Source: Streptomyces oryzae | GTDB taxonomy: Bacteria; Actinomycetota; Actinomycetes; Streptomycetales; Streptomycetaceae | Assembly: GCF_017676365.1 (NCBI RefSeq) | Contig: NZ_JADKMA010000015.1 | Coordinates: 1 to 64,000 of the forward strand | DNA length: 64,000 bases | Reading direction: 5' to 3' | In this document: one piece after another, positions 1 to 64,000 of the stretch | Position numbering within the stretch: the stretch's first letter is position 1 | How the letters are laid out: each line of letters begins with the position of its first letter | The notes under the pieces: generated by a model | Told to the model about the DNA's origin: nothing | Databases searched by the model: none | The model's input: only the letters and a program-made list of their open reading frames with translations | Made by a program: the position numbers and the translations under genes

Positions 1-148
1 GGGCGGACGGGGCACCTGGCTGCCCCGGCGGCGGGGCCTCGGCCCCGGTTCCCTGGGGTGCGGCTCCGGCTTTCTGCGGTACGGCCCCGGCCCCGGTTCC
101 CTGCGGTACGCCCTCGGCCCCCTGCGGTCCTGCCTCTACGGCGCTCAT
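1..148 (-). CDS. ABC transporter permease, N-terminal part (cut by window edge)
   Basis: The ATG overlaps the stop of the upstream ABC ATPase (ATGA), so this is the next gene of the lasso operon. Only about 49 codons are visible. They encode a low-complexity stretch rich in Gly, Ala, Pro and Gln with repeated PQGTGA/PQKAGA-like units and no membrane segment yet. Calling it the permease partner is inference from translational coupling to the ATPase; such cytoplasmic leaders are common before the first helix of ABC-2 permeases. The C-terminal side lies outside the window. Confidence 0.6.
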   Translation of the reverse strand, partial: MSAVEAGPQGAEGVPQGTGAGAVPQKAGAAPQGTGAEAPPPGQPGAPSA

Positions 149-1122
149 CGCCGCCTCCCCACGTCCTCGACGGTCAGCGGACCGCTGCGTTCGGCACGGA
201 TGGTGCGGCCGGTGTGGTGCAGGAACACATCGTCGAGCGAGGGCGGGGTCACGGTCGCCGAGACCACCGGAATGCCCGCCTCCGCACAGAACTTCGGGAC
301 GAACGCCGCGCCGTCCGCGACGCTCAGCCGCACCCCCTCCGGACCGGATGACGCCTCGATACCGAAGCGCTCCCCCACGACACGCGCCGCCGCCACGTCG
401 TCGCGGGTGCGCAGCAGCACCGTGTCGCCGGCCACCTCCGCCTTCAGCTCGGCGGGGGTGCCCTCCACCTCGACCTGGCCGTTGTCCATGATGGCCAGCA
501 GGTCGCAGTGCTCGGCCTCCTCCAGGTGGTGCGTGGTCAGGAAGAGGGTGATGCCGCGCTCCTGGCGCAGCCGGTGCAGATGTTCCCAGATGACGGTGCG
601 CGTCTGCGGGTCAAGACCGGTGGTCGGCTCGTCCAGGAAGAGCACCTGCGGGGCCGTCAGCAGCCCCCTCGCGATTTCCAGCCGCCGCCGCATGCCGCCG
701 GAGAACTCCCGCACCGGGCGGCTCCGGCACTCGGTCAGGCCCACCAGTTCGAGCAGTGCCGCCACCGTGCGGCGGCTCTGCCGCCAGGGAACGCCGAACA
801 GCTCCGCGTGGAAGCGCAGCGCCTCCTGCGCCGTGAGGTCCATGTCGAGCGTCGTCTCCTGGAAGACGAGCCCGAGGCGTTCGCGTACCGCGTGCGGCTC
901 GGCCACCACGTCGTGCCCGGCCACGAAGGCCCGCCCCGCGGTGGGCCGCAGCAGTGTGCACAGCATGTTGATGGTCGTCGTCTTGCCCGCGCCGTTCGGC
1001 CCGAGAAAGCCGAACGTCACCCCGCGGGGCACGGCCAGGTCGAGCCCGACGACCGCGGGGGTGTCGCCGTACGTCTTGCCCAGGTCCTCGGTGCGGACGG
1101 CCAGTTCGTCAGTCGTGGCCAT
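145..1122 (-). CDS. ABC transporter ATP-binding protein of the lasso cluster
   Basis: This is a 325-residue nucleotide-binding subunit of the DrrA-like type. Walker A GPNGAGKT is at residues 41-48, followed by the signature FSGGMRRRLE and Walker B VLFLDEPTTGLD. The C-terminal accessory region is typical of drug/peptide exporters. I chose the ATG at 1122 because AAGGGAG precedes it and the more upstream frame is only repeat sequence belonging to the B2 gene. The start lies inside the 3' end of the leader-peptidase gene and the stop overlaps the next start, so the whole operon is translationally coupled. Likely role: export of, and self-protection against, the mature lasso peptide (inferred from position). 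Confidence 0.93.
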   Translation of the reverse strand: MATTDELAVRTEDLGKTYGDTPAVVGLDLAVPRGVTFGFLGPNGAGKTTTINMLCTLLRPTAGRAFVAGHDVVAEPHAVRERLGLVFQETTLDMDLTAQEALRFHAELFGVPWRQSRRTVAALLELVGLTECRSRPVREFSGGMRRRLEIARGLLTAPQVLFLDEPTTGLDPQTRTVIWEHLHRLRQERGITLFLTTHHLEEAEHCDLLAIMDNGQVEVEGTPAELKAEVAGDTVLLRTRDDVAAARVVGERFGIEASSGPEGVRLSVADGAAFVPKFCAEAGIPVVSATVTPPSLDDVFLHHTGRTIRAERSGPLTVEDVGRRR

Positions 1123-1690
1123 GGCGAGCTCCCTTCGGCGTGCGGGACGTCCTGGCCGCGCGGGGCGGCTTCCCGGCGCGGGGTGACTCCCCGGTGCGGG
1201 GCGGTATCCCGGCGCGGGGCGACTCCCTGGTGCGCAGCGGCGGCTTCCCGGCGCGGGGTGGCTTGGTTCCACGCGCGGGCCGGGCGCGTACGGCGATCAT
1301 CGTGCGGAAGGCGTCGATCGCCTCCCCCTCCCCGACCGGCTCGCCGTCTGCCTCGATCCAGGCGTGCGCTCCGAACGGCCTGGTACGAAACCCCGAGCAC
1401 CAGTCCGGCCACTCCCCGTGCAGGCGGCACAACAGCGCTGCGGCGACCGTACGTTGCAGACACCCGAGCCCGGCGCAGCGCGCGCTCACCGAGACGGCCG
1501 CCTGCCGTGCGTACAGCGCGCGCTCCCGTCCGGCGGGCCGGGCGCCACGGCTGAGCACCGTCAGCACCCGGCGCAGTCGGCCGGGCTTCAGCTTCACCAG
1601 CAGCCGGGCCACTCCGACCGCCGCCCGCGCCTCCAGCTGCCGGTGCGGCGCCAGCCGCACCGCTCGCTCTCCCACCCCTGGCAAGCTCAT
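1109..1690 (-). CDS. Lasso peptide leader peptidase (B2, transglutaminase-like), with repeat tail
   Basis: B2 proteins are cysteine proteases that remove the leader from the lasso precursor. Here the expected pattern is present: Cys77 in GLGCLQRT, His109 in GAHAWIE and Asp115 just after it. The canonical domain ends near residue 136, the usual family length. The remaining roughly 57 residues are a basic Pro/Arg/Gly tail (ESPRAG, PPRTGE, SPRAGK units) encoded by an 18-bp tandem repeat. The ATG overlaps the B1 stop (ATGA), and the last codons overlap the ABC ATPase start. The tail is not seen in typical B2 proteins and may be dispensable. Confidence 0.93.
   Translation of the reverse strand: MSLPGVGERAVRLAPHRQLEARAAVGVARLLVKLKPGRLRRVLTVLSRGARPAGRERALYARQAAVSVSARCAGLGCLQRTVAAALLCRLHGEWPDWCSGFRTRPFGAHAWIEADGEPVGEGEAIDAFRTMIAVRARPARGTKPPRAGKPPLRTRESPRAGIPPRTGESPRAGKPPRAARTSRTPKGARHGHD
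1169..1261. repeat. 18-bp imperfect tandem repeat in the 3' end of the B2 gene
   Basis: Five units close to cttcccggcgcggggtga follow each other, with a 3-bp insert before the last. Because 18 is a multiple of three, the repeat keeps the B2 frame open and adds six-residue units. Confidence 0.8.
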
Positions 1691-1947
1691 CGCGTCACCA
1701 GCAGTCCTGCGGTCCTGAGTGCGTCGATCAGTCCGCGCACATCGGCGGTGGCCCGCTCCAGGAACTCGGGGGCGGCCGAGCTCAGCCGCTCGGCCGTCTG
1801 CTGCGGTGTGCTGCCCTCCAGCAGCATGCGCAGCGCGGTGGCGCCCGAGCCGTTCAGCCGCCAGAAACGGCCGTCCTTCTCGTTGAGCAGCACCACTCCG
1901 GATTCGGTCTCGGTCAGGATGACCTCGCGGGGCAGGGCGAGCGTCAT
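1687..1947 (-). CDS. Lasso peptide RRE protein (B1, PqqD family)
   Basis: An 86-residue PqqD-like protein with the expected fold order: beta strands (VILTETESGVVLLNEKDGRFW), the LNGSGA turn, then helices ending DALRTAGLLVTR. In lasso clusters the B1 protein is the RiPP recognition element that binds the leader YxxP motif and presents the precursor to the B2 peptidase. Start ATG at 1947 has a strong AAGGAGG and overlaps the cyclase stop (ATGA); its own stop overlaps the B2 start. It is a stand-alone RRE, as is usual in actinobacterial lasso clusters. Confidence 0.95.
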   Translation of the reverse strand: MTLALPREVILTETESGVVLLNEKDGRFWRLNGSGATALRMLLEGSTPQQTAERLSSAAPEFLERATADVRGLIDALRTAGLLVTR

Positions 1948-3863
1948 GATGCCTCCTTCAGCGGGGTCGTGGTCGGCGGCAGCGGCGGGGTGTGCGGCGA
2001 CGGCCCGGAGCGGGGCTGCGGCGGCTCGGGGCGGAGTTGCGGCAACCCGGGGCTGGTGCAGGCAGAGCGCAGCCATGCCTCGACGGCGACGGTGTTCTCC
2101 AAGTGCGCCGCGTAGCGCCCCTCCTCGGGCGGGCTCAGCAGCGCCGCACGCAGTACGTCGGCGTCGGCGAGGCCACGCGCGCCCAGCCGCAGCCCGGCGC
2201 ACATGGCGACGGCCCCCTCCTTGCCGCGCGCCAGGCCCTCGTACAGCTCGGCGCTGAACTCGCCCTTGTCGGTACGGTCGAGGACGTCCTGCGGGACGAT
2301 GCCCCGCATGGCCGCCACCAGCAGCGGCTTGAAGCTGCCGGAGCGCATCCGCTGGGAAAGCCGTACCGACAGCGCCGCCTCGATCACCCGGTCGTCGAGG
2401 AACGGCGCCTCCCAGGCGATGCCGTACGGCGCCATGGCCCGCGCGGTCTGCCGGATGGTGGTGCCCTCGAACGCGAGGTACTCCAGCACCTGGTGCCCGA
2501 ACCGGTCGCCGTCCAGCGGCGGTGTGCCCGCACGGGCCTCGGCCAGCAGCGCCCCGCGGACCAGGTCGACGGCCTCAGGCGTGCTCCATGCGGGCATCCG
2601 CAGCTCCCCCGTCCAGCCGAAGCCGACCTGCCAGCGCTGCGGCGGCGGGCCGGTCAGCCGCCCGGCCAGGGAGCGCAGGGCCTCGGGGAAGCCGGAGCGG
2701 TCGGCCAGCCCGCGCACAGTGGCCGACAGCGGCCAACGGTTGAGAAGTTGGCGGCGGCGGATCTGCACTAGGGCGGCGCGCGGCTCGGTGCGGAGCATGG
2801 CCCACAGGCCATTGGGCAGCGGCCCGAACAGTTCGTCGCCGCCGAGCCCCATCAGATGCAGCCTGGAGCCCTCCTCGTACGCCGTACGGGAAAGCGCCCG
2901 CAGATGCGGTCCGCCCCAGCGCCAGTTGAGCGGGCCCTCACCGCCGTCGGGTTCGTCCGTCCCGCCCTCGCCGTCGCCGGCGAGGCCGAAGAGCCGCGCC
3001 GAGTGGTCGTGCGCCAGCTCGGTGTGGTGCACAGTGAGGCCGAAGTGGGTGGCGGCCAGCCGGGACCAGCGGTGATCGGGGTTGCGCGGGTCGAGCGGAA
3101 CCGCGTGGTACGTGCGGGTGGGTGCGGCCACATCGTCCGCGACGAAGCAGAGCGAGGTGGAGTCCAGCCCACCGGACAGATCCGCGCTGAGCGTCCCAGC
3201 CGACTCGGCCCGCACCCGTACCGCCTCCCGCAGCGCCTCCCGCACAGCTGCGGCGGCCTGCGGCAGCGGAGCCTCCGGTGCGGGCCGCTGCCACCAGCGC
3301 CGCTCCCGCGCGGAGCCGTCCGGCGCGAGCTCCAGCCAGTGGCCCGGGGTGACGGCCTCGACCCCGCTCCATACCGACCTGCGGCACAGCGGCCAGGGCA
3401 CATACGGCGTCAGCAGCCGGGCCGCCAGCGCGGCTTCGTCGCAGGGCGCCTCGGCGAGCGCTGCCAGCGGCGCGGGGCCGCTGGCCGCGAGCGTGACCCC
3501 GGCGACCCGGGCAGTGAAGATCTGCCGCGCGGTCGAGAGCGCCCCCTGCGCCCGCACCCGCCCCTCGAAACTGGCCACCAGATGGCAGCAGCCCGCCATC
3601 GAGCGGGCCGCCGCGTCGAGCCCGGACAGCGACCCGGCCCGCTCCAGCGCACGCTGCATCCGGTCGGCCGCGGGCCGGGCATTGCCGACCACCGCCAGCC
3701 GCCGCGCCCCCGAGGCGAACACCCGCACCGCGCCTCCGCCCCACCAGCCGAGCAGCCACGGCCGACCGGAGGCATGCGGGACCACGCTCGCGGCCCCGAG
3801 CGCAGGCGTACGGGCAACGAGTTCCTGGGCAGCCGGATGGTCGGGAAGGATGAGGAAGTCCAT
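1944..3863 (-). CDS. Lasso peptide macrolactam synthetase (C, asparagine synthetase B-like)
   Basis: A 639-residue protein of the AsnB-like lasso cyclase family. It adenylates the side-chain carboxylate of the ring Asp and closes the isopeptide bond with the core N-terminus. The N-terminal half resembles a degenerate glutaminase domain that lacks a catalytic Cys at residue 2. The synthetase half has the ATP-binding loop SGGLDS at residues 230-235. The last 30 or so residues are Pro-rich. I chose ATG 3863 (AGGAG upstream); the frame is open for another 500 bases, but that stretch is His/Pro/Thr-rich and uncharacteristic. The stop is coupled to B1. A 561-bp spacer separates it from the precursor gene. 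Confidence 0.95.
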   Translation of the reverse strand: MDFLILPDHPAAQELVARTPALGAASVVPHASGRPWLLGWWGGGAVRVFASGARRLAVVGNARPAADRMQRALERAGSLSGLDAAARSMAGCCHLVASFEGRVRAQGALSTARQIFTARVAGVTLAASGPAPLAALAEAPCDEAALAARLLTPYVPWPLCRRSVWSGVEAVTPGHWLELAPDGSARERRWWQRPAPEAPLPQAAAAVREALREAVRVRAESAGTLSADLSGGLDSTSLCFVADDVAAPTRTYHAVPLDPRNPDHRWSRLAATHFGLTVHHTELAHDHSARLFGLAGDGEGGTDEPDGGEGPLNWRWGGPHLRALSRTAYEEGSRLHLMGLGGDELFGPLPNGLWAMLRTEPRAALVQIRRRQLLNRWPLSATVRGLADRSGFPEALRSLAGRLTGPPPQRWQVGFGWTGELRMPAWSTPEAVDLVRGALLAEARAGTPPLDGDRFGHQVLEYLAFEGTTIRQTARAMAPYGIAWEAPFLDDRVIEAALSVRLSQRMRSGSFKPLLVAAMRGIVPQDVLDRTDKGEFSAELYEGLARGKEGAVAMCAGLRLGARGLADADVLRAALLSPPEEGRYAAHLENTVAVEAWLRSACTSPGLPQLRPEPPQPRSGPSPHTPPLPPTTTPLKEAS

Positions 3864-4251
3864 GTCCAGCGCGTCTCCTGGTGCGTGGCGGCAGACGAAT
3901 TTGCGGCAGGCGGGTGGATGGCGGCAGGTGGATGGCGGCGACGTATGGGAGCGGGCGTATGGCGGCGGCGGATGGCGATCGGCACCATGCGCGGGGCTCG
4001 CGGCCGGCGTACGCGTGGGGGCCCCGTGGTCGGCGTAGGCGTGGCGTCCGGCGGCTGGTGGAGGAGTGCCGCCTGAGGCGATCTGCGGAAGCGTGTCGCC
4101 TGAGGCGCCCGGCGCAAGCAAGTGACCTGAGGTCCCCTCGCAGGCAGGGTGCGTGTGACGTATGACGTGTGAATTACCGGTACAGGAAGTAGGCGGCCGG
4201 GTCTCGCAGTCGTGCGCGCAAGGGTCTCCGGACCCCGTGTCATAAGACGTG

Positions 4252-4263
4252 CGTCGTACGACG
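4252..4263. promoter_or_regulatory. 12-bp perfect palindrome in the precursor-cyclase spacer
   Basis: cgtcgtacgacg reads the same on both strands. It sits in the 561-bp gap between the precursor and cyclase genes and could be an operator for an internal promoter; no recognised regulator consensus was matched. The rest of the spacer (3864-4343) shows no gene I can support, only Pro/His/Thr-rich open frame. Confidence 0.3.
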
Positions 4264-4343
4264 TCGGCGTATGGCCGGGGACCACGACCGGCGTGCGGCG
4301 CGGCCCTCGGCCCGGTCGCTGGAGGGCGATGGCCGGGAACGGC

Positions 4344-4373
4344 AGTGGCCGGGAAGGTCGCTCCCCGGCCACT
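4344..4373 (-). terminator. Strong hairpin between the lasso precursor and cyclase genes (attenuator)
   Basis: Perfect 10-bp arms (agtggccggg and cccggccact) flank a 10-nt loop, starting 52 bp past the precursor stop. There is no U-tract, as is common for actinobacterial terminators. It probably lets most transcripts end after the precursor, so that substrate exceeds enzymes. Confidence 0.65.
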
Positions 4374-4424
4374 CACTTAGGCCGGCACTTGCTTACGCCG
4401 GCTCTGGCGTGCGGCTGTGTGGCG

Positions 4425-4550
4425 TCAGATGCACCACAGCGCGCGGCCGCAGCCGAGGAAGTCGGGGCAGTCGCCCGACGGCAGGCACTGCGTCAGTTCC
4501 TCGAAGTCGCCGAGCTCGGTCAGGGCCGGGGGCTCGTAGGTGTGCTCCAT
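4425..4550 (-). CDS. Class I lasso peptide precursor (A)
   Basis: A 41-residue precursor. Leader residues 1-21 carry the RRE-binding pattern YxxPxLxxxG (Y5, P8, L10, G14) and end LTQ, giving the conserved Thr at -2. The core, residues 22-41, is CLPSGDCPDFLGCGRALWCI. Asp9 of the core can close a nine-residue ring with the N-terminal amine of Cys1. Cys1/7/13/19 are spaced exactly as in class I lasso peptides with two disulfides (siamycin, aborycin, sviceucin), most like sviceucin in GDC.DFLGCG.A. GGAGG lies 5 nt before the ATG. The gene leads the cyclase-B1-B2-ABC operon. The product should be cyclised, cut after Gln21, oxidised and exported. Confidence 0.95.
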   Translation of the reverse strand: MEHTYEPPALTELGDFEELTQCLPSGDCPDFLGCGRALWCI

Positions 4551-4641
4551 GGGATCCTCCGTGAGAGTCATCGGTCGGTCGGGCGATGTCGGCCGATGCA
4601 CCGCCGTAACCCGTGAACACCTCCGAAGGTAAAGGCCTTTG

Positions 4642-4661
4642 TGTCCCTGCGACTTGGGACA
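4642..4661. promoter_or_regulatory. TGTCCC-N8-GGGACA inverted repeat upstream of the precursor
   Basis: tgtccc and gggaca are separated by 8 nt about 90 bp upstream of the precursor ATG. Further gtccc copies follow at once (near 4665 and 4676). The cluster of half-sites is a candidate operator for lasso gene control; the binding factor is unknown. Confidence 0.4.
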
Positions 4662-4744
4662 ATGGTCCCGAATGTGTCCCGTTGTTCCCCAGCCCCGGCT
4701 CCTCCCGTGGCTCCCCGTCTCAACAACCCCGTTGCACCCATTAC

Positions 4745-4812
4745 GCGAGCCCTCACACCTCGCGAGCCCTCACACCTCGCGAGCCCTCACACCTCGCGAG
4801 CCCTCACACCTC
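4745..4812. repeat. 17-bp tandem repeat, four perfect copies
   Basis: gcgagccctcacacctc occurs four times head to tail. The last copy contains the stop codon and last Val codon of the adjacent ABC permease, so the array grew from the gene's 3' end. The period is not a multiple of three and lies outside coding sequence except for that copy. Confidence 0.9.
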
Positions 4813-5715
4813 CCTGCGCCGGAAGGAGAGCCAGCCGATGAGCAGGGCCAGCGCCGTCCAGCCCGCGACGACGAGTATGCCGCCCCAGGGGCCGAGGGAC
4901 GGGTCCGCGTCGGCGCCCACCTTCAGCGCCTGGATACCCGCCTTGTCGGGCAGATAGCGCGCCGCGTCCTTCAGCCCGGGAACGGCCTGGCTGAGGGGTG
5001 AGACGGCGAACAGGAAGACATACATCGCCCCCAGCGCGAAGGCCGTCGAGCGCACCGCTGTCGCCACGCCGAACGCCAGCAGCGCGAGCAGGGTCAGATA
5101 CACCGCGCCCAGCGCCATTCCGCGCAGCACGCCCGGCTCGTCCAGCGGGACGCCGTACTCACCGAGACCCTCCTGGTCCAGCAGCCAGGACAGCGCCACG
5201 GTGACGGCCGCGAGGGGAAGCGTCACGGCCGTGCACACGGCGGCCTTCGCCAGATACAGCCGACCGCGCCGGGGCACCGCCGCGAGAGACACCCGGATCA
5301 TCCCGCTGCCGAACTCGCCGGTGATCAGCAGCACTCCGAAGGCGACGAGCCCCAACTGCGTGTACCAGACGATGTTGAAGCCGGAATCCACCGGGTTGAA
5401 GTCCGGCCGTACCCTGCCGTTGTCGGCCTCCAGCGCATTGCCGACCGAGATGCCGGAGATCAGTGCCAGGCCGATACTGACCGCGAAGGTGGCCACCAGC
5501 ACGGCGAGGGTGGAGCGCAGCGTACGGACCTTCGTCCACTCCGCGCGGATCGCCGCAGGCGTTGCGCGGCCGCGCACGGCCGGGAGGGCGGAGCCTCCGG
5601 CCGAGCGTACTGCTCCGGACGCCTGGGAGGGCTCGGAAGAGCCTGAGGAGTCTGAGCGGTCCGAGGAGTCCGACGGGCCGGAGGACGCCGCGGCGGTGGT
5701 CTCAGAGGGCACCAT
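4804..5715 (-). CDS. ABC-2 type transporter permease
   Basis: A 303-residue membrane subunit. After a Ser/Pro/Ala-rich cytoplasmic leader of about 50 residues comes the typical IRAEWTKVRTLRST motif. Six hydrophobic segments follow, with GEFGSGMIRVSLAAVPRR between helices 2 and 3 as in ABC-2 permeases. Start ATG 5715 has GGGGAGG upstream and lies inside the 3' end of the preceding ATPase gene, so the two are coupled. Function: export or immunity together with the ATPase; linkage to the lasso peptide is inferred from position only. Confidence 0.92.
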   Translation of the reverse strand: MVPSETTAAASSGPSDSSDRSDSSGSSEPSQASGAVRSAGGSALPAVRGRATPAAIRAEWTKVRTLRSTLAVLVATFAVSIGLALISGISVGNALEADNGRVRPDFNPVDSGFNIVWYTQLGLVAFGVLLITGEFGSGMIRVSLAAVPRRGRLYLAKAAVCTAVTLPLAAVTVALSWLLDQEGLGEYGVPLDEPGVLRGMALGAVYLTLLALLAFGVATAVRSTAFALGAMYVFLFAVSPLSQAVPGLKDAARYLPDKAGIQALKVGADADPSLGPWGGILVVAGWTALALLIGWLSFRRREV

Positions 5716-6646
5716 GACCGGCACCTCCCCGCGGGCCGGCGCCACTGCCGGCCGTGAACTGCGTCTCGCGTGCGGTCATCTCCAAGAACGCCTCCTCCAG
5801 CGAGGTGGACTCTCCCGCCAGTTCGTCGAATCCGATGTCGTGGGCGCGGGCAAGCTTCGCCACCTCGCGGCTCTCCATCCCGGTCACACGCAGCGTGCCG
5901 TCCGGCTCGGGCCCGGCCTCGGCGCCGGCTTCGCGCAGCAGCCCGCGCAGCCGCTCGGGCTCATGGCAGCGGATGCGGACCACGCTGCGGCAGTGCTCGG
6001 CGGTGAAGTCGGCCAGACTGGTGTCGGCCAGCAGCCTGCCGCGCCCGATGATGACCAGGTGATCCGCGGTGACGGCCATCTCGTTCATCAGATGGCTGGA
6101 GAGCAGCACCGTGTGCCCGGCGGCCGCGCGCTCCTTGAGCAGGTTGCGGAGCCAGTGCACACCCTCCGGGTCAAGCCCGTTGACCGGTTCGTCCAGCAAC
6201 AGCACCTCCGGGTCGCCCAGCAGCGCGGCAGCTATGCCCAGCCGCTGGGACATGCCCAGCGAGAAGCCGCCCGAGCTGCGTTCGGCCACGTCGGAGAGGC
6301 CGACCATGCCGAGCACTTCACGCACGCGGGAGCGTGGGATGCGGTGGGTGCGGGCCAGCCACAGCAGGTGGTGGTAGGCACTGCGGGTGCGCTGCGTCGA
6401 CTTGGCCTCCAGCAGCCCCCCGACCCGCAGCAGCGGGTCGGCCAGCTCCCGGTAGGGCTTGCCGAACAGCAGGGCCCGGCCCGCGTCCGGCTCGCCGAGG
6501 CCGAGCAGCAGCCGGAGCGTGGTGGACTTGCCCGCGCCGTTGGGGCCGAGGAAGCCGGTGACCCGTCCCGGCCGCACCGCGAAGCTCAGATCGTCGACGG
6601 CCCGCGCCGGGCCGTAGGACTTGGTCAGATGCTGCACTTCAATCAC
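5702..6646 (-). CDS. ABC transporter ATP-binding protein
   Basis: A 314-residue ABC-2 ATPase with Walker A GPNGAGKS at 34-41, signature GGFSLGMSQRLG, Walker B VLLLDEPVNGLD and switch His in SSHLMNEM. It is similar in layout to bacitracin/lantibiotic immunity ATPases. The start is taken as the GTG that begins VIEVQHLTKSYG, because the frame upstream lacks domain content. It pairs with the overlapping permease gene and is divergent from the histidine kinase gene, an arrangement typical of peptide-sensing immunity modules. Confidence 0.92.
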   Translation of the reverse strand: MIEVQHLTKSYGPARAVDDLSFAVRPGRVTGFLGPNGAGKSTTLRLLLGLGEPDAGRALLFGKPYRELADPLLRVGGLLEAKSTQRTRSAYHHLLWLARTHRIPRSRVREVLGMVGLSDVAERSSGGFSLGMSQRLGIAAALLGDPEVLLLDEPVNGLDPEGVHWLRNLLKERAAAGHTVLLSSHLMNEMAVTADHLVIIGRGRLLADTSLADFTAEHCRSVVRIRCHEPERLRGLLREAGAEAGPEPDGTLRVTGMESREVAKLARAHDIGFDELAGESTSLEEAFLEMTARETQFTAGSGAGPRGGAGHGAL

Positions 6647-6813
6647 GTATCGAGCATGGCGCCGGAGCGGCGCCGCAGACATCGGACCGGGCTCCGAACT
6701 TTCCGGCCGGACCTGAGGTGGACCCGACCGGCGGCTCGCGGCGCGCTTCCTACCGCGGTCTGACCGACCGTGGTCGGACGTGCGGAAGGGGGTCGGCGGG
6801 CTACGGTGTGCGA

Positions 6814-8190
6814 GTGACCGGTGACGGTGGGCAGAGCAGGGAAGAGCAGCGTCGCAGCTGGGTGCAGGGCAGCCTGACCCGGCGGCAGCTGCTGGCGTGG
6901 GACGGTGCCGCGGCGCTGGCCTTCGCCCTGTTCTACGCCGTGCTGTCCCCCGTGCAGCACGGCGCCCCGGCCCCGGCCGCGCTCGGGGTGCCGCTGCTCC
7001 TCGCGATGAGCCTGCCGCTGGCCGTGCGCCGGGTGTGGCCGCGTGCCGTGCTGCTGGTCGTCGTCGCGGCCTCGGCGGCGACCTCGGTGCTCGATGTCCT
7101 CCTGGAGCCGTTCCTGGCGGTGGCGTTCGCGCTCTACGCGGTCGCCGTGACCAGCGCCAGGGCTGGGCGTGCCGCGCGGTGGGCGGTCGGCGGCGGCAGC
7201 GCGCTGATCCTGCTCGTGCTGGTCGCCGGTGGCACACCGTCAGCGGCGGTCAGCGTTGGGCTGCCCGTGTGGCTGTCCGGCCTCATCGTGTGCGGGCTGA
7301 CCTGGGTGTCCGGGCAGGCCATCCGGGAGCGGCGGGCCTATGCGGAGCGGGCGGCCCGGCAGCTGGCGGTCAACGCGGTGGCGCAGGAGCGACTGCGGAT
7401 CGCCCGCGAGCTGCACGACGTGGTCGCGCACCACGTCGGAGTGATCGCCGTGAAGGCGGGCGTCGCCCGCCATGTGGCGGAGGTGGCGCCCGAGGAGGCG
7501 ACCGAGGCGCTGCGGGTCATCGACCAGGAGAGCCGCACGGCGCTCCAGGAAATGCGGGGCATCCTGGGCCTGCTGCGCAACGAGTCCAACGGCGAGGAGG
7601 AGCCGCGCCACCCGGACCCGAGCCTGGCCCACAAGGCGGACGTACACGCTCTGCTGCGCCGGGCGGGCGAGGCCGGCGTCGAGGTGGAGCTGAGCACCGA
7701 GGGGCTGGGCAGACTGCCGGACGGGGTGGCCAGGACCGGGCATCGGGTGGTGCAGGAGGCGCTGACCAACGTCATCAAGCACGCGGCCCCGTGCTACTGC
7801 CGGCTCGTCCTGGTGGCCGGACTCGATCACCTCCAGCTGGAGATCATCGACGACGGCGGGCGCTGGCAGAGCTACACCGGGAAGGGCGCGGCGCGCCGCC
7901 CGTCGCCGGAAGCCGCCCGCAGCACGCAGGCGGAGCCGGACCACGACGCGGCACGGCCCGGAGCCGGAAGAGGCGCGGGCCGGACGGCGGAGCAGCCCGT
8001 GGGGCACGGGCTGCTCGGCATGCGGGAGCGAGTGGCGATGTACGGCGGTGAGCTGATGGCGGCTCCGGTGCCCGGCGGGGGCTTCGCGGTGCGCGCCCGC
8101 ATCCCGCTGCGCCCCCGGCAGTCCCCGCCGGAGGACGCCGCACAACAGGCAGCGCAGGACACGAATCAGGAGGCGTCACGGTCGAGATGA
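6814..8190 (+). CDS. Two-component sensor histidine kinase (HisKA_3, NarL-partner type)
   Basis: About 458 residues. The N-terminal half has several hydrophobic segments (residues 28-165). The dimerisation/phosphoacceptor box ERLRIARELHDVVAHHVGV puts the phospho-His at 201. The HATPase_c domain follows, with a Gly-rich insertion of about 45 residues before its last G-box (GHGLLGMRERV). Start is uncertain between GTG 6808 and GTG 6814; GGAAGGGGG lies upstream. It is translationally coupled to the response regulator gene (ATGA). Divergent to an ABC exporter pair, it may sense cell-envelope stress or the lasso peptide. Confidence 0.92.
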   Translation: MTGDGGQSREEQRRSWVQGSLTRRQLLAWDGAAALAFALFYAVLSPVQHGAPAPAALGVPLLLAMSLPLAVRRVWPRAVLLVVVAASAATSVLDVLLEPFLAVAFALYAVAVTSARAGRAARWAVGGGSALILLVLVAGGTPSAAVSVGLPVWLSGLIVCGLTWVSGQAIRERRAYAERAARQLAVNAVAQERLRIARELHDVVAHHVGVIAVKAGVARHVAEVAPEEATEALRVIDQESRTALQEMRGILGLLRNESNGEEEPRHPDPSLAHKADVHALLRRAGEAGVEVELSTEGLGRLPDGVARTGHRVVQEALTNVIKHAAPCYCRLVLVAGLDHLQLEIIDDGGRWQSYTGKGAARRPSPEAARSTQAEPDHDAARPGAGRGAGRTAEQPVGHGLLGMRERVAMYGGELMAAPVPGGGFAVRARIPLRPRQSPPEDAAQQAAQDTNQEASRSR

Positions 8191-8903
8191 GCAATGCCCC
8201 CGATGCCGAGATGAGCAATGCCCCCGAGACGGTCAGGGTGCTGATCGCCGACGACCAGGAGCTGTTGCGGGAGAGCTTCCGGGTGCTGGTGAACGCCGAA
8301 CCCGGCCTCGAGGTCGTCGGACTGGCCGAGGACGGTGAAGCGGCGGTCAAGCTGTCGGTGAGCGAGCGTCCGGACGTGGTCCTGATGGATGTACGGATGC
8401 CCGGCCTGGACGGGATCGAGGCGACGCGGCTGATCCGCGCGAACCCGGACGCCGAGGGAGTGCGGGTGCTGGTGCTGACCATGTTCGACATGGACTCGTA
8501 TGTGTTCGCCGCGCTGCGGTCCGGGGCCAGCGGCTTCCTCCTCAAGGACGTGGCCCCGGCCGAGCTGGTGCGGGCCATCCGTACGGTGGCAGCGGGCCAG
8601 GGGCTGTTGGCGCCCAGCGTCACCTCCCGGCTGATCGAGGAGTTCTGCCGCCAGCCGCAGAACGTGCCGGCCGTCTCCGAGAGCCTTGCTCCGCTGACGG
8701 CACGCGAGCGCGAGGTGCTGCTGCTGGTGACCAGAGGGCTGTCGAACACGGAGATCGCCGCCGAACTCCATGTGTCCATGGCCACGGTGAAGACTTACAT
8801 CGGCCGGCTGCTCGACAAGCTCGGCGCCAGGGATCGCGTCCAGCTGGTGATCACGGGATACGAGCACGGCCTCGTCACCCCCTCCAGCCCTCCGCACAGA
8901 TAG
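8187..8903 (+). CDS. LuxR/NarL-family response regulator
   Basis: A 238-residue receiver-HTH protein. Acidic pocket ADD is at 21-23, phospho-Asp at 68 (VVLMDVRMPG), and the C-terminal LuxR HTH begins LTAREREVLLLVTRGLSNTEIA. The ATG overlaps the kinase stop. A 24-bp duplication makes the first eight residues repeat (MSNAPDAE then MSNAPETV), so ATG 8187 and ATG 8211 are both possible starts; the overlap favours the first. Likely phosphorylated by the adjacent kinase and controls neighbouring transport or biosynthetic genes. Confidence 0.94.
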   Translation: MSNAPDAEMSNAPETVRVLIADDQELLRESFRVLVNAEPGLEVVGLAEDGEAAVKLSVSERPDVVLMDVRMPGLDGIEATRLIRANPDAEGVRVLVLTMFDMDSYVFAALRSGASGFLLKDVAPAELVRAIRTVAAGQGLLAPSVTSRLIEEFCRQPQNVPAVSESLAPLTAREREVLLLVTRGLSNTEIAAELHVSMATVKTYIGRLLDKLGARDRVQLVITGYEHGLVTPSSPPHR

Positions 8904-9102
8904 CGGCCCCGGCACGGAAATCGTGACCACCCGTAATTCCGGGGCCTTTGATTCGAAGTCAGCTTTCATCGGAACACATCTCACCGAACGTGAATGCCAG
9001 GCACGGGATTCCGATGGATCCGCGGTTCCGATGGGATTCGAGGGTTCCGCGGGAATCGCGGAGCGCCACGGGGCAAGGCCCGCGAGATCCCGCCCTCTGA
9101 AT

Positions 9103-9855
9103 TCACACCTCCGCGGCTTTCTGCTCCACCCCTATCCCCGCGGCCCGCGCCCGCATCATGGCGGCGTTCCGGTCGGGGACTTCCAGCTTTCTGAAGAGGC
9201 CCGTGATGTGGTTGCGTACGGTCTTCTCCGCGAGAACCAGGCGACGGGCGATGCGCTTGTTCTCCCAGCCGAGCGCCAGCAGTTCCAGGATGTCCCGCTC
9301 CCGCTCGGTCAGCGTCGGGAAGGCCAGCCGGCTCGGGAGCTCGGGCAGCATCCCCAGTCCACCGCGCAGCCCCTCGGCCACCCCGGCGCCGAAGGCGGCA
9401 CCGCCCTCGGCGAGCAGATGCACCGATCTGAGCAGCGTACGGGCGCTCACGCTCTTCATCACATACCCCATGGCACCGGAGCGGATCACCGAGACGACGG
9501 CCGCCGTGCTGCCGTCGTCGGAGGCCACCAGCACCCGCGCAGCCGGGCCGGCGCGCTGCCGCGCCGACTGCCCCTCATGCGTGGGCAACCGCTGCCCCTC
9601 GCGCGCGGGCAACCGCTGGGCCTCGCACGTCAGCAGCCGTACCGCACCGGCCAGCCGGGCCGGGCTCGGGCCGCCGACGAGGATCACGTCCGCCTGCCCA
9701 GCGAATTCCCCGAACTTGGGTGCCGACCATCCGGCGTGCCGTTCCGGGAGGCACTGTTCGGCCACGACTGCGATTGTGCCGTCCGTTTCCGCCGCCGCTC
9801 TGACGCCCATGCGATACACCGGGTCGTCGTCAAGGATTATGAGCCGCACACCCAT
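9103..9855 (-). CDS. LuxR-family regulator with atypical receiver domain
   Basis: A 250-residue protein. The N-terminus keeps the receiver start (LIILDDDPVYRMGV), but the beta3 position that normally carries the phospho-Asp reads ADVILVGGPS, so classical phosphorylation looks impossible. A Gln/Arg-rich linker holds two LPxxEGQ repeats (REGQRLPTHEGQ). The C-terminal HTH is standard (LTERERDILELLALGWENKRIARRL). ATG 9855 is preferred over an upstream TTG because the domain begins right there. No kinase is adjacent, which fits an orphan regulator controlled by ligand or abundance. Confidence 0.88.
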   Translation of the reverse strand: MGVRLIILDDDPVYRMGVRAAAETDGTIAVVAEQCLPERHAGWSAPKFGEFAGQADVILVGGPSPARLAGAVRLLTCEAQRLPAREGQRLPTHEGQSARQRAGPAARVLVASDDGSTAAVVSVIRSGAMGYVMKSVSARTLLRSVHLLAEGGAAFGAGVAEGLRGGLGMLPELPSRLAFPTLTERERDILELLALGWENKRIARRLVLAEKTVRNHITGLFRKLEVPDRNAAMMRARAAGIGVEQKAAEV

Positions 9856-9989
9856 GCAGCACCCCCGTTTCAAGAATCACTGATCCCCGAGCGGAAATCT
9901 TATCGGGGCAGGGACCCAGAAAAAAGGGGCATCCAGACGTATGCGAGGGTTCCGCGCAACACCCCGAAAAAGGGGCGCTGCGTTTCGGC

Positions 9990-10008
9990 CACTTTCTTTG
10001 AGAAAGTG
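9990..10008 (-). terminator. Hairpin terminator after the PP2C phosphatase gene
   Basis: cactttct and agaaagtg form a perfect 8-bp stem with a 3-nt loop, 7 bp beyond the stop codon of the gene ending at 10015. A second CCCC/GGGG hairpin with an A/T loop follows at about 9962-9976. Confidence 0.75.
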
Positions 10009-10014
10009 CGTCAC

Positions 10015-12129
10015 TCAGAACAATTTCAGCAACGCCTCGGTCGGATCCGGTGCCGCCCTGCCCTCTTCGGGGCGGGGCAGCTGGAACCAGACGGCCTTGC
10101 CCGAGGGCACCCGGCGGCTCCCCCAGCCGGTGCTGAGCAGATCCACCAGTTGCAGCCCGCGGCCGCCCTCGTCGGTGTCCCGGGCCCGGCGCCTGCGCGG
10201 CTGGACCTGCCCCGCGTCCCACACCTCGCACACCAGCGTGCGCTCCAGCAGCAGCCGCAGCCTGATGTTGCCCTCGCCGTACCGCAGCGCGTTGGTGACC
10301 AGCTCGCTCACCAGCAGCTCAGCGGTGTCGCTCAGCGCGTCCAGACCCCAGGCGACGAGCTGTTCGCAGGTCAGTTCGCGGGCACGGGCGACGGAGCGCG
10401 GTTCAGGCGGCAGCGTCCAGTCACCGACGTTCCCGGCGTCCAGGCCCTGCACCCGGGCGACGAGCAGCGCGATGTCGTCCTCACCGTGGTGCACGTTGAG
10501 GGTGCGCAGCACCCGGTCAGCGGTGTCCTCCAGGGGCTCGGTGGCGTCGGTGAGCGCCGAGCGGAACCGGTCGAGCCCCTCGTCGAGCGGATGGTCGCGG
10601 GACTCGACCAGGCCGTCGGTGTAGAGGGCGAGCATCGCGCCCTCCGGCAGCTCGATCTCGACCTCCTCGAACGGCTCGCCGCCCACCCCCAGCGGCACCC
10701 CCTTCGGCACCTCCAGCAGCAGCGCGGGCTCGCCCGGCTCGACCATGATGGGCGGCAGGTGCCCGGCGTTGGCGAACGTGCAGCGCCGCGAGACCGGGTC
10801 GTAGACGGCGTAGATACAGGTGGCCAGATACACCTCGGACAGATCGGTGTCGCTGCCCCGTTGGCCACGCTGCGGGTGCTGCCTGCGGGGGTCGCCGAGG
10901 CCGCGGGCGATCTCGTCCAGCGCGCCGAGCACTTCGGCCGGTTCCATGTCGGTGAGGGCCAGCGTGCGTACGGCGGTGCGCAGTTCGCCCATGGCGACGG
11001 CGGCGCGCAGCCCGCGGCCCATCACATCGCCGACGACGATGGCGGTGCGGTGGCCGGGCAGTTCGATGACGTCGAACCAGTCGCCGCCCACCTCGGTGGC
11101 CGGGTTGCCCGGCAGATAGCGGCAGGCGATCTCCAGCCCCGCTGCCTCGGGATCGCCCGGCGGCAGCAGGCTGCGCTGCAGGATGAGGGCACGTTCGTGC
11201 TCCCTGCGGTAGAGCCGGGCGTTGTCGATGCAGACCGCGGCGCGGGCCGCCAGCTCAGCGGCGAGCGCCCCGTCCCGTTCCCCGAACGGCTCGCTGCCCT
11301 TGGCCCGTGAGAACTGCGCGAGCCCCAGCACCCGGTCCCGGGCGACCATGGGCACGGCGAGCGTCGACTGCACGACGGCCCCGAACTGCGCCGGGACGGA
11401 ACCGTCGTGACTGGTGATGTTCTGCACCCGTCCGGTGCGCAGCGCGATGGCGAACGGGGAGTGCTCCGCGTAGCAGTGCGTGGAGCCGACCTCCGCGGGC
11501 TGGCCAGGCTGTACGGCCGCAGCGGCGGCGGCAGCGGACGGGACGCCGTTGACGCGGGCCCGGCCGGCACCGCCCTGCCCAACGGAGGCGCCCTGCCCAA
11601 CGGAAGCACTCTGCGCGACGGAAACACCCTGCGTGAGGGGGCCACCCTGCGGGCCGGCGCCGCCCTCCCTCGCATCCCGCCGGCCGACCACCGTCCCGTC
11701 GGTCCTGGCCTCCTCGTCCGGAAGGCCGTAGTCGTAGGGGGTGTTCGAGACGGCGCTGGCGAAGGCCACCCGGCGCAGTTCGCCGCGCGGCGCGCCGATC
11801 GGACCCCGGCGGCGCCGGGGCAGCTCGCCGGGCAGCCGCACCTCGGGCCCCTCACGCCGCACGGTGTCCGCATCGTGGAATCCGGCGCGCTCGGCGTCCG
11901 CGGGGGCCATCGGCCCGACAGGGCGGGGCTCGTCCCCGGCCAGCACACTTACGTAGAGGTCGACGGAGGCCAGGTCGCAGAACTGGGGCACCGCCACGTC
12001 CAGCAGTTCGCGGGCCGTGGTCTCCAGATCCAGTGAGTTGCCGATCCGCGCGCCCGCGGCGTTCAGCAGGGCCAGGGCACGACGCACGTCGTCCTGCTTA
12101 CCGGCCGCCTCCACTGGGATGTCGCTCAA
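10015..12129 (-). CDS. GAF-PP2C(SpoIIE)-HATPase serine phosphatase
   Basis: About 704 residues. Order: N-terminal helical segment, split GAF-like sensor, PP2C/SpoIIE phosphatase (EVGGDWFDVI, VGDVMGRGLRAA, ALYTDGLVESR carry the metal-binding Asp residues), then an RsbW-like HATPase domain (LLVSELVTNALRYG, GRGLQLVD). Such proteins dephosphorylate anti-sigma antagonists and tune sigma-factor activity. The GAF domain is interrupted near residue 165 by a low-complexity Gly/Gln/Ala insert with repeats of SVGQGA. TTG 12129 (GGAAGGGG upstream) fits the family N-terminus; ATG 12249 is the alternative. A terminator hairpin follows. Confidence 0.9.
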   Translation of the reverse strand: MSDIPVEAAGKQDDVRRALALLNAAGARIGNSLDLETTARELLDVAVPQFCDLASVDLYVSVLAGDEPRPVGPMAPADAERAGFHDADTVRREGPEVRLPGELPRRRRGPIGAPRGELRRVAFASAVSNTPYDYGLPDEEARTDGTVVGRRDAREGGAGPQGGPLTQGVSVAQSASVGQGASVGQGGAGRARVNGVPSAAAAAAAVQPGQPAEVGSTHCYAEHSPFAIALRTGRVQNITSHDGSVPAQFGAVVQSTLAVPMVARDRVLGLAQFSRAKGSEPFGERDGALAAELAARAAVCIDNARLYRREHERALILQRSLLPPGDPEAAGLEIACRYLPGNPATEVGGDWFDVIELPGHRTAIVVGDVMGRGLRAAVAMGELRTAVRTLALTDMEPAEVLGALDEIARGLGDPRRQHPQRGQRGSDTDLSEVYLATCIYAVYDPVSRRCTFANAGHLPPIMVEPGEPALLLEVPKGVPLGVGGEPFEEVEIELPEGAMLALYTDGLVESRDHPLDEGLDRFRSALTDATEPLEDTADRVLRTLNVHHGEDDIALLVARVQGLDAGNVGDWTLPPEPRSVARARELTCEQLVAWGLDALSDTAELLVSELVTNALRYGEGNIRLRLLLERTLVCEVWDAGQVQPRRRRARDTDEGGRGLQLVDLLSTGWGSRRVPSGKAVWFQLPRPEEGRAAPDPTEALLKLF

Positions 12130-12444
12130 TGCCGCCCCTTCCACTGCCGGTGCTCGCCTCCGGTCCGAGCAGTGTGGCAGCCCGGAGAGCCATCCGGAGC
12201 CCGCTCTTCCCGATCGCCACAAGTCTTCCTCGTCACGACGAGCCAACATGCGCGTACCCCCGCTGTTCACGGGGGTCACCCCTGACTCCTAACCAGGTAA
12301 TGCCGCGTCGAACCCCATGAGTGTGCACCGGCCCCCAGGCCGGACCGCTCCTTCAACAGCACGCCACCCCACGCCACCTGAGCAACTGCTTCGAGCAGCT
12401 TTGAGCCGGGCTTCAGGTCCCCTTGAGGCTCGCTTCATCTCCGG

Positions 12445-15030
12445 TCAGGGCAGCGGGAGTTCGAACCACACCGTCTTGCCCTCCGGTCCGTGCCTGGTGC
12501 CCCAGCGGCGGGCTTCACTCGCCACCATCTGGATGCCCCGGCCACCTTCCTGTTCCTCGGTCACGACGCGTTCGCGCGGCGGTTCGGGCAACGGGTCCGA
12601 GACTTCCACGATCAGCACACCGCCGTGCCCCGCGGGGTCCCGGCCGGTGTCGCGTACCATCCGCACGCCGATGGGCCCGTGCGCGTACCGCAGCGCGTTG
12701 GTGACCAGTTCGCTCACCAGCAGCACACCGGTCTCCTCCAGCTCTCTCAGCCCCCACTCGCGCAGCGTCTGGCGCACCGCCTCCCGCGCCCGGCGCACGG
12801 CGTAGCTCCCGGTGGTGAACGACCAGGAGGCGGCGGTGTGTCCGGGCAGTCCGCCGAGCCGCGCCATCAGCAGCGCCACATCGTCCCCGGTGCTCAGATG
12901 GCCGTTGACGCTGCTGCCGTGCCGGCGCAGTGAGTCGATCAGTACGTCGCACGCGCTCTCGATGCCGCCGCACCCCGTCTCCCCCACCGGGCCCGGCGAA
13001 ACGTACGCGCCCGCGCCGTTCCAGGTGAACCCCTCCTGAGCCGTGGCGCGGTGGCAGTCGGGGCCGGCGAGCAGCGCGCACACCCGGTCGATCCCCTCGG
13101 TGATGTCCTCGCCTCTGCTCTCCACGAGCCCGTCGGTGTAGAGGACGAGCACGCTGCCCTGTTCGACCTCCACCTCGGCCAGCTGATACGCCTCGTCCGG
13201 TGCGGGGCCGACGACGCCCAGCGGGGTGCCCGAGGGGACGTCGACGGGCTGGGCGCGGCATCCGCCGTCGTCCTCGTGCGTGACGATCAGCGGCGGCACA
13301 TGCCCGGCGCTCGCCATGGTGAGCACCCCGCACCGCTTGCCCGCCGAGGTCGGCGCCGGCTCGTAGACGGCGTACAGGCAGGTGGCCATCAGCGGGTCGT
13401 CTGGGCCGTGCGACAGGTCGTCGCCGACGGTACTGACCCGGGCGAGCAACTGGTCCGGAGGCAGATCGAGCCCGGCCAGCGTACGGACGGCGGTGCGCAG
13501 CCGTCCCATGGTGACGGCGGAGTGCAGCCCGTGGCCCATCACGTCGCCGACCACGAAGGCGACCCGGCCGCCGGGCAGCGGGATGACGTCGAACCAGTCG
13601 CCGCCCACTTCCGTGCCGCTGCTGCCGGGCACATAGCGGTAGGCGATGCTGACCCCGGTCGGCTCCGGGATGTGCTGCGGCAGCAGACTGCGCTGGAGCA
13701 TCAGCGCGCCCTCGCGCTCCCGCGCGTACAACCGGGCGTTGTCGAGAAAGGTGCCGGCGCGGTCGGCCAGTTCCATGGCGAGCGCCCGGTCCTCGCCCAC
13801 GTACGGCTCGTCCCCGTGCGACCGGCTCACCAGCAGCAGCCCGAGCACCGTGCCGCGCGCCCGCAGCGGCACCGCCATCAGCGAGTGCACCCCCAGCTCG
13901 AACGTGGCCTCGACCTTGGGGTCGCCCGGCCGGGTCGCGCGCAGGATCTCCTCGGGGGTGGTGGCGACTTGGGGCGCCCCGGTGTCCAGCGCCCGGCCGA
14001 GCAGCGACTCGCGCTCGTAGATGATCTCGCCGCCGAGCCGCAGCAGCCGCTCCACCCGCTCACCGCCCTCCCGCGCCGCGAAGCCGAACAGATGCAGCGG
14101 CGTACCGACCGGGATGACGGGCTCGGGCAGATCGCCCCCGACGGCGACCTCGCCGCGCAGCATGACCCCCGCGTAGTCGGCGAACCTCGGTACCAGCACA
14201 TCGGCGAGCGCCTGGGAGATGGCGCGGACATCGAGCAGGTTGCCCAGCGCCACCCCGACATCGTCCAGCAGCGCGAGCCGTTGCCGCGCGGCCTCCGCCT
14301 TGTTGAGCGCCTCCAGCCGCTCGGTGATGTCCATGACGGTGCAGCTGACGCCGAGCACTCTGCCGCTGCGGTCGGCGATCCGGGAGTACGAGACGGAGCG
14401 CGCGCCCCGGGCACCTGGTGCGGTGGTCACCACGTCCACGACGGAGCGCCCCGTCTCCAGCACCCTGGACTGGATCTTCATCACCTCCTCGGCCATCTCC
14501 GCGGGGAGGAGTTCGGCGACCGTGTGGCCGAGCAGATCGGTGCGGGTGGCGTTGTTCAGCCGGACGAGCGCTTCGTTGAAGCGGACGAAGCGCTTCTCGG
14601 TGTCGAAGACCGCGATACCCAGCGGCGAGGAGGCGAACAGCGCGTCCAGCGCGGCCAGATCGTGTTCGACGGCGCGGAGCCTGCTGGTCTCCATGATGTT
14701 CGCCAGCACGAACGGGCGCTGGTCGGTGTCCCGCAGCAGCGAGCCGCGCCCTTCGACCTCGACGGTGCGTCCGGCCCGGTGGCGGATGTGCAGGATGCCG
14801 CGCCAGCTGCCGGTCCGGCCGAGGCTGTTACGGCGTGCGCGGCGCTCGGCCGCGTCCCCCTCCAGGAAATCCTCGATCGAACGCCCCACGACGTCATCGG
14901 CGGGCCAGCCCAGGATCTCCTCGGTCGTCGGGCTCCACACCAGGACGGTGCCGTTGCCGTCCAGCATGACGATCCCGACGCGGAGCGTGTCCAGGAGCGA
15001 GGTCGCCTCGTCGGCGGGTTCGGTGCTCAC
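12445..15030 (-). CDS. PAS-PAS-GAF-PP2C(SpoIIE)-HATPase phosphatase
   Basis: About 861 residues: PAS 1 (SLLDTLRVGIVMLDGNG), PAS 2 (FASSPLGIAVFDTEKRF), GAF, SpoIIE phosphatase (EVGGDWFDVIPL, VGDVMGHGLH, VLYTDGLVESRG) and a C-terminal HATPase (VLLVSELVTNALRYAHGPIG, GRGIQMVASEA). It is a paralogue in layout of the neighbouring phosphatase but with PAS sensors. A Cys-containing insert (DCHRATAQEG..., ETGCGGIESAC) interrupts the end of the phosphatase domain. GTG 15030 starts right at the PAS domain. Probable regulator of sigma-factor partner switching in response to redox, light or small molecules (inferred). Confidence 0.92.
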   Translation of the reverse strand: MSTEPADEATSLLDTLRVGIVMLDGNGTVLVWSPTTEEILGWPADDVVGRSIEDFLEGDAAERRARRNSLGRTGSWRGILHIRHRAGRTVEVEGRGSLLRDTDQRPFVLANIMETSRLRAVEHDLAALDALFASSPLGIAVFDTEKRFVRFNEALVRLNNATRTDLLGHTVAELLPAEMAEEVMKIQSRVLETGRSVVDVVTTAPGARGARSVSYSRIADRSGRVLGVSCTVMDITERLEALNKAEAARQRLALLDDVGVALGNLLDVRAISQALADVLVPRFADYAGVMLRGEVAVGGDLPEPVIPVGTPLHLFGFAAREGGERVERLLRLGGEIIYERESLLGRALDTGAPQVATTPEEILRATRPGDPKVEATFELGVHSLMAVPLRARGTVLGLLLVSRSHGDEPYVGEDRALAMELADRAGTFLDNARLYAREREGALMLQRSLLPQHIPEPTGVSIAYRYVPGSSGTEVGGDWFDVIPLPGGRVAFVVGDVMGHGLHSAVTMGRLRTAVRTLAGLDLPPDQLLARVSTVGDDLSHGPDDPLMATCLYAVYEPAPTSAGKRCGVLTMASAGHVPPLIVTHEDDGGCRAQPVDVPSGTPLGVVGPAPDEAYQLAEVEVEQGSVLVLYTDGLVESRGEDITEGIDRVCALLAGPDCHRATAQEGFTWNGAGAYVSPGPVGETGCGGIESACDVLIDSLRRHGSSVNGHLSTGDDVALLMARLGGLPGHTAASWSFTTGSYAVRRAREAVRQTLREWGLRELEETGVLLVSELVTNALRYAHGPIGVRMVRDTGRDPAGHGGVLIVEVSDPLPEPPRERVVTEEQEGGRGIQMVASEARRWGTRHGPEGKTVWFELPLP

Positions 15031-15167
15031 ACGGCCCACGCCCCTGGTCGGGATCTGGATACGTCCAAGATGGACCAATTATCCACATATCCGACACTGT
15101 GCGCGATCGGGCACACACGGAGCGTCGGGCTCACACGAGGCGTCGCCGCGCGCGGGGGATGGCCGCG

Positions 15168-15410
15168 TCAGACGTGACCGTCCTCCGCGTGCTCCCCGTG
15201 TGGCGCACGGCCCTGCCGCTCCCCGTGCACCGCCAGCCGGTCGCAGTGCTCCACCAGATACCCCTCGCCCTGTTCGCCCAGCCTTTCGGCGAGACGCTGC
15301 GCCTCGGCCCGGGTCGGATAGCTGCCGACGCGGTAGCGGTTGCCGTGGCAGTCCTGGCGGATGAGCTGCCAGGGCAGCACCGCGTCACTGTCGCCGCTCG
15401 CACTTCGCAT
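15168..15410 (-). CDS. Small SPOR-like protein
   Basis: About 80 residues. The core LPWQLIRQDCHGNRYRVGSYPTRAEAQRLAERL matches the short SPOR-domain-like proteins widespread in Streptomyces, which convert a sequence position to a peptide- or peptidoglycan-binding fold. ATG 15410 is chosen; ATG 15437 would add nine residues. The tail is His/Gly/Glu-rich. Function in this organism is unknown. Confidence 0.75.
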   Translation of the reverse strand: MRSASGDSDAVLPWQLIRQDCHGNRYRVGSYPTRAEAQRLAERLGEQGEGYLVEHCDRLAVHGERQGRAPHGEHAEDGHV

Positions 15411-15529
15411 ATGCCGGAGCTTACGCCCGGCCTTCACTCACCGCATTCGGCTTTGCACATGGGGCGAATTTTTTCGGCCAGATGTTCGCCCCTCTCTGAC
15501 GGTGAGCCGACGCCGCGGTGCCGCGGTCG

Positions 15530-16282
15530 CTACTTCACCGGAAGGTGGTACGCCAGCTTGAAGCGGTCGGCGGGCACCACCACGTCTGCCGTCTCCACAG
15601 GCCGCTTGCCCGCGAAGTACGTACGCGCGATGACCAGCACCGCGTGGCCCGGGACGCCGCCCAGCGCCGTCATCTCCTCGGCACGGCCGGGGCGGCTGCC
15701 GACCTCCTCGGCGACGTTGTCCACCACCAGGTCGATCGCCGCCATGCGCTCGACCACCCCCCGGCCGCCCAGCGGGCCCTCCTCCGGGAGCATCACCGGC
15801 GTCCGTCCCGTCACCGCGAGCGGTTCCCAGGACGTGGAGAGCATCACCGGAGCGCCGTCGGCGTGGAAGACATAGCGGGTCCGCATCACCCGGTCCCCCC
15901 GCTCGATGAACAGCCGCTCCGCGATGTCGGCCGAGGCGTCCTCCTGCTCGCTGTGCGACTCCCAGGTGCCGCGCACCCGCTCATCGGACTGCTCCTGGCG
16001 GAAAGGGGTGCACTCGCCGAGCGAGCGGTAGCCCGTACGCGAGACCCGGCGCGCGGCCGGCAGCTCGCGCACATACGTACCGGAACCGGAGCGGCCCTCC
16101 ACCAGCCCCTCCGCCATCAGCACCTTGCGCGCCTCCAGGGCGACCGTGTCGGAGACTCCGTACTCCTCACGGATGCGGGCCTGCGAGGGGAGGCGGGCGT
16201 GCGGCGGCAGGGAGCCGTCCGCGATCTTCTTGCGGAGATCCGAGGCCACACGCAGATACGCGGGCTGCTCACCGAATGGCAC
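15530..16282 (-). CDS. GntR-family (HutC/UTRA) transcriptional regulator
   Basis: A 250-residue regulator. The winged helix is at residues 10-75 (YLRVASDLRKKIADGSLPPHARLPSQARIREEYGVS) and the UTRA ligand domain fills the rest, ending ADRFKLAYHLPV. GTG 16282 begins the conserved N-terminus; longer in-frame starts add unrelated sequence. It probably autoregulates through the palindrome just upstream. The effector is unknown; UTRA domains usually bind sugars, amino acids or their derivatives. Confidence 0.92.
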   Translation of the reverse strand: MPFGEQPAYLRVASDLRKKIADGSLPPHARLPSQARIREEYGVSDTVALEARKVLMAEGLVEGRSGSGTYVRELPAARRVSRTGYRSLGECTPFRQEQSDERVRGTWESHSEQEDASADIAERLFIERGDRVMRTRYVFHADGAPVMLSTSWEPLAVTGRTPVMLPEEGPLGGRGVVERMAAIDLVVDNVAEEVGSRPGRAEEMTALGGVPGHAVLVIARTYFAGKRPVETADVVVPADRFKLAYHLPVK

Positions 16283-16337
16283 GTGTGCCCTCCCCGTTTC
16301 GGCCAGCTGCTGAGGGAAGCCGACTGGTGCTGAATGA

Positions 16338-16352
16338 TGCTGACGGTCAGCA
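16338..16352. promoter_or_regulatory. Candidate operator of the GntR/HutC regulator
   Basis: tgctgacggtcagca has perfect 7-bp arms around one base, 56 bp upstream of the regulator GTG. A looser CAACA/TGTTG repeat follows at about 16361-16375. Position and symmetry suit an autoregulatory site. Confidence 0.5.
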
Positions 16353-16561
16353 ACAGCTTGGCAACAGAGTGTTGTTGACCGCAACAATCGGCCAAAGTTT
16401 CACCCGATGTGATGAGCACCTGCTCAGGCGCTGCACGCCCGGCCCATCCACCCGCGTGCGGGCGGGCCGCTAAAGTTCCGCCCCATAAGCCACTTGGAAC
16501 ACATGCACACCACGATCCGCGTCCCCGATGTCCAGCCACCACAGCCCCCGGAGAGCGCTCG

Positions 16562-17146
16562 ATGACGTTCCGGCAGCACTTGAGGCAGATGACGGCGAGC
16601 GCCCTGGCGGAATTTCCCCGTCGGCCGGAATCCACCGTCTACGCGGTCACGTTCCGAATCGACAGCGTCATTGATGACTGCCGGTTCCACTATCTCGCCC
16701 TCGGCTACAACACGGAGGAGGAAGTGGCCCGGCTGCTCGCGGGGCCGAGCGCGCCGGAGCCCTGGGAGGCCCGCTGGAACTACGCCTACTTCCCGCCCTC
16801 GGGGCTGGAGGGCGTCCGCGTCATCGGGGACCACGAGGAACACGACCCGCGCGGTACCGAGTTGCACCGGCAGGAACTGCGCGCGGAGGGCCTCTGGTAC
16901 GAGGACGACGACCCCGAGCACGTACAGGACGAGCGGGAGGAGCTCCTCTGCACCCGTTTCCACGAGCTGTGCGTCGACACGGCGCGGCACCTCCATGCCG
17001 AAGGCCACCTCGTACGCGCCCTGGGACGGCCCGTGCCCGTGCTGCTCTACAACATGTTCGACCCGGACGCGATGTTCTCCCTCACCGAGGCGGCCAACCC
17101 GCCTGAGCTGGTTGCCGAGTTCCTCAGCGAGGATCCCGACCGGTAG
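16562..17146 (+). CDS. DUF4303 family protein
   Basis: A 194-residue soluble acidic protein. The start FRQHLRQMTASALAEF and the YAVTFRIDS...FHYLALGYNTEEEV pattern match DUF4303 proteins, which often occur as immunity-like or stress-related cytoplasmic proteins. ATG 16562 follows GGAGAGCGCTCG. Gene neighbours do not indicate a pathway. The function is unknown. Confidence 0.8.
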   Translation: MTFRQHLRQMTASALAEFPRRPESTVYAVTFRIDSVIDDCRFHYLALGYNTEEEVARLLAGPSAPEPWEARWNYAYFPPSGLEGVRVIGDHEEHDPRGTELHRQELRAEGLWYEDDDPEHVQDEREELLCTRFHELCVDTARHLHAEGHLVRALGRPVPVLLYNMFDPDAMFSLTEAANPPELVAEFLSEDPDR

Positions 17147-17195
17147 GTATGCCGGCGAGCGGCCTACCCCTCTCGCGGCCCGGCCGGGCGCCGGC

Positions 17196-17855
17196 TCAGC
17201 CCTCCGCCGCCCGCATCGCGAACAGCACCATGGTGGCGCTCACCCGCACGGCACCCTCCGTGCCCGGCGGGAGGGCGTGCCGGTGCAGGTCCTCGCCCAA
17301 CTCCTTGGCGCGCTCGCGGACGCGGGCCCACACCTCGGGGTCCAGCCACACCTCGGCGTCCGTCATCTCGCCCCGTACGGCGGTGTCCCGCTGCGCCGTA
17401 CGCCGCCGCAGCTCCTCGCCCAGCGCGCCGGCGAGAGCGAGGTAGGCGTCGACGCCCTGCGGAACGCCTCGCCCCAGGAGTTCGCCGCTGTCCGGATCGT
17501 GACGGTACCGCTTGGCCGTACCGCCGCGTACGGTCACCTCGCCGACCGCCTCGACCAGTCCGGCCGAGTGCAGTCTGCGCAGGTGATAGCTGACGTTGGC
17601 CTGCGACTGGCCGAGCACCCGCGCCGCCTCGGCCGCGCTGTACGCCTGCCCGGTCAGCAGCGAGAGCAGCTGCAGCCGCAGCGGATGCGCGAGCACCCGC
17701 AGATCCGCGACGGAGGCGGCGGAGGTGTGGGAGGAGCCGGAAGGATTGGCGGAGCTGGAGGGGCTGGCGGAGCTGGAGGGATTGGTGGAGTCGGAAGCCG
17801 CGGAGGGGCCGGGGCCGGGGCGACCGGACGAGCCGGTGGAGCGGGGTGCGGGCAC
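17196..17855 (-). CDS. ArsR-like winged-helix regulator
   Basis: A 219-residue protein. After a Ser/Pro/Gly-rich N-terminus (about 55 residues with SSSASP/SSSANP repeats) comes a helix-turn-helix (VLAHPLRLQLLSLLTGQAYSAAEAARVLGQSQANVSYHLRRLHSAGLV) of the HTH_20/ArsR type. The C-terminus is helical. GTG 17855 has GAGG upstream and sits 15 bp past the exporter stop; a TTG at 17873 would overlap it. It is co-transcribed with and likely controls the upstream MFS exporter gene. Confidence 0.9.
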   Translation of the reverse strand: MPAPRSTGSSGRPGPGPSAASDSTNPSSSASPSSSANPSGSSHTSAASVADLRVLAHPLRLQLLSLLTGQAYSAAEAARVLGQSQANVSYHLRRLHSAGLVEAVGEVTVRGGTAKRYRHDPDSGELLGRGVPQGVDAYLALAGALGEELRRRTAQRDTAVRGEMTDAEVWLDPEVWARVRERAKELGEDLHRHALPPGTEGAVRVSATMVLFAMRAAEG

Positions 17856-17869
17856 CCGGCCAGTCTGCC

Positions 17870-19180
17870 TCAAGCGCCGGCGCCTTCCGGAGTTCCCCTG
17901 CCCCGCACCGGCTCCCCCGTCGTCAGCCCCCGCACCTGACTGCTGTACAGGGCACCAACCGTCACCAGCGCGACGAGCACGACCCCGCACAGCAGCGTCG
18001 GGCGCAGCCCGAAGCGTTCCGCCAGCGGCCCGGCGGCCATCTCGCCCAGCGGGAGGGCGAGGGTGGAGCCGAGCGCGTCGTAGGAGTAGACGCGGGCCAG
18101 TTTGTCCTGCGGAACGTTCTCCTGGAGGGAGAGATCCCAGGCGACGCTGAACTGTTCGATGGCGATGCCGTTCACGAACATCGCCGCCAGCAGGAGCGCT
18201 AGATCGGCCGACTGCGCCAGGGCGAGCAGCGGCAGCGCGTCCAGCGCCACGACGGCGACACCGATCCGCAGCGCGTGCCGCGAACGGGAGCGTGCCACCA
18301 GCAGGCCACCGATCAGCGCCCCGGCCATCTGGGTACCCAGGACGAAGCCCCAGGCGGTACGGCCGAACGTCGCGTCGGCGACCGTCGGCCCCAGCACCTG
18401 GATGCCGCCTGCCGAGACGGCGTTCACCACGAAGAACTGGAGCACCACCACCCACACCCAGGTGCGGGACACGAACTCCCTCCAGCCCTCGCGCAGTTCC
18501 CGCCAGGGGCGCACCGGCCGGGCGGGGGCGCCGGGCTCCGCGCCGGCGTCCCGTCGCAGAAGCTCACGCCCGGCGAGGCGGTAGGCGAGCGCGGCGCCCA
18601 GGAACGCCGCTCCGTCGAGCACCATCCCCCACCCGGGCCCGGCGACGGCGGCGAGCAGCCCGCCCAGCGAAGTCCCCGCGATCATCCCGGTGTTGACGCC
18701 CATCCGGGACAGCGCGTTGGCAGGACGCAGCTCGCCGGGCGGCACGGTGAGCGGTACCAGCGCCGCTGAGGCCGGTATGGAGACGGCCGCCCCGGCGCCC
18801 TGCACCACGCTGAGCACCAGCAGTACGCCCAGCGGCGCGCGGTCCAGCAGCACCGCGAGCCCGACGCCGCTCTGCACCAGCGCGGCGGAGAGGGCGGCAC
18901 CTTGGAGCACCAGCGCCCGGGGCAGCCGGTCGGCCAGCAATCCGCCGAACAGCAGCAGCACCACGTTGCTGACCGACCTGGCCCCGACGACGAGCCCCAC
19001 ATCAACCGCGGAGCCACCCAGGTCGAGCACGGCGAACGCGAGGACCACCGGCGCCATGGAGTTGCCGAAGAACGTCAGCGCCCGGCCCAGCGCGAGCTCC
19101 CGGAAGCCGCGGCGGCGCAGGATGCCGCGGAGTTCGGCACGGCCGACGCCGTCGGGAGAGGGGGAGGCAGGAGGAGTCAC
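17870..19180 (-). CDS. MFS transporter (DUF894/enterobactin-exporter-like)
   Basis: A 436-residue protein with 12 predicted membrane segments. The first is ALGRALTFFGNSMAPVVLAFAVLDLGGSA, followed by the FGGLLADRLPRALVL loop, which matches MFS motif A in the MFS_3 group. Such proteins export siderophores, macrolides or other drugs. GTG 19180 is chosen; an upstream TTG at 19216 would add 12 residues. It is followed directly by the ArsR-like regulator, and an inverted repeat lies upstream. Confidence 0.92.
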   Translation of the reverse strand: MTPPASPSPDGVGRAELRGILRRRGFRELALGRALTFFGNSMAPVVLAFAVLDLGGSAVDVGLVVGARSVSNVVLLLFGGLLADRLPRALVLQGAALSAALVQSGVGLAVLLDRAPLGVLLVLSVVQGAGAAVSIPASAALVPLTVPPGELRPANALSRMGVNTGMIAGTSLGGLLAAVAGPGWGMVLDGAAFLGAALAYRLAGRELLRRDAGAEPGAPARPVRPWRELREGWREFVSRTWVWVVVLQFFVVNAVSAGGIQVLGPTVADATFGRTAWGFVLGTQMAGALIGGLLVARSRSRHALRIGVAVVALDALPLLALAQSADLALLLAAMFVNGIAIEQFSVAWDLSLQENVPQDKLARVYSYDALGSTLALPLGEMAAGPLAERFGLRPTLLCGVVLVALVTVGALYSSQVRGLTTGEPVRGRGTPEGAGA

Positions 19181-19212
19181 GGGGCGAGTGTGCGGTACGG
19201 ATAACCCCACCG

Positions 19213-19228
19213 TCAAACATTTCTTTGA
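19213..19228. promoter_or_regulatory. TCAAA-N6-TTTGA inverted repeat upstream of the MFS-ArsR operon
   Basis: tcaaa and tttga are separated by cattte-like AT-rich spacer (cattTC), 33-48 bp upstream of the exporter GTG. It is AT-rich against a GC-rich background and resembles ArsR-type operators, so it may be the site of the regulator encoded by the operon. Confidence 0.45.
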
Positions 19229-19359
19229 GGGTCAGCGGCGGTCCTGGTCTGGAAGTCGGAGACGTCCTCCGCCGTACGCCTGAGGATCAGCACCCCTCAC
19301 CCGTGCCACCGTGGCCCCATGAGCAGCCCGATGAGCGGCCCCAGGAGATGAGCAGCCCG

Positions 19360-19815
19360 ATGAGCAGCAGCCCACTCCCCCACCACTGGCCGGAACACCT
19401 GTCCGTCGGCGCGGTCCGCTTCGCCCGCCCGACCGCGCGCTTCGAGGCCGTACGCGCGTTCTACCGCGACGACCTGGGCCTGCCCGTACTCGCCGAGTGG
19501 CGCGACCACGCGGGCTACGACGGGATCGTCCTCGGCCTGCCCGGCACACCCGTCCACATGGAGCTCACCCAGCACGGCGACCCGCCCCGCATCCCGGCCC
19601 CGCACCCGGAGAACCAACTGGTCCTCTACCTGACGGACCGGGCCGCGCACGACCGCGCGGTTACTCACCTCAGCTCCTGCGGCCACCGCCCCGTCCCCGC
19701 GGCCAACCCCTACTGGCCCGACCACGGGGCGACCCTCTTCGAGGACCCCGACGGCTGGCTGGTCGTCCTGGCCCCGTGGGTCTTCGGCCAGACCGCCGCG
19801 CCGCAGCACCCGTGA
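19360..19815 (+). CDS. VOC-family (glyoxalase/bleomycin resistance fold) protein
   Basis: A 151-residue single VOC domain with the typical start AVRFARPTARFEAVRAFYRDDLGLPVLAEW and the end GATLFEDPDGWLVVL, giving the paired beta-alpha-beta-beta-beta modules. Probable metal ligands are His in PVHMELTQH and Glu in LFEDPDG. ATG 19360 has CCAGGAG at proper spacing; the earlier ATG 19348 is too close to it. The substrate is unknown. Confidence 0.85.
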   Translation: MSSSPLPHHWPEHLSVGAVRFARPTARFEAVRAFYRDDLGLPVLAEWRDHAGYDGIVLGLPGTPVHMELTQHGDPPRIPAPHPENQLVLYLTDRAAHDRAVTHLSSCGHRPVPAANPYWPDHGATLFEDPDGWLVVLAPWVFGQTAAPQHP

Positions 19816-19874
19816 TCACCGACCGCCGTCCCCGGCCGCCGACCGTCGTCGGACCTGGCCCGATCCCCGCGACG

Positions 19875-20090
19875 TCACCGCCGTCGCGGCTCGGCGGGGG
19901 CGTCTTCCCTCAGCTGTTCCGCCTGCGCGTCGTAGTCGGCAAGGACCTTCCGCAGGCCGTCCAGCGCCTCGGCCGGAATGCCCGGCGGAGCGGACTCGGC
20001 CACATGGCGGGCGGCGGCCACCAGCGCCGAGAACTCGTAAATGTGCGCGGTCGCGCGCAGCACTCCGGGGCGAGCCCACTCCAGCTGCAT
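19875..20090 (-). CDS. Small hypothetical protein coupled to AhpD-like gene
   Basis: A 71-residue protein, mostly helical, starting MQLEWARPGVLRATAHIYEF and ending in a charged EDAPAEPRRR tail. Its ATG lies 4 bp past the AhpD-like stop, so it is co-translated with that gene. I do not recognise a family. It may be a partner protein of the peroxidase-like enzyme. Confidence 0.6.
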   Translation of the reverse strand: MQLEWARPGVLRATAHIYEFSALVAAARHVAESAPPGIPAEALDGLRKVLADYDAQAEQLREDAPAEPRRR

Positions 20091-20094
20091 CAGG

Positions 20095-20487
20095 TCAGCC
20101 CTTCGCCGACAGGTAGTCCTTGACCTCGCTCATCTCGCGCGCGAAGTCGTCGTAGTCCTCGCGCATGCCGTTCAGGTATGCGCTCCAGCCCAGGCTGGAC
20201 TTCGCGTAGTGCACCGCCTCCTGGATCTCCTCGTCAGTTGCCCCGAAGAGCTTCGCCGCCTCGGTGTGGAAGAGGGTGCAGTAACGGCACTTCGTCTCGG
20301 AGTGCAGCGCGATCCCGATCAGCTCCTTGTACTTGTTCGGGATCAGCGTCTCGCCGAGTTCCAGCTTCTTGAAGACCTCCCACTCGGCGTCCAGGAGATC
20401 ATCGGGAATGGCCCCGAAGAAATGCGGAACGAGACCCAGGGTTTCCTTGATCTCAGCCTCCACTTCGGCGCGGCTACGGCCGGCCAT
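20095..20487 (-). CDS. AhpD-like/carboxymuconolactone decarboxylase-family protein
   Basis: A 130-residue all-helical protein with the redox motif KCRYCTLFH (Cys67, Cys70, His74), as in AhpD-type alkylhydroperoxidases. The family either reduces lipoyl/peroxiredoxin partners or acts as a gamma-carboxymuconolactone decarboxylase; the CxxC favours the redox role. ATG 20487 has GGGAGG upstream. Stand-alone apart from the coupled 71-residue protein downstream. Confidence 0.88.
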   Translation of the reverse strand: MAGRSRAEVEAEIKETLGLVPHFFGAIPDDLLDAEWEVFKKLELGETLIPNKYKELIGIALHSETKCRYCTLFHTEAAKLFGATDEEIQEAVHYAKSSLGWSAYLNGMREDYDDFAREMSEVKDYLSAKG

Positions 20488-20738
20488 CGTCACCACTTCC
20501 TCCCGGTTTTGGCCGGATTTGCCCTATTAGCAGGCTAGACGCGCCGCCTCACCCCCTGCAAGACGGAACCACTGCGGCACAGCGGGGGCTTCCGCTACAC
20601 GCCGCAGCGAAATTCCGACCGTGGGCTGCCGCCTGTGGTCCTCCTCGTCAGCGAACCCGGGCAACCGCCCCGACCACGGGCGCCGACGGCGTATCGTCGT
20701 GGTCCACAATTTCAGTGGTGCCAATTCGGGGGACGTCG

Positions 20739-21692
20739 ATGAGCACTGGACAGGGTCCGTGGGGACCGTACGGCGGTGGTCGGCAGCCGGGTTGGGGGCC
20801 GCCGCCCGGGCCACCGCAGCCGGGCTGGGGGCCGCGACCTGGGCCACCGCAGCCGGGTTGGGGGCCGCCGCCTGGACCTCCGCAGCCGGGCTGGGGGCCG
20901 CAGCCCCGGCCACCGCGGCCGCCGTCGCGGATGCGGCGGGCGCTCCGGCTGCTCAATCCGATCGCGGTCGGACGCCAGGTGTGCAAGCCGTCGCGGCCGG
21001 ACCGGGTGGAGGATCCGGCGGTGCTCAAGATCCAGGTCCTGCGCATGGTGGTCGGTCTCGCCGCGATGGTGTGGATCCTGGTGTCGTACCAAATCGCCTC
21101 GGACGCCAAATCGTTGGCCATGCAGCGGGCCGACCAGGTCGTGATGTCGGCGACCCTGCTGGCCGCCACGTTCCCGGTCGTCGTCGGCGTGTTCATCGTC
21201 GGAAGCCGCCCGCATACCCGGCGCCTGTATCTGCGCCGGGCGCTGAAGCCGCTCGGGGCGCTGCTGGCTCTGTGCGGCACGCTTCTGTACTTCGTTCTGG
21301 CCACCTCCGGCGTCCTGACCGGCGGCCCCTTCGGGCAGATGCCCGAGGATCCGTCCAGGGCCGACTACATGCGGCTCATGTACGAAGTCTTCCTCGCCCT
21401 CGTGATGGTGTGGGGTCTCGTCTTCGTGTTCTACGGTGCCGCCTTGGCTCTGGTGCATGTGTTCCGCACCGCCGACATTCACGAGGTCCTGCCCCCGATC
21501 ATCGCGATCGTCCTGGTCTGGGAACTCGCGATCTCCGACCTGGTTTCGAACACCTACGACGGCGTCCCCGCGTCGGTGCGTATCGCGGCGGTCTTCGGCG
21601 GTCCGCTGTCGGTCACAGCGGTGAGCCTGTGGGAACTACGGCGCCTCAAAACCCGGCACGGTCTCACCCTGCGGCAAGCGCTCGGCCGTTGA
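20739..21692 (+). CDS. Pro/Gly/Trp-rich repeat membrane protein, function unknown
   Basis: A 317-residue protein. Residues 5-60 contain four repeats of QPGWGPxPGPP, a cytoplasmic low-complexity region frequent in actinobacterial membrane proteins. Five to six hydrophobic segments follow (VVGLAAMVWILVSYQI, VMSATLLAATFPVVVGVFIV, LGALLALCGTLLYFVLATS, VFLALVMVWGLVFVFYGAAL, VLPPIIAIVLVWELAI). ATG 20739 is preceded by GGGGGAC. No catalytic motif is visible. Confidence 0.8.
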   Translation: MSTGQGPWGPYGGGRQPGWGPPPGPPQPGWGPRPGPPQPGWGPPPGPPQPGWGPQPRPPRPPSRMRRALRLLNPIAVGRQVCKPSRPDRVEDPAVLKIQVLRMVVGLAAMVWILVSYQIASDAKSLAMQRADQVVMSATLLAATFPVVVGVFIVGSRPHTRRLYLRRALKPLGALLALCGTLLYFVLATSGVLTGGPFGQMPEDPSRADYMRLMYEVFLALVMVWGLVFVFYGAALALVHVFRTADIHEVLPPIIAIVLVWELAISDLVSNTYDGVPASVRIAAVFGGPLSVTAVSLWELRRLKTRHGLTLRQALGR

Positions 21693-21734
21693 GGCGCTGC
21701 TCGTCGGCGGGGTGGTTCCAACGCGCTGCGACGA

Positions 21735-22439
21735 TCAGGCACCTTCCTTGCCGTCCGACGGCTGCGCTCCCGGGGTTGGCAGGCCGGCCATGAGGGCGCG
21801 GCGGCTGGCCCGGACGTGTTCCCGCATCACCTGTTCCGCGCTGTCGCCGTCCTTCTCGGTGATCAGCTCGACGACCAAGTGGTGCTCCCGGTCGGACTGC
21901 AGAGGCCGGCCGGGCCGGCTCAGCGAGGTCTTCACCAGCCGGGAGTAGGCCAGTTGGTTCATCAGCATCCGGTAGTGCGCTTCGAGTTTGTTGTTGTCGG
22001 CGCCGGTGATCAGCAGATCGTGGAACTCCCCGACCAGCTCCGCATAGCGTTCGCGGTCGTCGCGAGCCACGGCCGCGTCGGCCTCCTTGAGGTTCTCCTG
22101 CAGGCGGTCGATTTCGGGCACCCGGCCGCGCTGGGCCAGCAGCCGGGCGGCGGCTCCCTCGAGCAGCTCCTTCATCTCGAAGAGTTCCGTGAGCTCGCGC
22201 CGCGAGGGAGTGGTGACGAAGGTGCCCACCCGGGGCCTGATCTCGACCAGCCCCTCGGTCTGCAGCTGTTTGAGCGCTTCGCGGACCGGTGTGCGGCTGA
22301 CGCCGAACTCCTCGGCCAGGGCGAGCTCCGAGAGAGGGCGGCCCGGTTCGATCTCACCGCTGATGATGCGCCCGCGCATCTCGGCGATGACCGTGGCCTG
22401 GATGGAGCTGCTGGCCGATCCGCCCGTTGCTTCAGTCAC
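21735..22439 (-). CDS. FCD-type GntR transcriptional regulator
   Basis: A 234-residue protein with a winged helix (MRGRIISGEIEPGRPLSELALAEEFGVSRTPVREALKQL) and a C-terminal FCD domain whose metal/ligand residues include His in EFHDLLITGADN, His in REHHLVVELI and the final EHVRASRR. GTG 22439 has AGGAG 8 nt upstream; ATG 22463 would overlap the flavin reductase stop. It is last in the minus-strand arm of a catabolic locus and is the obvious candidate controller of the divergent promoter at 25.1 kb. FCD regulators usually sense carboxylic acids. Confidence 0.93.
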   Translation of the reverse strand: MTEATGGSASSSIQATVIAEMRGRIISGEIEPGRPLSELALAEEFGVSRTPVREALKQLQTEGLVEIRPRVGTFVTTPSRRELTELFEMKELLEGAAARLLAQRGRVPEIDRLQENLKEADAAVARDDRERYAELVGEFHDLLITGADNNKLEAHYRMLMNQLAYSRLVKTSLSRPGRPLQSDREHHLVVELITEKDGDSAEQVMREHVRASRRALMAGLPTPGAQPSDGKEGA

Positions 22440-22459
22440 TGAGCCGGCTCCTTGGTATC

Positions 22460-22978
22460 TCATCCGGTGGCTGATCCTCCCAGAGGCGGAAGCGCCCCGC
22501 CGTCGAAGAACTTACCGGCGGTGTAGACCAGGGGGTCGCTGTCCGTGACGGAGGCGTGCACCACCCGGCAGATGAAGACCGTGTGTGTGCTGGCCTGGAG
22601 ACGTTCCCGGATCTCGGTCTCCATCTGCGCGCTGCTGCGCGCGAGCAGCGGACTTCCGAAGGGGCCGGCGGTCCAGTCGATGCCTTGGAACTTGTCGTCG
22701 GACTTGGACGCGAAGCCGGTGACCACGTCGAGTTGCTCGGTCGACAGGACGTTGATCGCGAGGTGATCCGTCCTGAACAGGCAGTCGTGGGTGACGGAGG
22801 TGCGCTGGACGCACACCATGACCGTCGGCGGGTCCAGCGAGATGCTGGAGAAGGCGTTGACCGCCAGCCCCCGCGGAGTGTCGCCGTCCAGTGCGGTCAC
22901 CACGGTGACGCCGGTGACGAACTGCCGGTTGACCTGCTTCATCAGGCCGGTGTCGGGCTTCGCCGGAAGCACGGGCAT
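22460..22978 (-). CDS. Flavin reductase (HpaC/RutF-like)
   Basis: A 172-residue flavin reductase domain protein: FVTGVTVVTALDGDTPRGLAVNAFSSISLDPPTVMVCV is the FMN-binding signature, followed by INVLS and the VVHASVTDSDPLVY strand. It would supply reduced flavin to the luciferase-like monooxygenase encoded in the divergent operon. It lies between the SnoaL-like gene and the GntR regulator with small gaps (20-50 bp), consistent with one transcript. Confidence 0.93.
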   Translation of the reverse strand: MPVLPAKPDTGLMKQVNRQFVTGVTVVTALDGDTPRGLAVNAFSSISLDPPTVMVCVQRTSVTHDCLFRTDHLAINVLSTEQLDVVTGFASKSDDKFQGIDWTAGPFGSPLLARSSAQMETEIRERLQASTHTVFICRVVHASVTDSDPLVYTAGKFFDGGALPPLGGSATG

Positions 22979-23029
22979 CAGAGTGCTCCTTGTCGCTGTG
23001 CTGGGTCACTGGTCATGGCGGCTTGCTGG

Positions 23030-23455
23030 TCAGTCCTGCCCGACGCTGATGATGCCGAGCGCCGACAGCAGGGCCCGGGGGTCCCACGTCACGAATTCCT
23101 CGACGATGCAGTCCCCGTCGAACCGCGCGAAGGTCGCGCCGCCGACCTCCACGCGCCGCTTCGTGGCGGGGACGCCCATGAGGGTGCCTTCGTGGCTGCC
23201 CGTGCTGTGCCAGCGGACGGCGGCCCGGTCGCCCTCGATGACGACGTCGTCCAGCACGGTGGACAGATCGGGGAAGGCGGAACGGGTGGTGAGGATCGAC
23301 GCCTTGAACGTGCGCAGGTCCTGCGGGTGCGGCTCGCCGCCGTGGCGGAGGTAGTCGCTGCTGAGGAGGTGGTCGAGGGCATCGACGTCGCCCTGGTTCC
23401 AGGTGGCTTCCCAGACGTTCTTGATAAGTGTGCGTCGGGACTCAGCGTGCGGCAT
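23030..23455 (-). CDS. SnoaL-like/ester cyclase-family protein
   Basis: A 141-residue NTF2-fold protein (IKNVWEATWNQGDVDALDHLLSSDYLRHGG; FPDLSTVLDDVVIEGDRAAVRWHSTGSHEGTLMGVPATKRRVEVGG). This family includes polyketide cyclases and many small hydrolase or isomerase-like enzymes. Its start overlaps the BCCT transporter gene by 14 bp, so both are in the catabolic minus arm. Role in the pathway is not known. Confidence 0.88.
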   Translation of the reverse strand: MPHAESRRTLIKNVWEATWNQGDVDALDHLLSSDYLRHGGEPHPQDLRTFKASILTTRSAFPDLSTVLDDVVIEGDRAAVRWHSTGSHEGTLMGVPATKRRVEVGGATFARFDGDCIVEEFVTWDPRALLSALGIISVGQD

Positions 23456-25043
23456 CGGCCTTCTCCTTCGGGTCGGGAGTCCTGTCTCGCTCGGCGGAGG
23501 CTGGGGCTCCGTGTCGCCAGTCCGATGCCAGCTCCTTCCAGAAGGACACCGCGAGGCAGGCGATGATGAGCAAGAAGGGCAGCGAGGTGACGATCACGGT
23601 GTTCTGAAGGGCGCTGAGACCGCCGGCGAGCATCAGTGCGACCGCGGTGACGCCGGTGAGGATCCCCCAGAGGACGAGCACCGAACGGCGCGGTGTGAGT
23701 GAGCCGTTGGATGTCATCGACCCCAGCACATAGGTGTTGGAGTCCGCGCTTGTCACAAAGAAGATCACGGCGAGCAGGACGGCCATCACCGATGTGACCC
23801 CGGACAGCGGGAAGTGCTCAAGGGTGGCGAAGAAGGCGTTGCCGAAGTCCGCCGCCGTCTGCTTGGCGATGTCCCCGCCCTGGAACATGTCCACATGGAT
23901 GGCCGCGCCGCCGAACACCGCGAACCAGGTGAAGAAGGCCAGGCTCGGAACCAGCAGAACCCCCAGGACGAATCCGCGGATGGTGCGGCCGCGGGAGATA
24001 CGGGCGAGGAAGATTCCGACGAAAGCGCCCCACGAGACCCACCACGCCAGCATGAAGTAGGTCCACAGCTGCATCCACTCCAGCCCGCCGAAAGCTGTCC
24101 CTTGCAGGCTCATCCGGAAGAAATCACTGGCCCATACGCCGATTGACTCGACGTAGAGGTTGATGAGGAAGACCGTGGGGCCGACGATCACCATGAAGAC
24201 GAACATCGCGATCGACAGGGCGCTGCTGGTGTAGCTCAGCAGCTTGATGCCCTTGCTGATGCCGGTGACGGCCGACAGGGTGAAGACGGCGGTGATGGCC
24301 GCGATGATCAGCACCTGGACGACGGAGTTGACGGGCACGCCGAAGAGCCGTCCCACTCCGTTGTTGATCTGAAGCGCCCCCAGACCCAGAGACGTTGCCG
24401 TGCCGAAGAGCGTCGCGAAGACGGCGAGGATGTCGATCGCCTTGCCGATCGGCCCGTTGACCTTGTCGCCGAGGAACGGCGTGAACAGCTGACTCACCAG
24501 AGGGCGGCGGCCCTTGCGGTACGTCGAGTAGGCGATTGCGAGCCCGAAGACGGCGAAGACGGCCCAGGCGTGCAGGCCCCAGTCGAAGTAGGAGTACTGG
24601 AGCGCGCGGACCGCGGCCTCATGGGTGTTCGGTTCGGCGAGGCCGTGCGGTGGCGTGGCCAAGTGCGAGATGGGCTCGGCGACGCCGTAGGAGACCAGGC
24701 CGATGCCCATTACGGCGCCGAGGAGCATCGCCAGCCAGGCCGGGGTGGAGAACTCCGGCCTGTCGGTGTCCTTGCCGAGCCGGAGTCTGCCCGCGGGGCT
24801 GAACGCCAGGAACACCAGGAAGATCAGAATGCCCAGGGTGACAACCAGATAGCTCCAGCCGAACGACGAGGTGACCCAGTTCAGCGAGGCCGCCGTGACA
24901 CGGTTGAGGTTCTTGGTGAAGAGGGCCGCCCAGGCGACGAAGACCGCGGCAACACCGACCGATGTCCAGAAGACGGAGCCGAGTTCACCGACTCCCCGGG
25001 GGCGCTCACCGACTCTCCGGGGGCGTTGAAGTTGTCCGGACAT
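23442..25043 (-). CDS. BCCT-family transporter
   Basis: A 533-residue, 12-helix transporter. The signature GAVMGIGLVSYGVAEPISH and the WWVSWGAFVGIFLARISRGRTIRGF segment identify the betaine/carnitine/choline family, which imports compounds with quaternary or tertiary nitrogen, or osmolytes, by Na+ or H+ coupling. The C-terminal tail is charged and shorter than in osmosensing BetP. Because it leads a catabolic operon rather than an osmoprotection operon, the substrate is probably the growth substrate of this locus. Confidence 0.95.
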   Translation of the reverse strand: MSGQLQRPRRVGERPRGVGELGSVFWTSVGVAAVFVAWAALFTKNLNRVTAASLNWVTSSFGWSYLVVTLGILIFLVFLAFSPAGRLRLGKDTDRPEFSTPAWLAMLLGAVMGIGLVSYGVAEPISHLATPPHGLAEPNTHEAAVRALQYSYFDWGLHAWAVFAVFGLAIAYSTYRKGRRPLVSQLFTPFLGDKVNGPIGKAIDILAVFATLFGTATSLGLGALQINNGVGRLFGVPVNSVVQVLIIAAITAVFTLSAVTGISKGIKLLSYTSSALSIAMFVFMVIVGPTVFLINLYVESIGVWASDFFRMSLQGTAFGGLEWMQLWTYFMLAWWVSWGAFVGIFLARISRGRTIRGFVLGVLLVPSLAFFTWFAVFGGAAIHVDMFQGGDIAKQTAADFGNAFFATLEHFPLSGVTSVMAVLLAVIFFVTSADSNTYVLGSMTSNGSLTPRRSVLVLWGILTGVTAVALMLAGGLSALQNTVIVTSLPFLLIIACLAVSFWKELASDWRHGAPASAERDRTPDPKEKADAAR

Positions 25044-25083
25044 AGCACTCCTCGAATCGGATGCCGCTCAGGCCGGGCCCGCA

Positions 25084-25125
25084 CTGGCATACAAGCTGGC
25101 TCTCATCGGGCCGCTGGCATGCAAG
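25084..25125. promoter_or_regulatory. Two direct CTGGCATRCAAG sites 30 bp apart in the divergent promoter
   Basis: ctggcatacaag (25084) and ctggcatgcaag (25114) repeat at exactly 30 bp, three helical turns. A related gccatgcaag occurs at 25318 over the downstream start. They lie between the divergent BCCT and AA_synth operons and are candidate sites for the FCD regulator. Confidence 0.45.
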
Positions 25126-25321
25126 AGACCGTAAGTCAGGCCACAGCAGCCATGTCAAGGGTCGCGCATGGAATCCGGCCGTCCACTCACTCACAGCACC
25201 GGCAAATACACAGGTCAGCCAAGTAATGTCAGACCGCCTCAGGAGTCAGGTCTCCGCTGTGCGGAGCGGTAAGCCCGCACCTCCCTTGACCCCAGCAACA
25301 TGGATACCTACGGTCTCTGCC

Positions 25322-25951
25322 ATGCAAGAAACTCCTGCCGATCCCTCCGCTGAGCGGATCGGACTACGCAAGCTGGTGACGTACCGGGACGTCGTCGTCA
25401 CCGAGGCCGGCATGGCTCCGGCCCGGCCGGCCCAACGCGCCAGCGTGGCCGCCGTCATCCGGAATCCGTGGAGCGGCGCAGCGCCACTCGCCGATCTCTC
25501 CGCAGGCCAGGAGCGGATCGGGCCCGTACTGGCGAAGCTGCTCTGTGACCGGCTTGCGAAGGTGCTCGGCGGGGTGGACCGGATCGAGGCTTTCGGAAAG
25601 GCCGCGGTCGTCGGCACCGCCGGGGAGATCGAGCACGCGGGAGCGCTCATCCACACGCCGTTCTTCGGCAATCTGGTCCGCGAGCTGCTGGACGGTGAGT
25701 CGATCATCTGCTTCGCCGACGCACGGGGCGAGGCAGGTGACTCGTTGACCGTGCCGCTCTGGCACAAGACACACGCCGCGACGCGCAGCCACTACCAGAC
25801 CGTCAGCGCTCGAGTCCCCGACGCGCCACGGGCCGACGAGATCGTCGTCATCGCCGCAGCGTCCACAGGACCCCGCCCGCACTCCCGCATCGGAGACCGC
25901 AGGACCGACCCGGTCGTCACCAGCCGGACCCTGGAGGAATCACCGTCATGA
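25322..25951 (+). CDS. Amino acid synthesis (AA_synth, DUF1185) family protein 1
   Basis: A 209-residue member of the AA_synth/DUF1185 family (IRNPWSG...DLSAGQERIGPVLAKLL; FGKAAVVGTAGEIEHAGALIHTPFFGNLVRELLDG; DEIVVIAAAS). The fold is chorismate-mutase-like by family knowledge; the reaction is not established. It carries an N-terminal extension and a C-terminal tail beyond its paralogue. First gene of the plus-strand arm; its stop overlaps the paralogue's ATG (ATGA). Confidence 0.88.
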   Translation: MQETPADPSAERIGLRKLVTYRDVVVTEAGMAPARPAQRASVAAVIRNPWSGAAPLADLSAGQERIGPVLAKLLCDRLAKVLGGVDRIEAFGKAAVVGTAGEIEHAGALIHTPFFGNLVRELLDGESIICFADARGEAGDSLTVPLWHKTHAATRSHYQTVSARVPDAPRADEIVVIAAASTGPRPHSRIGDRRTDPVVTSRTLEESPS

Positions 25952-26499
25952 ACGTCCGCAAGATGGTCACCGTCATCGAGGAGATCCGGGCCGAGGGCGG
26001 CCGCGCGGTCAGCCCGCCGGCCACCGTCGCCGTCGTCGCGGCGGTGATCGAGAACCCGTGGGCGGGCCAGGGCTTCGTCGAAGACCTCGCCCCGGGGATC
26101 GAAGCGAACGCCTCGGACCTCGGCGCGCTGCTCGCGCCGGCGGTGCTCGAAGCGCTGGGAGCCCCCGCCGAGGCGTACGGCAAGGCCGCGATCGTCGGCC
26201 TCGACGGCGAGATCGAGCACGGCTCCGCGCTCATCCACACCCTCAGGTTCGGTGACCACTTCCGCAAGGCCGCGCAGGCCGGCACGCTGCTGCCCGCCGT
26301 CGAGAAGCGGGGCCCGGCCGGTGTCGTGTTCGACATCCCGCTCAAGCACATCACCGACGCGACGATCCGCTCCCACCACCAGTCCGTCGAGGTCCGGATC
26401 GCCGACGCGCCGCACCCTGACGAGATCGTCATCGGGCTGGCCGCCGCCGCGCAGGGGCGGCCCCAGCAGCGGCTGGCGGACCTCTCGACCGAGCGGTAG
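25948..26499 (+). CDS. Amino acid synthesis (AA_synth, DUF1185) family protein 2
   Basis: A 183-residue paralogue of the preceding protein (VIENPWAGQGFVEDLAPGIEANASDLGALL; YGKAAIVGLDGEIEHGSALIHTLRFG; HPDEIVIGLAAAAQGRPQQRL). The tandem, translationally coupled pair suggests a hetero-oligomer or two successive steps. The paralogues differ at the active-site-like loop (PLWHKTHAATRSHYQ versus PLKHITDATIRSHHQ), where both keep K, H and a Ser-His pair. Confidence 0.9.
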   Translation: MNVRKMVTVIEEIRAEGGRAVSPPATVAVVAAVIENPWAGQGFVEDLAPGIEANASDLGALLAPAVLEALGAPAEAYGKAAIVGLDGEIEHGSALIHTLRFGDHFRKAAQAGTLLPAVEKRGPAGVVFDIPLKHITDATIRSHHQSVEVRIADAPHPDEIVIGLAAAAQGRPQQRLADLSTER

Positions 26500-26504
26500 C
26501 GCAC

Positions 26505-27236
26505 ATGAGGAAGCCGACTCTCGTGCTGCTGCACGGCGTCGGGCTCGACCACACGATGTGGGAGCCCGTCGTCGAACTCCTGGCCGACCGCTGCCATCTG
26601 GTGACGCCCGACCTCCCCGGACACGGCCGGAACCAGCCGGCTCGGGCGGGCACCACTCTCGAGGACCTGGCGCACGGCGTCGCGGCCGAGATCCCTGAGC
26701 GGTCCCACCTCGTCGGCTTCTCCCTCGGCGCCCTCGTGGCCCAGCACCTGGCACTCCACCGGCCGGACCTCGTCTCGACGCTGACCTCGGTCAGCTCGGT
26801 GTGCCGGCGTACGCCGGCGGAGCGGGAGAAAGTCCTCGAACGCCTCGATGCCGCACGGGCCGACTTCGGGACCGCAACCGCCGCGTCGCTGCGGCGGTGG
26901 TACGCGGACACCGACGTCCCGGCGGAGTGGGTACGCCGCACGGAGGCGACTCTGCGCGCCAACGACGTGGAGTCCTTCCTCACCTGCTACCGCGTGTTCG
27001 CGACCGCAGACGCCGCTCTCGGCCCCGAGCTGCACCGGATCACCGCACCCGCCGTGGCGGTCACCGGTGAGAACGACCCGGGGTCGACACCCGCGATGAG
27101 CCGGCGGCTCGCCGCCACACTGCCGAACTGCCGGGCCGTGATCGTCCCCGGGGCGCGTCACATGCTCCCCGTCCAGAGCCCCGAACCCCTCGTCGACTGC
27201 GTCACCACCCTCATCAGGGACAACACCCATGGCTGA
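26505..27236 (+). CDS. Alpha/beta hydrolase
   Basis: A 243-residue alpha/beta hydrolase: oxyanion motif HGVG at 10-13, nucleophile elbow GFSLG with Ser73, Asp191 in GENDPGSTP and His219 in GARHMLP. Overall it is like 3-oxoadipate enol-lactonase and the RutD group. Its 3' end overlaps the aldehyde dehydrogenase start by 8 bp. Likely hydrolyses an ester, lactone or carbamate-like intermediate of the pathway. Confidence 0.92.
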   Translation: MRKPTLVLLHGVGLDHTMWEPVVELLADRCHLVTPDLPGHGRNQPARAGTTLEDLAHGVAAEIPERSHLVGFSLGALVAQHLALHRPDLVSTLTSVSSVCRRTPAEREKVLERLDAARADFGTATAASLRRWYADTDVPAEWVRRTEATLRANDVESFLTCYRVFATADAALGPELHRITAPAVAVTGENDPGSTPAMSRRLAATLPNCRAVIVPGARHMLPVQSPEPLVDCVTTLIRDNTHG

Positions 27237-28716
27237 TCTCAAGAAGCTGAACCACTTCATCGGCGGCGAGCAGGTCGAGCCCGCCTCCGGGGACTATTTC
27301 GAGAGCACGAACCCGGCAACGCGCCGGCCGCTCTACCGGGCAGCGCGCGGTGATGCCGCCGACATCGGGCGAGCGGTGGCCGCGGCGAAGAAGACGTTCG
27401 AAGACCCGCGATGGCGCGATCTGAGCCAGTCCGGACGCGGACGCCTCCTGCGCCGGCTCGGTGATCTGATCGCGGAGAACGCGGCGGACCTCGCGCGCAT
27501 GGAGACGCAGGACAACGGCAAGCTGCTGCGCGAGATGCGAGGGCAGTTGGCCGCCCTGCCCGAGTACTACTATTACTACGCCGGGCTGGCCGACAAGATC
27601 CACGGTGAGGTCGTTCCGACCTCGGACCGGAGCGTGCTGAACTACACGAGCCGCGAGCCGCTCGGCGTGGTGGGCGCCATCACCCCGTGGAACTCTCCGA
27701 TGACGCTGACCAGCAGCAAGCTGGCTCCCGCGCTGTGCGCGGGGAACACCGTGGTGGTCAAGCCCTCCGAGCACACCTCGGCCGCGCTGCTGCGGCTCGC
27801 CGAACTCGCGCTGGAGGCGGGCTTTCCGCCGGGCGCGGTCAACGTCGTCACCGGCTTCGGGGGCGAGGCGGGGCAAGCCCTCGTCGGCCACCGTCACCTC
27901 GCGAAGATCTCGTTCACCGGAAGCACCGCCACCGGATCCCGTATCGCCGCTGCCGCGGCCGGGCGGTTCATCGGGGCGACGCTCGAGCTGGGCGGCAAGT
28001 CGCCCAACATCGTGTTCGAGGACGCGAACATCGCCAACGCCGCCATGGGAGTGGTCGCCGGTATCTTCGCCGCCGCGGGCCAGACCTGTATCGCCGGCAG
28101 CCGGATGTTCGCCCACCGCTCCGTCTACGACGAGCTTCTCCAGCGCGTGTCCGAGCGGGCCGAACGCATCCGTATGGGCGACCCGATGGAGGAGAGCACC
28201 GAGCTCGGCCCCCTGGCCTTCGAGGGCCAGCGGGACAAGGTCGCCGGATACGTCGAACTGGGGCGCAGCGAGGGCGCCCGCGTTCTGACAGGTGGCCGCC
28301 CCTCGGACGGCGGCCTCGGCGGCTACTTCTACGAGCCCACCATCCTGGTCGACGTGGACAACGGCATGCGCGTCGTCCGGGAGGAGATCTTCGGCCCGGT
28401 CCTCACGGTCATGCCGTTCGAGACCGAGGAGGAAGTCATCCGCCTCGCGAACGACACCGACTACGGCCTCGCGGCAGGGGTGTGGACCTCGAACCTGGCC
28501 CGCGCCCACCGGATGGCCGCGCGCCTCGACGCGGGGACCGTGTGGGTCAACACCTACCGGGCCATGTCGCCGATGTCCCCACGTCAGGGCTTCAAGTCCA
28601 GCGGCGTCGGGGTCGAGCACGGCACCGAGACGATGAAGGAGTACACCCGGCTCAAGAGCGTCTGGATCAACACCAGCGAAGAGCCCGTGGCCGACCCCTT
28701 CGTGATGCGGGGCTGA
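27229..28716 (+). CDS. NAD(P)-dependent aldehyde dehydrogenase
   Basis: A 495-residue ALDH superfamily enzyme of normal length. Catalytic Cys287 is in AAGQTCIAGSR and general base Glu254 in LELGGKS; the nucleotide loop is FTGSTATGSRI. It should oxidise an aldehyde produced by the flavin monooxygenase or hydrolase to the acid. Overlap with the hydrolase gene shows it is in the operon. The closest named subgroup cannot be fixed by eye. Confidence 0.95.
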   Translation: MADLKKLNHFIGGEQVEPASGDYFESTNPATRRPLYRAARGDAADIGRAVAAAKKTFEDPRWRDLSQSGRGRLLRRLGDLIAENAADLARMETQDNGKLLREMRGQLAALPEYYYYYAGLADKIHGEVVPTSDRSVLNYTSREPLGVVGAITPWNSPMTLTSSKLAPALCAGNTVVVKPSEHTSAALLRLAELALEAGFPPGAVNVVTGFGGEAGQALVGHRHLAKISFTGSTATGSRIAAAAAGRFIGATLELGGKSPNIVFEDANIANAAMGVVAGIFAAAGQTCIAGSRMFAHRSVYDELLQRVSERAERIRMGDPMEESTELGPLAFEGQRDKVAGYVELGRSEGARVLTGGRPSDGGLGGYFYEPTILVDVDNGMRVVREEIFGPVLTVMPFETEEEVIRLANDTDYGLAAGVWTSNLARAHRMAARLDAGTVWVNTYRAMSPMSPRQGFKSSGVGVEHGTETMKEYTRLKSVWINTSEEPVADPFVMRG

Positions 28717-28721
28717 CCGGC

Positions 28722-28859
28722 ATGCCACAGGCCGACATCACCCCCGCCGAGACCGACGCGGCGCATGCCATGAGCGAAGCCGCCCCCACCACCGGACAGC
28801 GGGACGGCCGCACCGCCGCCCGGCCGGCCCCCAACACCGCACCTGAGGAGCAACCGTGA
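28722..28859 (+). CDS. Possible 45-residue coupled small protein
   Basis: An ORF starting ATG 5 bp after the aldehyde dehydrogenase stop and ending TGA within the GTGA that begins the monooxygenase gene. Composition is Ala/Pro/Thr/Glu-rich (ITPAETDAAHAMSEAAPTTG), with no recognised family. It may only carry ribosomes between the two genes rather than make a functional protein. Confidence 0.35.
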   Translation: MPQADITPAETDAAHAMSEAAPTTGQRDGRTAARPAPNTAPEEQP

Positions 28860-29899
28860 GATTTTCCTTGTTCGTGCACATGGAACGCTGGGACGAGAGC
28901 GTGCGCCCCGCCCAGCAGTTCGAGAACCTCACCGAACTCACGCAGATCGCCGAAGCGGGCGGCTTCGGAACCGTGTGGATCGGTGAGCACCACTCCATGG
29001 AGTACGTGGCCTCCCCCAGCCCCATGCCACAGCTCGCCTACCTGGCAGCGCGCACCTCGACCATCCGGCTCGGCGCCGGCACGATCGTCGCACCCTTCTG
29101 GCACCCGGTCCGTGCTGCCGGCGAGACCGCACTGCTGGATGTGATCAGCGGTGGCCGGGCAGAGATCGGGCTGGCACGCGGCGCCCACCAATTCGAGTTC
29201 GACCGGATGGCCGGTGGTCTGCGTGCGGCCGACGGAGGCAAGCACCTGCGCGAGTTGGTGCCGGCAGTCCGTGCCCTCTGGCAGGGCGACTACGCCCACA
29301 ACGGGGACATCTGGCAGTTCCCCACGTCCACCAGTGTGCCCAAGCCCGTGCAGCAGCCGACCCCGCCGATGTGGATCGCCGCGCGTGACCCCGACTCCCA
29401 CGACTTCGCCGTCGCCAACGGGTGCAACGTCATGGTCACTCCCCTGATGAAGGGCATCGAGGAGGTCGAGAACCTCGTCGGCAAGTTCGAGACCGCGGTC
29501 CGCAACCACCCCGAGGTGCCCAGGCCCGAGCTCATGGTGCTGCGGCACACCCACGTGCACAGCCCGGAGGACCCGGACGGCTGGCGCCCGGCAGCCGAGG
29601 CGATCCAGCGCTACTACCGCACCTTCGACGCCTGGTTCGGCAACGACCGCACTCCCGAGAACGGCTTCCTCGACCCGAGCCCGGCCGCAAAGTTCGAGGG
29701 CCGTCCGGAGTTCGAGCCGGAGTCACTGCACCAGACCGCGATGATCGGCACCCCGGACGAACTCATCGAGCGGCTGCGCCGCTACGAAGCGCTGGGCATC
29801 GACGAGTACAGCTTCTGGATCGACAACAGCCTGCCGCACGAGGAGAAGCGCAAGTCCCTCGAACTGTTCACCAAGGAGGTGGTGCCGGCCTTCCACTGA
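28856..29899 (+). CDS. LLM-class (luciferase-like) flavin-dependent monooxygenase
   Basis: A 347-residue luciferase-like monooxygenase (TIM barrel). The segment GGFGTVWIGEHHSMEYVASPSPMPQLAYLAARTSTIRLG is the family hallmark, followed by RAEIGLARGAHQFEFDRM. It uses reduced FMN and O2, presumably from the flavin reductase encoded in the divergent arm. GTG start overlaps the upstream small ORF. LLM enzymes attack ring amides, C-N or C-S bonds, or perform Baeyer-Villiger reactions; the substrate here is unknown. Confidence 0.93.
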   Translation: MRFSLFVHMERWDESVRPAQQFENLTELTQIAEAGGFGTVWIGEHHSMEYVASPSPMPQLAYLAARTSTIRLGAGTIVAPFWHPVRAAGETALLDVISGGRAEIGLARGAHQFEFDRMAGGLRAADGGKHLRELVPAVRALWQGDYAHNGDIWQFPTSTSVPKPVQQPTPPMWIAARDPDSHDFAVANGCNVMVTPLMKGIEEVENLVGKFETAVRNHPEVPRPELMVLRHTHVHSPEDPDGWRPAAEAIQRYYRTFDAWFGNDRTPENGFLDPSPAAKFEGRPEFEPESLHQTAMIGTPDELIERLRRYEALGIDEYSFWIDNSLPHEEKRKSLELFTKEVVPAFH

Positions 29900-30293
29900 A
29901 CGGCTCAGCTGAACGGCACCCTCCGCCGAACGTCCACCCGCTGCCTGTTGCCCCGGCCGCTCCTGCCGAAGAGCGCGGCCAGGCGTCTGCCGACGAAGAG
30001 GACGGCGGCGCGGCTGCGGTGGCGACGGTGCTGTGGCTGCGATGGCGACGGTCTGTGGCTGCGATGGCGACGGTCTGTGGCTGGCGGGGAAGGCGTGATC
30101 GTGCCCGGGCGGACACGCTTCGGTCAGGAAGTCGTGTGGCAGGGCCCGGCAGAGCCTCGGGCACCGGCCCGTCTGGCGCTGGACTGGCTCCTGGAAGAAC
30201 TTGCGGTCACCCGAACGGCACCGTGAACTCTCGCTCCCGCCGGATCACGCATAGCGTCGGCACGACAGCCGGACCTGTGCCCCGGGAGGAACA
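29900..30293. other. Intergenic stretch after the catabolic operon
   Basis: No gene is supported. The stretch contains a 22-bp direct repeat (see separate entry) and a short plus-strand frame without start signals. A promoter for the downstream lipoprotein gene probably lies in the last 80 bases. Confidence 0.6.
30031..30084. repeat. 22-bp tandem repeat, 2.4 copies
   Basis: ctgtggctgcgatggcgacggt occurs at 30031 and 30053, followed by ctgtggctgg. A weaker ggtggcgacggtg precedes it. Intergenic; no coding role is evident. Confidence 0.85.
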
Positions 30294-31067
30294 ATGCCCC
30301 GTACAGCAGTACGCCCTCGCAGGCTGTCCCGGGTTTCCCTGGCGCTGGTCGTCGCACTGGCGGCGAGCGCGTGCGCCGACAGCGACGACCAGCACGGCAG
30401 CGGCAGCGGGAACGGGAACGGGCGCGCGGCTCCCGTCGGGAAGCCCGCGAAGGTGGACCCTGCCGACTTCGTCAAGAAGATCGACAACCCCTACCTTCCG
30501 CTCGTGCCGGGCACGAAGCTCCACTACAAGGGTCTGACCAAGGACGGCCCGCAGGAAGACCTGGTCGAGGTGACCCACCGGACCCGGAAGATCCTCGGCG
30601 TCCGAGCCGTCGTCGTCCGGGACACCGCCACCGAGCTGGGCAAGGTCGTCGAGGTCACCTCCGACTGGTACGCCCAGGACCGCGCGGGCAACGTCTGGTA
30701 CTTCGGTGAGGATTCCAGGACCGTCAAGAACGGCAAGGTCATCAGCACCGAAGGGTCCTGGGAAGCGGGAAAGAAGGGCGCCAGTCCGGGGATCGTCATG
30801 GAGGCCCACCCGAAGCCGGGCGACAAGTACCGCCAAGAACACGCCAAGGGCGTCGCCGAGGACCGCGCCGAGGTCCTGAGCACGAATGCCAGGGTGTCGG
30901 TCCCCTACGGCACCTTCCACAACGTACTCAAGACCAGGGACGACTCCCCGCTCGAACCCAATCTGGTGGAGCACAAGTTCTACGCCAAGGGCGTCGGTTC
31001 CGTCCGCGAGGCCACAGTCAAGGGTGAGAAGGACGAACTCGAACTCGTGAAGGTCGACAAACCCTGA
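30294..31067 (+). CDS. Secreted lipoprotein, function unknown
   Basis: A 257-residue protein with a twin-Arg-less, Arg-rich signal sequence (RPRRLSRVSLALVVALAASAC): the lipobox LAASAC predicts lipidation at Cys27, followed by an Asp/Gly/Ser/Asn linker. The mature domain begins DPADFVKKIDNPYLPLVPGTKLHYKG and is rich in beta strands (VTHRTRKILGVRAVVVRDTATELGKVVE). This looks like a family of actinobacterial lipoproteins of unknown role. A stand-alone gene. Confidence 0.85.
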   Translation: MPRTAVRPRRLSRVSLALVVALAASACADSDDQHGSGSGNGNGRAAPVGKPAKVDPADFVKKIDNPYLPLVPGTKLHYKGLTKDGPQEDLVEVTHRTRKILGVRAVVVRDTATELGKVVEVTSDWYAQDRAGNVWYFGEDSRTVKNGKVISTEGSWEAGKKGASPGIVMEAHPKPGDKYRQEHAKGVAEDRAEVLSTNARVSVPYGTFHNVLKTRDDSPLEPNLVEHKFYAKGVGSVREATVKGEKDELELVKVDKP

Positions 31068-31549
31068 ACCAGCCCCCATCCCTCGTTGCGGCCTCACCCT
31101 CCCCACTGGTTTTGCTGAATCCGGGCTCACAAGGGCCCCCGAATCGGCGATGGCCTGCGCCACTGTCGCGGTCCTCTCGATACGGGAAACACCTCGCGGC
31201 CCGCCACGAGCGACACGGTTCGCTCGTCATCGTGGTGGCCATCGCCGCCGTCAGCGCCCTCCTGCTCGGCCTGGTCGGCGCTGGAGGGGGCTGTGGACCC
31301 GCCCTCCCCGGCCCACGGACGGCGAGCCCTCGGTAACGCCTTCCCGGCGATCCCGCAGCTCAGGTCCTCCAGAGACCGGGTCGTCCCAAGCTGTGGTGAC
31401 AGCAGAGGAGTTGGAGAAGCAGCTGGACCGTGGACCGTTGCCTGACCGATAAGGTCGCTCAGCCGGATCGGCTGGTACCGGCCACGCCTGGTGAGGGAGT
31501 GGGAAGGCTCATGGTGCCCACAGCAGCGGCCGTCGGGGGAGGGGCGTGA
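31068..31549. other. Intergenic stretch between lipoprotein and kinase remnant
   Basis: No gene is supported with confidence. A 74-codon plus-strand frame at 31112-31336 holds one hydrophobic segment (VIVVAIAAVSALLLGLVG) but lacks a ribosome site and resembles no family I know. The last 60 bases carry a GGGGGAGGGGCG site serving the kinase start. Confidence 0.5.
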
Positions 31550-32487
31550 ATGGCAGTGTTCGAGGATCTGGAGCCGGCAGACCCGCGCCGGGTGGGGCGC
31601 TACCTGATCCTGGCCCGGCTCGGCGCGGGTGGCATGGGCCAGGTGTACCTGGCGCGCTCGCCCAGCGGACGTCCGGTCGCCGTGAAAACGGTGCACCCCG
31701 GGCTGGCCCGGGACGGTGAGTTCAGGCGCCGCTTCGCCCGCGAGGTGACCGCGGCCCGACGGGTCAGCGGGGCCTTCACCGCCGGGGTGGTGGACGCTGA
31801 CGCGGACGGCTCCCCGCCATGGCTGGCCACTGTGTACGTCCCCGGCGCCTCCCTCGGTCAGGCGATCACCGGCCACGGGCCCTGGCCGCCCCGGCCGGTG
31901 CTCGTCCTGGGCGCAGGGCTGGCCGAAGCTCTGGATGCCGTTCATGCCGCCGGGGTGGTCCATCGCGACTTGAAGCCCTCCAACATCCTGCTGGCCACTG
32001 ACGGTCCGAGGTGATCGACTTCGGTATCTCGACGGCCGGCGATGCCAGCGCCATGAACCGCACCGGCATGGCGATCGGCACTCCCGGCTTCATGTCCCCC
32101 GAGCAGCTCACCGACCAGGACGCCGGCCCGGCGAGTGACGTCTTCGCCCTCAGCGCCGTTTTGGTGTACACCGCCACAGGTACCGCCCCGTTCGGCACCG
32201 GCACCGCGCACGCCCTGCATTACCGCACTGTGCACGAACCGCCCCGCCTTGACGCCCTCCCACCCGAACTGCGTGAAGTCGTCTCCGCCTGTCTGGCCAA
32301 AGCCCCTGACCAGCGCCCCAAGGTCGCCGATCTCCTCGACCGGCTCACCTCGGCGGAGAACAGTGCGACGGCCGCCGCCGCGCTGCCGGCCGAGCCCGGC
32401 TGGATGCCCGACCCGGTTGCCGGACTGGTCCAGGCACGCACACCTGTTACGGCGTGGGGGTGTTCGGGCGTAGGGCTTGGTGCATGA
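31550..32487 (+). pseudogene. Ser/Thr protein kinase, frameshifted and truncated
   Basis: Frame 1 (31550-32014) encodes the Gly-rich loop LGAGGMGQVYLA, the VAVK lysine and the catalytic loop HRDLKPSNILLA, then stops just after TDGPR. Frame 2 (32011-32487) resumes with VIDFGIS, GTPGFMSPEQ and the C-lobe. Restoring one G in ccgaggtgatc would rejoin them, so this is a single-base deletion. The juxtamembrane part ends near 32440, where integrase sequence of opposite strand begins; no transmembrane or sensor domain remains. The DFG motif is intact but separated from the N-lobe, so the kinase cannot be active unless frameshifting occurs. Confidence 0.88.
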
Positions 32488-32903
32488 CGGTCCGGCAGCG
32501 GTCCCAGGAGGCGGGGATGAGGTGGCCGTAGACGTCGACGGTGGTTTTGATGGTTTTGTGGCCGCGCCAGTGGGAGACCTCGTGGATGGGGATGCCGGCG
32601 GCCAGGGCGGTGGCAGCGAAGAAGCGGCGGAGGCTGTGCGGGGCGTACTTCGGCTTCCCGTCGGGGCAGGTGATGCCTGCGGCTTTGACGGCCTTGCGGA
32701 AGTGGTAGCCGTAGGTGTTCGCGGTGGGCATGGCGCCCTTGCCGCGCTCGCGGGGCGCGAAGAGGACCTCGATGCCGGACGGGATAGAGGTGGGTGCCCC
32801 ATTGGTTGAGGTGGTGGTCGATCTCTTCGACGAGAAAGAGCGGGGTGAGGATGTCGCGGTGGTCGCCTTCGGCGCGGTGTATCAACTTCCACCGGGAAGG
32901 CAC
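32447..32903 (-). pseudogene. Tyrosine recombinase (integrase), C-terminal remnant
   Basis: The last 94 codons encode a clear catalytic end: HSLRRFFAATAL (His-x-Leu-Arg), HWRGHKTIKTT and the nucleophile Tyr in VDVYGHLIP. Upstream, a neighbouring frame continues the similarity (GDHRDILTPLFLVEEIDHHLNQWG), so a frameshift near 32790 has broken the gene. The N-terminal core-binding domain is missing. It abuts the truncated kinase on one side and a coiled-coil fragment on the other, marking an old integration or deletion junction. Confidence 0.8.
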
Positions 32904-33163
32904 GGCCCGGAGAACTGCGGGCCCCGGTGGCCCAGGTGCTGGCCGACGATTCCCAACGGCACTTCACCGTAGGGGAGGTGTTCCGGACGTTGGGCAGCTC
33001 CGTGCGGTGCCAACCGAGACCACGTCTCCCGCTCGACCTCCAGCCGTACCGTCAACTCCGCGATGTGGGACTCAAGCTCCTCCACCCGCACCCGGGCAGC
33101 CGCCTCCCGCGCCTCCAACTCCTCGATCAACGACACCATCGACACCGCCTCCTCCACCGTCAT
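32882..33163 (-). CDS. Coiled-coil ORF, probably a gene fragment
   Basis: ATG 33163 follows CTCCTGCC, with a 93-codon frame. The first 50 residues form a strong coiled coil (VSLIEELEAREAAARVRVEELESHIAELTVRLE) of a type often seen in Streptomyces accessory regions next to transposases. After WSRL the sequence changes character (HGAAQRPEHLPYGEV) and runs into the integrase remnant, so the C-terminus is probably not original. Confidence 0.45.
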   Translation of the reverse strand: MTVEEAVSMVSLIEELEAREAAARVRVEELESHIAELTVRLEVERETWSRLAPHGAAQRPEHLPYGEVPLGIVGQHLGHRGPQFSGPCLPGGS

Positions 33164-33172
33164 GGCAGGAGA

Positions 33173-33973
33173 TCAGGGACAGGCAGCTGTTCGAACATCA
33201 CCGTTGGACTCCTCGAAGTAGGCAGCGCTCTCCGCGTCCGCCGGGTAGTAGGACTCGATCGCGACCTCGTCCAGGGTGATGTCCACCGGGGTACCGAATG
33301 TGGTGATGGTCGAGAACAGCCGCAGCTCTCGTCCGTCGAAGCGAAGGATCATCGGGATCACGACATCGGATTCGACCGATCGGCTCGACATGTCCTCCGA
33401 ATTGGGCTCCAGCAGTTCCTCATAGAGCGCGGTGAGCTCAGCGTCGGGAGCAACGGCGAGCTGACGCCTGATTCGGGAGCGGAACATCACACGCACATCG
33501 GCCAGGTTGACGACCAGAGGAGCGAACCCGCGCGGGTCCAGTCCCAGCCGCACCAGGTTGATCGGCGGCCGTAGCAGGTCGGGATCGACCTCCGCGAAGA
33601 ACGGCTCGACCGCGCAGTTGGTCATCACGATGTTCCACCGGCGATCGAAGGCCACCGCCGGGTACGGCTCATGCGCGCGCAGCACCCTCTCGACCGCGTC
33701 CCGGGCCGCCGACAGCGCGTCATCATCAAGTGGCCGCTCGGCGTACCGGGGTGCGAAGCCGGCCGCGAGCAGCATCCGGTTGCGCTCACGCAACGGCACA
33801 TCGAGCTGCTCCGCGAGCCGCTGGACCATGTCGGCGCTCGGATTGGACTTGCCCGTCTCGACCAGGCTGACGTGACGAGCCGAGACGTCGGCCGCGATCG
33901 CAAGATCGAGTTGGCTGAGTCGTCGGCGATGCCGCCACTGCCGCAACAGCTCCCCAACCGTATGCATGGTCAT
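33173..33973 (-). CDS. XRE-family regulator with MmyB-like ligand domain
   Basis: A 266-residue protein. The N-terminal XRE helix-turn-helix (LLRQWRHRRRLSQLDLAIAADVSARHVSLVETGKSNPSADMVQRLA) is followed by an MmyB-like domain (PAVAFDRRWNIVMTNCAVEPFF), a PAS-like fold that binds fatty-acid-like ligands. It is divergent from a SnoaL-like gene with an 80-bp shared promoter, the usual arrangement in which this regulator type controls its neighbour. ATG 33973 or 33967. Confidence 0.9.
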   Translation of the reverse strand: MTMHTVGELLRQWRHRRRLSQLDLAIAADVSARHVSLVETGKSNPSADMVQRLAEQLDVPLRERNRMLLAAGFAPRYAERPLDDDALSAARDAVERVLRAHEPYPAVAFDRRWNIVMTNCAVEPFFAEVDPDLLRPPINLVRLGLDPRGFAPLVVNLADVRVMFRSRIRRQLAVAPDAELTALYEELLEPNSEDMSSRSVESDVVIPMILRFDGRELRLFSTITTFGTPVDITLDEVAIESYYPADAESAAYFEESNGDVRTAACP

Positions 33974-34053
33974 CGAGAGTACTCATCGAGAAGCCGCACG
34001 CCATGAAATCCGACTTCATCGACAACCGTTGCGACCGCGGAAACACTGCGTCC

Positions 34054-34443
34054 ATGACCACAGACAACAAGAGCATCGTTCAACGGGCGCTGGCGGAACT
34101 GATCCAGACGGGCGACGTCGACGCACTCGAACCGTTGCTGAGCGATGACTTCGTCCATCACAGGCCCGACTCAACCTCCTCGAACAAAGCGGAATGGCTC
34201 GCCGCCATACAGACGGCGCTCATCCCGCTCGCCGATATGCGGGTCGACGTCCACCACCTGCTGGCCGACGGCGATCACGTCGTGATGCACTCGCGGCGAC
34301 GGCTCCCCGATGACGGGCCGGAGATCGCGGTCGTCGATATCTGGCGGATCGACAATGCGCTGATCGCCGAAGGATGGGAGATCATCGAGCCGGTGGCCCA
34401 GGCAGCCGCCAATCTGGTGTGGTGGGAGCCTGCTGAGCGCTGA
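34054..34443 (+). CDS. SnoaL-like (NTF2-fold) protein
   Basis: A 129-residue SnoaL-like domain (IVQRALAELIQTGDVDALEPLLSDDFVHHRPD; VDIWRIDNALIAEGWEIIEPV). ATG 34054 is chosen since the preceding 17 codons lie in the divergent promoter. Presumably regulated by the neighbouring XRE/MmyB-like protein. The downstream 280 bases to 34725 show no gene I can support. Confidence 0.85.
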   Translation: MTTDNKSIVQRALAELIQTGDVDALEPLLSDDFVHHRPDSTSSNKAEWLAAIQTALIPLADMRVDVHHLLADGDHVVMHSRRRLPDDGPEIAVVDIWRIDNALIAEGWEIIEPVAQAAANLVWWEPAER

Positions 34444-34725
34444 CCGGTCCTGTCGCTTCCGCCGACGAACGACAAGCGAATGGGTGCAACTCCTTCTCCA
34501 GGATGAAGGTATCCGCCCAGCCCACCGGGCTCCTCCAGAAGAGCCGCATCCATTGGACTTCCCGTAGTCCCGGGTTTCGACCGCGTCCTCATCGCCCCTG
34601 CGAGGAGTACCAACGCGACGCCCGGGTGTGGCTCACCACCAAGCCACCAAAAGGTGCGTTGGAACGCTCGCCGACTGCGGCGTGACCAGGTAACCAGTCT
34701 CTTCACTGGTGAGCGTACGGGGGCC

Positions 34726-35946
34726 TCAACTCCCCGCCGCGGACAGCTCGGCGGGCTCGGTGAGTGCCGCGTGGCATTCCCCGGCGCGGGCGAACCTCGG
34801 TCCGTACAGGCCCTCGGTGCGCGCGAACTCCTGGTCGTACAGGGTGAGTCCGAAGTCGGCGACGGCGGCCGACCCGTAGGCGTCGAGCAGTGCCTGCCGC
34901 GCCTGCTCCTCGGTGCCCACGCCGTACAGCCGATAGCCGCGCTCGCCCGGAGTCTCCGCTCCGCCCAGCCGACGGGCCTCCTGCACCATGCCGGGATCCC
35001 CGTGCATCTCGGCGGAGGCGAGTGCGTTACGCGCGAACTCCTCCTCGGCGCCCAGGTCCGCGAGCAGTGAGCCGATCCGCAATCCCGCGCGCGCGTGCAG
35101 CAGTTCGGCGGCCCCGTACGGGCCGTTGGCCATCTCGGGATGGCCCATGTCCCGTACAAGGTCGGCGATGCCCAGCGTGTCGCGCCCCCGAATCCGCTCC
35201 CCGGTGCACTCCAGAGCGTGCCGGTATCTGAAGACCGCGTCCATGGAGTCGCCGCCCCGCGCGGCCAACAGATCGAGCTCGAACAGCAGCGCCCTCGCCT
35301 CGCTCTCCAGGTCGGGCGCCACCGCGAAAGCCCGCTCGTACGCCTCGGCGGCGAGGTCCGCCGCGCCGCTCGCGCACGTAGCCCAGCAGCAGGGCCGCCT
35401 CGTACGCCCGTCGGCCCGCGCCGTCGGCCCGTTGGGCGTAGCGGGCTTCGGCATCCTCCGCCGAGGCATCGACGGTCCACGCCGGGGATTCCATGGAGGT
35501 GCCCCAGTTCTGGCCGCGGCGGAGGGAAGTAAGCCAGCGCGCGTCGGTGACGCGTATCTCGTAATCGCCCCGGGCAGTTCGTCCTCGTCCTGCCAGCAGT
35601 CGCGGGCGGGGATGGAAATCGCTGCATCGACGAAGGAATCCTCGTCGAGCGGATGCCGGTGGGTGGTCAGTCGCGCGTACTCCGCGACGAACAACGGGGT
35701 GTGGGCGGCCACCCACGCGTCGTCATGCACCAGGTCGGCGCCGATCAGGTCCGCCAATGGACCGTGGTGACTATGCACCCCGCTTGCGCTCTCCCACAGT
35801 ACGCGCAGGAAGAAGCCGGCGTCGTCTGGCAGTACCTCCGCACCCGGATCCAGGTCGTTGTCGCCGACGAAGAACACTCGGAAACAAGCGCGCTGTTCGG
35901 TCGGGTCGACACCCAGTACGCGGACGCCGAAGTGGTCGGTGGGCAT
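34726..35946 (-). pseudogene. Hypothetical protein with two compensating frameshifts
   Basis: The frame is nominally open for 406 codons from ATG 35946 (GGGAGG upstream). But between about 35575 and 35375 the natural protein continues in the next frame (GDYEIRVTDARWLTSLRRGQNWGTSMES...AALLLGYVRER). An extra G in cccgggg (about 35572) and a compensating loss near 35375 enclose this segment. The C-terminal part is helical and TPR-like (DLAAEAYERAFAVAPDLESEARALLFELDLLAARGG). I do not recognise the family. Either both indels are sequencing errors in one intact gene, or the gene has drifted and been partly repaired. Confidence 0.65.
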
Positions 35947-36189
35947 CTGCGGATTCCTCCCTGTCAATGGATGGCACGTACCCCTCGGTTGTCGCCGGAA
36001 GCTGGCAGGGACAGGCATCGGTGGGCCAACGAATCTGGAAACGTCCCCGTTCAACCGCGCCGGGCCGACGCGCATGCCGCTATCGGTGACCAACTGCAGG
36101 GGAGCGTAGGGCGCCACTCGACAGTGCCCCCAGTGCGCCAGCGCGCCTCGCCCTCCGCCGAAGGGCCGCGCCGGCCCGGCAGTGGCTCG

Positions 36190-36424
36190 GATGTGCTCGC
36201 TGACACCCGCGAAATCCGTCTGTATCAGCACGGTGAGTTGGCCTGGAAACAGGATGTCTATCCGCAGACGACGGTGAAGATCCCCGGCTTCACCGAATTC
36301 CGTTTCGACAATCAGGGGCGCAAGCTTGGCGGTCTCCCCGAGCCGCGAAGCGGCTACAAGCACGTCTCCAAGCCCGACCTTGAGGGAGCCGTGCTCCCCG
36401 AGCTGGTGAATAAGGGGCCTGTCG
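36190..36424 (+). pseudogene. Possible gene fragment abutting IS5 remnant
   Basis: An open plus-strand stretch without a start codon of its own encodes TREIRLYQHGELAWKQDV, then FTEFRFDNQGRKLGGL and KPDLEGAVLPELVNKGP, with coding-like G/C third positions. It ends where the oppositely oriented IS5 fragment begins. It reads like the tail of an unknown protein left after an insertion. The region 35947-36189 shows nothing else. Confidence 0.35.
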
Positions 36425-36642
36425 GCCAGGCGACGCCAGCGGATCATGCCCGAAGCCGAGTTCCTGCGGCAGGTGTTCCCAGGAGATCGCGGTGTGCAGC
36501 ACGAACAGGATGCCCTGGAACACCAGCCGGTCCGGATACCGCTGCGCCCCGGATCCCGCACCCGACGCTCGACATTGGGCAGCAGCGGTTCGATCACCAT
36601 CCACAGCTCGTCATCGACTTCCCACGGCTTCGGCTGCGCCAC
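36425..36642 (-). mobile_element. IS5-family transposase, N-terminal fragment
   Basis: GTG 36642 begins VAQPKPWEVDDELW and VIEPLLPNVERR, the standard start of the IS427-group IS5 transposases of Streptomyces. After VRDPG the similarity shifts frame (RYPDRLVFQGILFVLHTAI, then SWEHLPQELGFG) and shifts again into IRWRRLAD, where it ends. The catalytic DDE part is absent, so the copy is dead. Confidence 0.85.
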
Positions 36643-36719
36643 CCCGCACCCTCAGATCACCAATTCTGGAGTGATCCAACCCCCTCGAAGATCATTGCGT
36701 CGGGAGTTCCATGAGCCCG

Positions 36720-37463
36720 TCACGCGTCATCATCGTCCTCCTCCAAGGCATCCCGGATGTCGTTCGCCTCAGGGGCGTTGGGGGGCCAGGTAGCCACCAG
36801 GCATTCGAGGAGGGGGCGATGCGTGTCGAGATGGGCGGTGAGGACAAGAGCGCCGGCCATCTGGAGCTCGAGTTCCGCGAGGCCGGTCAGCAGTACCGCG
36901 AGTTCGGCGGCCTGGTCAGACTCCGCCGAGGCCAGCGCCCTTGCGCACGACGCGCGGACTCGCAGAGGGCGGTCCTCGTCCAGGGCCATCGCGCCGAGCT
37001 GGGCCACAAGTTCGGGATCCTCAGGGACATCGCAGGCGTAGAGGCACTGTCCGGCGGCGGACACGGCGCCATCGACAACGTCGCCGTCCACAGTGCGCAG
37101 CGCGGCGGTGATCAGCGGGGCGTCCGCAGCCTCGGCGTGATTCTGGATCGCCCACAGCGCGCTGGCCCGGTCCTCCCCTCGCGCTTCCGGCAGCGGTGTC
37201 CCGCGCAGTACCCACCGGGCGTGGTCCAACACCTCCGCGGCGTACTCGTCCAGTGGGTTGCCGAAGCCCCACCGAGCTTGCCGGTCCTGGTAGTGGAAGT
37301 ACTCCAGCGCCGTGCATACCGCGTCCCGCCGCCCGGAGCGCAGCAGCCTGAGGAAGGCGGCGCACGGGTCCGGGTTCTGGTCCGCCGACTTGAGCAGTTC
37401 GTCCCGGTCGGCCGCCACCGCCGGGTCATCGAAACGGTGCCGTTCCCAGTACGCGAGCGTCAT
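36720..37463 (-). CDS. Hypothetical HEAT-repeat-like protein
   Basis: A 247-residue acidic, helical protein. Repeated helix pairs (PLITAALRTVDGDVVDGAVSAAGQCLYA; VRASCARALASAESDQAAELAVLL) suggest an Armadillo/HEAT-like solenoid. The tail is a run of Glu and Asp. ATG 37463. No enzyme motif is visible. It sits between two IS5 fragments and may be an accessory-region gene. Confidence 0.7.
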   Translation of the reverse strand: MTLAYWERHRFDDPAVAADRDELLKSADQNPDPCAAFLRLLRSGRRDAVCTALEYFHYQDRQARWGFGNPLDEYAAEVLDHARWVLRGTPLPEARGEDRASALWAIQNHAEAADAPLITAALRTVDGDVVDGAVSAAGQCLYACDVPEDPELVAQLGAMALDEDRPLRVRASCARALASAESDQAAELAVLLTGLAELELQMAGALVLTAHLDTHRPLLECLVATWPPNAPEANDIRDALEEDDDDA

Positions 37464-37529
37464 GACGGGAGCTTACTGAAGAGTGGGGAAAGCGGCCGGT
37501 GCCGGGGCCGCCGGAGCCTGGTGATCCCC

Positions 37530-37846
37530 CCAGCCGTGCGCTCAGCGCGGAGAACCGCGTTGTGCCGTTCACGGGGCGTGAGTCCGAGCTGGCAGCTGCG
37601 GGAAGGGCGCGATGGCGGCAAGCACAGACTGGCGGTGCGCTGGCTGTATGGGCCGGGAGGTCAGGGGAAGTCCCGGCTCGCGGTCGAGTTCGCCGACGCC
37701 GCGCCACTGCCGGATGGAAGGTCGCCACCGCCTCCCACGGTGACACGATGGTTCCCCCGCCCGGCAGCCTGGATCTCCGGCCGGACGGCGCACCCGGGGT
37801 GTTGCTTGTCGTGGACTACGCGGACCGCTGGCCCGTCACCCACCTC
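37530..37846 (+). pseudogene. STAND-type NTPase fragment (relative of the trypsin-NTPase protein)
   Basis: Two alternating frames together encode AENRVVPFTGRESELA, AVRWLYGPGGQGKSRLAVEFA (Walker A), AGWKVATASHGDTMVPPPGS and LLVVDYADRWPVTHL (Walker B). Order and spacing match Streptomyces STAND-TPR proteins and the intact NTPase domain at 42.2-44.9 kb (FHGREKELRALL, LTGPGGQGKTRLARQL, FFLVVDYAETLPHL). It is shifted in frame at least twice and ends where an IS5 fragment starts; the TPR part is gone. Confidence 0.8.
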
Positions 37847-37871
37847 GGCTGCCGATCAGCAGCCAGTTCCG

Positions 37872-38184
37872 GACCACGCCGTTCAGGTCATATCACTGCT
37901 CCAAGCAGTGCCACCTGTGCGGGGCAAGCGCCGGCCCCGGCGCCGCCCCGACGTCGTGCTCGGTGACCGCGGTTACGACCACGGCAAGTACCGCCGCCTC
38001 GGATGGGCGCTCGGAGTGGAGCCGGTGATCGCCCGACGGGGCACCGCGCACGGCTTCGAACCGACACCCAACGCTGGGTCGTGAAGCACACGTCCGCTCA
38101 CCTGCACTGGTTCCCCCGTGTGCGGATCCGCTGGGAGGTCCACGGCGACATCCACGAAGCTTTCCTCACCTCGCATGTGCACTG
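37872..38184 (+). mobile_element. IS5-family transposase, C-terminal fragment
   Basis: Encodes LLQAVPPVRGKRRPRRRPDV, VLGDRGYDHGKYRRLGWALG (the second catalytic Asp region) and, after a frameshift near 38080, RWVVKHTSAHLHW...RIRWEVHGDIHEAFL (the Glu region, where the usual VERTFAWLH is mutated). Strand is opposite to the N-terminal IS5 fragment at 36.4 kb, so either an inversion or a second copy is involved. Confidence 0.85.
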
Positions 38185-38319
38185 ATCTGCTGCCGCCGCC
38201 CGAACACGCCCCGCCGTGTTCCAGCCGAGGCTGCTGTTGCAGGATCTTGAGGTCGGATCCGGCTCCGGGAGGCACCCATCACGATCACCACGCACGAGGC
38301 CCCAATCGGCCGTCATGTC

Positions 38320-39666
38320 TCACAGATGGTGTACGCCGACGCTGCCCGGTGTGTATATCCAGTGCCAGTTGATCGGCCCGAGGGCCTTCTTGAGCCGGGA
38401 CCGCTCCCGTGAGTACGTCCGCAGTGCCACCTCGAGAGAGCTTGCCAACTCCCCGACGGTGTCCGGCACAGGGACGCGCAGCAGTAGATGCTGCTTGCGG
38501 TGGGCGAACACCAACTCCCCGGCAGGTGAGCAGCCGAGCAGTGCGAAGTTGGTCAGCACCTTGAACGGCTTGTCCTCCGTGGGCACCTTTGCGAGCAGCG
38601 TGCCTTCGGCGTTCCACGCGTACAGGCCGTATTGGTTGGCGTGGAAGGCAAGCTGCCGGTCCTGGTCGGTCACGACGGTGAAGTTCCTGCCGGTGAAGGG
38701 GCTGTCCTTCCAGTAGTCGAGCCCTCCGAGGCGACCGACGAGCTCACCGCTGTCGTTGATCAGGATGAAGACGAAGGGCTGTCCCCGGCTGCCACTGCGC
38801 CATTCGTGGCCGATCAGGGGAACGACGAAGAGCTCGTCGCTGAGTGGCTCCGGGGAGAATCCCAGCGTCGCCGGGTAGTGGTTCCAGTCCACGTCGGACC
38901 AACGTCGCTCCGCCAGCTCGGCGAGGTCAGGGGTGGGGCGGTGGTCGTAGCCGACGCGACGGCCCTGGTGGAAGGCGAACGGCCGGACATGCTCCGTCGT
39001 TTGATGCAGCGGGTGCCCGTCCACTGAGGCGATCACCTCCACGTCGGGCCTGGATGTGGGGGTGAGACCGGCGCCGGTGAGGGCGACCAGGTTGGGGCTG
39101 AGTAGTCCGCGCCTGTTGGGCCCGTACTCGTCGAGAGCGCACAGCAGACGACCGCCGGACGTCACCCGTATCCGGCCCGCGAAGGAGTCGCCGAACGGTT
39201 CGTCAAATTCGGACTCCTCCATGGTGACGGACGGCCGGGTATAGGCACCGAGCAGCGTCCGCAGCTCTGCGTCCAGCAGATACGTATCGTCTCCTCCCGC
39301 GGTGAGCGCGACGGTGCCATCGGGCAGGACACACAGACTGTCCACGCCGCGCCAGGCAATGGCCGAGGGTGTGCCCTCCGGGTCCGGTATCCCCGTGATC
39401 GTGGTGGCCAGTGGAGCTCCGTCCGCGCCATAGCGGGTGACCAGATCACAGCTGAAGGTGCGCTCGGCCGGATCCTCGGCGTGGTCACCGCCGGGAACAT
39501 AGCGCCCCACCTCGGAGAGCACGTACATGTGCCCGTCCGGTGAGAAGGACACATCGCAGTGCCGAAAGGCCCATCCGGTCGAGTAGTTGGCGGTGAGGTC
39601 GAGCTGATAGGTATTCACCAGCCAGCCGGGTAGGGCCAGGGGAAGAGTGTCGGCGTGCTTCGTCAT
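38320..39666 (-). CDS. Hypothetical beta-propeller-like protein
   Basis: A 448-residue protein without signal peptide (MTKHADTLPLALPGWLVN). Repeating four-strand patterns (CDVSFSPDGHMYVLSEVGRY; VDSLCVLPDGTVALTAGGDDTYLLDAELRTL; GRIRVTSGGRLLCALDEYGPNR) suggest a beta-propeller with about six blades. I do not recognise a named family. ATG 39666 is chosen because the upstream open frame has no strand repeats. GC content and codon use are like the neighbouring accessory genes. Confidence 0.75.
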   Translation of the reverse strand: MTKHADTLPLALPGWLVNTYQLDLTANYSTGWAFRHCDVSFSPDGHMYVLSEVGRYVPGGDHAEDPAERTFSCDLVTRYGADGAPLATTITGIPDPEGTPSAIAWRGVDSLCVLPDGTVALTAGGDDTYLLDAELRTLLGAYTRPSVTMEESEFDEPFGDSFAGRIRVTSGGRLLCALDEYGPNRRGLLSPNLVALTGAGLTPTSRPDVEVIASVDGHPLHQTTEHVRPFAFHQGRRVGYDHRPTPDLAELAERRWSDVDWNHYPATLGFSPEPLSDELFVVPLIGHEWRSGSRGQPFVFILINDSGELVGRLGGLDYWKDSPFTGRNFTVVTDQDRQLAFHANQYGLYAWNAEGTLLAKVPTEDKPFKVLTNFALLGCSPAGELVFAHRKQHLLLRVPVPDTVGELASSLEVALRTYSRERSRLKKALGPINWHWIYTPGSVGVHHL

Positions 39667-39771
39667 GTGGCAAGTGTTCACGATACGACTGACACTCGGC
39701 CCCTCCTCCTTGCCTTTGCCCCCATCTCCCGCACGCACCATGCGGTCATCCAGCCCCATCCAGCTCGGTAC

Positions 39772-40110
39772 CGCTCTCGACGCTGTCGAACCAGCAACGA
39801 CGGCCCCGATCACCCATCCACAGAGCATCACCGATCTCGCTGTTTCCGGGCCCCTGATGGGCTCGGCACTGACGTACGCGTTACAGCGGAAGGCCAACCA
39901 GCGTTCCCAGGCGATGGCACGAGCAGATCTGTTCGTGCGTGAGCGGTTGACTTAGTCAGCGTCGTTCCTTGTCGCGCTGATGGACTACCGCAGGGATCTC
40001 CTCTTCCGGCGGCATCTTGCCAACGAGGACGCGCCAGAGGAGCGGCGTGCCTAAGAGCGAGCGGAGGACCTCTTCAATCACACCCACTCACAGACAGGGC
40101 TTCAAGTGCT
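39772..40110 (+). pseudogene. Nonsense-mutated hypothetical gene remnant
   Basis: One frame encodes LMGSALTYALQRKANQRSQA, ARADLFVRERLT, then TAG, then SASFLVALMDYRRDLLFRRH, LANEDAPEERRA, then TAA, then ERAEDLFNH. Coding-like content continues across both stop codons in the same frame, which shows decay by nonsense mutation. It resembles short membrane-anchored helical proteins common in Streptomyces. The flanking 39667-39771 and 40111-40477 show no supported gene apart from a gacctg hexamer tandem at 40230-40248. Confidence 0.5.
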
Positions 40111-40477
40111 CAGGTGTGGTTTCGAGTTGCCTGCTCGTTGGCAGCGCATGATCAAGGTTGAGCAGGTGCGTCGGCTGCACCCTGCCGCAGGAGGTGTGCG
40201 GCTGCGGATGGTGACTACGGCCGGTGAGGACCTGGACCTGGACCTGGTGACGTGCCTATGACAGTGGGCCGGGCGGGAGGCATTGACAGCGCAGCGGACC
40301 CGGCGGCTCCCCGGACCACAGGAACTGATCAGTGGTGAAGAACGGGCACGTTGGTTCAGGCGATGGCACACCTACGCGCCCGGGGGGCTGCTGACCGACG
40401 GCCCGCCGAAGCGCCGCCTCCCCAGGGCAAAACGACCAGGAGGGGCGGCGCCGAGCACGGTACCTGCTTACGCAGGC

Positions 40478-40798
40478 TCAGCCGTTGTCGTAGGCATCCG
40501 AGATGTTGGTCGTGGAGCTGTACCAGTCCCCCTGCTTCTTCGCCCCCACGTTGATGGTCTTCTTCGAACTGCCGTAGATGATGGCGAGCTGCTCCTTGTG
40601 ACCGCAGCGGTTGCTGTAATAGATCGTGTCGGAGAAGTTGCCGTCGAAGATCTTGATCTTGAAGCACCCGTCGACATAGGCCCGGTCACCGGAGTCACGG
40701 GTGCTCCCCTCAGAGGCAGCCACAGCCGGAGCCGCACCGAGACTCAGGACAGCCGCTGCCGCACCCAACGCAATAGCGGACTTCGCACGAAAACGCAT
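40478..40798 (-). CDS. Small secreted protein with one Cys pair
   Basis: A 106-residue protein. The signal peptide is clear: MRFRAKSAIALGAAAAVLSLGAAPAVAAS, with cleavage after AVA. The mature part of about 78 residues has two Cys (DGCFKIKIF and SNRCGHKEQL), suiting one disulfide, and alternating beta-strand pattern (IYYSNRCGHKEQLAIIYGSSKKTINVG). The function is unknown; size and layout fit small extracellular inhibitors or spore-coat-like proteins, but no family was recognised. Confidence 0.8.
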   Translation of the reverse strand: MRFRAKSAIALGAAAAVLSLGAAPAVAASEGSTRDSGDRAYVDGCFKIKIFDGNFSDTIYYSNRCGHKEQLAIIYGSSKKTINVGAKKQGDWYSSTTNISDAYDNG

Positions 40799-41315
40799 CT
40801 ATTCCCCTCGTTCAACTAACTGAATTGCAACCGCATCCCGATAAAGTGGTTGCTCACCAGGGTGCGCAAATGTCGCCCTGTCCGGCCTCGATTACGAGCA
40901 CTCGGCACACGGGGTCGGGGAAAGCCTCTCAAGTGCCCAGCCGTCAGCAAAGCCGTGCCTGTCACAACCGTGCAACCGATATGCAAATGGTCCCTCCTCA
41001 CCCACCGGCCGGCTCAGCCGTCCGCCCATGCACGAGGGCCCGGCTCCTCGTGTGCAGCGGGGGAAGCCCCGGCACGGGGCTCAGGCACCGAGATCTCCGG
41101 CTGTCACGTTTGTGGCACGTGGAGTGCACTCACGTCTGACAGAACGCCTTCGGCCAGCTCGCCCGCTGCTAACAGCGACGCGTCACCGTCATCGACGCGT
41201 TCTTCGACCTCGACACCATCACCATCCGCCACCTGATCCGACACGCATCGAAGACCCTGCGTGACTTCCAGGGCGTGTCATGCGCGACGCGCAACTCCAC
41301 CACTGCGCATGGCAG
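40799..41315. other. Intergenic stretch without supported genes
   Basis: No gene with start signal and coding character was found. A short plus-strand piece near 41190-41280 encodes VIDAFFDLDTITIRHLIRHA, which could be a remnant of a transposase or another gene but is too short to assign. Confidence 0.5.
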
Positions 41316-41582
41316 TCATCGGAGCGCCACCGATCCTGCACGTGTGCGGAGGAAAATTAGGCCGTATCCGTTAAGGATGGTCAGTGCACTTCTTCGCAGT
41401 AGACGCCCGTCACCAGCGTTGTCGAGGTATTCGTAACTGCTGATGATTTCTTGTCCCGCTCCGAGAACCACAGGTTCACTCTCCGCAGTCACAGGCGCGG
41501 ACCAGTCAGCACAGCTCGCGCAGGCGAGCTCGACGATGTACACACGGTCAGGTCCATCGCGATAAAGAAAATGGTGGCTCAT
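41316..41582 (-). CDS. Small hypothetical protein with Cys pair
   Basis: An 88-residue protein starting ATG 41582 with CTGGAG upstream. It holds ELACASCADWSAPVTAE, a CxxC-like pair that could bind metal, followed by beta strands. This is typical of small proteins found beside Streptomyces regulators, though no regulator is adjacent here. Family not recognised. Confidence 0.5.
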   Translation of the reverse strand: MSHHFLYRDGPDRVYIVELACASCADWSAPVTAESEPVVLGAGQEIISSYEYLDNAGDGRLLRRSALTILNGYGLIFLRTRAGSVALR

Positions 41583-41621
41583 GACGGCGCACTCCAGGAG
41601 TTTCCGTCCCCGGCTCCTGGC

Positions 41622-41935
41622 TGACGCCCCATCAAAAAATCAACCAGCGCACATCCAGCAGCCGGAAACCCCAACCGGATTCAACTATCCCGCCGCGTAG
41701 CGCTGACCTGCACAAACGAAAGCCTCGCGCCCCGAATCATCCCGTTCGACGTTCCGGCAGGACTCCACCACATCCGCACGCGAGAAACCCCCTGACCTGC
41801 ATCAAAGCAAGTAAAAGGGCGGCTGCTCGAACAACTCACACATGAAGCGGAACGTCGATGAAACCGCAGTCACCTGCGAAAACGGACCGCTGGGGGACAG
41901 TAACCAGCGCAGAACCAGCAACGGTGGACGGAGTG
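41622..41935 (+). repeat. Dispersed repeat, copy A
   Basis: Begins ctgacgccccatca, then caaccagcgcacatccagca, continues through ggattcaactatcccgcc and ctgacctgcatcaaagcaag, and ends aaccagcgcagaaccagcaa. Copies B, C and D at 45571, 54986 and 58425 are about 80-90% identical by eye, all on the plus strand. No protein is likely: the different copies carry indels. Confidence 0.85.
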
Positions 41936-41939
41936 TGCG

Positions 41940-42230
41940 CAAGGCGATGTATCGCAGACCCGACCAGTTGTGCGGCGGGGCGGGCAGCGCCTGCCGACCC
42001 AGTCGTTTGCACGCCTTCGGTCGAGCCCTCGAAGACCAGGCAGCGGGCTGGTGCGACGGCGCAGCGGGCCAAGGCGAGAGAGAACAGACCGGGTCCGGTT
42101 TGCGCCGAGGGGCGTCATCACGGGTGACGACGTCGGTGAACAGAGGGCGTAGCCCGGTCGCGGCGAGGCCGGCGAAGATGGCAGTCGCCGGGCTCGACAC
42201 TCTGCTTCGGCCGTCGTGCGGCTGGGTCAT
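41940..42230 (-). pseudogene. HAD-family hydrolase fragment
   Basis: Frame 1 encodes SPATAIFAGLAATGLRPLFTD, VVTRDDAPRRKPDPV, where RDD...GKPxP is the HAD motif III lysine region. Frame 2 resumes LALARCAVAPARCLVFEGSTEGVQ, the motif IV acidic region (normally FEDS; the Asp is now Gly). A one-base change in the tgttctctctcg tract separates them. Motif I (DxDGT) is absent. Its first codon overlaps the stop of the trypsin-NTPase gene, and its 3' end runs into repeat copy A. Confidence 0.65.
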
Positions 42231-44911
42231 CGAAGTCCCGCCAGCGGGTCCCTGGTCCCCAGACGTCCGAAGCGGTTCTGGATCTCGAGCCCTCTCGCAA
42301 ACGCCGCCCACCCCTCTCTGTCCTTGCCCAGGTCATCTTCGAGCATGATGCCCAGGTCGATCAGGACGCGGGCCAGGCTGGATGCGTAGGCCCGGTTGGC
42401 CTGTGCCAGGCGGAGATAGCCGTCGACAGCTGCTCGGCTCGCGACTTCGGCCTCGCTGTAACGCTCCAGTCTTCGCAGGACGACGGACAGGCGGAAGTGG
42501 GCCTGGGCTAGGTATGACTCGTCGGCCGACCGGTCGGTGCGCACGCACTGTTGTTCCACGGCAACCGCCTCTTCCGCGACGGTCAGGGCCTCCTCGTAGC
42601 AGCCTGCCTCGCAGAGCAACTGCCCCCAGTTGTACAGGGCTGTACCCAGGCCGCGTTCGGCCTCGGCGTTGTCATGTGCCCGTATCAGGCGTCGCTCCAG
42701 GACGACGGCCCGCTCGATGACCGTGAGCGCGTCTTCCCTCCGGCCCAAGTCCCTGAGGCGGACGGCCAGTTCGTTGAGTGTCAAGGCGTAGGCGGTGGCG
42801 TTGCCCGCGGGGTCCGTTGCGACCGGTTTGCGGTAGGCGGCGGCGAGGCGGTAGTGGAGAAGCAGGTCGAGCGGAGCGAGCGGCTTCGGCGGCGGGTAGG
42901 GAAACGCCGCTGTCGCGGCTCTGAGGAAACGCAGACTCGGGGGTGCGCTCTTGAGGGCTGCCTCCAGGGCACCCAGGACGTGCCCCGCTTCGTCGGAGGC
43001 GGGCCTACTGCCATCTCCGAGCGTGCCGATGGCGCGGGACAGGACGAGGACGGCGCGCAGACGTTGATCGTCGGTGGCGTCGGGCCACAGGGCCGTCAGC
43101 GTGCCGTCGTCGGGGTCGGCAAGGTGGGAGACGGCGTGGTGCTCGGCTACTCGGTCGGGGTGCAGCGAGCCCCAGTAGTGGCCCGGTGGTGGCGGATACA
43201 GCGTCCGTAGCCACTCGGCGACGTCCGTGGCCCGGGTGGGCGGCAGACCGGGCACGTTCCGGGTCAGCGTGAGGGCTTCGGTGCGGGTGGTGGCCCCGAA
43301 CAGCACCGCCCCGGCCACCGCGCGCCGCAGCGTGGTGGCACGCAGATCGTCGAGCCGGAACATCGGCGAGGCGGCTATGCCTTCCCAGTACCGCGTCTCG
43401 TGGTCGAGGAGAAGCTCCTCCACCGGTTGGTCGGGGCTCCTGCCCACGGGAGCGGGGCCGCTTTCCAGCAGGGCTACCAGGGCAGCCATCTGCGTTTCCA
43501 GAACGGAGTGGGAGCGGGCATGGCCGTGCGACGGCACCTTGGGCGGCCTGACGGTCTCAGCCAGCGCCCGCCAGTCCGTCTGCGGCAACCCGGCGACGTG
43601 CCCAAGGAGCTTGGCCAGGTCTCGCGCGGCAGCGGTGAAGGCCACGGCGTGCGCTGTGGGACCGGCCCTCGACGGCAGCAGGGGCTTGAGCGCCAGAGTG
43701 GGGGCCGTACGCAGGATGGCCCGGGTGTCGGGCCCGGCACCCAGTGGCTGGGTCTTCCACTCGCCCTCGGCTCTGGAGATCAGCAGCAGACGGACTCGGT
43801 GACGGGTTGTGCGTTGGTGCTCGATCAAGCGGCGGATCAGGTGGGGCAGCGTCTCGGCGTAGTCGACGACGAGGAAAAAGGGTGAGGAGGTATCCAGAAC
43901 GCTCCAGTCCGGCCCGGGGCCGTCGGGGCAGTCGGGAAGGTCCACGCGCAGTTGGGCGGCAACCCAGCCCTCCTGGCGCAAGTTCGTGATCAGTTGGCGG
44001 GCCAGGCGGGTCTTGCCCTGGCCTCCCGGGCCGGTGAGCACCCGCACCGCGAAGGCGTCCGGGTCGGTCCGGCACCAGTCGAGGAGCGCACGGAGTTCCT
44101 TTTCCCGGCCGTGAAAACGGACGGCTTCGGCGTCGGCGCGCAGCACCATCGCCGGCGAGCACAGGTCGCGGGCGCAGGCGGCGGGTGCGAGGAAGTGATC
44201 GGGTTCGACGGGTTCGAGCACCGGGGCCCAGCCGGTGTGCCGGGCGACAAGCTCGCAAAAGACCGGATCGCCGAGCAGGTCGCGGGTCCTCGTGGCCGTC
44301 AGTCTGCTGCCCACCTGTGCTCGGCGGTCCTGGGCAACCACGCCGACCAGCAGGTCACCGCACAACAGGGCAGCACCCGAGAATCCGGACCATCCGCTCA
44401 CCCCTGCCCCGCGAGGCGGCGTGAAGGCCGGGAGGGGCTGGCCGCTCAGCACCTCATAGCGGTGGGCGAGACGACCGCTGCCGGGGTGGATGTCGCCGCT
44501 GAGCTGTTCGTCCAGGCGGCAGCCTGCGTCCTTCTGCATTCGGGGGTAACCGCAGATGGTCACGGGATGAGGGCGGACGCCGATAAGTTGGCCCCAGCGT
44601 TGTGGCGGGCGAGTACGCAGGTCCCGCATGGATTCGGGGGGCCGCCAAGGGCTGGTGGCCGCTATCTCGATGAGGGAGGCATCGATGGTGGCGTCTCGGC
44701 GGTGCCACAGAGGGGTGGCCGGGACGCGCTCACCGCCCGCCTCCGGGCGGCGCACCGTCACCGGGCCGCCGCCCGGCCCGGCGTCTGCCCCGAAGACGTG
44801 TCCCGTGGTGAGCACGAGCCGCGGTGCGACCAGGTAGCCGGTGGCGAACGACATGGTGTCGGGTCGCAACGGGGTACGGACCCGGACCTGTACTACACGG
44901 TCGAACTCCAC
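42227..44911 (-). CDS. Trypsin-like protease / STAND NTPase / TPR protein
   Basis: An 894-residue three-part protein. (1) Residues 1-235: trypsin-like protease with His38 (LTTGH), Asp77 (ATIDASL) and Ser178 (GWSGFSGAAL). (2) Residues 265-560: NTPase with Walker A GPGGQGKT at 294-301, Walker B LVVDYAE around 350 and LLLISR. (3) From about 690: TPR repeats (ALTLNELAVRLRDLGRREDALTVIERAV; AEAERGLGTALYNWGQLLCEAGCYEEALTVAEEAV). GTG 44911. It lies 75 bp after the trypco2 gene on the same strand. Known for the family: trypsin-STAND proteins with trypco partners are proposed conflict or defence effectors. Inference: TPRs sense, the NTPase oligomerises, the protease acts. Confidence 0.9.
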   Translation of the reverse strand: MEFDRVVQVRVRTPLRPDTMSFATGYLVAPRLVLTTGHVFGADAGPGGGPVTVRRPEAGGERVPATPLWHRRDATIDASLIEIAATSPWRPPESMRDLRTRPPQRWGQLIGVRPHPVTICGYPRMQKDAGCRLDEQLSGDIHPGSGRLAHRYEVLSGQPLPAFTPPRGAGVSGWSGFSGAALLCGDLLVGVVAQDRRAQVGSRLTATRTRDLLGDPVFCELVARHTGWAPVLEPVEPDHFLAPAACARDLCSPAMVLRADAEAVRFHGREKELRALLDWCRTDPDAFAVRVLTGPGGQGKTRLARQLITNLRQEGWVAAQLRVDLPDCPDGPGPDWSVLDTSSPFFLVVDYAETLPHLIRRLIEHQRTTRHRVRLLLISRAEGEWKTQPLGAGPDTRAILRTAPTLALKPLLPSRAGPTAHAVAFTAAARDLAKLLGHVAGLPQTDWRALAETVRPPKVPSHGHARSHSVLETQMAALVALLESGPAPVGRSPDQPVEELLLDHETRYWEGIAASPMFRLDDLRATTLRRAVAGAVLFGATTRTEALTLTRNVPGLPPTRATDVAEWLRTLYPPPPGHYWGSLHPDRVAEHHAVSHLADPDDGTLTALWPDATDDQRLRAVLVLSRAIGTLGDGSRPASDEAGHVLGALEAALKSAPPSLRFLRAATAAFPYPPPKPLAPLDLLLHYRLAAAYRKPVATDPAGNATAYALTLNELAVRLRDLGRREDALTVIERAVVLERRLIRAHDNAEAERGLGTALYNWGQLLCEAGCYEEALTVAEEAVAVEQQCVRTDRSADESYLAQAHFRLSVVLRRLERYSEAEVASRAAVDGYLRLAQANRAYASSLARVLIDLGIMLEDDLGKDREGWAAFARGLEIQNRFGRLGTRDPLAGLR

Positions 44912-44986
44912 GTGGCCCCCGTGACCGTTGCTCGGGCACGTGCCCGGTCCGACTCGCAGCGCACCTGTCGGACTGCGAAGCGCGCG

Positions 44987-45325
44987 CTACGCATCATCCT
45001 CGTCGCTGTCATCATCGCTGACGTCGATGGCGCCGCCATCGGACAGATGCGGTCTCATCGGCACCGTCAGGGTATGGGTGGCGGTACGTGTGCTCTCGCG
45101 CTTGCCTCCCATGCCGACCACGCTGAACCGCAAGCCGCCGTCGGCGCCACTGGCCTGCGCGAGCTCCAGACCGAGTTCGAGGGTGATCTCGCCCAGAGTG
45201 AAGCGCAGTCCGCCGTCCCCGTTCATGTCGATCCGCTGCTGGGCCTCAGAGATCTGATCCCGCAGCAGCGTGATCGCGTCCGCCAGATCCAGCGCTTGTC
45301 CCGCCGCACGCCCGTCACCCGTCAT
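44987..45325 (-). CDS. Trypco2 domain protein (partner of trypsin-NTPase)
   Basis: A 112-residue protein. LADAITLLRDQISEAQQRID, then LRFTLGEITLELGLELAQAS and LRFSVVGMGGKRESTRTATHTLTVPM match trypsin-co-occurring domain 2. The C-terminus is a highly acidic tail (DVSDDDSDEDDA). ATG 45325 has GGGAGGGG upstream. It is the first gene of the two-gene unit with the trypsin-NTPase. Family knowledge suggests it regulates, or is cleaved by, the linked protease; the exact role is unproven. Confidence 0.85.
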   Translation of the reverse strand: MTGDGRAAGQALDLADAITLLRDQISEAQQRIDMNGDGGLRFTLGEITLELGLELAQASGADGGLRFSVVGMGGKRESTRTATHTLTVPMRPHLSDGGAIDVSDDDSDEDDA

Positions 45326-45469
45326 TCCTCGACGCCCCTCCCACCAGTGATCCGCAGTCTTCCACTTACCCGAACTGCCCCACCGGCCACACTTCTTGGG
45401 GGTCAGCGGCACGGCAAGGTCGCGCTCGCTCAGAGGTGGAGCGGGGTAGCAACGTCGCGGTGGTCGTCA

Positions 45470-45540
45470 GACCGGGGTCCGAGCGAAGAGCCTGGCTGTG
45501 CAGCAGGCGCCATGGCCGGTTTCCTGGTGGACGTGTACCG
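45470..45540 (-). mobile_element. Short IS481-family transposase fragment
   Basis: The minus strand encodes QETGHGACCTARLFARTPV, matching the DNGxxYTAKxFTR region of IS481 transposases and the longer fragment at 58.2-58.4 kb. Both fragments are followed on their upstream side by the dispersed repeat, so the two were probably duplicated as one block. Confidence 0.55.
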
Positions 45541-45570
45541 CGCCTCAACTCTCCGACTGTCCGTCAGATC

Positions 45571-45945
45571 GAGTCAGCGCAAATCCAGCAACCGGAAACC
45601 CCAACCGGATTCAACTATCCCGCCACATAGCGCTGACCTGCACAAACGAAAGCCCCGCACCCCGAATCGCCCCTGCTTGATGTTCCAGCGGAATTCCACA
45701 ACATCGCATACGGGAAACCCCCTGACCTGCATCAAAGCCAGTAAAAGAGCCTCTACTCGAACAGCTCACACATTGAACCGGAACGTCGACGAAACAGCAG
45801 TCACCTGCGAAAATGCGCCGCTGCGAGACGGCAACCAGCGCAGAACCAGCAACCGTCGACGGTACCGCCCGCAGTCCGGAGGACCGCTGATCACTTGAGC
45901 TCACCTGGGCGTTCGATGACGAAGGGTCGATCCAGCGAGGTGAGT
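45571..45945 (+). repeat. Dispersed repeat, copy B (longest)
   Basis: Begins gtcagcgcaaatccagcaac and runs through cattcaactatccc-like, ctgacctgcatcaaagccag, cacctgcgaaaa and aaccagcgcagaaccagcaa to cacttgagctcacctgggcg and atccagcgaggtgag. The last 110 bases are shared with the short copy at 50415. Abuts the ISL3 transposase end. Confidence 0.85.
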
Positions 45946-45956
45946 ACAGCAGACAG

Positions 45957-46715
45957 TCAGTCCAGCCTATCCACACACAGTTGGACGCGGGACCAGCGCT
46001 CAGTCGCCTGATCTGCGCTGCTCAGGGCAGGGAGGACATGCCAGCGATCAGCGACCTGGACCGCGTCAGGCAGAGCACGACGGATGGCCTCGGCGTAGGT
46101 GGCGGAGCCGTCGCAGCACACGACCCCGACGTCCGGATGTTCGCGCGGCCACGTCTCCAGGGTGTCGGCCGTGCGGTCGGGCAGCACGTCGATCCGCTCA
46201 TGGGTCTCGGCGTTGATGATCATGGTGGCGTGGCGGTGCCGCCGGCGCAGAGCGAAGTCGTCGACGCCGATCACATGGGGCACCCGCCCGACGGGCAGCG
46301 GGATCTGCAGCAGCGGGCGCAGAGCCGTGTGGTGCGGCAGGCTCACCGCGAGTATCGCCAGTAAACGCGCTCCGGCCCGGCCCGCTAACTCCCTGACCAC
46401 GGCTTCGACGTGACTGGACAGGCGACCGGTTCGCCGCTGGTATCGGTCCAGCACTCCGGGCACCCGCTCGCGGAAGGTGTGGTGGCAGCCGCGTGTGGGG
46501 CACACCAGGCGCCGCACCCGCACACGGACCACCACCCGTCGTTCACCGACCGGCACCTCGGCCACTGTCCGCCAGTGATAGCCGTGCACGCGTTCCGACG
46601 AGGCCCCGCACACCGTGCAGACTGCAGTGTCTCGCGGAGTCCGTGCCCGCACCACGATCCGCTCACCTTCATCGACCACATCATCGATGACCAGCGAGGA
46701 CAGTCCCGAGAACAC
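45957..46715 (-). mobile_element. ISL3-family transposase, C-terminally truncated
   Basis: A 252-codon frame with the ISL3 zinc-binding start (CTVCGASSERVHGYHWRTVAEVPVG; CPTRGCHHTF), the helix-turn-helix region and the first catalytic part (HVIGVDDFALRRRHRHATMIIN; VVCCDGSATYAEAIRRALPDAVQVADRWHVL). It stops near 45957 after about half the family length (normally over 500 residues), next to repeat copy B. It is probably inactive. Confidence 0.88.
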
Positions 46716-47076
46716 CGTCTACAAGCTCATTGACATCCTCCACGCGAATATCAACGCCCTGTCACGACGCTCCGTCACCACCGAAGGGAGACAGGGCTCT
46801 TGACCGCGCAGACCCCACATTCGCGCCGCTCCGGAAAGGAGCCTGATAGTCCGGTGCGGCCGGGGCGGGGCCGGCGGAATTCCCGGGCGGCGAGGCGGCG
46901 TCGGACGGCGGCTTGGAGCCGCATGCGCTGCGTGCGCAGTTCCTGGTTCTTCTGCGCTCTCGACTTGGGTGTCCGGGACCGCTTCCAGATCGGCTCCCAA
47001 GGCAGCGGCCCGAACACCTCAGCCCCCTCGGCCAACTCCCTTACCGCCGCACCACGGCCGCAGCTGACCCGAGGCT
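46716..47076. other. Stretch between ISL3 remnant and cupin gene
   Basis: No gene is supported with confidence. A minus-strand frame at 46775-47035 encodes FGPLPWEPIWKRSRTPKSRA, a basic helical peptide that may be the remnant of a mobile-element protein. I do not recognise it. Confidence 0.45.
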
Positions 47077-47991
47077 TCAGGTCAGCGGAGTGTTGGCCAG
47101 GACGCGGCGGAGGATGCCCCAGGAGAGATCGGAGTGGGTCTCGAAGAAATCGTGCTTCTTGGTGATCTCGTGGACGTACTTGAAACGGTCACGGGAGTAG
47201 CTTTCGTTGTCTTCGCGCTGGACGGCCGTCTCGTCCGGGTTGAGGTAGACGTGAAAGCTGGCGCCGAATTCAGCGGTGGAATTCATGTAGCCAGGACCGG
47301 TGATGCCGTCGCCGCCGTCCAGTGGGCAGTACACCCGGTGCACGGCGTAGGTGTCCTTGGACAGCCAGGCGCACTGGCCGGGGGTGAGGGTGAGCAGGCC
47401 GAGCTTGGTGGCATCCCACTCGAGGCGGTCGTAGACCATGACGTCGAGCTGGCCGGCGAGGCAGAAGACGATGCCGGTGGTGTGGCCGTGGGAGTGGATG
47501 GGCGAGTAGTGCTGGGCCGGCCAGATCTCCAGGACGACGGGGGAGCCGATGTCACCCTTGGGGTGATCGTCGGGGTGAAGGTGGCCGTGCTTGGCTGCCA
47601 GGTAGTCGTAGTCGCCCCGCCCGGTGCAGGCGACGCGAATGTAGGGCGGGTGGGAGGCGTCGTTCCCCTTCTTCTCCTGCAGGATCTGACGCAGCAGCCC
47701 CACCTTGCGACCGGGTTCTGCGGGGGCGAGATGCTTGCGCATCGCTTCGACTTCCCACGCGGACAAGCGCAGGTCCTCGGCCTTGCGCGCCAGGTCCATG
47801 ACGGCCGGCGGGATCATCAGCTGGCGGGCGTACTCGTCGAAGGAGGTGGCTTGCCCGATCACCAGCGACGGTACAGCTTCGGCGCCCTTGAGGCGCAGCT
47901 TGCGTTCCTCTTCCTTGGTGATGTGGAAGGGGTGTTTGACCTCGCCGGACTCCGCGGTGTCGCCGGACGGCTGAGTGCCGGTCATGCTCAT
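47077..47991 (-). CDS. Cupin protein, cysteine dioxygenase-like
   Basis: A 304-residue protein. The cupin core carries HYSPIHSHGHTTGIVFCLAG, giving His166 and His168, and a later His218 (DTYAVHRVYC). This is the two-His-plus-His pattern of type I cysteine/thiol dioxygenases, which add O2 to a thiol through Fe(II). The N-terminal 140 residues are helical and longer than in simple cysteine dioxygenases. ATG 47991 has AGGGAG upstream. No transporter or sulfur gene is adjacent, so the thiol substrate is unknown. Confidence 0.85.
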   Translation of the reverse strand: MSMTGTQPSGDTAESGEVKHPFHITKEEERKLRLKGAEAVPSLVIGQATSFDEYARQLMIPPAVMDLARKAEDLRLSAWEVEAMRKHLAPAEPGRKVGLLRQILQEKKGNDASHPPYIRVACTGRGDYDYLAAKHGHLHPDDHPKGDIGSPVVLEIWPAQHYSPIHSHGHTTGIVFCLAGQLDVMVYDRLEWDATKLGLLTLTPGQCAWLSKDTYAVHRVYCPLDGGDGITGPGYMNSTAEFGASFHVYLNPDETAVQREDNESYSRDRFKYVHEITKKHDFFETHSDLSWGILRRVLANTPLT

Positions 47992-48205
47992 GAGGAACTC
48001 CCTGGTGTTGTTGAGCGGGGACATGGTGCATGGAGGCGCCATGTCGCGGTTGCAGCAGTGCGCGACGCCCACCGAACGAACGGGTTTCAGCGCACGTGAC
48101 GGCGCCTTCCAAGCAACAGATGTGACCGCATTCCCTGAACCGGTGACACCGTTCAGCCAGCAGTCAGTGATCCGGATTGATCTGCCGCGTCTTCGGCTCT
48201 GACGG

Positions 48206-49762
48206 TCAGGTGGCGATGGGAAGGTGAGCGCTGATGTGCCCGAGGCGCATGACTTCGTGGCCGCTGTGGTCGAAGAGGGCGACGGCGGTGACGTCGATGC
48301 CAGTGTCGTTGGGCTGCTGCCGGTTGAGGACGGCCTTGCCGCCGTTGTCGAGTGCGAGGGTGGTGTTGGGGGCGGGTGCTGTGGGCTGTTGCTGTCCGTT
48401 GATCGTGATCTCGTTGAACTTCAGATGCACGGTGGGAGAGGGCGCCTCGTCGTTGGTGGAGGTGACCGTGACGTCGAGACTCATGGCCGTGAGGGCAGCG
48501 ACCAGAGGGGCGTTGGTGCCGGCTTGGGCGGTGGCGGCGGTTACGGTCCCGTGCACGGTGCGAACGCCGCCGCTCAGAATGGTGGTGATGCTGCTTTCAC
48601 CCTGGGAGATCTGGATCGACTGGTTTTCGCCCTTCTTCAGGCTGTCGCTGGTGAGCGAGGTGTGCTGGGAGGCCGGGGCGGCGGAGGGGCGGGCGCCGGA
48701 AGCGCCCAGTTCGTTGGGGGCGGTCGCCTGGGGGAGGCCGGCAACCGTCGCTTGCCCGGCCATCATCCGCGGAGGCTGTTTGACCAGCGCCAGGGCACAG
48801 GTATCGCCCGCGGTGATGGCGGTGGCCTTCTTGCCCTGAGTCTTGTGTTTCAGCTCGCTGACCACCTCGTGCTCGTTGTCGCCGACGGCGATGACCTGAC
48901 CCTCCGCGGTGAGTGCCAGGCTGTAGACCTTGCTGGCGGCGATGGCGGTGACGCGCTTGCCCGCGGTCTCCGCGATCAGCTTGGTGATCTCTCCGCAGTA
49001 CTCCTTGCCGGCACCGATGACCTGGCCGTCGTCAGTCAGCGCCAGGCTGTGCCACTGCCCGGAGGAGACGGCGATGATGCGCTTGCCCTTGGCCTGGGAG
49101 AGCAGGCCGGAAAGCGCCCGATACTTGTCATCACCGGCGCCGATGACCTGGCCGTCGTCAGTCAGCGCGAAACTGCGGTACCACGCGTTGGCGACCGCGG
49201 TGACGCGCTTGCCCTTGGCCATGTCGGCCAGACTGGGGGCCTGATCCCACAGGCCGGCGCCTGCGCCGATGACCTGGCCGTCGTCAGTCAGCGCCAAGCT
49301 GGAAAACCAGGCGGCGGCGATGGCGGTGACGCGTTTGCCCTTGGTCTGGGAGAGCAGCTCGGAGATGCACTTCTTGTAGCTGTCGCCTGCCTCGTGGTAC
49401 TGCTCGCCCGCAGCGGCGATGATGTGGCCGTCATCAGTCACCGCCAGACTGTGGGAATCTCCGGCGGCGATGGCGGTGATGCGCTTGTCTGCAGCCTGGG
49501 TGCTCAGATCGGCGAGCTGCTGCCGGTCCGGACCGGCGCCGATGATGTGGCCGTCGTCCGTCAGCGCCAAGGCGTGATTTTGGCCGGCGGAGATGGCGGT
49601 GATGTGTTTACCTGCGGTCTTGTGCCCCAGGTCCGAGGCATGAGTGTTCCCCTCCCCGTCTTTGCCGGCGCCGACGACCCGGGTGACGGGACCATCTGCC
49701 GCCGCGACGGCTGCGGTGTGGGACACGGTCAACAGACCAGACTCGGAGGCGGGTTCAGGCAT
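48206..49762 (-). CDS. RCC1-repeat beta-propeller protein
   Basis: A 518-residue protein. Residues 28-335 contain about seven units of roughly 46 residues: KRVTAIAAAWFSSLALTDDGQVIGAG-type, the RCC1 (BNR-like) propeller pattern. The rest is Ser/Thr/Gln-rich and ends in a beta domain (VHLKFNEITINGQQQPTAPAPNTTLALDNGGKAVL). No signal peptide is evident. The near-identical repeats at DNA level (gatgacctggccgtcgtcag) suggest recent internal duplication. Function unknown; possibly a protein-binding scaffold. Confidence 0.82.
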   Translation of the reverse strand: MPEPASESGLLTVSHTAAVAAADGPVTRVVGAGKDGEGNTHASDLGHKTAGKHITAISAGQNHALALTDDGHIIGAGPDRQQLADLSTQAADKRITAIAAGDSHSLAVTDDGHIIAAAGEQYHEAGDSYKKCISELLSQTKGKRVTAIAAAWFSSLALTDDGQVIGAGAGLWDQAPSLADMAKGKRVTAVANAWYRSFALTDDGQVIGAGDDKYRALSGLLSQAKGKRIIAVSSGQWHSLALTDDGQVIGAGKEYCGEITKLIAETAGKRVTAIAASKVYSLALTAEGQVIAVGDNEHEVVSELKHKTQGKKATAITAGDTCALALVKQPPRMMAGQATVAGLPQATAPNELGASGARPSAAPASQHTSLTSDSLKKGENQSIQISQGESSITTILSGGVRTVHGTVTAATAQAGTNAPLVAALTAMSLDVTVTSTNDEAPSPTVHLKFNEITINGQQQPTAPAPNTTLALDNGGKAVLNRQQPNDTGIDVTAVALFDHSGHEVMRLGHISAHLPIAT

Positions 49763-50029
49763 GGACCTATTCCTTCGCCGTACGAATGTCGGATTGACGT
49801 AACCGTCTTGCAGGGAGCAGGTCGGTTCTCAGGCCAGGGATGGCCTGCCAGACAAGGGCGCCGGCAATCTCCTCCGGACGCGAGACTGAAGGGACGGCTG
49901 GCCTTCTGAGCGTGCCCCTGTGACATGCCCCATGCCCCACCCCTTCCTGCGCCTGCCGTCAGATCCAACCGTGGTCACAATGACGGGCCTGATGGGCACC
50001 AAGAGGCCTAAACTCATCCGATTGTGTGC

Positions 50030-50250
50030 TCTATGGAACGGGGCAGAGCCGCAGGCACCGCATCGCTCGCAAGGGCACCGACACTTCGCAACGACTCGCC
50101 GTCACCACTGGACCGTCGAACGGAGCATGGCCTGGCTCGCCAGCTGCCGCCGCCTCCACCGCCGCTACGAGCGCAAGGCGGAGCACTTCCTCGCCTTCAC
50201 AGCATCACCTGCACCCTCATCTGCTGCCGCAGCAAATACGCAGGTCACCG
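50030..50250 (+). mobile_element. IS5/IS4-type transposase C-terminal remnant
   Basis: Three frames in succession encode HRIARKGTDTSQRL, then RHHWTVERSMAWLASCRRLHRRYERKAEHFLAF, then ITCTLICCRSKY. Together they form the Glu-containing end (VERxMAWL) of an IS5-type transposase. Two frameshifts and the absence of the rest show a dead remnant. The flanks 49763-50029 and 50251-50414 carry no gene I can support. Confidence 0.75.
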
Positions 50251-50414
50251 TAGTGGGCAAGACCAGCCATGTTTGTGGCTCCTGCCGGGGGCGCGAACCT
50301 ACGGCTACGGGGCCACAGGGGCCCGGGACGGGCAGGGCGCGGAAACCGCGGTCGACAGGGGGCTCATGACGGCGGATTCCGGGGACGACCGCCCGCCCAT
50401 AACTGACGCCCTGT

Positions 50415-50530
50415 CAAATTTAACCAGCGCACAACCAGCAGCCGTTGACGGCACGCCCGAAGCCCGGCGGAACGCCGATGACTTGAGCTCGCCTGGACGT
50501 TTGATGACCAAGGGCCGACCCAGCGAGGCT
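50415..50530 (+). repeat. Dispersed repeat, short copy E
   Basis: tgtcaaatttaaccagcgca, then aaccagcagccgttgacggc and gatgacttgagctcgcctgg to acccagcgaggc. It matches the last 110 bases of copy B and the first 20 bases of copies A and C, as if the middle had been deleted. Confidence 0.7.
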
Positions 50531-50567
50531 CCGGACGAGCCTGTTTGGTCCCCGACCGGGGGTCAGG

Positions 50568-51857
50568 TCAAGTACGCTCACCGGCCATTCGCCGGCCGCG
50601 CTCCGCGGTGCCTCCGGTGGCGAACCGTTCCACGGCGAAGGGGGTCAGTTCGTCGGCGAGTCTGCCGTGCAGTACGAGTGGTGCGAGCGCGGCGGCCGTG
50701 GCCGGGGCAAGGGTGAGGCCGAGCGTCCCGTGCCCGGTCGCCACATACACCCCTGCGCGGCCGGGGACAGAGCCGATCAGCGGGAGCCCGTCGGGCGTCG
50801 ACGGGCGCATTCCCGCCAGTCGGAGACCTGCCTGTTCCGGCTGCCAGTCGTGCAGATACCGGGTAGCGCCGCTCAGGATGCGCCGGATCAGCCGGGGGTT
50901 GACCCGGCCGTCACGGGCGCCCAGCTCGAACATCCCAGAGACGCGCAGACCCGCGTCGAAGGGGCTGCACGCGATGTTCGCCTCGATGAGTTTCATCGGG
51001 TGCCGCGGTGCCGTACCGGCCCCTGTCGAGGTGATGCTGTAGCCCTTCCCTCCTTGAAGCGGTACGCGGACGCCGAGGCCCCGCAGCAACTCCCGCGACC
51101 AGGTGCCTGCCGCGATGACGACGCGGTCGGCGGTCTCGGTGCTCTTGCCTGCCCGTACCGACCAGCCCCGGGAGCCGTCGGAGACGATGCCGTGCACCTC
51201 CGCCCGCTCCCGGATCTCGACCCCCTTCGACCTCAGGGCGGCACGCAGCCCGGCGACCAGGGTCTCGGGGCGCACGTGGAGTTCGTCCTGTGCGTGGACA
51301 GCGCCGACGATCCCCTCCCCCAGCGCGGGTTCCACGCTGCGGGCTTCCTGGGCGGAATACTGCCGGTAGGAACCGGGGTAGCCGGCCCGTTCGGCGCTCG
51401 CGACCAGCTCGGCCGCCTCGTGCAAGCCCTTCTGCGTACGGGCGACGAAGAGCAGGCCGCGGGGGTGGATCTCGAACTCGACTCCGGAGTCCCGAAGTTG
51501 GGTGTACTGCTCGCAGCTACGCGCCCCCAGGCCCAGCATCGCCGCCAGGCCCGCACGGTGCGTGGCCGCGTTCGAGCTGCGCAGGAACCCCAGGCACCAG
51601 CGCAAAAGAGCGGCCGACGGCCTCGGGCGGACGACGAGCGAGGCACCGGAACCGAGTGCCCGCCGAACCGCCGCACCGGCCACGCCCGGCGCCGCGAGCG
51701 GCCCGGACATGACGGGAACGACCCATCCGGCGTTGCACAGCGAGGCTCCGCCGCCCGGCTCTCCGCGGCCGAGAACGGTGACGTCCGCGCCCTCGCGGGA
51801 CAGGGCGAGCGCGGTGCAGAGGCCGATGACGCCACCTCCGATGACGATGATTCGCAC
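50568..51857 (-). CDS. FAD-dependent amino acid oxidase/dehydrogenase (DadA-like)
   Basis: A 429-residue DAO-family protein with an N-terminal Rossmann motif (IIVIGGGVIGLCTALALSREGADVTVLGRG), the ALLRWCLGFLRSS region and the C-terminal FAD-contact loop GLRLAGMRPSTPDGLPLIGSVP. It matches the D-amino-acid dehydrogenase / glycine-oxidase group that deaminates small D-amino acids or sarcosine-like amines. ATG 51857. It lies downstream of a solute symporter and its small partner on the same strand and likely oxidises the imported substrate. Confidence 0.92.
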   Translation of the reverse strand: MRIIVIGGGVIGLCTALALSREGADVTVLGRGEPGGGASLCNAGWVVPVMSGPLAAPGVAGAAVRRALGSGASLVVRPRPSAALLRWCLGFLRSSNAATHRAGLAAMLGLGARSCEQYTQLRDSGVEFEIHPRGLLFVARTQKGLHEAAELVASAERAGYPGSYRQYSAQEARSVEPALGEGIVGAVHAQDELHVRPETLVAGLRAALRSKGVEIRERAEVHGIVSDGSRGWSVRAGKSTETADRVVIAAGTWSRELLRGLGVRVPLQGGKGYSITSTGAGTAPRHPMKLIEANIACSPFDAGLRVSGMFELGARDGRVNPRLIRRILSGATRYLHDWQPEQAGLRLAGMRPSTPDGLPLIGSVPGRAGVYVATGHGTLGLTLAPATAAALAPLVLHGRLADELTPFAVERFATGGTAERGRRMAGERT

Positions 51858-51903
51858 AAAGATTCCTTCCGGCTCACGCGCTGGGGGGGTCAGGACGAAC
51901 AGG

Positions 51904-52041
51904 TCAGGACGAGGAGCCGTCGCCTGGGCTCTTGATGACCTCGTCGATGTAGAAGCGGGCTCCGAGGTACCCGATGTAGACCGTCACAACGATCACTACG
52001 GCCGGTACGGCGTACATGAGAGCGGTGAAGAGGGCCGACAT
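51904..52041 (-). CDS. Small single-helix membrane protein, symporter partner
   Basis: A 45-residue ORF: MSALFTALMYAVPAVVIVVT, then VYIGYLGARFYIDEVIKSPG and a short DGSSS tail. One membrane helix is predicted with a cytosolic basic/acidic end. It lies 65 bp after the symporter gene and 46 bp before the DadA-like gene, so it is part of that operon. The GGGAG before its ATG (gggagacgcc) supports translation. Probably an accessory subunit of the symporter. Confidence 0.72.
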   Translation of the reverse strand: MSALFTALMYAVPAVVIVVTVYIGYLGARFYIDEVIKSPGDGSSS

Positions 52042-52106
52042 GGCGTCTCCCTAGTGCTGGCTGGCTTCCGGTGGTGTCTGGTGCTGGCTCGATCCATGGA
52101 CGGGCG

Positions 52107-53534
52107 CTAGTTCTCGGCGGTGACGGCGGCGGACGGTACGGGCGGCTCGCCCTCAGGTGTGCGGCGCCCGCCTGTGAGCAGCGAGGTGACGACGAAGGCC
52201 AGCAGGTTGGTGGTCACGCCGGCGACCAGCCCGGTGACGCCGTACGGCTCGTCCAGCACCCATGTCCACACCGCCATCACCGTGCCGCCCGCCGCCATGG
52301 CCGCCAGCCCCGCGGCCTTGTTGCGCGACTTGAACAGCACGGCGGCCAGCAGCGGGATGATCACCGTCGGGGCCCAGACGCCGTACGCGTACAGCAGCGC
52401 GTCCACGATCGACGGAACGCTCACGGCGAAGGCGATGGCCACCACCCCGACCAGGACGCTGAGCGCCCGCTCCAGCCAGACCCGCCGCGCCGCGCTCACC
52501 TCGGGATTGATGAACGGCTGGTAGATGTCCTTGACGAAGATCACCGCTATGGAATTCAGATAGGAACTCGCGGTGGACATCACGACCGCGAGCAGCGCGG
52601 CGATCACCAGGCCGACCAGACCGGCCGGGATCAGCCGCATCACCACGGTCGGCAGTACCAGGTCGGGACTGATGCCGGGATACAGCACCCGGGCGACGAT
52701 GCCGATCGAGGCCGTCACGAAGAAGAAAAAGAACGAGAAGATGCCGGCAAGCACCATCCCGCGCCTGGCGTTACGGGCGTCCGGAGTCGAAAACGCGCGC
52801 TGTGCGTAGGGCGGCACCAGCGTTTCGCCGAGCAGGAAAGCCAGAAAGAGACCGAGGAAAGCGCCGATCGTCCAGCCGCCGGTGAGCGACAGATGCGCGT
52901 CCGGCACCGCCGCGAGCACATGGCCCGGACCTCCCGCCTTGCCGAGCGCCAGAAGCAGTGTGACGGGAATGAAGACGCCCAGGAATACGAACTGGAGCAT
53001 GTCGGTCTGGACGACCGCCCAGGCTCCGCCGAAGCTGGAGTACAGGACGACGACCGCCATTCCGATGACGATGGACGGCACCGGGGGCAGCCCGAGGGTC
53101 GCGTCGACGATCGTTCCGATGGCCAGCGCCTGGGCGCCGAGCACCCCCGCGCACAGGCCCAGCGAAACCAGACCGGTGAGCAGCCTGCTGGCGCGGCCGT
53201 AGTGGTGCTCCATGACATCGCCGACGGTGTGGGCACCCATGTAGCGCTTGAGCCGCGGTGCGACGAACAGCCCGACGAGCACGGTCTGCACGCTGAAGGC
53301 GAAGAAGGCGAACATATAGGCGTAGCCGTCGCGGAACACGGCTCCGGAGTTGCCGAGTGAAGCGCCGCCACCGAGGAAAGCTGCCGCGAGGCTGCCGAAG
53401 AAGACGGGCCAGATGATTCTGTTTCCCGCCACGGCGAAATCGTCGGTCGTCTTGACGCGTCGGATCGTCTGCACACCGATGATGATCAGGAGCGCGAAAT
53501 ATACGGCCAGCATCGCCCAGTCGAGTAGTGACAC
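52107..53534 (-). CDS. Sodium:solute symporter family protein
   Basis: A 475-residue SSS-family transporter with 13 hydrophobic segments. VYFALLIIIGVQTIRRVKTTDDFAVAGN and SLAAAFLGGGASLGNSGAVFRDGYAYM fit the TM1/TM2 core; SYLNSIAVIFVKDIYQPFI is the conserved TM9-like motif. Substrates in this family include amino acids, sugars and short acids; context with a DadA-like oxidase favours an amino acid or amine. Divergent from the CdaR-type regulator. Confidence 0.93.
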   Translation of the reverse strand: MSLLDWAMLAVYFALLIIIGVQTIRRVKTTDDFAVAGNRIIWPVFFGSLAAAFLGGGASLGNSGAVFRDGYAYMFAFFAFSVQTVLVGLFVAPRLKRYMGAHTVGDVMEHHYGRASRLLTGLVSLGLCAGVLGAQALAIGTIVDATLGLPPVPSIVIGMAVVVLYSSFGGAWAVVQTDMLQFVFLGVFIPVTLLLALGKAGGPGHVLAAVPDAHLSLTGGWTIGAFLGLFLAFLLGETLVPPYAQRAFSTPDARNARRGMVLAGIFSFFFFFVTASIGIVARVLYPGISPDLVLPTVVMRLIPAGLVGLVIAALLAVVMSTASSYLNSIAVIFVKDIYQPFINPEVSAARRVWLERALSVLVGVVAIAFAVSVPSIVDALLYAYGVWAPTVIIPLLAAVLFKSRNKAAGLAAMAAGGTVMAVWTWVLDEPYGVTGLVAGVTTNLLAFVVTSLLTGGRRTPEGEPPVPSAAVTAEN

Positions 53535-53555
53535 GAGACCTCCCTTTTCGGGGGT

Positions 53556-53569
53556 GTGAAGTGCTTCAC
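53556..53569. promoter_or_regulatory. GTGAAG-N2-CTTCAC palindrome in the symporter-CdaR divergent promoter
   Basis: gtgaagtgcttcac has perfect 6-bp arms and lies 22 bp upstream of the symporter ATG and 109 bp upstream of the regulator GTG. Candidate operator for the CdaR-type regulator. Confidence 0.45.
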
Positions 53570-53677
53570 GCTAGGCGCGGCAAGGCCGAAAAGTCATTGT
53601 TTCTTCTGCCCAGCCCGCATAGCCATTTCCGCGCCCCGTCTGTATGTTCCGTACAGGACGCATCCGCGGAGGCAGCC

Positions 53678-54871
53678 GTGCTCAGTCAACCCCTCGCCCA
53701 GGAGATCGCCCGCGAGACAAGCGAGATCATCGGTTTCAACGTCGTGGTGACGGACCAGGACGGCATCATCATCGGCAGCGGTGACCCCACCCGCGTCGGC
53801 ACGTTCCACGAGGCCTCGATGGACGTCATCCGGACACTCGCCCCCGCCACGCACGGCGCCGAGCAGGCCGGCCGGCTCACGGGCGTCAAACCGGGGGTCA
53901 CCCTGCCGCTCCTGCTCGACGGGGACGTCATGGGAACCGTCGGCATCACCGGAGCGCCCAGGACCGTCCGTAGGTTCGGCCTGATGGTGCGGCGGCAGAC
54001 CGAGATCCTCCTGCGCGAGGCACAGGTGCTGCGCTCCCAGATGGTGCGTGAGAAGGCGGTCGCCGACCTGCTGCGCGACCTGGTCCACTACGACCCCGAT
54101 GTCGTCGAGGCCGAGGTCCTCGTCACGGCCGCCCGCGAGCTCGGCTTCGACCTCACATCCACCCGGGTCGCCGCAGTAGTAGAGGCCGAGCAGCCGTCGG
54201 ACTGCCCCCACTCGGAGGTCGTCCGGCTGCTGCGCACAGTCTTCCGCGACAGCCAGGACGTCGTCGGCGCCACCGGCCACGCGCGGTTCGTGGTGCTGCA
54301 CCGTATCCCCCGCAACACACCTGCGCAGGACACGGCAGCCGCCGCCCTCGACCTGGGCGCACGCGCACGCAAGGCCCTCCACGCGCACTACGGCGTCGAC
54401 GCGCGGATCGGCATCGGCGACCCGGCCTCGTCGGTCGCCGGAATCCACGAGTCGTGCCAGGGCGCTCTCACCGCCGTACGGCTCGGCTCCGGACTGCCGA
54501 GCAGGGTCACCGCGCGGTTGCACCAGGGACCCGACGGCCGCGTGCACCATATTTCGCACTTCCGGCTGTACGAACTGCTCTCGGCGGCAGGGCACCGAGC
54601 CCGTGACACCCTCCTGGCCACTGTCGCCGGTCCGCTGCGGAGGCAGGACGACTGGCCGGCGCTGCGAGAGACCCTGATCGCCTGGTGCGAGACCGGATTT
54701 CGCCTCGTCCAGGCCGCGGAGGCTCTGCGCATCCACCGCAACACGCTGGTCTACCGGCTGGAGAAGATCGCCCGGATCACCGGCCGGCCCACCCGCCACC
54801 ACCAGTACTACCTGGCCCTGTATCTGGCCTGCCTGATCGACGAGATGGCGCCACCCGCCGACCAGGGCTGA
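53678..54871 (+). CDS. CdaR/PucR-type transcriptional regulator
   Basis: A 397-residue regulator with an N-terminal sugar-diacid recognition domain (LAQEIARETSEIIGFNVVVTDQDGIIIGSGDPTRVGTFHEASMDVI), a GGDEF-like middle and the C-terminal PucR helix-turn-helix (CETGFRLVQAAEALRIHRNTLVYRLEKIARITG). GTG 53678 has GGAGG upstream. Family members are activators responding to glycerate, glucarate or related acids. Divergent from the symporter-small protein-DadA operon, which it probably activates. Confidence 0.93.
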   Translation: MLSQPLAQEIARETSEIIGFNVVVTDQDGIIIGSGDPTRVGTFHEASMDVIRTLAPATHGAEQAGRLTGVKPGVTLPLLLDGDVMGTVGITGAPRTVRRFGLMVRRQTEILLREAQVLRSQMVREKAVADLLRDLVHYDPDVVEAEVLVTAARELGFDLTSTRVAAVVEAEQPSDCPHSEVVRLLRTVFRDSQDVVGATGHARFVVLHRIPRNTPAQDTAAAALDLGARARKALHAHYGVDARIGIGDPASSVAGIHESCQGALTAVRLGSGLPSRVTARLHQGPDGRVHHISHFRLYELLSAAGHRARDTLLATVAGPLRRQDDWPALRETLIAWCETGFRLVQAAEALRIHRNTLVYRLEKIARITGRPTRHHQYYLALYLACLIDEMAPPADQG

Positions 54872-54985
54872 CCCCCCGGCCGGCGGCCAACAACGGCGAG
54901 CGGGACCGGTCCTGACGGGACCGGCCCTGCTCGACCTGTGCGTTCCGCTGCCGACAGCAGAGTGCCGCCGACCACGCCCTGGGTG

Positions 54986-55250
54986 ACGGCCCATCAAAAT
55001 CAACCAGCGCAAATCCACCAACCGGAATCCCCGACCGGATTCAACCATCCCGCCGCACAGCGCTGACCTGCACAAACGCAAGTCGCACGCCCCGAACCAC
55101 CCTTGTTTTGATGTCCCGGAGGAACTCCAACCACATCCGCAGGCGAGAAACCGCCCGACCTGCATCAAAGCAAGTAAAAGGGCGCCCGCCCCAACAACTC
55201 ACACGTTGAAGCGGAACGTCGACCGCAGCACTGTCACCTGCGGAAACGGT
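54986..55250 (+). repeat. Dispersed repeat, copy C
   Basis: gacggcccatcaaaatcaac, then ccagcgcaaatccaccaacc, ctgacctgcacaaacgcaag, ctgcatcaaagcaagtaaaa, gttgaagcggaacgtcgacc to cacctgcggaaac. Same order and strand as copies A, B and D. Confidence 0.85.
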
Positions 55251-55884
55251 GTATCTCGACCTCACATCCTGCACGGATCCAGCACACTGGCGGTTCATGT
55301 AGCGCGCCCCGCATGACCAGCTCCGTTGCATACGCATGAGCCACTCGGTCAAGTGTCGATGTTCCTGCCCCCACGTTGCTCTCCACTTCAAGTGCCGGAT
55401 CTTCGCCTCTGGCGGGCACCATCCCCGATGTGCAATGCGATCACCAGGATGAAGGTCGATCGACGTGCAGCAGGTCCAGCGACAACCTCCACACAGAACT
55501 GATCGTGCTCTTCGTCGCGGGCACGTGAGGGGCTGCGCGCTCTGGGCGGAACGGATGGGGCTTCGTGGCCCAACTCGCTGTCATTCAGCGACGTTTCTCA
55601 TGTATAGTCCAGCCCCAACTGGCAAACATCGGACTTCTACTCCTGTAGACACGTCCTCAACAGCCATCGGAGCTTTTCCATGCCTTTCCGCGCGTTCCGC
55701 TGTCGCCAAGCAGCGACGGACTCCCCCGTGCCGCACCGCACAGCACGCTGGGACTGGGCAGTCTCCACGGCGTCGTCGGCCAGTTCCGACCGCACGGTCT
55801 AACGCTCAGACCGCCCACTGATGGGCTGCGACGAGCCTGGCCACGCGCCTAGTCTGGGTTCGGCGCAGCGCCGAAAGGACTGCC
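55251..55884. other. Stretch between repeat copy C and the DUF2075 locus
   Basis: No gene is supported. A 62-codon minus frame at 55234-55422 (ALEVESNVGAGTSTLDRVAH) reads partly into repeat C and lacks a family. The 55590-55700 part is AT-rich for this genome (catgtatagtccagc) and may carry a promoter of the next genes. Confidence 0.5.
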
Positions 55885-56085
55885 TTGCTCTCCGACCCCC
55901 TTTTCATTGCTGCCTCCATCACCGCCCTCACGCTGGTCACTTGCTGCGTGGCCATCTGTGTCACCACGTGCCGGATCGTCAATGCGGCTCTTCGGGGCAG
56001 CCGCTCCGCCGACCGCCCCGAGATCATCCGAGAACTCGCCAGGATCTTCCGCCACCTCCTGACATCGTGGTGGCGACGAAAGTAA
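55885..56085 (+). CDS. Small membrane protein next to DUF2075 gene
   Basis: A 66-residue protein from TTG 55885 with GAAAGGA upstream: one long hydrophobic segment (PLFIAASITALTLVTCCVAICVTTCRIV), then a basic C-terminus (RELARIFRHLLTSWWRRK). Family not recognised. It lies just upstream of the helicase-nuclease gene on the same strand. Confidence 0.5.
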   Translation: MLSDPLFIAASITALTLVTCCVAICVTTCRIVNAALRGSRSADRPEIIRELARIFRHLLTSWWRRK

Positions 56086-56151
56086 ATCGCTGTACCCAGT
56101 CTCACCCTGGCTGCCGAAGCACGCTGTGCATACGGCCTCCCGGCGAGCAAA

Positions 56152-58158
56152 GTGGAAGCACTTACGGAGATAAGGTTGAGCAGGTCTTCTGACAGCTTCA
56201 TCCGGACGCACTCCCCCCGAAGTGGAAGCTCAGAAGTCCCTCCGAACTCGCCCACGACCCTGAACGCCGCCTGGGGGCACTCCTTGCTGTTCCATGCACC
56301 TGCACACGAAGTGGCCGCCAATGCCCGCGACGGTTCGCTGCTATTTCTCTTGCATGAGCGATTCGTCCACGCGTACGGCTACGAGCCCGGCGTATCTGAG
56401 ACACGCTTCTGGGAGCGGGGCATCCCGGTTCTTTCCAGCGTGCTGCTGCATGCCGGGCTCGGGAAGGTCGACATGATGATCGAGTATGGGCTGCCGCGCA
56501 CTTCCAAGCGAGCCGATGTGATACTTGCCGGGGTGCATCCGGAGAGCGGACAGCCCTCATACGTCGTCATTGAGTTGAAGCAATGGAGCAGCGCGGAGCC
56601 GGAGGACGAGGAATCACTGCTGTGCCGGGTCGATTCGTTCCCCCGACCCGTGCTCAACCCGATCGAGCAGGTCCGCCGCTATTGCGACTACCTGGTGTCT
56701 TTCAACGAGGCGCTCGCTGAACACCCAGATCGGGTATCGGGTGCAGCCTATCTGTACAACGCAACCGAGTTCGGCATCGCCGGCTTGTACAGACGGAGGC
56801 AGAGCACGCACGGAAGACTGTTCAGCGCGGAGCGCAGCAGAGACTTCATAGCCTTCCTGACGGACTACCTGGCGCCCGAGGCGGGGGCAGCGGCGGCCGA
56901 CGAGTTGCTCACCGGGAAGATCCGCCCCTCGAAGCAGCTCATGGCGGTCGCCGCCGATGAGGTCCGCCAGCGAGAACAATTCGTGCTCCTCGACGAGCAG
57001 CGCATCGCCTACCAGCAAGTACTACATGCGGTCCGAAGAACACAGCGTTCGGGCCAGAAAGAGGTAGTGATCGTCACAGGGGGCCCGGGGACCGGCAAGA
57101 GCGCTATCGCGCTGGCTCTTCTCGGCGAGTTCCACCGGCGTGGCCTCGCTGCGCTGCATGCCACAGGCTCGGCTTCGTTTACGAGAGCCATGCGTAAGCT
57201 GGCTGGCGCACGCAGCCGCGAAGTGCAGGGCCTCTTCACTTTCTTCAACAGCTTCATCAACGCCGAGCGGAACAGTGTTGATGTCTTGATCTGCGATGAA
57301 GCACACCGCATCCGCGAAACATCCGCGAATCGCTACACCCCGGCTTCTCAGCGCACCGGAAGACCGCAGGTGGAGGAGCTCATCGATACGGCGCGGGTTT
57401 CCGTCTTCCTGCTCGACGAGCTCCAGGCTGTACGTCCTGGTGAGCTAGGAACCATCGAGATGATCCGGACAGTTACCGAGGCCAAGGGGATCAATTGCCG
57501 GGTCGTGCCTCTGGACGGCAACTTCCGGAGCGGTGGCAGTGACGCATATCTACGTTGGGTGACGCAACTACTCGACCCGCCGAAATACGGACCAGCACCA
57601 TGGGAACGTGACGGGCTCATGGAACTCCGAACCGCCGACTCTCCCCAGGAGTTGGAAGTGTTCCTCAACAAACAGCGTTCCCACGGCTTCAGCGCGCGCA
57701 TAACGGCTGGCTTCTGCTGGCCGTGGTCGAACGCCAAGCCGGGAGAGCCCCTGCCAAAGGATGTAGTGATCGGCGACTGGGCTCGTCCCTGGAGCGTCAA
57801 GGGCGACCGGTCCGTAATGGGCGCTCCGCCCGCCGCGCTATGGGCTACCGACCCAGCCGGTTTCGGTCAGGTCGGCTGCATCTACACTGCGCAGGGCTTC
57901 GAGTACGACTGGAGCGGCGTAATCCTAGGGCCAGACCTGGTGTGGCGCGACGGTGCATGGATCATCAACCGTACGGCGTCAAGGGACCCTTCCCTCAGGA
58001 AGGTCACCTCGGACTCTGACGTACGGCAGCTGATCCTCAACACTTACAAGGTGCTTATGACCCGCGGCAGTGTCGGCACCGTTGTCTATTCCGTCGACCC
58101 CGGTACCCGGGTCAAGCTGCGCGAACTCATCGGGGCGCCGGTCGTTGAAGCCGTTTAG
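56152..58158 (+). CDS. PD-(D/E)XK nuclease-like / DUF2075 (SF1) helicase protein
   Basis: A 668-residue protein. The N-terminal 250 residues hold a PD-(D/E)XK-like core: D107 in GKVDMMIEYG, Asp122 (ADVILAG), Glu141 and Lys143 (VVIELKQWS). The DUF2075 helicase-like part has Walker A GGPGTGKS at 310-317, DEAH at 382-385 (LICDEAHRI), VFLLDELQAVRPGE, LDGNFRSGGS and the end IYTAQGFEYDWSGVILGPD and LMTRGSVGTVVYSVD. The start may be GTG 56152 or TTG 56176 (GGAG upstream). Family members occur in defence islands; nuclease plus helicase suggests nucleic-acid degradation (inference). Confidence 0.88.
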   Translation: MEALTEIRLSRSSDSFIRTHSPRSGSSEVPPNSPTTLNAAWGHSLLFHAPAHEVAANARDGSLLFLLHERFVHAYGYEPGVSETRFWERGIPVLSSVLLHAGLGKVDMMIEYGLPRTSKRADVILAGVHPESGQPSYVVIELKQWSSAEPEDEESLLCRVDSFPRPVLNPIEQVRRYCDYLVSFNEALAEHPDRVSGAAYLYNATEFGIAGLYRRRQSTHGRLFSAERSRDFIAFLTDYLAPEAGAAAADELLTGKIRPSKQLMAVAADEVRQREQFVLLDEQRIAYQQVLHAVRRTQRSGQKEVVIVTGGPGTGKSAIALALLGEFHRRGLAALHATGSASFTRAMRKLAGARSREVQGLFTFFNSFINAERNSVDVLICDEAHRIRETSANRYTPASQRTGRPQVEELIDTARVSVFLLDELQAVRPGELGTIEMIRTVTEAKGINCRVVPLDGNFRSGGSDAYLRWVTQLLDPPKYGPAPWERDGLMELRTADSPQELEVFLNKQRSHGFSARITAGFCWPWSNAKPGEPLPKDVVIGDWARPWSVKGDRSVMGAPPAALWATDPAGFGQVGCIYTAQGFEYDWSGVILGPDLVWRDGAWIINRTASRDPSLRKVTSDSDVRQLILNTYKVLMTRGSVGTVVYSVDPGTRVKLRELIGAPVVEAV

Positions 58159-58164
58159 CCCCTC

Positions 58165-58395
58165 CCTCGCCTCGCTGCATCAGGCTGCGGTGCGTTCATC
58201 GCTGGAGGTGTAGGTCCGCTGAAGTAGACCCACTCGTCGAGGGGGTGCGGTGGGAAACGTTCGGCCTTGCCGTTGGCCGGCGGGCGGTCGGGCCAGATGC
58301 GCTTGGGGACGATGCCCTTCGCGGCTGCCGTCCGGGTGAAGAGCTTGGCTGTGCAGCAGACGCCTTGGCCGGTTTCTTGGCGAACGTGCGCCGAC
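58165..58395 (-). mobile_element. IS481-family transposase, C-terminal remnant
   Basis: Minus frame encodes GVCCTAKLFTRTAAAKGIVP, then KRIWPDRPPANGKAERF, where NGKAERF is the Glu region, then LDEWVYF; a shifted frame continues RTYTSSDERTAA. These match the end of IS481 transposases. Several substitutions and a frameshift show decay. It adjoins repeat copy D. Confidence 0.75.
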
Positions 58396-58424
58396 CGATT
58401 TCCTGATTGGGCGTCAGGTCGAGT

Positions 58425-58670
58425 CAGCGCAAATCCAGCAACCGGAAACCCCGACCAGATTCAACTATCCCGCCACATAGCGCTGACCTGCACAAACGCA
58501 AGCTCCCCGCCCGGAACCACCCCCATTGGATGTTCTGGCGGAACTCCACCACATCCGCAGGCGAGAAACCGCCTGACCTGCATCAAAGCAAGTAAAAGGG
58601 CGCCCGCTCGAACAACTCACACGTTGAACCGGAACTCCACCACAAGGCCGTGACCTGCGGAAATGCAGGC
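58425..58670 (+). repeat. Dispersed repeat, copy D
   Basis: Starts gtcgagtcagcgcaaatcca, ends gtgacctgcggaaatgcagg. The IS481 fragment preceding it is also present before copy B, so B and D share a longer block. Confidence 0.85.
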
Positions 58671-59000
58671 GCATCCCAGCACCATCCCAGCACGGGATGC
58701 GCGACAAAGTACAAGAACACCGAAGATCGCCAACGCTACCCGGAAGCGCCCGCACACGCCTGAAGTCTGCGGAACTTCTACGAGCGCCACATCAGGCTCG
58801 TGCCACCGCACCGAACCTCGCAGAGCAGCACAGCGCTCGCGCTCACTCGCGGTCTCCCCGGACGTCAGCGGCCAGCTCCGACGCCTGGCCGCCGCCCAGA
58901 ATGCACGTCCAGACCTCGAGGCCGGCGCGAGCGTCCACAGATCCCGTATACCCCCGGTTTGGCGGGGCATAGTCAGAAGCTTCCGCGCTGTCGCAGGTCA

Positions 59001-59073
59001 GCCTGCATAGCTCAGCGAGTGGAGCAGGCGCCTTCTAAGCGCTTGGCGGCAGGTTCGAGTCCTGCCGGTGGCG
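59001..59073 (+). tRNA. tRNA-Arg(TCT)-like gene, weak acceptor stem
   Basis: 73 nt with the D-arm gctc/gagc, anticodon loop cttctaa (anticodon TCT) on a 5-bp stem ending in a G-U pair (ggcgc/gcgct), T-arm gcagg-ttcgagt-cctgc and discriminator G. The acceptor arms gcctgca and cggtggc pair at only four of seven positions (mismatches at 4-69, 5-68 and 7-66). CCC rather than CCA follows. Either a decayed copy, a 3' end replaced by recombination, or a real divergent tRNA. Confidence 0.55.
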
Positions 59074-59200
59074 CCCAAACATGGCTGGTCAGGGCTCCCT
59101 CGGACCGCCAGCGGAGAAACGGTGCGCGCGGTACTGCGCCGTTCGTTCAGAGCGTTGGATTCCGTGCTCCAGAGAGGGGCAACGTGGATCAGCTCGGCAT

Positions 59201-60394
59201 TCAGCTGGCCGAGGTGAGACGCGCCAGGCCCCCCTTCTCCAGCTCGTGCACCACCAGCTCCTCCATCACGTGTCGCTCCCTGGCGGAGGCGTAGGCGAGG
59301 TCGTGCAGGGCAGCAGCACGCCTGGCGAAGTCCCGCCTCACCGCATCGGTCGGCCAGGGGATCTTGTAACGGGAAAAGTCCTTGCGCCTCATCGCGCGGG
59401 TCTGCTCACCCTGCGTAACGGACGTCAACTCCCGCCTCCAGTAACGCAGCGAGTGCAACAACCACATCCGATCGACCTCGGACTCTGTGTAAATCGCGAG
59501 CGTCCGCCGACCTGGCACTACCGGGGTAGTAGTGAGCACGGTCCGCACCTCCCCGGGACGGGGCGCGATCAAGAGGCTGCCGGACGGGCATACAACCTCC
59601 GCTTGCGCCACGGTGCGTGAAGTCACTGCACCCAGATGTACTGTCTTGCAGTTCAGTACTTCGCGGGGAGACACCCACGGCATAGCCGACTGCTCGCTGT
59701 CCGGCAGAGACTGTGCCGCACCAGCCGTAACCTGACACACTTCGCCCACTGCACGCTCGGTAGCGGGACCTTGCCCGCACGTCTGCAGCGCCTCCATGAA
59801 ATGCGCATCCGCTAGTTCCGTCGCGCAAGACACAACCCGGGTGTTCAACGCATTCTTGCGCTCAGCAAGCGAGATCAGCGAAAGCAGCCTCTCCCGCACC
59901 GGCGCTGGAGGCACTGGCACGGGAAGTCGGTTGAGTGCCTGCAGAGGCAAGGTCATGTGCTCGGCGTTCGACGAGGACAGCGTGAGATAGCTCTGGCTCT
60001 GCGAGGTCTTCAGCCACCATCGAAGCCACAGATCCCATTGTTGGGCGCGGCCCTCTGGTGTCCAGCGGACGACCGCGAGCGACCTGCCGACATTCCATCC
60101 TGCGTGCTCCTCCCCTGCAACTGCTGCCTCCCCCACACGCCCCACGAGCACGACAAGGAGGTCCCCAGACCTCAGCGTGCTGCGTGGGTGGCGTCTGGCC
60201 ACATCGGGAGGCACAAATGTGAACTCCTGGACGTGCACACCTCCCTCGACGATCTCTGTGGCGCGGATCATCGGGATTCCGCCGGATGCCTTCTGCTGTC
60301 GCGCAATTCCGTAGGCGGCGTACTCGACCCCAGGGAACTCACGCAACTCAACGACGGGCCACGGAGTGGGGACATCATCCGATTCTGTAGTCAT
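59201..60394 (-). CDS. Type I restriction specificity subunit (HsdS-like)
   Basis: A 397-residue protein with two target-recognition domains: PVVELREFPGVEYAAYGIAR...IPMIRATEIVEGGVHV and VGEVCQVTAGAAQSLP...MPWVSPREVLNCKTVHLGAV. They are separated by the conserved helical spacer LPVPVPPAPVRERLLSLISLAERKNAL; the C-terminus repeats the spacer (RRAAALHDLAYASARERHVMEELV). ATG 60394 lies inside the 3' end of the methylase gene. It sets the DNA sequence recognised by the methylase and restriction subunits. Confidence 0.9.
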   Translation of the reverse strand: MTTESDDVPTPWPVVELREFPGVEYAAYGIARQQKASGGIPMIRATEIVEGGVHVQEFTFVPPDVARRHPRSTLRSGDLLVVLVGRVGEAAVAGEEHAGWNVGRSLAVVRWTPEGRAQQWDLWLRWWLKTSQSQSYLTLSSSNAEHMTLPLQALNRLPVPVPPAPVRERLLSLISLAERKNALNTRVVSCATELADAHFMEALQTCGQGPATERAVGEVCQVTAGAAQSLPDSEQSAMPWVSPREVLNCKTVHLGAVTSRTVAQAEVVCPSGSLLIAPRPGEVRTVLTTTPVVPGRRTLAIYTESEVDRMWLLHSLRYWRRELTSVTQGEQTRAMRRKDFSRYKIPWPTDAVRRDFARRAAALHDLAYASARERHVMEELVVHELEKGGLARLTSAS

Positions 60395-61781
60395 GCCTGC
60401 TCTCCAGGGCATCACGGACTCGGTTCCTGGCTGCGGCGCTACGATCCATGCACTCATACAGCTCGGCCTCCCGGTTCCGGTCTCCGTCACTTGAATGCAA
60501 CTGCGCGGTGCCCCCGTTCCGTACGTAGCGTGCGGGAGTCAGATCGAAGCCCGCCTCAGCGATTTCCTCGTACCTCGCCGCACGGCACCATGGGACGGAT
60601 TCAGGGTCCCCCTCGCCCTCACGGCGTCGAAGTCCCTGCCATTCACCGAAGATCTGCAGCAGGCGTTCGGCCGAGTCCTTTGCGAAGTGGCGCCGCTGCC
60701 CCTCCTTCGCCGCTGGCAGTTTCCCTGCATCCGCGAACAAGACCTGATCGGAGTGCGGCCGCTCCCCTTTGGCCAGCAGCCACAGCGCCGTGCTCGCGCT
60801 GGCGTGCGGAAAGAGCCACGTCGGCAAGGCCACGACGCCCACGACCAGACCGTTCTCCAGCAGCCCACGGCGGATCAGTCCGTCGGTGCTGTTGCTGCTG
60901 TGCGCCGCGCCGGAAGACAGCAGAACGACGGCCCGTCCTTGTGGCGTGAGATCGGCAAGGATGTGCTGGACCCAGGCGAAGTTCGCGTTACCCGGACGTG
61001 GCACCCCCAGGGTCCACCGCCAGTCGTCCTTCAGTTCACCGTGCCCCCAGTCCCGCTGGTTCACAGGAGGGTTGGCGACGATCACGTCGGCCGGTATCGG
61101 TGAAGTGCCGGCCCTGAGGGTGTCAGCTCCTTCCTTGCCGAGGTCGGCAAGGAATCCGTGCAGGGCGAGGTTGACGGCTGCGGCATAACGCGCCGTCCGG
61201 TTGATATCCGCACCGGACAAGCGCACTTCACCCCCCTGTGCCCGAGCACGGTGTGCGGCGGCGCGCAGCAGTCGCCCGCTGCCGCACACCGGGTCCCGAA
61301 CAATCTCGCCTCCTCGGGGAGCGGCCAGCCCCGCGAAGAGGTACGCCAGGTCGTTTGACGTGAAGTAGTCATCGCCACGCGCATAGCGTGTCGAGTACGT
61401 GTCGAGGAGCACGTCAAGGAGCCTCGGGTCCGGATCCAGCTGTCGCACCTCCGCGATCAGCTCACGGAGGGCCGGGTCGATGAGCTCGAAGGGACGGCTC
61501 ACACCTTCGTCGCGATACGCAGGAAGACCGTGGGCGCGAGCAACGGGCGTACGCGGCCACACTGCGCCGAGCCTGGCCCCCGCTGACTCCGAACCCGGCC
61601 CCCACAACCGGTCCACCTCCGCCAGTGATCCATGGCGGGACCAGCAGTGAAGGTAGACCACTTGAAAGGCAAGCCGGTACGTCGTCGCAGCATCGGCGAT
61701 GCTGCGTAGCTTCTCGACGGCCCGCAGCACTCGCCGGTACTTCAGCCGCCCCTCTTCGTTCGCCCATTCCTCCTGGGTCAC
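60375..61781 (-). CDS. Type I N6-adenine methyltransferase subunit (HsdM-like)
   Basis: A 468-residue protein: helical N-terminal domain, then the SAM motif DPVCGSG at 163-169 and the catalytic motif NPPV at 237-240. Type I enzymes normally have NPP followed by Phe, Tyr or Trp, which stacks on the flipped adenine; Val here is unusual. The last part matches family ends (WLLAKGERPHSDQVLFADAG; LTPARYV). GTG 61781 overlaps the stop of a small membrane protein gene (GTGA), and the 3' end overlaps HsdS. Confidence 0.9.
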   Translation of the reverse strand: MTQEEWANEEGRLKYRRVLRAVEKLRSIADAATTYRLAFQVVYLHCWSRHGSLAEVDRLWGPGSESAGARLGAVWPRTPVARAHGLPAYRDEGVSRPFELIDPALRELIAEVRQLDPDPRLLDVLLDTYSTRYARGDDYFTSNDLAYLFAGLAAPRGGEIVRDPVCGSGRLLRAAAHRARAQGGEVRLSGADINRTARYAAAVNLALHGFLADLGKEGADTLRAGTSPIPADVIVANPPVNQRDWGHGELKDDWRWTLGVPRPGNANFAWVQHILADLTPQGRAVVLLSSGAAHSSNSTDGLIRRGLLENGLVVGVVALPTWLFPHASASTALWLLAKGERPHSDQVLFADAGKLPAAKEGQRRHFAKDSAERLLQIFGEWQGLRRREGEGDPESVPWCRAARYEEIAEAGFDLTPARYVRNGGTAQLHSSDGDRNREAELYECMDRSAAARNRVRDALESRHDYRIG

Positions 61782-61963
61782 GACGACCTCAGCCAGGAGA
61801 CGACCGCCAGCCCGATGAGAACAGCGGCTCCGCAGGCGGCACCACCGTTCTGGATGGCCGTGACGACCTCTCCCGCGCCCACGAAATCGAGGATGCCGGC
61901 CACGAGCCCCACCACCACGGACGCCAGGACGACCACCACCAACAGCAGCGCTCGCTGCGACAT
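61778..61963 (-). CDS. Small two-helix membrane protein in the restriction operon
   Basis: A 61-residue protein: MSQRALLLVVVVLASVVVGL, VAGILDFVGAGE, then AIQNGGAACGAAVLIGLAVVSWLRSS, giving two membrane helices. Its stop overlaps the HsdM start (GTGA), so the two are translated together. No family recognised; a membrane protein in a type I restriction operon is not standard. Confidence 0.65.
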   Translation of the reverse strand: MSQRALLLVVVVLASVVVGLVAGILDFVGAGEVVTAIQNGGAACGAAVLIGLAVVSWLRSS

Positions 61964-62139
61964 GCCACAACTCCCTCGGTTCCACCAGCAGTTAGCAGTT
62001 CTGCGGTTCGTTCCGCGGACTTGAAAGTAGTGGCCTGACGCACCTCACGTCTCGCAGCACGGGAATTTGCTTTTGCCATAAGGCGGTCGGGCGCAGCCCC
62101 TGCCGACCCCACGAAGGACATCCGGTCGGGCAGACGACC

Positions 62140-62167
62140 GCCCCGGCAAGCAGACGCTTGCCGGGGC
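62140..62167 (-). terminator. Hairpin terminator after HsdR
   Basis: gccccggcaag and cttgccggggc form a perfect 11-bp stem with a cagacg loop, 22 bp beyond the HsdR stop. It implies that the downstream membrane protein-HsdM-HsdS genes have a promoter of their own between 61964 and 62139. Confidence 0.8.
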
Positions 62168-62188
62168 CAGAAGCAAGATGAGCGAGGG

Positions 62189-64000
62189 CTATGCGTCGGC
62201 GGCCGAGCCGTCCTGGGACCACTTGTCGGCGAAGTGTTCCATCTGGCGGATCACCAGGTCGATCGCTTCCTTGGACTGCTCCGGCGGGTAGCCGTGGCGG
62301 GCCAGGAGGCGCCTGATGGTGGCGCGGAGCCTGGCCCGGACCGGTTCGCGGGCGATCCAGTCCTTCTTGAGGTTCTTGCGGACCTGGACCACGAGGTCCC
62401 GGGCGATGCCGGAGAGGATCTCGTCGCCCATGAGGTCGCGAGCACTGCCGAGGTCGGCGACCGCGTCGTAGAAGGCGAGTTCGTCGTCGCCCAGCGGCGG
62501 GGTGAACTTCTCGCCTCGCCGGGCGTCCTCCGCGACCGTCTTGGCCAGTTCCACCAGCTGGGCGATGATCTCGGCGCTGGTGAGCTGCTGACGCATGTAG
62601 CGGGTCATCAGGTCCTGAAGGCGCTGTGAGAAAGCGATCTGGCGGACGATGTTGTGCCGGGTCTGCTCGCGCATCTTCTGCTCGACGAGGCGGCGCAGGG
62701 CTTCGGCGGCCAGGTGTGGGGTTTCGCTGTTCTGCAGGCGGCCGACGAGGGCGTCGTTGAGGTGGGTGAGGTCGGCCTTGTCCAGTCCGGCCTCGGAGAA
62801 GAGGTCGGTGACGCCGCCGGTCTCCACGACGGCGGAGGTGAGCTGGGAGAGGTAGAGGGCGACGTCGCGGGCGACGGGCAGGCCCTGGGCTTCGCGGTCC
62901 ATGGCGTCGAGCTTCGCCATATACGTACGGACCTCGACGAGGAACTGGATGTCGCGCTTCCAGTACGGCTGGTCGGTGAACCGGGAAGAGATGTCGGCGG
63001 ATGAGCCGGCCAGGGCGAAGAAGCGTTCCAGGCGGTAGCCGTGTTCGCGGAAGCGGCGGCTCCGGGTCTGGTTCGGGTCGTCGAGCTGGTCGGGGTTGTT
63101 GCCCGGGGTGGCGGGGCTGCGGAGGTACTCGGCCGTGGTGTAGGCCGCCTTGACGAAAGCCTTCGCGTCGGGGCGGGAGAGGCGTTCGCGCCAGTTCCAG
63201 CCGAGGAGCATCTGGTCGAGGATGTCGTACTCGTTGCGGAGTTCGTCCAGGGCTCGGTCGATGTCCTGGCCGAGGGTCCGGTCGGCCTGGTCGTCGGCGG
63301 AGTACTCGGCGATGGCCTTCTGGAGGTTCTCGGTGAGGGGGGCGTAGCCGACCAGGAGGCCTTCCTCCTTCTTGCGGAAGCGGCGGTTGACGCGGGCGAG
63401 GGCCTGCATCAGGCCGGCACCGCGGAGCGGCCGGTCCAGGTACATGGTGTGGATGGACGGCGCGTCGAAGCCGGTCAGGAGCATGTTGTTGACGATGAGG
63501 AGCTGGAGTTCGTCCTCGGGGTCCTTGGCGCGGTTGATGACGGCCTTGCGCTGGGAGTCGCGCAGGGCGTGGGCGCGCAGTTCGTCGGAGTCCTTGCGGG
63601 AGTCCGAGGAGTAGACGATCTTCATGGCGCCGGTGGTGTGGTCGTCCGTGTGCCAGTCCGGGCGCAATTCGCGCAGGGCGTCGTAGACGCGGACGCAGAT
63701 CTCGCGGGTGGCGCAGACGAGCATCGCCTTGCCGGGGGCGCCGCCGGGTGCGTCGTCGGCGTCCGCGACGAAGGGCAGCATCGCCGCACGGCGTGCTTCC
63801 CAGTGTTCGACCAGGTCCTGGGTCAGGTCGCGTATCCGGGCGGGGGCGCCGTACATGGCGTTCATGGTGGCGACGGCCTGCTCGACGCGGGTGCGCTCGG
63901 TGTCGTCCAGGCCGTCGGTGATGCGGTCGGCCTCGGTGTCGATGGCGGTGGGGTCGACGTCGCGGTCGAGGGCAAGCTGGACAACGCGGCTCTCGTGGTA
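62189..64000 (-). CDS. Type I restriction endonuclease subunit R, C-terminal part
   Basis: 604 codons are visible; the 5' part is beyond the window. The segment carries the C-terminal RecA-like helicase motifs: GKAMLVCATREICVRVYDAL (motif IV), LLIVNNMLLTGFDAPSIHTMYLDRPLRGAGLMQALARVNR (motifs V and VI). It continues through the long helical HsdR C-terminal domain that contacts HsdM. HsdR cleaves unmodified DNA after ATP-driven translocation. It lies upstream of the HsdM-HsdS operon on the same strand but is separated by a terminator. Confidence 0.93.
   Translation of the reverse strand, partial: YHESRVVQLALDRDVDPTAIDTEADRITDGLDDTERTRVEQAVATMNAMYGAPARIRDLTQDLVEHWEARRAAMLPFVADADDAPGGAPGKAMLVCATREICVRVYDALRELRPDWHTDDHTTGAMKIVYSSDSRKDSDELRAHALRDSQRKAVINRAKDPEDELQLLIVNNMLLTGFDAPSIHTMYLDRPLRGAGLMQALARVNRRFRKKEEGLLVGYAPLTENLQKAIAEYSADDQADRTLGQDIDRALDELRNEYDILDQMLLGWNWRERLSRPDAKAFVKAAYTTAEYLRSPATPGNNPDQLDDPNQTRSRRFREHGYRLERFFALAGSSADISSRFTDQPYWKRDIQFLVEVRTYMAKLDAMDREAQGLPVARDVALYLSQLTSAVVETGGVTDLFSEAGLDKADLTHLNDALVGRLQNSETPHLAAEALRRLVEQKMREQTRHNIVRQIAFSQRLQDLMTRYMRQQLTSAEIIAQLVELAKTVAEDARRGEKFTPPLGDDELAFYDAVADLGSARDLMGDEILSGIARDLVVQVRKNLKKDWIAREPVRARLRATIRRLLARHGYPPEQSKEAIDLVIRQMEHFADKWSQDGSAADA

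Follow-up and report, generated by a model that had tools for sequence, protein, structure and literature searches.

A class I lasso peptide gene cluster, very probably of the arcumycin type, in Streptomyces oryzae

Class I lasso peptides are rare and act on Gram-positive bacteria. One of them, arcumycin, was reportedly described by Stariha and McCafferty in 2021 as a class I antibiotic from Streptomyces NRRL F-5639. The peptides of the siamycin type (siamycin I/MS-271, aborycin, specialicin and humidimycin) have 21 residues ending in CFW with a D-Trp, and in their clusters D2 is followed by the genes E (DoxX) and F (thioredoxin), as is also the case in a class I cluster of Herbihabitans rhizosphaerae; the siamycin type carries H (CapA) in addition. 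The arcumycin cluster has no homologues of E and F and no H (PMC9266682). Siamycin I binds lipid II (PMC7168211), the VanS kinase is inhibited by sviceucin and siamycin I (PMC11872507), and arcumycin has MICs of 4-8 µg/mL on B. subtilis, S. aureus and M. luteus and >32 µg/mL on E. faecalis (PMC12488318).

The window, that is the whole stretch of 64,000 nucleotides of Streptomyces oryzae analysed here, holds at its left end a lasso cluster with the gene order HK, D3, D4, A, C, B1, B2, D1, D2:

1-148, minus strand: D2, ABC permease, N-terminal part only
145-1122, minus strand: D1, DrrA-like ABC transporter ATPase
1109-1690, minus strand: B2, transglutaminase-like leader peptidase (NF033537, PF13471)
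1687-1947, minus strand: B1, PqqD-like leader-binding protein (RRE; NF033530 at 89.2 bits, cut-off 70; PF05402)
1944-3863, minus strand: C, lasso cyclase with an Asn_synthase fold and an SGGLDS PP-loop at residue 230
4344-4373, minus strand: GC-rich hairpin of 13 bp between A and C, from folding and compensatory changes
4425-4550, minus strand: precursor A, leader MEHTYEPPALTELGDFEELTQ, core CLPSGDCPDFLGCGRALWCI and stop
4804-5715, minus strand: D4, ABC-2 permease upstream of A
5702-6682, minus strand: D3, ABC ATPase
6718-8190, plus strand: divergent histidine kinase (HK; HisKA_3 and HATPase_c), exact start uncertain
8187-8903, plus strand: divergent LuxR-type response regulator

The original prediction of a 41-codon precursor with a stop at 4425-4550 is borne out by translation of the minus strand, where these 126 bases give MEHTYEPPALTELGDFEELTQCLPSGDCPDFLGCGRALWCI (41 amino acids) and then a stop. 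The leader that it described is also present: YEPPALTELG matches YxxPxLxxxG, Thr stands at -2, and the gene scores 35.7 bits against NCBIfam lasso_leader_L3 (cut-off 19). Since this curated model recognises the gene, the claim that its size escapes annotation does not stand. Translation and alignment to solved class I peptides likewise agree with the core that had been proposed, with Cys1/7/13/19 and Asp9, the class I lasso signature. A ribosome-binding site (GGAGG) lies 5 nt 5' of the ATG, and a search for a simple sigma-70 type promoter for the cluster found none. The gene is not a chance reading frame, because it is conserved in three other species with changes mostly at third codon positions: this is where 11 of the 13 nucleotide differences from S. 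albus and S. spirodelae fall, and the core shows at most one conservative change in the relatives.

The genes C, B1 and B2 expected to follow the precursor, with an ABC transporter behind them, were recovered by profile matches, although the predicted extent proved too short: a second ABC pair and a two-component system upstream had been overlooked. The contig also stops inside the D2 permease, the remainder of which lies on another contig of the same assembly (C87, bases 5-802). All three class I enzymes are present with conserved active-site motifs: in alignments, the cyclase retains SGGLDS and B2 its conserved Cys and HAW motif, B2 being the sole Transglut_core3 protein in the genome. D3 matches best, though below the cut-off, the NCBIfam model of a lantibiotic-protection ABC subunit; a role of D3 in immunity or export is probable from its sequence. 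Downstream of D2 come a PAP2 gene and a response regulator/histidine kinase pair. The PAP2 phosphatase was considered as an immunity gene and rejected as part of the chromosomal flank: these genes also stand side by side in four relatives that gave no class I hit in the precursor search, and we thus place the cluster boundary at D2. Judging from the sequence, the cluster is real and intact, though split between two contigs.

The best reading of the locus is a class I precursor predicted to form a 9-residue Cys1-Asp9 ring with disulfides 1-13 and 7-19, because the core aligns to solved peptides and the enzymes are homologous to, and syntenic with, those of the siamycin and specialicin clusters. 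Over its whole length the core aligns with sviceucin (sequence from PDB 2LS1), and a 19-residue alignment is obtained with RP 71955, specialicin and MS-271. Sviceucin is the closest solved relative: it shares the 20 residues, Cys1/7/13/19, Asp6, Asp9 and the DFLGCG motif, so that the GDC-DFLGCG-A core could be taken to mark a sviceucin-type cluster. However, the two differ at 8 of the 20 positions (residues 2, 3, 4, 8, 15, 17, 18 and 20), and the sviceucin cluster has E and F (PMC9266682), neither of which lies downstream of D2 here. The likeness to sviceucin that had been predicted thus holds for the core and fails for the cluster, and a sviceucin-type assignment appears very improbable.

The arcumycin-type assignment that we prefer also sets the locus apart from the siamycin type, with which it shares the entire gene order, the leader, the Cys and Asp9 positions and a hairpin between A and C. 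The core differs from the 21 residues ending in CFW, E, F and the H epimerase gene are lacking, and the cyclases are about 45-47% identical. The Herbihabitans cluster encodes a sviceucin-like core, CTPWGDCRDFLGCGRAPICVG, in the same gene order as the window but has E and F, and its cyclase is 51% identical. Closer relatives were found when a strict back-translated pattern, C-x5-C-x-D-F-x-G-C-G-x-A, was run over 84,980 species genomes and matched 32 stretches, 19 of which hold a lasso precursor. S. smyrnaeus DSM 42105 and S. spirodelae DW4-2 encode exactly the core of the window, and S. albus NRRL B-1811 encodes CLPSGDCPDFLGCGRAIWCI, with Ile17 instead of the isobaric Leu17. Where the shared locus aligns, DNA identity is 88% to S. 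smyrnaeus, 86% to S. spirodelae and 81% to S. albus, so the window probably represents another species of this group. In the cyclase tree the four sequences cluster together with full support. Such precursors are infrequent: of 394 genomes sampled from the genus, 11 (that of the window included) had one of the siamycin or arcumycin type, and in a phylum sample of 397 genomes only the window's own did.

Without E/F oxidoreductase genes and without the H epimerase, the window cluster has the rare architecture of the arcumycin cluster, and we consider it very probable that the locus is an arcumycin-type class I cluster, intact and belonging to a sister species. The taxonomy of the producer strengthens the link: NRRL F-5638 is taxid 1463866 and F-5650 is 1463868, the intervening 1463867 has been merged into S. 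albus, and we infer that it was NRRL F-5639, which would place the arcumycin producer under S. albus. S. albus NRRL B-1811 holds a single class I precursor, so arcumycin is most likely CLPSGDCPDFLGCGRAIWCI, and the product of the window (Leu17, against Ile17 in what is apparently the producer's species) is most likely its isobaric Leu17 form; for arcumycin itself, a core of the pattern CLPSGDCPDFLGCGRA[I/L]WCI would be expected. In one review, arcumycin is listed as class II with a sequence that contains no cysteine (PMC12427821 Table 1); as this contradicts the title of the paper cited there, which states class I, it is probably a table error. The core string of the window occurs in none of the papers searched, which would fit a locus that encodes an unreported class I peptide other than arcumycin, the core of NRRL F-5639 differing from that of S. 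albus NRRL B-1811. This is unlikely given the inferred identity of NRRL F-5639 with S. albus, the only class I precursor in NRRL B-1811 and the shared E/F/H-less architecture. Hence the novelty implied for the core cannot be upheld: other sequenced species carry the same core, and the cluster matches that published for arcumycin.

At the locus, E, F and H are absent from the genomes of the window strain, S. albus, S. smyrnaeus and S. spirodelae. A homologue of E was found nowhere in these four genomes, and F is represented only by unlinked paralogues of about 31% identity. Because the cyclase tree is unrooted (the possibly broken Actinomyces cyclase being excluded), loss of E/F in the arcumycin group and gain elsewhere look alike in it. 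Disulfides could plausibly form without these genes: mature peptides are still made when sviF, mslE or mslF is deleted (PMC9266682), while loss of sviF keeps sviceucin in the mycelium (PMC9266682). We tentatively propose, with somewhat less than even confidence, that the arcumycin clade lost or never had E/F, that no dedicated enzymes are needed to make its two tail-locking disulfides and that other parts take over export. Alternatively, the cluster may be decaying, its product not made or left reduced: E/F are missing and the linkers are expanded by repeats (in the B2 tail, the D2 N-terminus and the A-C spacer). Yet all cluster frames are open and the active-site motifs are kept, substitutions in A are mostly silent, the architecture is common to four species, and neither SviF nor MslE/MslF is needed for disulfides (PMC9266682), all of which makes decay quite improbable. 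The window cluster adds an intact, well-bounded member to the E/F-less branch, which spans at least four species and is the least studied of class I. If the proposal is true, the arcumycin clade is a natural experiment on class I disulfide formation without dedicated enzymes. Comparison between the branches makes the way in which class I disulfides form a testable question.

Leader binding, leader cleavage and Cys1-Asp9 closure are established steps of lasso biosynthesis. By analogy, B1 would bind the YEPPAL leader, B2 would cleave between Gln(-1) and Cys1, and C would adenylate Asp9 and couple it to the amine of Cys1, closing the ring around the threaded tail. The Cys1-Cys13 and Cys7-Cys19 bonds would follow with no oxidoreductase from the cluster, in a reaction that is probably either spontaneous or catalysed by housekeeping enzymes. 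The pairs D1/D2 and D3/D4 would carry the peptide out and make the producer immune, with the divergent two-component system in control. For the mature product we calculate a mass of 2102.883 ([M+H]+ 2103.891), from an arithmetic that reproduces the published 2177.8588 of humidimycin (PMC7168211). The product probably binds lipid II and inhibits Gram-positive bacteria.

The hairpin between A and C (4344-4373) is retained in the four relatives that make up the arcumycin group, with both-side changes at 3 of its 13 pairs, a covariation that is drawn from four sequences and is thus moderate evidence. No T-run follows it. In siamycin-type clusters a similar hairpin lies about 9 nt past the A stop. 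From its sequence and position, an attenuator or a 3' stabiliser of the A message is probable; the hairpin would curb read-through into C or shield the A message, probably yielding surplus precursor. More generally, a strong GC hairpin stands just 3' of A in all class I clusters examined (the window's and seven other A-C gaps).

Several minor observations were made along the way. In the S. oryzae strain, repeat expansions occur in the C-terminal tail of B2 (1142-1264), in the N-terminus of D2 (35-128, adjoining the contig end) and in the A-C spacer (3909-3977), and a perfect 17-bp repeat of 4.1 copies lies between D4 and A (4744-4812). Outside Streptomyces, Actinomyces denticolens DSM 20671 carries a sviceucin-like precursor, CLWWGDCRDFLGCGRAPICV (locus L052, 8181-10147); at this locus the cyclase matches are split in two and the search gave no E, F, D1 or D2, so the cluster may be broken. 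Three loci (L088, L089 and L090) encode lasso-like precursors with cores such as GAGPTDCVDWWGGDAWIC, which have Gly1 and two cysteines, one at the C-terminal end. Three others (L095, L097 and L099) encode lasso precursors that come in pairs and contain vicinal cysteines, e.g. VTCCGRWLDNPFGWTAWFDL and FGCCGRWIDNPFGYGWFDF, and to our knowledge these pairs are unlike the four known disulfide classes.
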